Origin: Myxococcales bacterium | Lineage (GTDB): Bacteria; Myxococcota; Myxococcia; Myxococcales; Anaeromyxobacteraceae | Reading direction: 5' to 3' | Assembly (NCBI GenBank): GCA_021784995.1 | Contig: JAJYHA010000256.1 | Location: forward strand, 1 to 8,569 | DNA: 8,569 bases | Translations under genes and position numbers: made by a program | Notes under the pieces: generated by a model | Databases searched by the model: none | Told to the model about the DNA's origin: nothing | What the model saw: the letters and a program-made list of their open reading frames with translations, nothing else | Shown: in pieces, positions 1 through 8,569 of the stretch | Layout of the letters: each line of letters starts with the position of its first letter | Position numbering within the stretch: position 1 is the stretch's first letter

Positions 1-1964
1 ACTGGCTGGCGCGGACCACGCCCGGCGACGGGGTCGAGGTGATCGTCGTCGACGACGCCTCGACCGACGAGACGCCGGCGCTCCTGGCGGAGCTCGGGGG
101 CGCGGTCCGCGTGCTGACGTGCCGCGAGAACGTCGGGTTCGTCGGTGCGTGCAACGGGGGCGCGGCGCTGGCGCGCGGCAAGTACCTCCTCTTCCTCAAC
201 AACGACACCGCTCCCCAGGAGAACTGGCTCACCGCGCTGGTGGACGTCGCCGAGGCGGACCCGGAGGTGGGCGCCGTCGGCGCGCGCCTGGTCTACCCGG
301 ACGGACGGCTCCAGGAGGCGGGCGGCATCGTCTTCTCCGACGGGAGCGGCTGGAACTTCGGCCGCGGCGATCAGCCGTTCCGCCCGCAGTACGATCGCCC
401 GTGCGAGGTCGATTACTGCTCGGGCGCGGCGCTGCTGGTACGCCGCGACCTCTTCGAGCGGCTGGGCGGCTTCGACGTCCGCTACGCGCCGGCCTACTAC
501 GAGGACACCGACCTCTGCTTCGGGATCCGCAGCCTGGGCAAGAAGGTCGTCTACTGCCCGCGCTCGATCGTGGTCCACCACGAGGGCGTCTCCAACGGCA
601 CCAGCCCGGACGGCGGCCTCAAGCGTCACCAGGAGCTCAACCGGCCCCGGTTCGTCGAGAAGTGGCGCGAGGCGCTGCGCGAGCACGAGCCGAGCCCCGC
701 CGTCACCGGGCGCGTCCCCACGACGGCCGACCGGCGCCTGCGGCTCCGCCGTCCCGCCCCGCCGCGGGGGGAGGGCCCGGCCCTCCTGGTCGTCGATCCG
801 TTCATGCCGCTCTTCGATCGCGCCTCCGGCTCGCGCCGGCTCCTGGAGCTCCTGCTGCTGATGCGGAGGCGGCTGGACGCGCGGATCACCTACGTCGCCA
901 GGAACGGGACCGGCCAGGAGGCGTACGAGCGCATCCTCCGGGAGCTGGGGGTGGAGACCTTCCGGGGCGATCCCGACCGGATGCTGGAGTGCGGGTGCCG
1001 GCTGGAGGGCGTCCCGCGCCTCGACCTCCCCGCCCTGCTGGCGGAGCGCCGCTTCGACGTGGCCTGGCTGTCCTTCTGGTACGTCGCCGCGCAGTACGCG
1101 CCGCTGGTCCGGGCGCACGCGCCCCGGACCCGCGTCATCGCCGACTCGGTCGACGTCCACTTCCTGCGCGAGGGCCGGCTGGCGGAGCTGCGAGGGGACG
1201 CCGCCGGGCGGCGCGCGGCCCTCGAGACCCGGCGCCGCGAGCTGGCGGCCTACCGCGCGGCGGACCTGGTGGTGACCGTGACGGAGGCGGACGCGGAGAT
1301 CCTCCGGGCCGCGCAGCTCGACCGGCCCATCGCCGTCGTGCCCAACGTCCACGCGCCCCATCGAGGCCCGATCCCGCCCTGGGGAGCGCGCGCCGGCCTC
1401 CTGTTCGTCGGCGGGTTCGCCCACGGGCCGAACGTGGACGCCGTGCTGTGGTTCCACCGCGAGGTGCTGCCGCACGTCCGCGCGCGGGTTCCGGGCGCGC
1501 GGCTCTTCGTGGTCGGGAGCGCCCCGCCCCCCGAGATCCGGGCCCTGGCCGGCGAGGAGGTCGTCGTCACGGGCCACGTGCCGGACACGGCGCCGTACCT
1601 CGACGCCTGCCGGGTCTCGGTGGCGCCCATCCGATACGGGGCCGGCATGAAGGGCAAGATCGGAGAGGCGCTGGCGCGCGGCCTCCCGGTGGTCACCACC
1701 TCGGCGGGCGCCGAGGGGATGGGCCTGGCGGACGGGGCGCAGGCCCTCGTCGCGGACGATCCACGGGACTTCGCGGAGGCGGTGGCGCGGCTCCACGGCG
1801 ACGAGCGCCTCTGGGCGCGCCTCTCGGACGCCGGGCGTGCGCACGCCGGCGCGTGCTTCTCGCCCGAGGCCGTGCAGGAGCGGCTGGCGGCCCTCCTGCA
1901 GGCGCCGCCCGCCGCCGACCCGGGCCCCGCGTCCTTCAGCCCGCGCGCGGCAACTGCAGCGTGA
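1..1964 (+). CDS. Two-domain glycosyltransferase (GT2 + GT4), 5' partial
   Basis: Probable cell-surface polysaccharide glycosyltransferase that moves sugars from nucleotide-sugar donors to a growing glycan at the inner face of the membrane. The frame is open from base 3, and the residues before the GTG at 39 (ending GVEVIVVDD) already belong to the GT2 fold, so the true start is outside the window. Counting from codon 39, the GT2 domain covers about 1-220, with DDAS (5-8), the metal-binding NND (54-56), EDTDLC (155-160) and HHEG (180-183). After a basic, Pro-rich linker, a GT4/GT-B domain covers about 250-625. It has DSVDVH in its N-terminal half, then VVPNV, LLFVGGFAHGPN and the donor-site stretch GAGMKGKIGEALARGLPVV. 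No membrane segment is visible. The GT2-GT4 arrangement suggests one protein adding two sugars in turn, but substrates cannot be read from sequence. The last 29 bases overlap the convergent kinase gene. Confidence 0.9.
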   Translation, partial: WLARTTPGDGVEVIVVDDASTDETPALLAELGGAVRVLTCRENVGFVGACNGGAALARGKYLLFLNNDTAPQENWLTALVDVAEADPEVGAVGARLVYPDGRLQEAGGIVFSDGSGWNFGRGDQPFRPQYDRPCEVDYCSGAALLVRRDLFERLGGFDVRYAPAYYEDTDLCFGIRSLGKKVVYCPRSIVVHHEGVSNGTSPDGGLKRHQELNRPRFVEKWREALREHEPSPAVTGRVPTTADRRLRLRRPAPPRGEGPALLVVDPFMPLFDRASGSRRLLELLLLMRRRLDARITYVARNGTGQEAYERILRELGVETFRGDPDRMLECGCRLEGVPRLDLPALLAERRFDVAWLSFWYVAAQYAPLVRAHAPRTRVIADSVDVHFLREGRLAELRGDAAGRRAALETRRRELAAYRAADLVVTVTEADAEILRAAQLDRPIAVVPNVHAPHRGPIPPWGARAGLLFVGGFAHGPNVDAVLWFHREVLPHVRARVPGARLFVVGSAPPPEIRALAGEEVVVTGHVPDTAPYLDACRVSVAPIRYGAGMKGKIGEALARGLPVVTTSAGAEGMGLADGAQALVADDPRDFAEAVARLHGDERLWARLSDAGRAHAGACFSPEAVQERLAALLQAPPAADPGPASFSPRAATAA

Positions 1965-3039
1965 AGCGCGCGCCGCCGTCGGGCGCGTCGTCGATGGCGA
2001 TGCTGCCGCCGTGCTGCGTCACGATGGCGTGGACGATCGACAGGCCGAGCCCCGACCCCTGGGCCTTGGTGGTGAAGAAGGGCTCGAAGATCCGGTCGCG
2101 GACCTCCGTCTTCACGCCGGGGCCGCTGTCGTCCACCTGGAGGGTCACCTCCCGCGCGTCGGCCGGCTCCACCCGGCAGGCGACCCGCACCGTCCCCCCG
2201 TCGCCCGCGGCGTCGAGCGCGTTCAGGGCCAGGTTCATCACCACCTGCCGCAGTCGCTCCTCGTCCCCCCGCACCGGCGGGACCTCGCCCAGGTCGCGCA
2301 CCAGCCGGACGTGCCGGCGGTCGGCCTCCCCCTCGAGGAGGTCGAGCACCTTGGTCAGCACCGTCGCCACCTCCACCGCGCGCGGCTGGAAGTCGCGCGG
2401 CCGCGCGAACTGGAGGAAGTCCTCCAGGATGTGGTCGAGGCGACGGATCTCGTCCCGGACCAGGTGGAGCGGCTCGAGCAGCTTCGCCTGCTGGTCGCGG
2501 GCGAGCTTCTGGATGCGCCGCTCGAGGACGGTCAGCTGCAGCGCGGCGGCGTTGAGGGGGTTCCGGATCTCGTGGGAGAGCCCCGCCGTCATGGTCCCGA
2601 CCGCCGCCAGCTTCTCGGCCGTCTGGGCCCGCCGCGACAGCTCGCGCTTCTCGCCGTGCAGGCGCACCTGCCGCATGGCCTGCTCCACCGTGACCAGCAG
2701 CTCCTGGGTGGCGCAGGGCTTGACCAGGTAGGCGCACGCCCCGGCGCGCACCGCGGCCACGGCCGACTCGAGCGTGGCGAAGCCGGTCAACAGCACCACC
2801 TCGCCGTCCGGCGAGGCCTCCTTGAGCTGGGGCGCGAGCGCGGTGCCGTCGCCGTCCGGGAGGCGCAGGTCCACCAGCGCGACGTCGAAGCCCTCGCGCG
2901 CGCCGCGCAGGGCGGCGGCGCAGCTCCCGTGGCCGTGCGCCGAGTAGCCCGCCTCCTCCAGGATCTCGGTGAGGTTCGCGACCAGCGCCGCGTTGTCGTC
3001 GACGATCAGGATGCGCGGGCGTCGGGGGAGCTGGGTCAT
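1936..3039 (-). CDS. REC-histidine kinase (receiver fused to HisKA/HATPase)
   Basis: Soluble 367-residue protein that joins an N-terminal receiver to a histidine kinase. The receiver (about 8-120) has the acidic pair D14/D15, phosphoacceptor D57, T85 and K107-P108. The HisKA helix carries H156 in GLSHEIRNPL. The ATPase domain has the N box N269/N273, DDSGPGV (303-309), FEPFF (318-322) and GSGLGL (328-332), so both halves look active. There is no membrane segment, PAS domain or output domain. The ATG at 3039 overlaps the stop of the preceding REC-REC gene in an ATGA, with no Shine-Dalgarno sequence in front, so translation is probably coupled to that gene. The frame stays open upstream to 3351, but that stretch only shadows the REC-REC gene. 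Receiver-first kinases of this kind usually take a phosphate or receiver signal from another kinase and pass it on; the plausible donor is the globin kinase two genes upstream. Confidence 0.9.
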   Translation of the reverse strand: MTQLPRRPRILIVDDNAALVANLTEILEEAGYSAHGHGSCAAALRGAREGFDVALVDLRLPDGDGTALAPQLKEASPDGEVVLLTGFATLESAVAAVRAGACAYLVKPCATQELLVTVEQAMRQVRLHGEKRELSRRAQTAEKLAAVGTMTAGLSHEIRNPLNAAALQLTVLERRIQKLARDQQAKLLEPLHLVRDEIRRLDHILEDFLQFARPRDFQPRAVEVATVLTKVLDLLEGEADRRHVRLVRDLGEVPPVRGDEERLRQVVMNLALNALDAAGDGGTVRVACRVEPADAREVTLQVDDSGPGVKTEVRDRIFEPFFTTKAQGSGLGLSIVHAIVTQHGGSIAIDDAPDGGARFTLQLPRAG

Positions 3040-3743
3040 GGCGCGGAGGGGCGGGCGCGGTACTGCCGCTCGACCGCGTCGAGCAGCGCCCGCGTGTCGA
3101 AGGGCTTGGGGAAGAGGGCCCGGTAGGGGACCGGGGGCACGTCGTCGAAGGCGGTCGCCACCAGGAGGGGGAGGTCCGGGTAGCGAGACGAGAGGCAGCG
3201 CATGGCGTCGCCGGCGGCGCCGCCCGGCACGCGCATGTCGACCAGGGCGCAGAAGGGGTTCACCGGCCCGAGCCGCTCCGTCTCCGTCAGCGACCCGGCG
3301 GTGATCGCGGCGAACCCGCGGCCGCGGAGCGCCTCGCAGACGTTGTCGCACAGCGCGCGGTCGTCCTCCACCACCACGACCAGGCCGTCGCGCCGCGCCG
3401 CCTGGAGCAGCTCGACCAGGCGCGCGATGGGCACCGGCTTGGGCAGGGTCGCCAGGAGCCCCTCCCGGCGCGCCGCCTCCAGCGCGTCGTCCTGCACGAA
3501 GGCGGTCACGACGATGGCGGCCAGCCCGGGATCGACGTGCCGCACGCGGTGGACCAGCTCGGCGCCGCTCATGAGCGGCATCCGCATGTCGGTGACCAGC
3601 GCGTCGAAGCGCCGGCGCCGCGCGAGCGCCAGCGCCTGCTCGCCGTCGGCGGCCAGCGTCACCTCCTCGCCCAGGTCGCGCAGGATCTCGCCGATGTTCT
3701 CGGCGAAGTCGCGGTTGTCGTCCACCAGGAGGTAGTGGCGCAT
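3036..3743 (-). CDS. Tandem-receiver (REC-REC) response regulator without output domain
   Basis: A 235-residue protein made of two CheY-like receivers. REC1 (about 1-115) has D8/D9, phosphoacceptor D52, T80 and K102-P103. REC2 (about 120-232) has E126/D127/D128, phosphoacceptor D169, T197 and K213-P214. Both are complete, and no DNA-binding, GGDEF or enzymatic domain follows. The gene starts 7 nt after the stop of the globin kinase and has no Shine-Dalgarno sequence, so reinitiation after the kinase gene is likely. From memory, the partner of AfGcHK in Anaeromyxobacter sp. Fw109-5 is a tandem regulator phosphorylated on Asp52 and Asp169, the same positions as here. The role is therefore phosphoacceptor for the globin kinase. 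Where the signal goes next is unknown; the REC-kinase translated from the overlapping gene is the obvious candidate. Confidence 0.93.
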   Translation of the reverse strand: MRHYLLVDDNRDFAENIGEILRDLGEEVTLAADGEQALALARRRRFDALVTDMRMPLMSGAELVHRVRHVDPGLAAIVVTAFVQDDALEAARREGLLATLPKPVPIARLVELLQAARRDGLVVVVEDDRALCDNVCEALRGRGFAAITAGSLTETERLGPVNPFCALVDMRVPGGAAGDAMRCLSSRYPDLPLLVATAFDDVPPVPYRALFPKPFDTRALLDAVERQYRARPSAP

Positions 3744-3750
3744 CGCGCGC

Positions 3751-4887
3751 TCAGGGCGGGAGCCGGACCGTGAAGCAGGCGCCGCCGCGCGGGGAGCGCC
3801 GGTACTCGACGGTCCCGCCGTGCCGCTCGACGATGCGCTTCACCAGCGCCAGGCCCAGCCCGATCCCGTGGCTCTTGGTGGTGATGAGCGGCTCGAAGAG
3901 GCGCCGCTCGACGACGGGGTCCACGCCGGGGCCGGTGTCCTCCACGCTCAGGGCGATCCCCGCCGGCCCGTCCTCGCCGCGCACGGTCACGGCGCCGGCC
4001 GGCGCCGCCGCCTCGAGGGCGTTCCCGAGCAGGTTCACGAGGATCTGCCGGAGCTGGCCCGGGTCGGCGGCGGCCACCAGGCCGGCCAGCCCCTCCGCCG
4101 TGACGGTCACGCCCGGCGGCCGCGAGAGCGACTCGAGCGCCCCGGTGAAGAGCGGCTCCACCTCCACCCGCTCCCGGGTGACGGGCCGGTTGCGGATGAT
4201 GTCGAGCAGGTTGGTGATGATGCCGTTCGCGACGCCGAGCTGGTCGTGGATCCGGTCGAGGTGCTTCACCACGCGCTCGTCCCCGCCCGCGCGCCCGCGC
4301 AGGATGAAGACGGAGCTCTCGATGACGCCGAGCGGGTTGCGGAGATCGTGGCCGATCGACCCGACGAGCTGGCCGAAGGTGCTGAGCCGCTCGGCGCGCG
4401 CCTGCCGGGCCAGCAGGTCCTCGCGGTAGGTGTGCAGCATGATGGCGAGCTCGAGGTCCAGGATCCTGCCCACCGCCCGCCGCGCCCGGCCCAGCGCCGC
4501 CGCGTCGTCGCGGTAGGTCCGCTCGGCGACCGCGTCGAGCTCGCGTCGCACCACGTTCATGGCGCCGAACATGTAGTGCTGCGGCAGGTCGATGCGGACG
4601 TGCTGACGGCCGATGCGCGCCCGTGCCTCGACGTAGGCCTCGTCCCAGGGCCCGCGCAGGAGCGTGTCGAGCCACTGCTGGAGCGTGACCTTCAGGTGTC
4701 CGACCTGCGACTCGCCGCCGGTCAGGGCCCGGCGCGCGCCCTCGTGGCCGAGGATGGTGTCGTAGAACACCGTGGCGATGGCGCCGAACGCAGGCGCGGC
4801 GGGCACGTGCAGGGCCCGCAGGGCCGCCTCGTCCTCGGGGCCCCAGCCGACGTAACGTTTGAGCTCGTCCAGCAAGGCCTCTGACAT
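3751..4887 (-). CDS. Globin-coupled (heme protoglobin) sensor histidine kinase, AfGcHK-like
   Basis: Cytoplasmic oxygen-sensing kinase of 378 residues. The N-terminal protoglobin domain (about 1-160) has Y42 in VFYDTIL as the probable distal (B10) tyrosine and H96 in [11 protein letters not shown] as the proximal heme ligand. The kinase core follows: H180 in GHDLRNPL (autophosphorylation), N box N285/N289, EDTGPGVD (316-323), FEPLITTK and GIGLGL (341-346). As I recall, the characterised AfGcHK uses Tyr45, His99 and His183; all three are offset by exactly 3 here, which points to an ortholog with a slightly shorter N-terminus. In that family, O2 or CO on ferrous heme, or hydroxide or cyanide on ferric heme, turns autophosphorylation on. 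The ATG at 4887 is the only ATG/GTG/TTG in frame after the upstream stop at 4927-4929. The Shine-Dalgarno sequence is poor. The REC-REC gene follows after 7 nt, and an FNR-like box lies 25 nt upstream. Confidence 0.95.
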
Positions 4888-4888
4888 C

Positions 4889-4909
4889 CCGGCATGCTTG
4901 TACCGCCGG
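4889..4909 (-). promoter_or_regulatory. Small hairpin abutting the globin-kinase start codon
   Basis: Arms CCGGC (4889-4893) and GCCGG (4905-4909) pair perfectly around an 11-nt loop. In the mRNA the hairpin ends 1 nt before the ATG at 4887, where the ribosome would bind, and no clear Shine-Dalgarno sequence is present. It could damp initiation. A 5-bp stem can also occur by chance at this GC content. Confidence 0.2.
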
Positions 4910-4911
4910 AC

Positions 4912-4925
4912 TTGTCGCGGATCAA
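4912..4925 (-). promoter_or_regulatory. FNR/CRP-family box candidate upstream of the globin kinase
   Basis: On the minus strand this reads TTGATCCGCGACAA, which matches 8 of 10 defined bases of the FNR/DNR/FixK consensus TTGAT-N4-ATCAA and has one perfect half-site. It lies in the 65-nt gap between the CBS gene and the globin kinase, inside the only AT-rich patch there. Its centre is about 31 nt before the ATG. If transcription starts close to the gene, the site would overlap the core promoter and suit repression better than class II activation. This is inference from one sequence. Confidence 0.4.
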
Positions 4926-4952
4926 TTCATTGGGGCGACCGGCCGAGGGAGA

Positions 4953-5426
4953 TCAGGCCCGGGTCTGCGAGCCGACCGCCTCCGCCACGAGGTCGAGGTC
5001 CTGCACCATGTCGGCCGCGAAGCGCACGAAGTCGGCCTCGGTGATGATCCCGACCAGCGTGCCGTCCTCCTCGCAGATGGGGAGGCACCCGAACTTGTGC
5101 TCCAGCATGACGCGCGCCGCCTGGACCAGCGACGTGGCGGGCCGCACGGAGGTCGGGCTCCGGACCATCACCTCGGCGGCGCTGGTCCGCTTGGGCGGAT
5201 GGCTGGCGGCCGCGCGGAGGAGGTCGCGCTGCGTGACGAGGCCGACCAGCTTCCCGCTCCGGACCACGGGCAGGTGGCGGATGCTGCCCAGCTTGAGCAT
5301 CTGCTCCGCCAGGGCGAGGTCGTCCGACTCCTGGAGCGTGACCAGCTCACGCGTCATGAAGTCGCCCACGGTGATCGACCGGATCCCGGTGCCTTCGGTC
5401 GTGACGGACGGCTCGTGCTGCTGCAT
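4953..5426 (-). CDS. Two-CBS-domain protein
   Basis: Small cytoplasmic protein of 157 residues made almost only of a pair of CBS motifs (a Bateman module), which normally binds AMP, ATP, S-adenosylmethionine or a related nucleotide to sense energy state. CBS1 runs about 20-75 (GDFMTRELVTL to LVGLVTQRDLL) and CBS2 about 84-140 (AEVMVRSPTSV to LVGIITEADFV). Both keep the Thr-x-x-Asp ligand-contact motif (T65/D68 and T129/D132), so both sites may bind ligand. There is no effector domain, signal peptide or membrane segment. The ATG at 5426 is chosen because GAGAGGTG stands 5 nt before it; a longer reading from 5495 adds residues that do not look like a CBS protein. The gene lies between the stress-protein gene and the globin kinase on the same strand. 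Proteins of this type often accompany Usp genes in oxygen- or energy-stress regulons; its partner here is unknown. Confidence 0.9.
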   Translation of the reverse strand: MQQHEPSVTTEGTGIRSITVGDFMTRELVTLQESDDLALAEQMLKLGSIRHLPVVRSGKLVGLVTQRDLLRAAASHPPKRTSAAEVMVRSPTSVRPATSLVQAARVMLEHKFGCLPICEEDGTLVGIITEADFVRFAADMVQDLDLVAEAVGSQTRA

Positions 5427-5431
5427 GCGCG

Positions 5432-5439
5432 CACCTCTC
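5432..5439 (-). promoter_or_regulatory. Ribosome binding site fixing the CBS start
   Basis: The minus strand reads GAGAGGTG followed by 5 nt and ATG. It supports the start at 5426 over the longer in-frame ATG at 5495. Confidence 0.7.
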
Positions 5440-5536
5440 GGACGGACGCTCGGATGCTGCCACGTTCCGGGGCCGAGGGCGAGCGGCCACCCCACCCCGG
5501 GCGAGGAGTGCGGGTGCGCGGGGGTGTGGGATGAAG

Positions 5537-5554
5537 CGCCTGCGCGATCAGGCG
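5537..5554 (-). terminator. Weak hairpin at the end of the universal stress gene
   Basis: CGCCTG (5537-5542) and CAGGCG (5549-5554) form a perfect 6-bp stem with a 6-nt loop spanning the usp stop codon (5548-5550). No T-run follows on the minus strand, so this is at best a partial terminator between usp and the CBS gene. Confidence 0.25.
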
Positions 5555-5985
5555 TGCCGCGGCTCGTGCGCCACCAGCACCGGCTTCGAGCTGATGTGCA
5601 CCAGGCGGCCGCTCACCGACCCGAGCAGGGCTCGGGCCACCGTGCCCCGGCCACGGCTCCCCACGACGACCATCCCGACGTCGCTCGCGGCGGCTGCCTC
5701 GGCGAGCATCTCGGCCGGCGGCCCCACCAGGACCACCGAGTCGATCTCCACGCCCGAGGCGGCCAGGCGCGCGGCCGCCTCGCCGAGGAGCTTGCGGGCG
5801 AACTGCTCGTGCTCCTCCTCCACCTCGGCCGTGGTGAGGCCGTATGCGTCGGGGGGCAGGAGGAGCGGCGCCACGGAGTAGGCGAGGGTCAGGCGGGCGC
5901 CGAAGCGCAGCGCGATCTCCGCCGCGAGCCGCGCCGCCTCGTTCGACGCCTCCGATCCATCCACCCCGACGAGGATTCGCTTCAT
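5548..5985 (-). CDS. Universal stress protein, ATP-binding UspA type
   Basis: A single Usp domain of 145 residues, the usual length. It opens with MKRILVGVDGSE (D9 at the nucleotide pocket). Near the end it has the full ATP motif G-2x-G-9x-G-S, with G109, G112, G122 and S123 in VVGSRGRGTVARALLGS, so it belongs to the ATP-binding branch (MJ0577 type) rather than the non-binding E. coli UspA branch. The C-terminal strand SKPVLVAHEP is typical. It is soluble and probably dimeric. The ATG at 5985 has GGAGGTG (5991-5997) 5 nt upstream. It is the first of five co-oriented genes leading to the globin kinase, with 121 nt to the CBS gene, and is divergent from a second CBS gene. Usp and CBS genes are often induced together when oxygen or energy falls; that role here is inferred from context. 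Confidence 0.94.
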   Translation of the reverse strand: MKRILVGVDGSEASNEAARLAAEIALRFGARLTLAYSVAPLLLPPDAYGLTTAEVEEEHEQFARKLLGEAAARLAASGVEIDSVVLVGPPAEMLAEAAAASDVGMVVVGSRGRGTVARALLGSVSGRLVHISSKPVLVAHEPRHA

Positions 5986-6228
5986 GGCGGCACCTCCGCA
6001 CCCGAGACGTAAAAGAGGGACACCGTGCGCGCAACGGCGCGGCGAGCCCCATGATCATGCGCCTCGCGTGACTCCGCCGGCTGCGGCCAGATGTCCCACC
6101 GACTCCTGACCGGGGCAGGGCGCCCGGCCGGCAATTCACCTCTTCGGTGGTCCGCCCGCCCTCGCATGGCAAGGCTGGCCCGGCGCCTGTAAGTTGCAGG
6201 GACCAGCGAGGGCCAGGAGGCGAGCGAC
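5986..6228. promoter_or_regulatory. Divergent promoter region between usp and the Cys-CBS gene
   Basis: A 243-nt gap between divergent genes that must hold promoters for both. It contains the ribosome binding sites of usp (5991-5997) and of the CBS gene (AGGAGG, 6215-6220) and a perfect 10-bp palindrome CATGATCATG (6050-6059) near the usp side. I could not assign convincing -35/-10 or -24/-12 elements, and I see no FNR-type half-sites (TTGAT or ATCAA) here. Confidence 0.5.
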
Positions 6229-6885
6229 ATGGGCACGACGGACATCCGGGGTGACGGCGCGGGCCGCGGGCGAGACCTGCCGGTGATGACGCTCGAGGTG
6301 CTGACCGGGGAGGGGCGGCTCACGTTCGCCTCGGTGCTCTGCCCCAAGGAGCGGCGCGCGAGGACCATCGAGGAGTGCGCACCCTGTGTCGACGGCGGCG
6401 GGCCGGTGACGGATCCGGGCGCCCGCGACGGCTTCCTGGCCTGCGAGGCCCGCCTCCCGGCCGATCCACGGGACGCCTCCCGGTCGTGGCCCGACGCGAC
6501 GCCCGTGACGGCCGTCATGACGCGGGCCGTGCTGGCGGTGACCGGCGAGGTGCCGCTGCGGGAGGCGCGTTCCCGGATCGTCCGGCACGAGCTGGAGGGG
6601 CTCCCCGTCGTCGATCGCTCCGGTCGGCCGGTCGGCCTCCTGGGGCCCGCGGAACTCCTCCGGGCCGGCGAGGGAGGCTGCGTCGCGGACGCGATGAGCC
6701 GCCGCGTGATCGGCGTCGCCGAGACGGCGCCGCTCTCGGAGGTGGCGGCGCTCATGGCGACCGAGGGCGCCTCCCTGGTTCCCGTGCTCTCCCGCGAGGG
6801 GCGCGTGGTCGGGCTGGTGACGGCGCTGGATCTGGTGCGCTGGCTGGCGGATCGAGAGGGCAGCGGCCCGCGTCCGCTTCCCTGA
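6229..6885 (+). CDS. CBS-pair protein with a four-cysteine N-terminal region
   Basis: A 218-residue soluble protein. The N-terminal part (about 20-75) holds four cysteines: C38 in VLCP, C50 and C53 in ECAPC, and C72 in LACEA. The spacing C-x11-C-x2-C-x18-C could bind zinc or an Fe-S centre. A CBS pair follows: CBS1 about 92-146 and CBS2 about 153-208. The Thr-x-x-Asp ligand motif is kept in CBS2 (T198/D201) but replaced by G139/E142 in CBS1, so probably only one nucleotide site works. The ATG at 6229 has AGGAGG 8 nt upstream. From memory, similar Cys-plus-CBS proteins occur in Deltaproteobacteria, but the N-terminal domain has no function I can name. The position, divergent from usp and convergent with tatA among oxygen-sensing genes, makes a redox- or metal-modulated energy sensor reasonable, as inference. 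Confidence 0.88.
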   Translation: MGTTDIRGDGAGRGRDLPVMTLEVLTGEGRLTFASVLCPKERRARTIEECAPCVDGGGPVTDPGARDGFLACEARLPADPRDASRSWPDATPVTAVMTRAVLAVTGEVPLREARSRIVRHELEGLPVVDRSGRPVGLLGPAELLRAGEGGCVADAMSRRVIGVAETAPLSEVAALMATEGASLVPVLSREGRVVGLVTALDLVRWLADREGSGPRPLP

Positions 6886-6895
6886 TCCACCGGTC

Positions 6896-6933
6896 CTCGC
6901 GCAGCGCGGGCGCTCGGGTCGCGGCCGCGCGAG
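6896..6933. terminator. Possible shared terminator between the converging CBS and tatA genes
   Basis: Perfect 7-bp arms CTCGCGC (6896-6902) and GCGCGAG (6927-6933) enclose a 24-nt loop with a nested AGCG/CGCT stem (6903-6914). It fills most of the 51-nt gap between two converging stop codons, where a bidirectional terminator is expected. There is no T-run on either side. Confidence 0.35.
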
Positions 6934-6936
6934 CCC

Positions 6937-7119
6937 CTACTTCGCCCCGCCGCCCGGGCCGCCGGGCGGCTCGTCGTCCACCTTGTCGCGGAAGGCCTTG
7001 CGGAAGGCGCGGAGGCTCTCGCCCAGCCCCTGGCCGAGCTGCGGGAGCTTCTTCCCTCCGAAGAGGATCAGCACCGCGAGCAGGATGAGGATCAGCTCGG
7101 GCAGGCGCAGGCCGAACAT
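6937..7119 (-). CDS. tatA: Sec-independent translocase subunit TatA
   Basis: A 60-residue TatA/E-family protein, the pore-forming part of the twin-arginine pathway that exports folded, often cofactor-bearing proteins such as molybdoenzymes. It has a short N-terminus (MFGLRLPE), one membrane helix (about 6-20), the FGGKKLP hinge (20-26), an amphipathic helix (about 23-43) with the family's conserved phenylalanine at F39, and a short acidic then Gly/Pro-rich tail. It is shorter than the 89-residue E. coli TatA, but the lost part is only the dispensable tail. The ATG at 7119 has GGGGGAG (7127-7133) 7 nt upstream. It follows the FNR-type regulator by 58 nt on the same strand and no tatB or tatC is nearby, so it is a stand-alone copy that would need TatC from elsewhere. 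Confidence 0.95.
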
Positions 7120-7151
7120 GGTGGCGCTCCCCCGCCCGCGCTTCGTGGCGG

Positions 7152-7166
7152 CCGGTCGAGGACCGG
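7152..7166. repeat. Tight inverted repeat between the FNR-type gene and tatA
   Basis: CCGGTC (7152-7157), loop GAG, then GACCGG (7161-7166) is a perfect 6-bp stem in the 58-nt gap. With no T-run it is a weak terminator or attenuator candidate, or a small operator in front of tatA. Confidence 0.3.
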
Positions 7167-7177
7167 TATAGCTCGGA

Positions 7178-7834
7178 TCAGGCGCTGACGTCTTCCGTCG
7201 CGATGGAGGCCAGGCGGCGGGGATCGAGCACGCGCACCCCGCGCGAGGCGTCGAGGACGCCCTCGCGCTCCAGCCTGGTCAGGCAGCGCGAGAGCGTCTC
7301 GGGGCGCATCCCGAGGAGGCGCGCGACCACCTGCTTGCGCACCGCGTTGGGCCGCTCGGCCAGGAAGCGTGCGTTGTCGAGCGCGAAGCGGGCCACGCGC
7401 GCCACGCAGTCGCCCTGCCGGTAGGTCACCTCGTCGCGCTGCAGCTTGCCCTCGCCGAGCACCAGGTCGAGCACGGCGCGCGCGGGGCTGCGGTCCGGTC
7501 CCACCCAGGCGCTCATCTGGTCTCCGGCGATCCCGCACAGCTTCACGCGGGAGAGCGCGCGCACCTCATAGGGCGACGGATCGCCGCGCAGGGCCTCGGT
7601 GCAGAGCAGCGCGTTCGGGCCGCGCAGCGTCAGCAGGACCTCGCTGCCCCGCGGGCTCACCGCCGAGAGCGAGACGAACCCCTCCTTCACGAAGTACACG
7701 GTCCGCGGCCGCTCTCCCTGGGCACAGAGCGTCGCGCCGGAGTCGCGCGCGGCGGGGGTGAAGCGGCACTTTCCCTGCGATGCCGCGCCGAGCGTGCAGG
7801 CCGTGCAGTCATTGATGGGTGCAGCCGAAAGCAC
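7178..7834 (-). CDS. FNR-type transcription regulator (Crp/Fnr family) with candidate Fe-S cysteines
   Basis: A 218-residue dimeric DNA-binding regulator. The N-terminus has C10, C13 and C23 (DCTAC...GKC), followed by the cNMP-like beta barrel (about 30-120) and C100 in VKLCGI. This resembles E. coli FNR (C20, C23, C29 and C122), which holds an oxygen-labile [4Fe-4S] cluster. The C-terminal Crp-type helix-turn-helix (about 160-200) has recognition helix PETLSRCL with E179, S182 and R183, the E-x-x-S-R signature that reads TTGAT half-sites. The likely role is a cytoplasmic oxygen sensor controlling anaerobic genes; nitrosative sensing is an alternative. The start is GTG at 7834, because GGAGGT precedes it by 4 nt and no in-frame ATG exists upstream of the cysteine cluster. 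It is divergent from mobB, with FNR-like sites between them, and followed by tatA, so autoregulation and control of both neighbours are plausible. Confidence 0.92.
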
Positions 7835-7838
7835 GAGT

Positions 7839-7844
7839 ACCTCC
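7839..7844 (-). promoter_or_regulatory. Ribosome binding site supporting the GTG start of the FNR-type gene
   Basis: The minus strand reads GGAGGT, then ACTC, then GTG. This decides the start at 7834 and keeps the N-terminal cysteines in the protein. Confidence 0.75.
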
Positions 7845-7859
7845 AGGGTGTGTCATGTC

Positions 7860-7873
7860 TTGATCCAGGTCTG
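7860..7873 (+). promoter_or_regulatory. FNR-like site near the regulator gene (weak)
   Basis: TTGATCCAGGTCTG has one perfect TTGAT half-site and 7 of 10 consensus bases. It lies 26 nt upstream of the GTG of the FNR-type gene, a position that would suit autorepression. Confidence 0.3.
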
Positions 7874-7883
7874 ATTGCATCAG
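7871..7883. repeat. CTGAT-N3-ATCAG inverted repeat in the regulator/mobB gap
   Basis: A perfect 5-bp inverted repeat around TGC. The half-sites resemble FNR half-sites, but the spacer is 3 nt instead of the usual 4, so it may be a variant operator for the adjacent regulator or chance. It overlaps the weak TTGAT site by 3 nt. Confidence 0.35.
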
Positions 7884-7926
7884 CCAGGCCCGCGTTTTTC
7901 AGCCTCGTTCGTGCACAGGTTGCGTT

Positions 7927-7940
7927 TTGCCCGCGATCAA
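7927..7940 (+). promoter_or_regulatory. FNR/CRP-family box candidate upstream of mobB
   Basis: TTGCCCGCGATCAA matches 8 of 10 defined bases of TTGAT-N4-ATCAA, with a perfect right half-site. Its centre is about 73 nt before the mobB ATG at 8007. A class II activation site (centre near -41.5) would put transcription start near 7975, leaving a leader of about 32 nt, which is reasonable. Confidence 0.4.
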
Positions 7941-8006
7941 GCCGACCGGTACGCAAGGTTTGCGATGGCGCCGCGCAGCAGGAGAAGGGCATGCGGGGCC
8001 CATGAC

Positions 8007-8569
8007 ATGATGCGCCACGTGAGCCGCCGTGAGCGCGCGCGCATCCTCGTCTTCTCCGGTCCGAGCGGGGCGGGGAAGACGACCGTCCTGGTGCGGCTCA
8101 TCCCGAAGCTGGTCGCGCGCGGCCTGCGCGTGGCGGCGCTGAAGCGCTCGGGCCACCGCCACGGGTTCGACCGGCCGGGCAAGGACAGCGCGCGCCTCCG
8201 CCGCGCCGGCGCACTGGCGGTGGCGCTCCAGGGCCCCGCCGAGCTGGCGTGGTTTGGACCCCCACGGGACGGCGGCGCGCGGGAGCTGGCGCGGCTCCTC
8301 CCTCGGGTCGACCTGGTCCTGGCGGAGGGGTTCCGCGAGGAGCGGATCGCCCGGGTGGAGGTGCACCGCGCCGCGGTCTCCGGCGCCTTCCTCTGCGCGC
8401 GCGATCGGGACGTGATCGCCGTGGTGGGCGACGAGGAGCCGCCGCGCCCGTTGCCGTGGTTCACGTTCCGTGAATCCGACGCCCTGGCCGACTTCGTGGC
8501 CCGGTTCGCCGCGGGAGCGCGCCGGCCGCCGGCGCGCGACGCGCGGAGGAGGGGCGGCCGGCGAGCGCC
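8007..8569 (+). CDS. mobB: MobB, molybdopterin-guanine dinucleotide biosynthesis GTP-binding adapter, 3' partial
   Basis: P-loop GTPase that assists MobA in attaching GMP to molybdopterin, making the guanine-dinucleotide cofactor of DMSO-reductase-family enzymes such as nitrate reductases. Counting from the ATG at 8007, Walker A is GPSGAGKTT (18-26). The MobB signature KRSGHRHGFDRPGKDS spans 46-61, with the GKDS that follows the His-rich loop. DLVLAEGFRE (102-111) and VEVHR complete the family pattern. Two adjacent in-frame ATGs (8007, 8010) exist, with only a weak GGGG upstream; an in-frame ATG at 7965 would add 14 residues. The frame is still open at the right edge after 187 codons, already beyond the usual 160-175. 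The last 20 or so residues are an Arg/Ala/Pro-rich tail encoded by a GC-rich palindrome. Divergent from an FNR-type regulator, which suits a gene needed for anaerobic respiration. Confidence 0.92.
   Translation, partial: MMRHVSRRERARILVFSGPSGAGKTTVLVRLIPKLVARGLRVAALKRSGHRHGFDRPGKDSARLRRAGALAVALQGPAELAWFGPPRDGGARELARLLPRVDLVLAEGFREERIARVEVHRAAVSGAFLCARDRDVIAVVGDEEPPRPLPWFTFRESDALADFVARFAAGARRPPARDARRRGGRRA
8517..8537. repeat. GC-rich near-perfect palindrome in the mobB tail
   Basis: Arms GCGCGCCGGC (8517-8526) and GCCGGCGCGC (8528-8537) are perfect 10-bp inverted repeats around a single base. A strong hairpin could form in the mRNA. It lies in the low-complexity Arg/Ala/Pro-coding end of the frame. 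Confidence 0.5.

Follow-up and report, generated by a model that had tools for sequence, protein, structure and literature searches.

Described systems closest to the locus

The closest described relative of the locus analysed here is the Nmp oxygen-depletion system of Myxococcus xanthus (NmpRSTU, Mxan_4240 and 4244-4246). Work on this species or on Anaeromyxobacter sp. Fw109-5 has established that the first kinase depends on oxygen or heme, how specific the phosphotransfer steps are, the epistasis of the genes and the binding of NmpR to DNA (PMC6211767, PMC11841059). M. xanthus NmpU phosphorylates receiver 1 of NmpT and the receiver of NmpS, and NmpS phosphorylates neither NmpT receiver (PMC6211767); the same study reports that isolated NmpT receiver 2 was not phosphorylated by NmpU in vitro. 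NmpS instead phosphorylates the NtrC-like regulator NmpR, and the genetics describe a branched double-negative switch in which NmpU keeps NmpS off (PMC6211767, PMC11841059). Direct inhibition of NmpS through phosphorylation of its receiver was also attempted in vitro by the authors, and the attempt failed (PMC6211767). Fw109-5 has homologues of all Nmp components (PMC11841059). More distantly, the LvrA-LvrB pair of Leptospira likewise includes a soluble REC-kinase whose receiver puts it under the control of another kinase; however, LvrB is activated by receiver phosphorylation (PMC13269768), whereas NmpS is modelled as inhibited, and the partner of LvrB is the anti-sigma factor LvrC, in contrast to NmpR for NmpS.

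The locus encodes orthologues of NmpU, NmpT and NmpS

The window, that is, the whole analysed stretch of 8,569 nt, comes from contig JAJYHA010000256.1 (GCA_021784995.1) of a Myxococcales bacterium of the Anaeromyxobacteraceae, and all three relay genes lie on its minus strand:

3751..4887, minus strand: nmpU orthologue (AfGcHK-like), 378 aa; Protoglobin (3.4e-32), HisKA and HATPase_c (Pfam); phospho-histidine H180, heme-pocket H96 and Y42
3036..3743, minus strand: nmpT orthologue, REC-REC, 235 aa; D52 and D169; Response_reg (Pfam)
1936..3039, minus strand: nmpS orthologue, REC-HisKA-HATPase_c (Pfam), 367 aa; D57 and H156; start inside the ATGA overlap with nmpT
4897..4925, minus strand: putative sigma70-type promoter of nmpU, TTGATC-N17-TACAAG, a pattern shared by Anaeromyxobacter-type nmpU genes
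4953..5426, minus strand: gene for a dual CBS-domain protein, upstream of nmpU; Pfam CBS in two stretches; start at 5426 picked by eye
5548..5985, minus strand: universal stress protein gene, upstream; Pfam Usp (2e-33)
39..1964, plus strand: glycosyltransferase gene, convergent with nmpS; Pfam Glycos_transf_2 and Glyco_trans_1_4; open at the window edge, frame from base 3

A sequence-only reading had described a packed three-gene unit, and the coordinates agree with it, with a 7-nt gap between nmpU and nmpT (3744-3750) and a 4-nt ATGA overlap between nmpT and nmpS (3036-3039). For nmpS, the ATG at 3039 was preferred, the mechanical ORF beginning at GTG 3351. The same reading was borne out in placing intact phosphotransfer residues at D52 and D169 of the REC-REC protein and at D57 and H156 of the REC-kinase, and in finding an output domain in none of the three products (Pfam, E <= 0.001). 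Pfam gives a single Response_reg stretch for the REC-REC protein; its second receiver is present with the catalytic residues, though not listed separately. CBS domains were scanned on the longer ORF 4953-5495, and the window gave no match in Rfam or in a tRNA scan.

The globin kinase shares 68% identity with the Fw109-5 sensor kinase P0113, which we take, judging from its organism, to be AfGcHK, and its globin matches PDB 5ohe, a "globin-coupled histidine kinase". The sequence-only reading was right to propose an AfGcHK-like oxygen-sensing kinase, and the first two members do correspond to a described pair (NmpU and NmpT, or AfGcHK and its REC-REC partner). H180, H96 and F41-Y42 are invariant among 12 aligned NmpU homologues, and both Y42 and H96 are kept in 30/30 NmpU-type and 20/20 fusion globins (see below). 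H96 is presumably the heme ligand and Y42 the distal residue, roles taken in part from the M. xanthus H96A mutant (PMC11841059). The phosphoacceptor aspartate of NmpT is found in receiver 1 of 55/55 relatives and in receiver 2 of 54/55, the remaining row being a gap. The window NmpS contains an N-terminal REC, HisKA and HATPase_c (Pfam and PDB matches), with membrane segments absent as judged by eye. In a kinase tree of 78 rows, it belongs to a starred set of six Anaeromyxobacter-type NmpS rows within the 51-row NmpS/fusion side, and the NmpU rows form a separate side (100/100).

The three genes are orthologues of M. xanthus NmpU, NmpT and NmpS, and the locus is an ordinary member of the known system, adding one more genome lineage to it. 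The REC-kinase, regarded in the sequence-only reading as a less explored third member, is NmpS, which work from 2018 had already purified, mutated and assigned to its step of the pathway (PMC6211767). Very probably, the three genes serve an Anaeromyxobacter-like bacterium as that half of its Nmp oxygen-depletion system which senses and relays the signal, and NmpR is encoded elsewhere in the genome.

The window shares with M. xanthus the three proteins, the U-T-S order and the invariant residues, as well as neighbours of the CBS and USP kinds, both of which occur in the M. xanthus NmpR regulon (PMC11841059). Unlike in M. xanthus, nmpR is not beside nmpS, and nmpU is preceded by a sigma70-like pattern instead of an NmpR/sigma54 module. 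The AfGcHK locus of Fw109-5 also has a dual CBS gene upstream, but carries nmpR convergent next to nmpS (PMC11841059). A dual CBS gene also neighbours loci L001, L003, L005, L006, L008, L039 and L073, and the Usp gene is common to 10 Anaeromyxobacter-type loci.

Proposed signal flow through the three proteins

We infer that the Nmp proteins of the window organism behave as their counterparts in M. xanthus and Fw109-5. With oxygen bound, NmpU would autophosphorylate and pass phosphate to NmpT receiver 1 and to the NmpS receiver, and the phosphorylated receiver would keep the NmpS kinase off. Upon a drop in oxygen, NmpU would stop, and NmpS would then autophosphorylate and phosphorylate NmpR, a sigma54-dependent activator of the NtrC type whose gene would lie elsewhere in the genome. 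In the specificity helix, for which we chose the 17 columns that follow the acidic pair, receiver 1 of NmpT and that of NmpS are on average 49% identical within a locus (39 loci), versus 24% for NmpT receiver 1 and NmpR and 26% for NmpS and NmpR; such a likeness of the first two, unlike NmpR, has been published for M. xanthus. The corresponding values for the window are 35%, 18% and again 35%, with A. oryzae NmpR in the comparison, and the helix therefore separates the pairs poorly in this locus.

Kinship does not decide which sign the NmpS step has, because LvrB, the best-studied REC-kinase, is activated through its receiver (PMC13269768). NmpS might likewise be activated when NmpU phosphorylates its receiver, with the published genetics reflecting phosphatase activity of the unphosphorylated forms, and the two share the same REC-kinase architecture, LvrB chains matching NmpS at 1.4e-26 over residues 54-364. 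However, M. xanthus NmpS D59A surpasses the wild-type protein in activity in vitro and brings motility back in vivo, and the loss of NmpU switches NmpR on (PMC6211767), which makes an activating step improbable.

A linear multi-step relay, in which phosphate from NmpU could reach NmpS only by way of NmpT, would fit the intact aspartates of all receivers, including receiver 2 of NmpT, but is very unlikely. Unlike the classical four-step phosphorelay (kinase, receiver, Hpt, receiver), the window has no histidine phosphotransfer domain (no Pfam match to an Hpt family at E <= 0.001 among its nine main ORFs), and in M. xanthus the NmpS receiver obtains its phosphate straight from NmpU, while NmpS acts on neither NmpT receiver (PMC6211767). 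Furthermore, loci are found in which the supposed carrier is missing or damaged. Among 67 loci with an NmpU at least 50% identical (73 less four distant ones and two fusions), nmpS lies directly downstream of nmpU in 61, the others ending at a contig edge (3) or missing it (3); nmpT is absent between the two genes in 3 of these 61 loci and shortened in 3 more, both neighbours being kept, and the NmpT of L033, counted as full-length, is missing some 40 internal residues. NmpT is the Nmp member most often lost, an observation absent from the literature searched. Of the "multi-step or branched relay" that had been proposed for the locus, the branched form is retained and the linear one is not.

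nmpR has probably been parted from nmpS

We surveyed 24 genomes of the Anaeromyxobacteraceae for the four proteins and detected NmpU in 23, NmpT in 20, NmpS in all 24 (E <= 1e-110) and NmpR in 22. The conservation of the gene order and of the REC-kinase, suggested earlier as checks, was observed: the three genes occur in the same order on one contig in 19/24 genomes, which exceeds chance, the REC-REC gene being shortened in two of the 19, and it is the REC-REC protein that is most often missing. The family nmpR gene is convergent with nmpS and at most 1.8 kb from it in 21 of 22 cases, and nmpR lies within the fetched stretch in 50 of the 61 loci with nmpS directly downstream. In the window, nmpR was not found in the 1.9 kb after nmpS or the 3.7 kb upstream; its place in most relatives is occupied by the glycosyltransferase gene, which overlaps the end of nmpS by 29 bp and has a match at E <= 1e-80 in 2/24 family genomes. 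In RBG_16_69_14, the closest relative by NmpS and NmpT, nmpR adjoins glycan genes on a different contig. From this we infer that nmpR is present in the genome of the window organism and has been parted from nmpS, probably by a glycan-biosynthesis island. The end point outside the locus that the sequence-only reading foresaw is the sigma54 activator NmpR (PMC11841059), while its description of the system as outputless does not hold. A relay that looks like an "orphan" may therefore still have its output, the gene for it having moved to another place.

NmpU/S and NmpR go together in the class: of 147 genomes, 107 have both, 8 only NmpU/S, 4 only NmpR and 28 neither (Fisher p 8e-19, overstated because the genomes are related); these counts rest on the best 10-19 candidates per genome among the matches listed, so that absences are softer than in the 24 family genomes. 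A decaying system whose output was lost in the window lineage is hardly credible: the missing nmpR in the window and the 8/115 class genomes with NmpU, NmpS or a fusion and no NmpR match at E <= 1e-190 among the matches listed would agree with it, but the three genes are intact, the window NmpS is 84% identical to those of relatives with nmpR, the NmpR of RBG_16_69_14 is 92% identical to that of A. oryzae, and in one of the eight (G017, apparently L035) nmpR is apparently cut by the contig end 85 bp from nmpS.

The region upstream of nmpU

An NmpR/sigma54 module precedes nmpU in 10/11 Myxococcaceae loci and in 0/18 Anaeromyxobacter-type loci, the window included; because of this absence, autoregulation of nmpU would differ from that in the Myxococcaceae. 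Such a promoter was not taken as defining, since the authors credit Fw109-5 with an Nmp system (PMC11841059). Within the window, NmpR sites (GCGCA-N5-TGCGC, up to 2 mismatches; 27 found, 24.5 expected) and sigma54 sites (2 found, 1.84 expected) gave no signal. The sigma70-like pattern, first spotted by eye and counted afterwards, occurs within 5 mismatches in 17/18 Anaeromyxobacter-type genes (2.1 expected) versus 0/17 of the Myxococcaceae type (2.8 expected), and its best match starts 35-41 bases before the ATG in 16/18 of the former. A stricter generic promoter scan of 1850-6300 gave no promoter. This apparent contrast between a sigma70-like pattern in Anaeromyxobacter and an NmpR/sigma54 module in Myxococcus is absent from the literature searched. 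An FNR-type box (TTGAT-N4-ATCAA, 2 mismatches) upstream of the window nmpU, present in 3/18 loci (0.28 expected), was set aside, as it begins where the putative -35 hexamer lies and is missing from most relatives.

Globin-NmpS kinase fusions in other lineages

As an interesting by-product, we found that other lineages encode an NmpS-type kinase in which a globin replaces the receiver, an arrangement absent from the literature searched. Two fusion genomes keep NmpR and show no separate NmpU or NmpS. In the kinase tree, which has no outgroup and leaves out 9 of the 31 chosen fusion rows for motif mismatch, starred branches force at least three changes of the fusion label, a number to which a single gain with two losses may also amount. 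Resolution is poor in the globin tree, its starred branches forcing only one change, with two rows skipped and the bootstrap not settled.

It is possible, though we hold this only tentatively, that NmpU-NmpT-NmpS is a removable adaptor: with the globin in place of the NmpS receiver in several myxobacterial lineages, a one-kinase system (globin-NmpS kinase to NmpR) would result, in which oxygen switches the kinase off, the reverse of NmpU, through a changed helix length (26 residues in most fusions versus 31 in NmpU). Oxygen must act in this direction if NmpR still serves low oxygen there. If true, one globin and one output would have served nature for both polarities, and the sign of the disputed NmpS step would be testable by comparison. 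Natural strains without NmpT and globin-NmpS fusions beside NmpR would allow direct tests of the role of NmpT and of inhibition through the NmpS receiver, two points that PMC6211767 did not settle.

Two AlphaFold models (pTM 0.52 and 0.47; low pLDDT, 46-52 by tens, around the NmpU junction) suggest that the globin-kinase junction may be one continuous helix. Linkers were compared in 65 fusions with an NmpS-type kinase at least 50% identical and a near-complete globin, drawn from the best 120 of 6042. Judged from these sequences, the change of globin-kinase register is widespread but has exceptions, and polarity cannot be proved from register alone, which made us slightly less inclined to the adaptor reading. 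The linker has 26 residues in 57/65 (43 scripted, 14 by eye), 33 in two, 39 in two, 37 in one and 51 in one, with one unresolved, and a single fusion, P0319, has the NmpU length of 31.

Identity of the three genes and the Nmp system

The three genes of the window encode the following proteins, with domains assigned by Pfam.

Genes and Pfam domains of the window
4887..3751, minus strand: protoglobin histidine kinase, 378 aa (NmpU); Protoglobin, HisKA and HATPase_c
3743..3036, minus strand: double receiver, 235 aa (NmpT); Response_reg, one stretch
3039..1936, minus strand: REC-kinase, 367 aa (NmpS); Response_reg, HisKA and HATPase_c

The coordinates agree with the 7-nt gap and ATGA overlap claimed in the sequence-only reading, the phosphotransfer residues D52, D169, D57 and H156 were all found, and Pfam detected no output domain in the three proteins, as had been proposed. 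The REC-kinase, however, had been taken for a less explored third member, and this view has to be given up, since it is the orthologue of NmpS in the published NmpRSTU system of Myxococcus xanthus (PMC6211767, PMC11841059); the window is a further member of the already known Nmp system. In the available text of these papers, NmpU is a protoglobin kinase, NmpT consists of two receivers, NmpS is the REC-kinase encoded next, and NmpR is the NtrC-like output. Phosphate passes from NmpU to receiver 1 of NmpT and to the receiver of NmpS, NmpR is the sole phosphorylation target of NmpS, nmpS or nmpR deletions are epistatic to the loss of nmpU, and the D59A form of NmpS shows higher activity (PMC6211767). 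In the authors' model, NmpU is on and NmpS off with oxygen; their attempts to demonstrate NmpS inhibition in vitro were unsuccessful, and they called the role of NmpT unclear, suggesting a sink or buffer (PMC6211767). Anaeromyxobacter sp. Fw109-5 has all Nmp homologues, with nmpR adjoining nmpS in opposite orientation (PMC11841059).

Near the cluster of universal stress protein (USP), CBS-domain protein and nmpUTS genes, the window also holds genes for a second CBS-pair protein (6229-6885, plus strand), a Crp/FNR-type regulator (7178-7834, minus strand) and a MobB-type protein (7875-8567, plus strand). A terminator-like hairpin lies directly before the USP gene (6020-6040, minus strand; 1 found, 0.4 expected).

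Conservation of the locus and loss of NmpT

We searched 24 Anaeromyxobacteraceae genomes, chosen as the family of RBG_16_69_14 (G001), and matched NmpU in 23 and NmpR in 22 (E <= 1e-180). The proposed relay would have been refuted by a REC-kinase not conserved beside the pair; instead, NmpS was matched in 24/24 and NmpT in only 20/24 (E <= 1e-30). Indeed, by coordinates the order U-T-S, whose conservation had been suggested as a check, is found on a single contig in 19 of the 24 genomes, two of them with partial NmpT matches (residues 2-119 only in G019, 1-143 only in G024). NmpU adjoins NmpS without NmpT in G005, G015 and G023, the G016 locus is divided between contigs after NmpT, and G020 has NmpS at a contig end and no NmpU match. 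In 21 of the 22 genomes with NmpR, nmpR and nmpS converge at a distance of 26-1714 bp; in G001 they are found on different contigs. As for the two genomes without an NmpR match, a contig end apparently cuts through nmpR in G017, and the contig stops inside nmpS in G014.

A wider set of 73 loci was reduced to 67 by setting aside four with distant NmpU (<50%) and two with fusions of protoglobin to an NmpS-type kinase. nmpS is directly downstream of nmpU in 61 of the 67; three loci stop at a contig edge, and three (L032, L046, L061) have room downstream yet lack nmpS. Of these 61 loci, 55 have a full NmpT (including L033, which lost ~40 internal residues), three a short one (L005, L058, L059) and three none (L011, L038, L060). 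A convergent nmpR occurs within 1.8 kb in 28 of the 61 and at 2.4-7.3 kb in 11; in eight loci (all titled Corallococcus) it precedes nmpU on the same strand, and in three on the other strand. Another 11 loci yielded no nmpR at >=68% identity; six of these have <1.2 kb past nmpS, and in several of the remaining five a 55-58% relative occurs nearby.

Across 147 genomes of the class, 115 gave a match to NmpU, NmpS or a fusion, 111 to NmpR and 102 to NmpT; kinase and NmpR co-occur in 107, with the kinase alone in 8, NmpR alone in 4 and neither in 28. Being drawn from related genomes, these counts do not represent independent events. An NmpT match at 1e-36 is missing in 13 of the 115, among them both fusion genomes. 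The member most often missing is thus the REC-REC protein, not the REC-kinase, which fits an accessory role (sink or buffer) and speaks against NmpT as an obligatory step. The aspartate of NmpT receiver 2 (D169 in the window) is kept in 54/55, as are the active-site residues; according to the available text of PMC6211767, NmpU of M. xanthus left receiver 2 unphosphorylated, and because the aspartate is so widely kept, some kinase probably does phosphorylate it.

Six genomes (G081-G084, G136, G137) have NmpU/NmpS and no NmpR match at 1e-190, and four (G048, G096, G097, G132) have NmpR and no NmpU, NmpS or fusion match; these may hold diverged partners.

Location of nmpR

None of the genes in the window is nmpR, and the 1.9 kb past nmpS hold a convergent glycosyltransferase gene (39-1964) matched in only 2/24 family genomes. 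In RBG_16_69_14, which ranks closest to the window in both NmpS (84%) and NmpT (75%), a NeuB-family gene follows nmpS (L001:13463-14225), and the 3' side of nmpR (L164; L165:3-1406) carries glycosyltransferase, DegT-type aminotransferase, nucleotidyltransferase and epimerase genes. This arrangement is most simply read as the insertion of a glycan island that separated nmpS from nmpR; no single contig includes both of its ends. What speaks against extending this reading firmly to the window is that the closest family genome by NmpU is G011 (71%), where nmpR sits 80 bp from nmpS.

Near 2876 on the minus strand of L165, two NmpR-type sites spaced by 14 bp, as known from M. xanthus, precede genes that flank nmpR in RBG_16_69_14; the sigma54-like site that follows the pair is poor. 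This genome has four NmpU-like kinases (one partial), yet one NmpS, NmpT and NmpR each at the thresholds used, and may be a mixed assembly.

The nmpU promoter

According to the available text of PMC11841059, the sigma54 site of M. xanthus nmpU is preceded by GCGCA-N5-TGCGC pairs to which NmpR binds. We defined a module as a pair of NmpR sites, each with <=1 mismatch and separated by 5-50 bp, with a sigma54-like site (<=3 mismatches) after the pair, and found it upstream of nmpU, on the nmpU strand, in 10/11 Myxococcaceae loci and 0/18 Anaeromyxobacter-type loci. Over whole loci, the former gave 19 modules against 0.00 from shuffles, palindromic sites causing some double counts, and the latter 3 against 0.33. 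Single sites within 400 bp occur in 8/11 Myxococcaceae loci versus 1/11 for the window and ten relatives. The site preference of NmpR is probably unchanged, because the final ~20 residues of its helix-turn-helix are nearly alike in L012 and L039.

The best -35/-10 pair begins 35-41 bases before the ATG in 16/18 Anaeromyxobacter-type nmpU genes, and a pair within five mismatches is present in 17/18 (2.1 expected) versus 0/17 Myxococcaceae-type genes (2.8 expected), a pattern first spotted by eye and counted afterwards. A stricter generic promoter scan did not list the window copy. In contrast to the NmpR/sigma54 module of Myxococcaceae nmpU, as in M. xanthus NmpRSTU, Anaeromyxobacter-type nmpU thus carries a sigma70-like pattern, and we infer from these sequences that nmpU expression would be independent of NmpR in Anaeromyxobacteraceae.

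An FNR-box-like sequence (window 4911-4924) overlaps the putative -35 of nmpU; such sequences occur upstream of nmpU in 3/18 loci, including L001 and L002.

Globin-NmpS fusions

Two of the loci encode a protoglobin joined to an NmpS-type kinase.

Fusion genes
L071:9992-11176: protoglobin + NmpS-type kinase fusion
L068:5216-6382: protoglobin + NmpS-type kinase fusion

Their kinases are 57-60% identical to the window NmpS kinase and about a third identical to that of NmpU, and the globin apparently takes the place of the NmpS receiver. We found no report in open-access PMC of these fusions, the NmpT loss or the sigma70-like promoter; supplementary Fig. S2 of PMC6211767, whose legend mentions divergent domain architectures, may show some. 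A search with the L071 protein gave 6042 matches, and among the best 120 (P0241-P0311 being in part fusions), 65 combine a kinase >=50% identical to NmpS with a near-complete globin, and a further 13 are incomplete. The rest comprise 20 proteins whose NmpS-like kinase is more distant, several of them bearing a PAS domain, and 22 of the NmpU type. In a kinase tree of 78 rows, NmpU forms one side of a 100/100 branch and the fusions fall among the NmpS rows, where starred branches force at least three changes of the fusion label. One gain and two losses could possibly account for this; the plain reading, helped by differing junction lengths, is that globin and kinase were joined three separate times.

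Fusion-grade matches (>400 bits) occur only in G025 and G026 of the 147 class genomes, the next match scoring 304. Both have NmpR, 73 and 77% identical to that of A. oryzae, with an additional 59% match in G025. These MAGs of unstated completeness gave no other NmpU (1e-40) or NmpS (1e-70) match, and G025 no NmpT match at 1e-36. The L071 fusion has nmpR 2.7 kb upstream, with a USP-like gene (41%) in between; in G026, nmpR and the fusion occupy separate contigs.

Finally, the globin-to-kinase stretch has 31 residues in all 114 resolvable NmpU-type proteins (of 120), versus 26 in 57/65 fusions, with others having 33, 37, 39 or 51, and 31 in one. Models of NmpU and the L071 fusion show a single helix running from globin to kinase, with low confidence at the NmpU junction, and 20/20 fusion globins retain the Tyr and His of the heme pocket. 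Since a change in the length of such a linker reverses the sign of engineered kinases, according to the available text of PMC11164954, the fusions may possibly have reversed polarity relative to NmpU.
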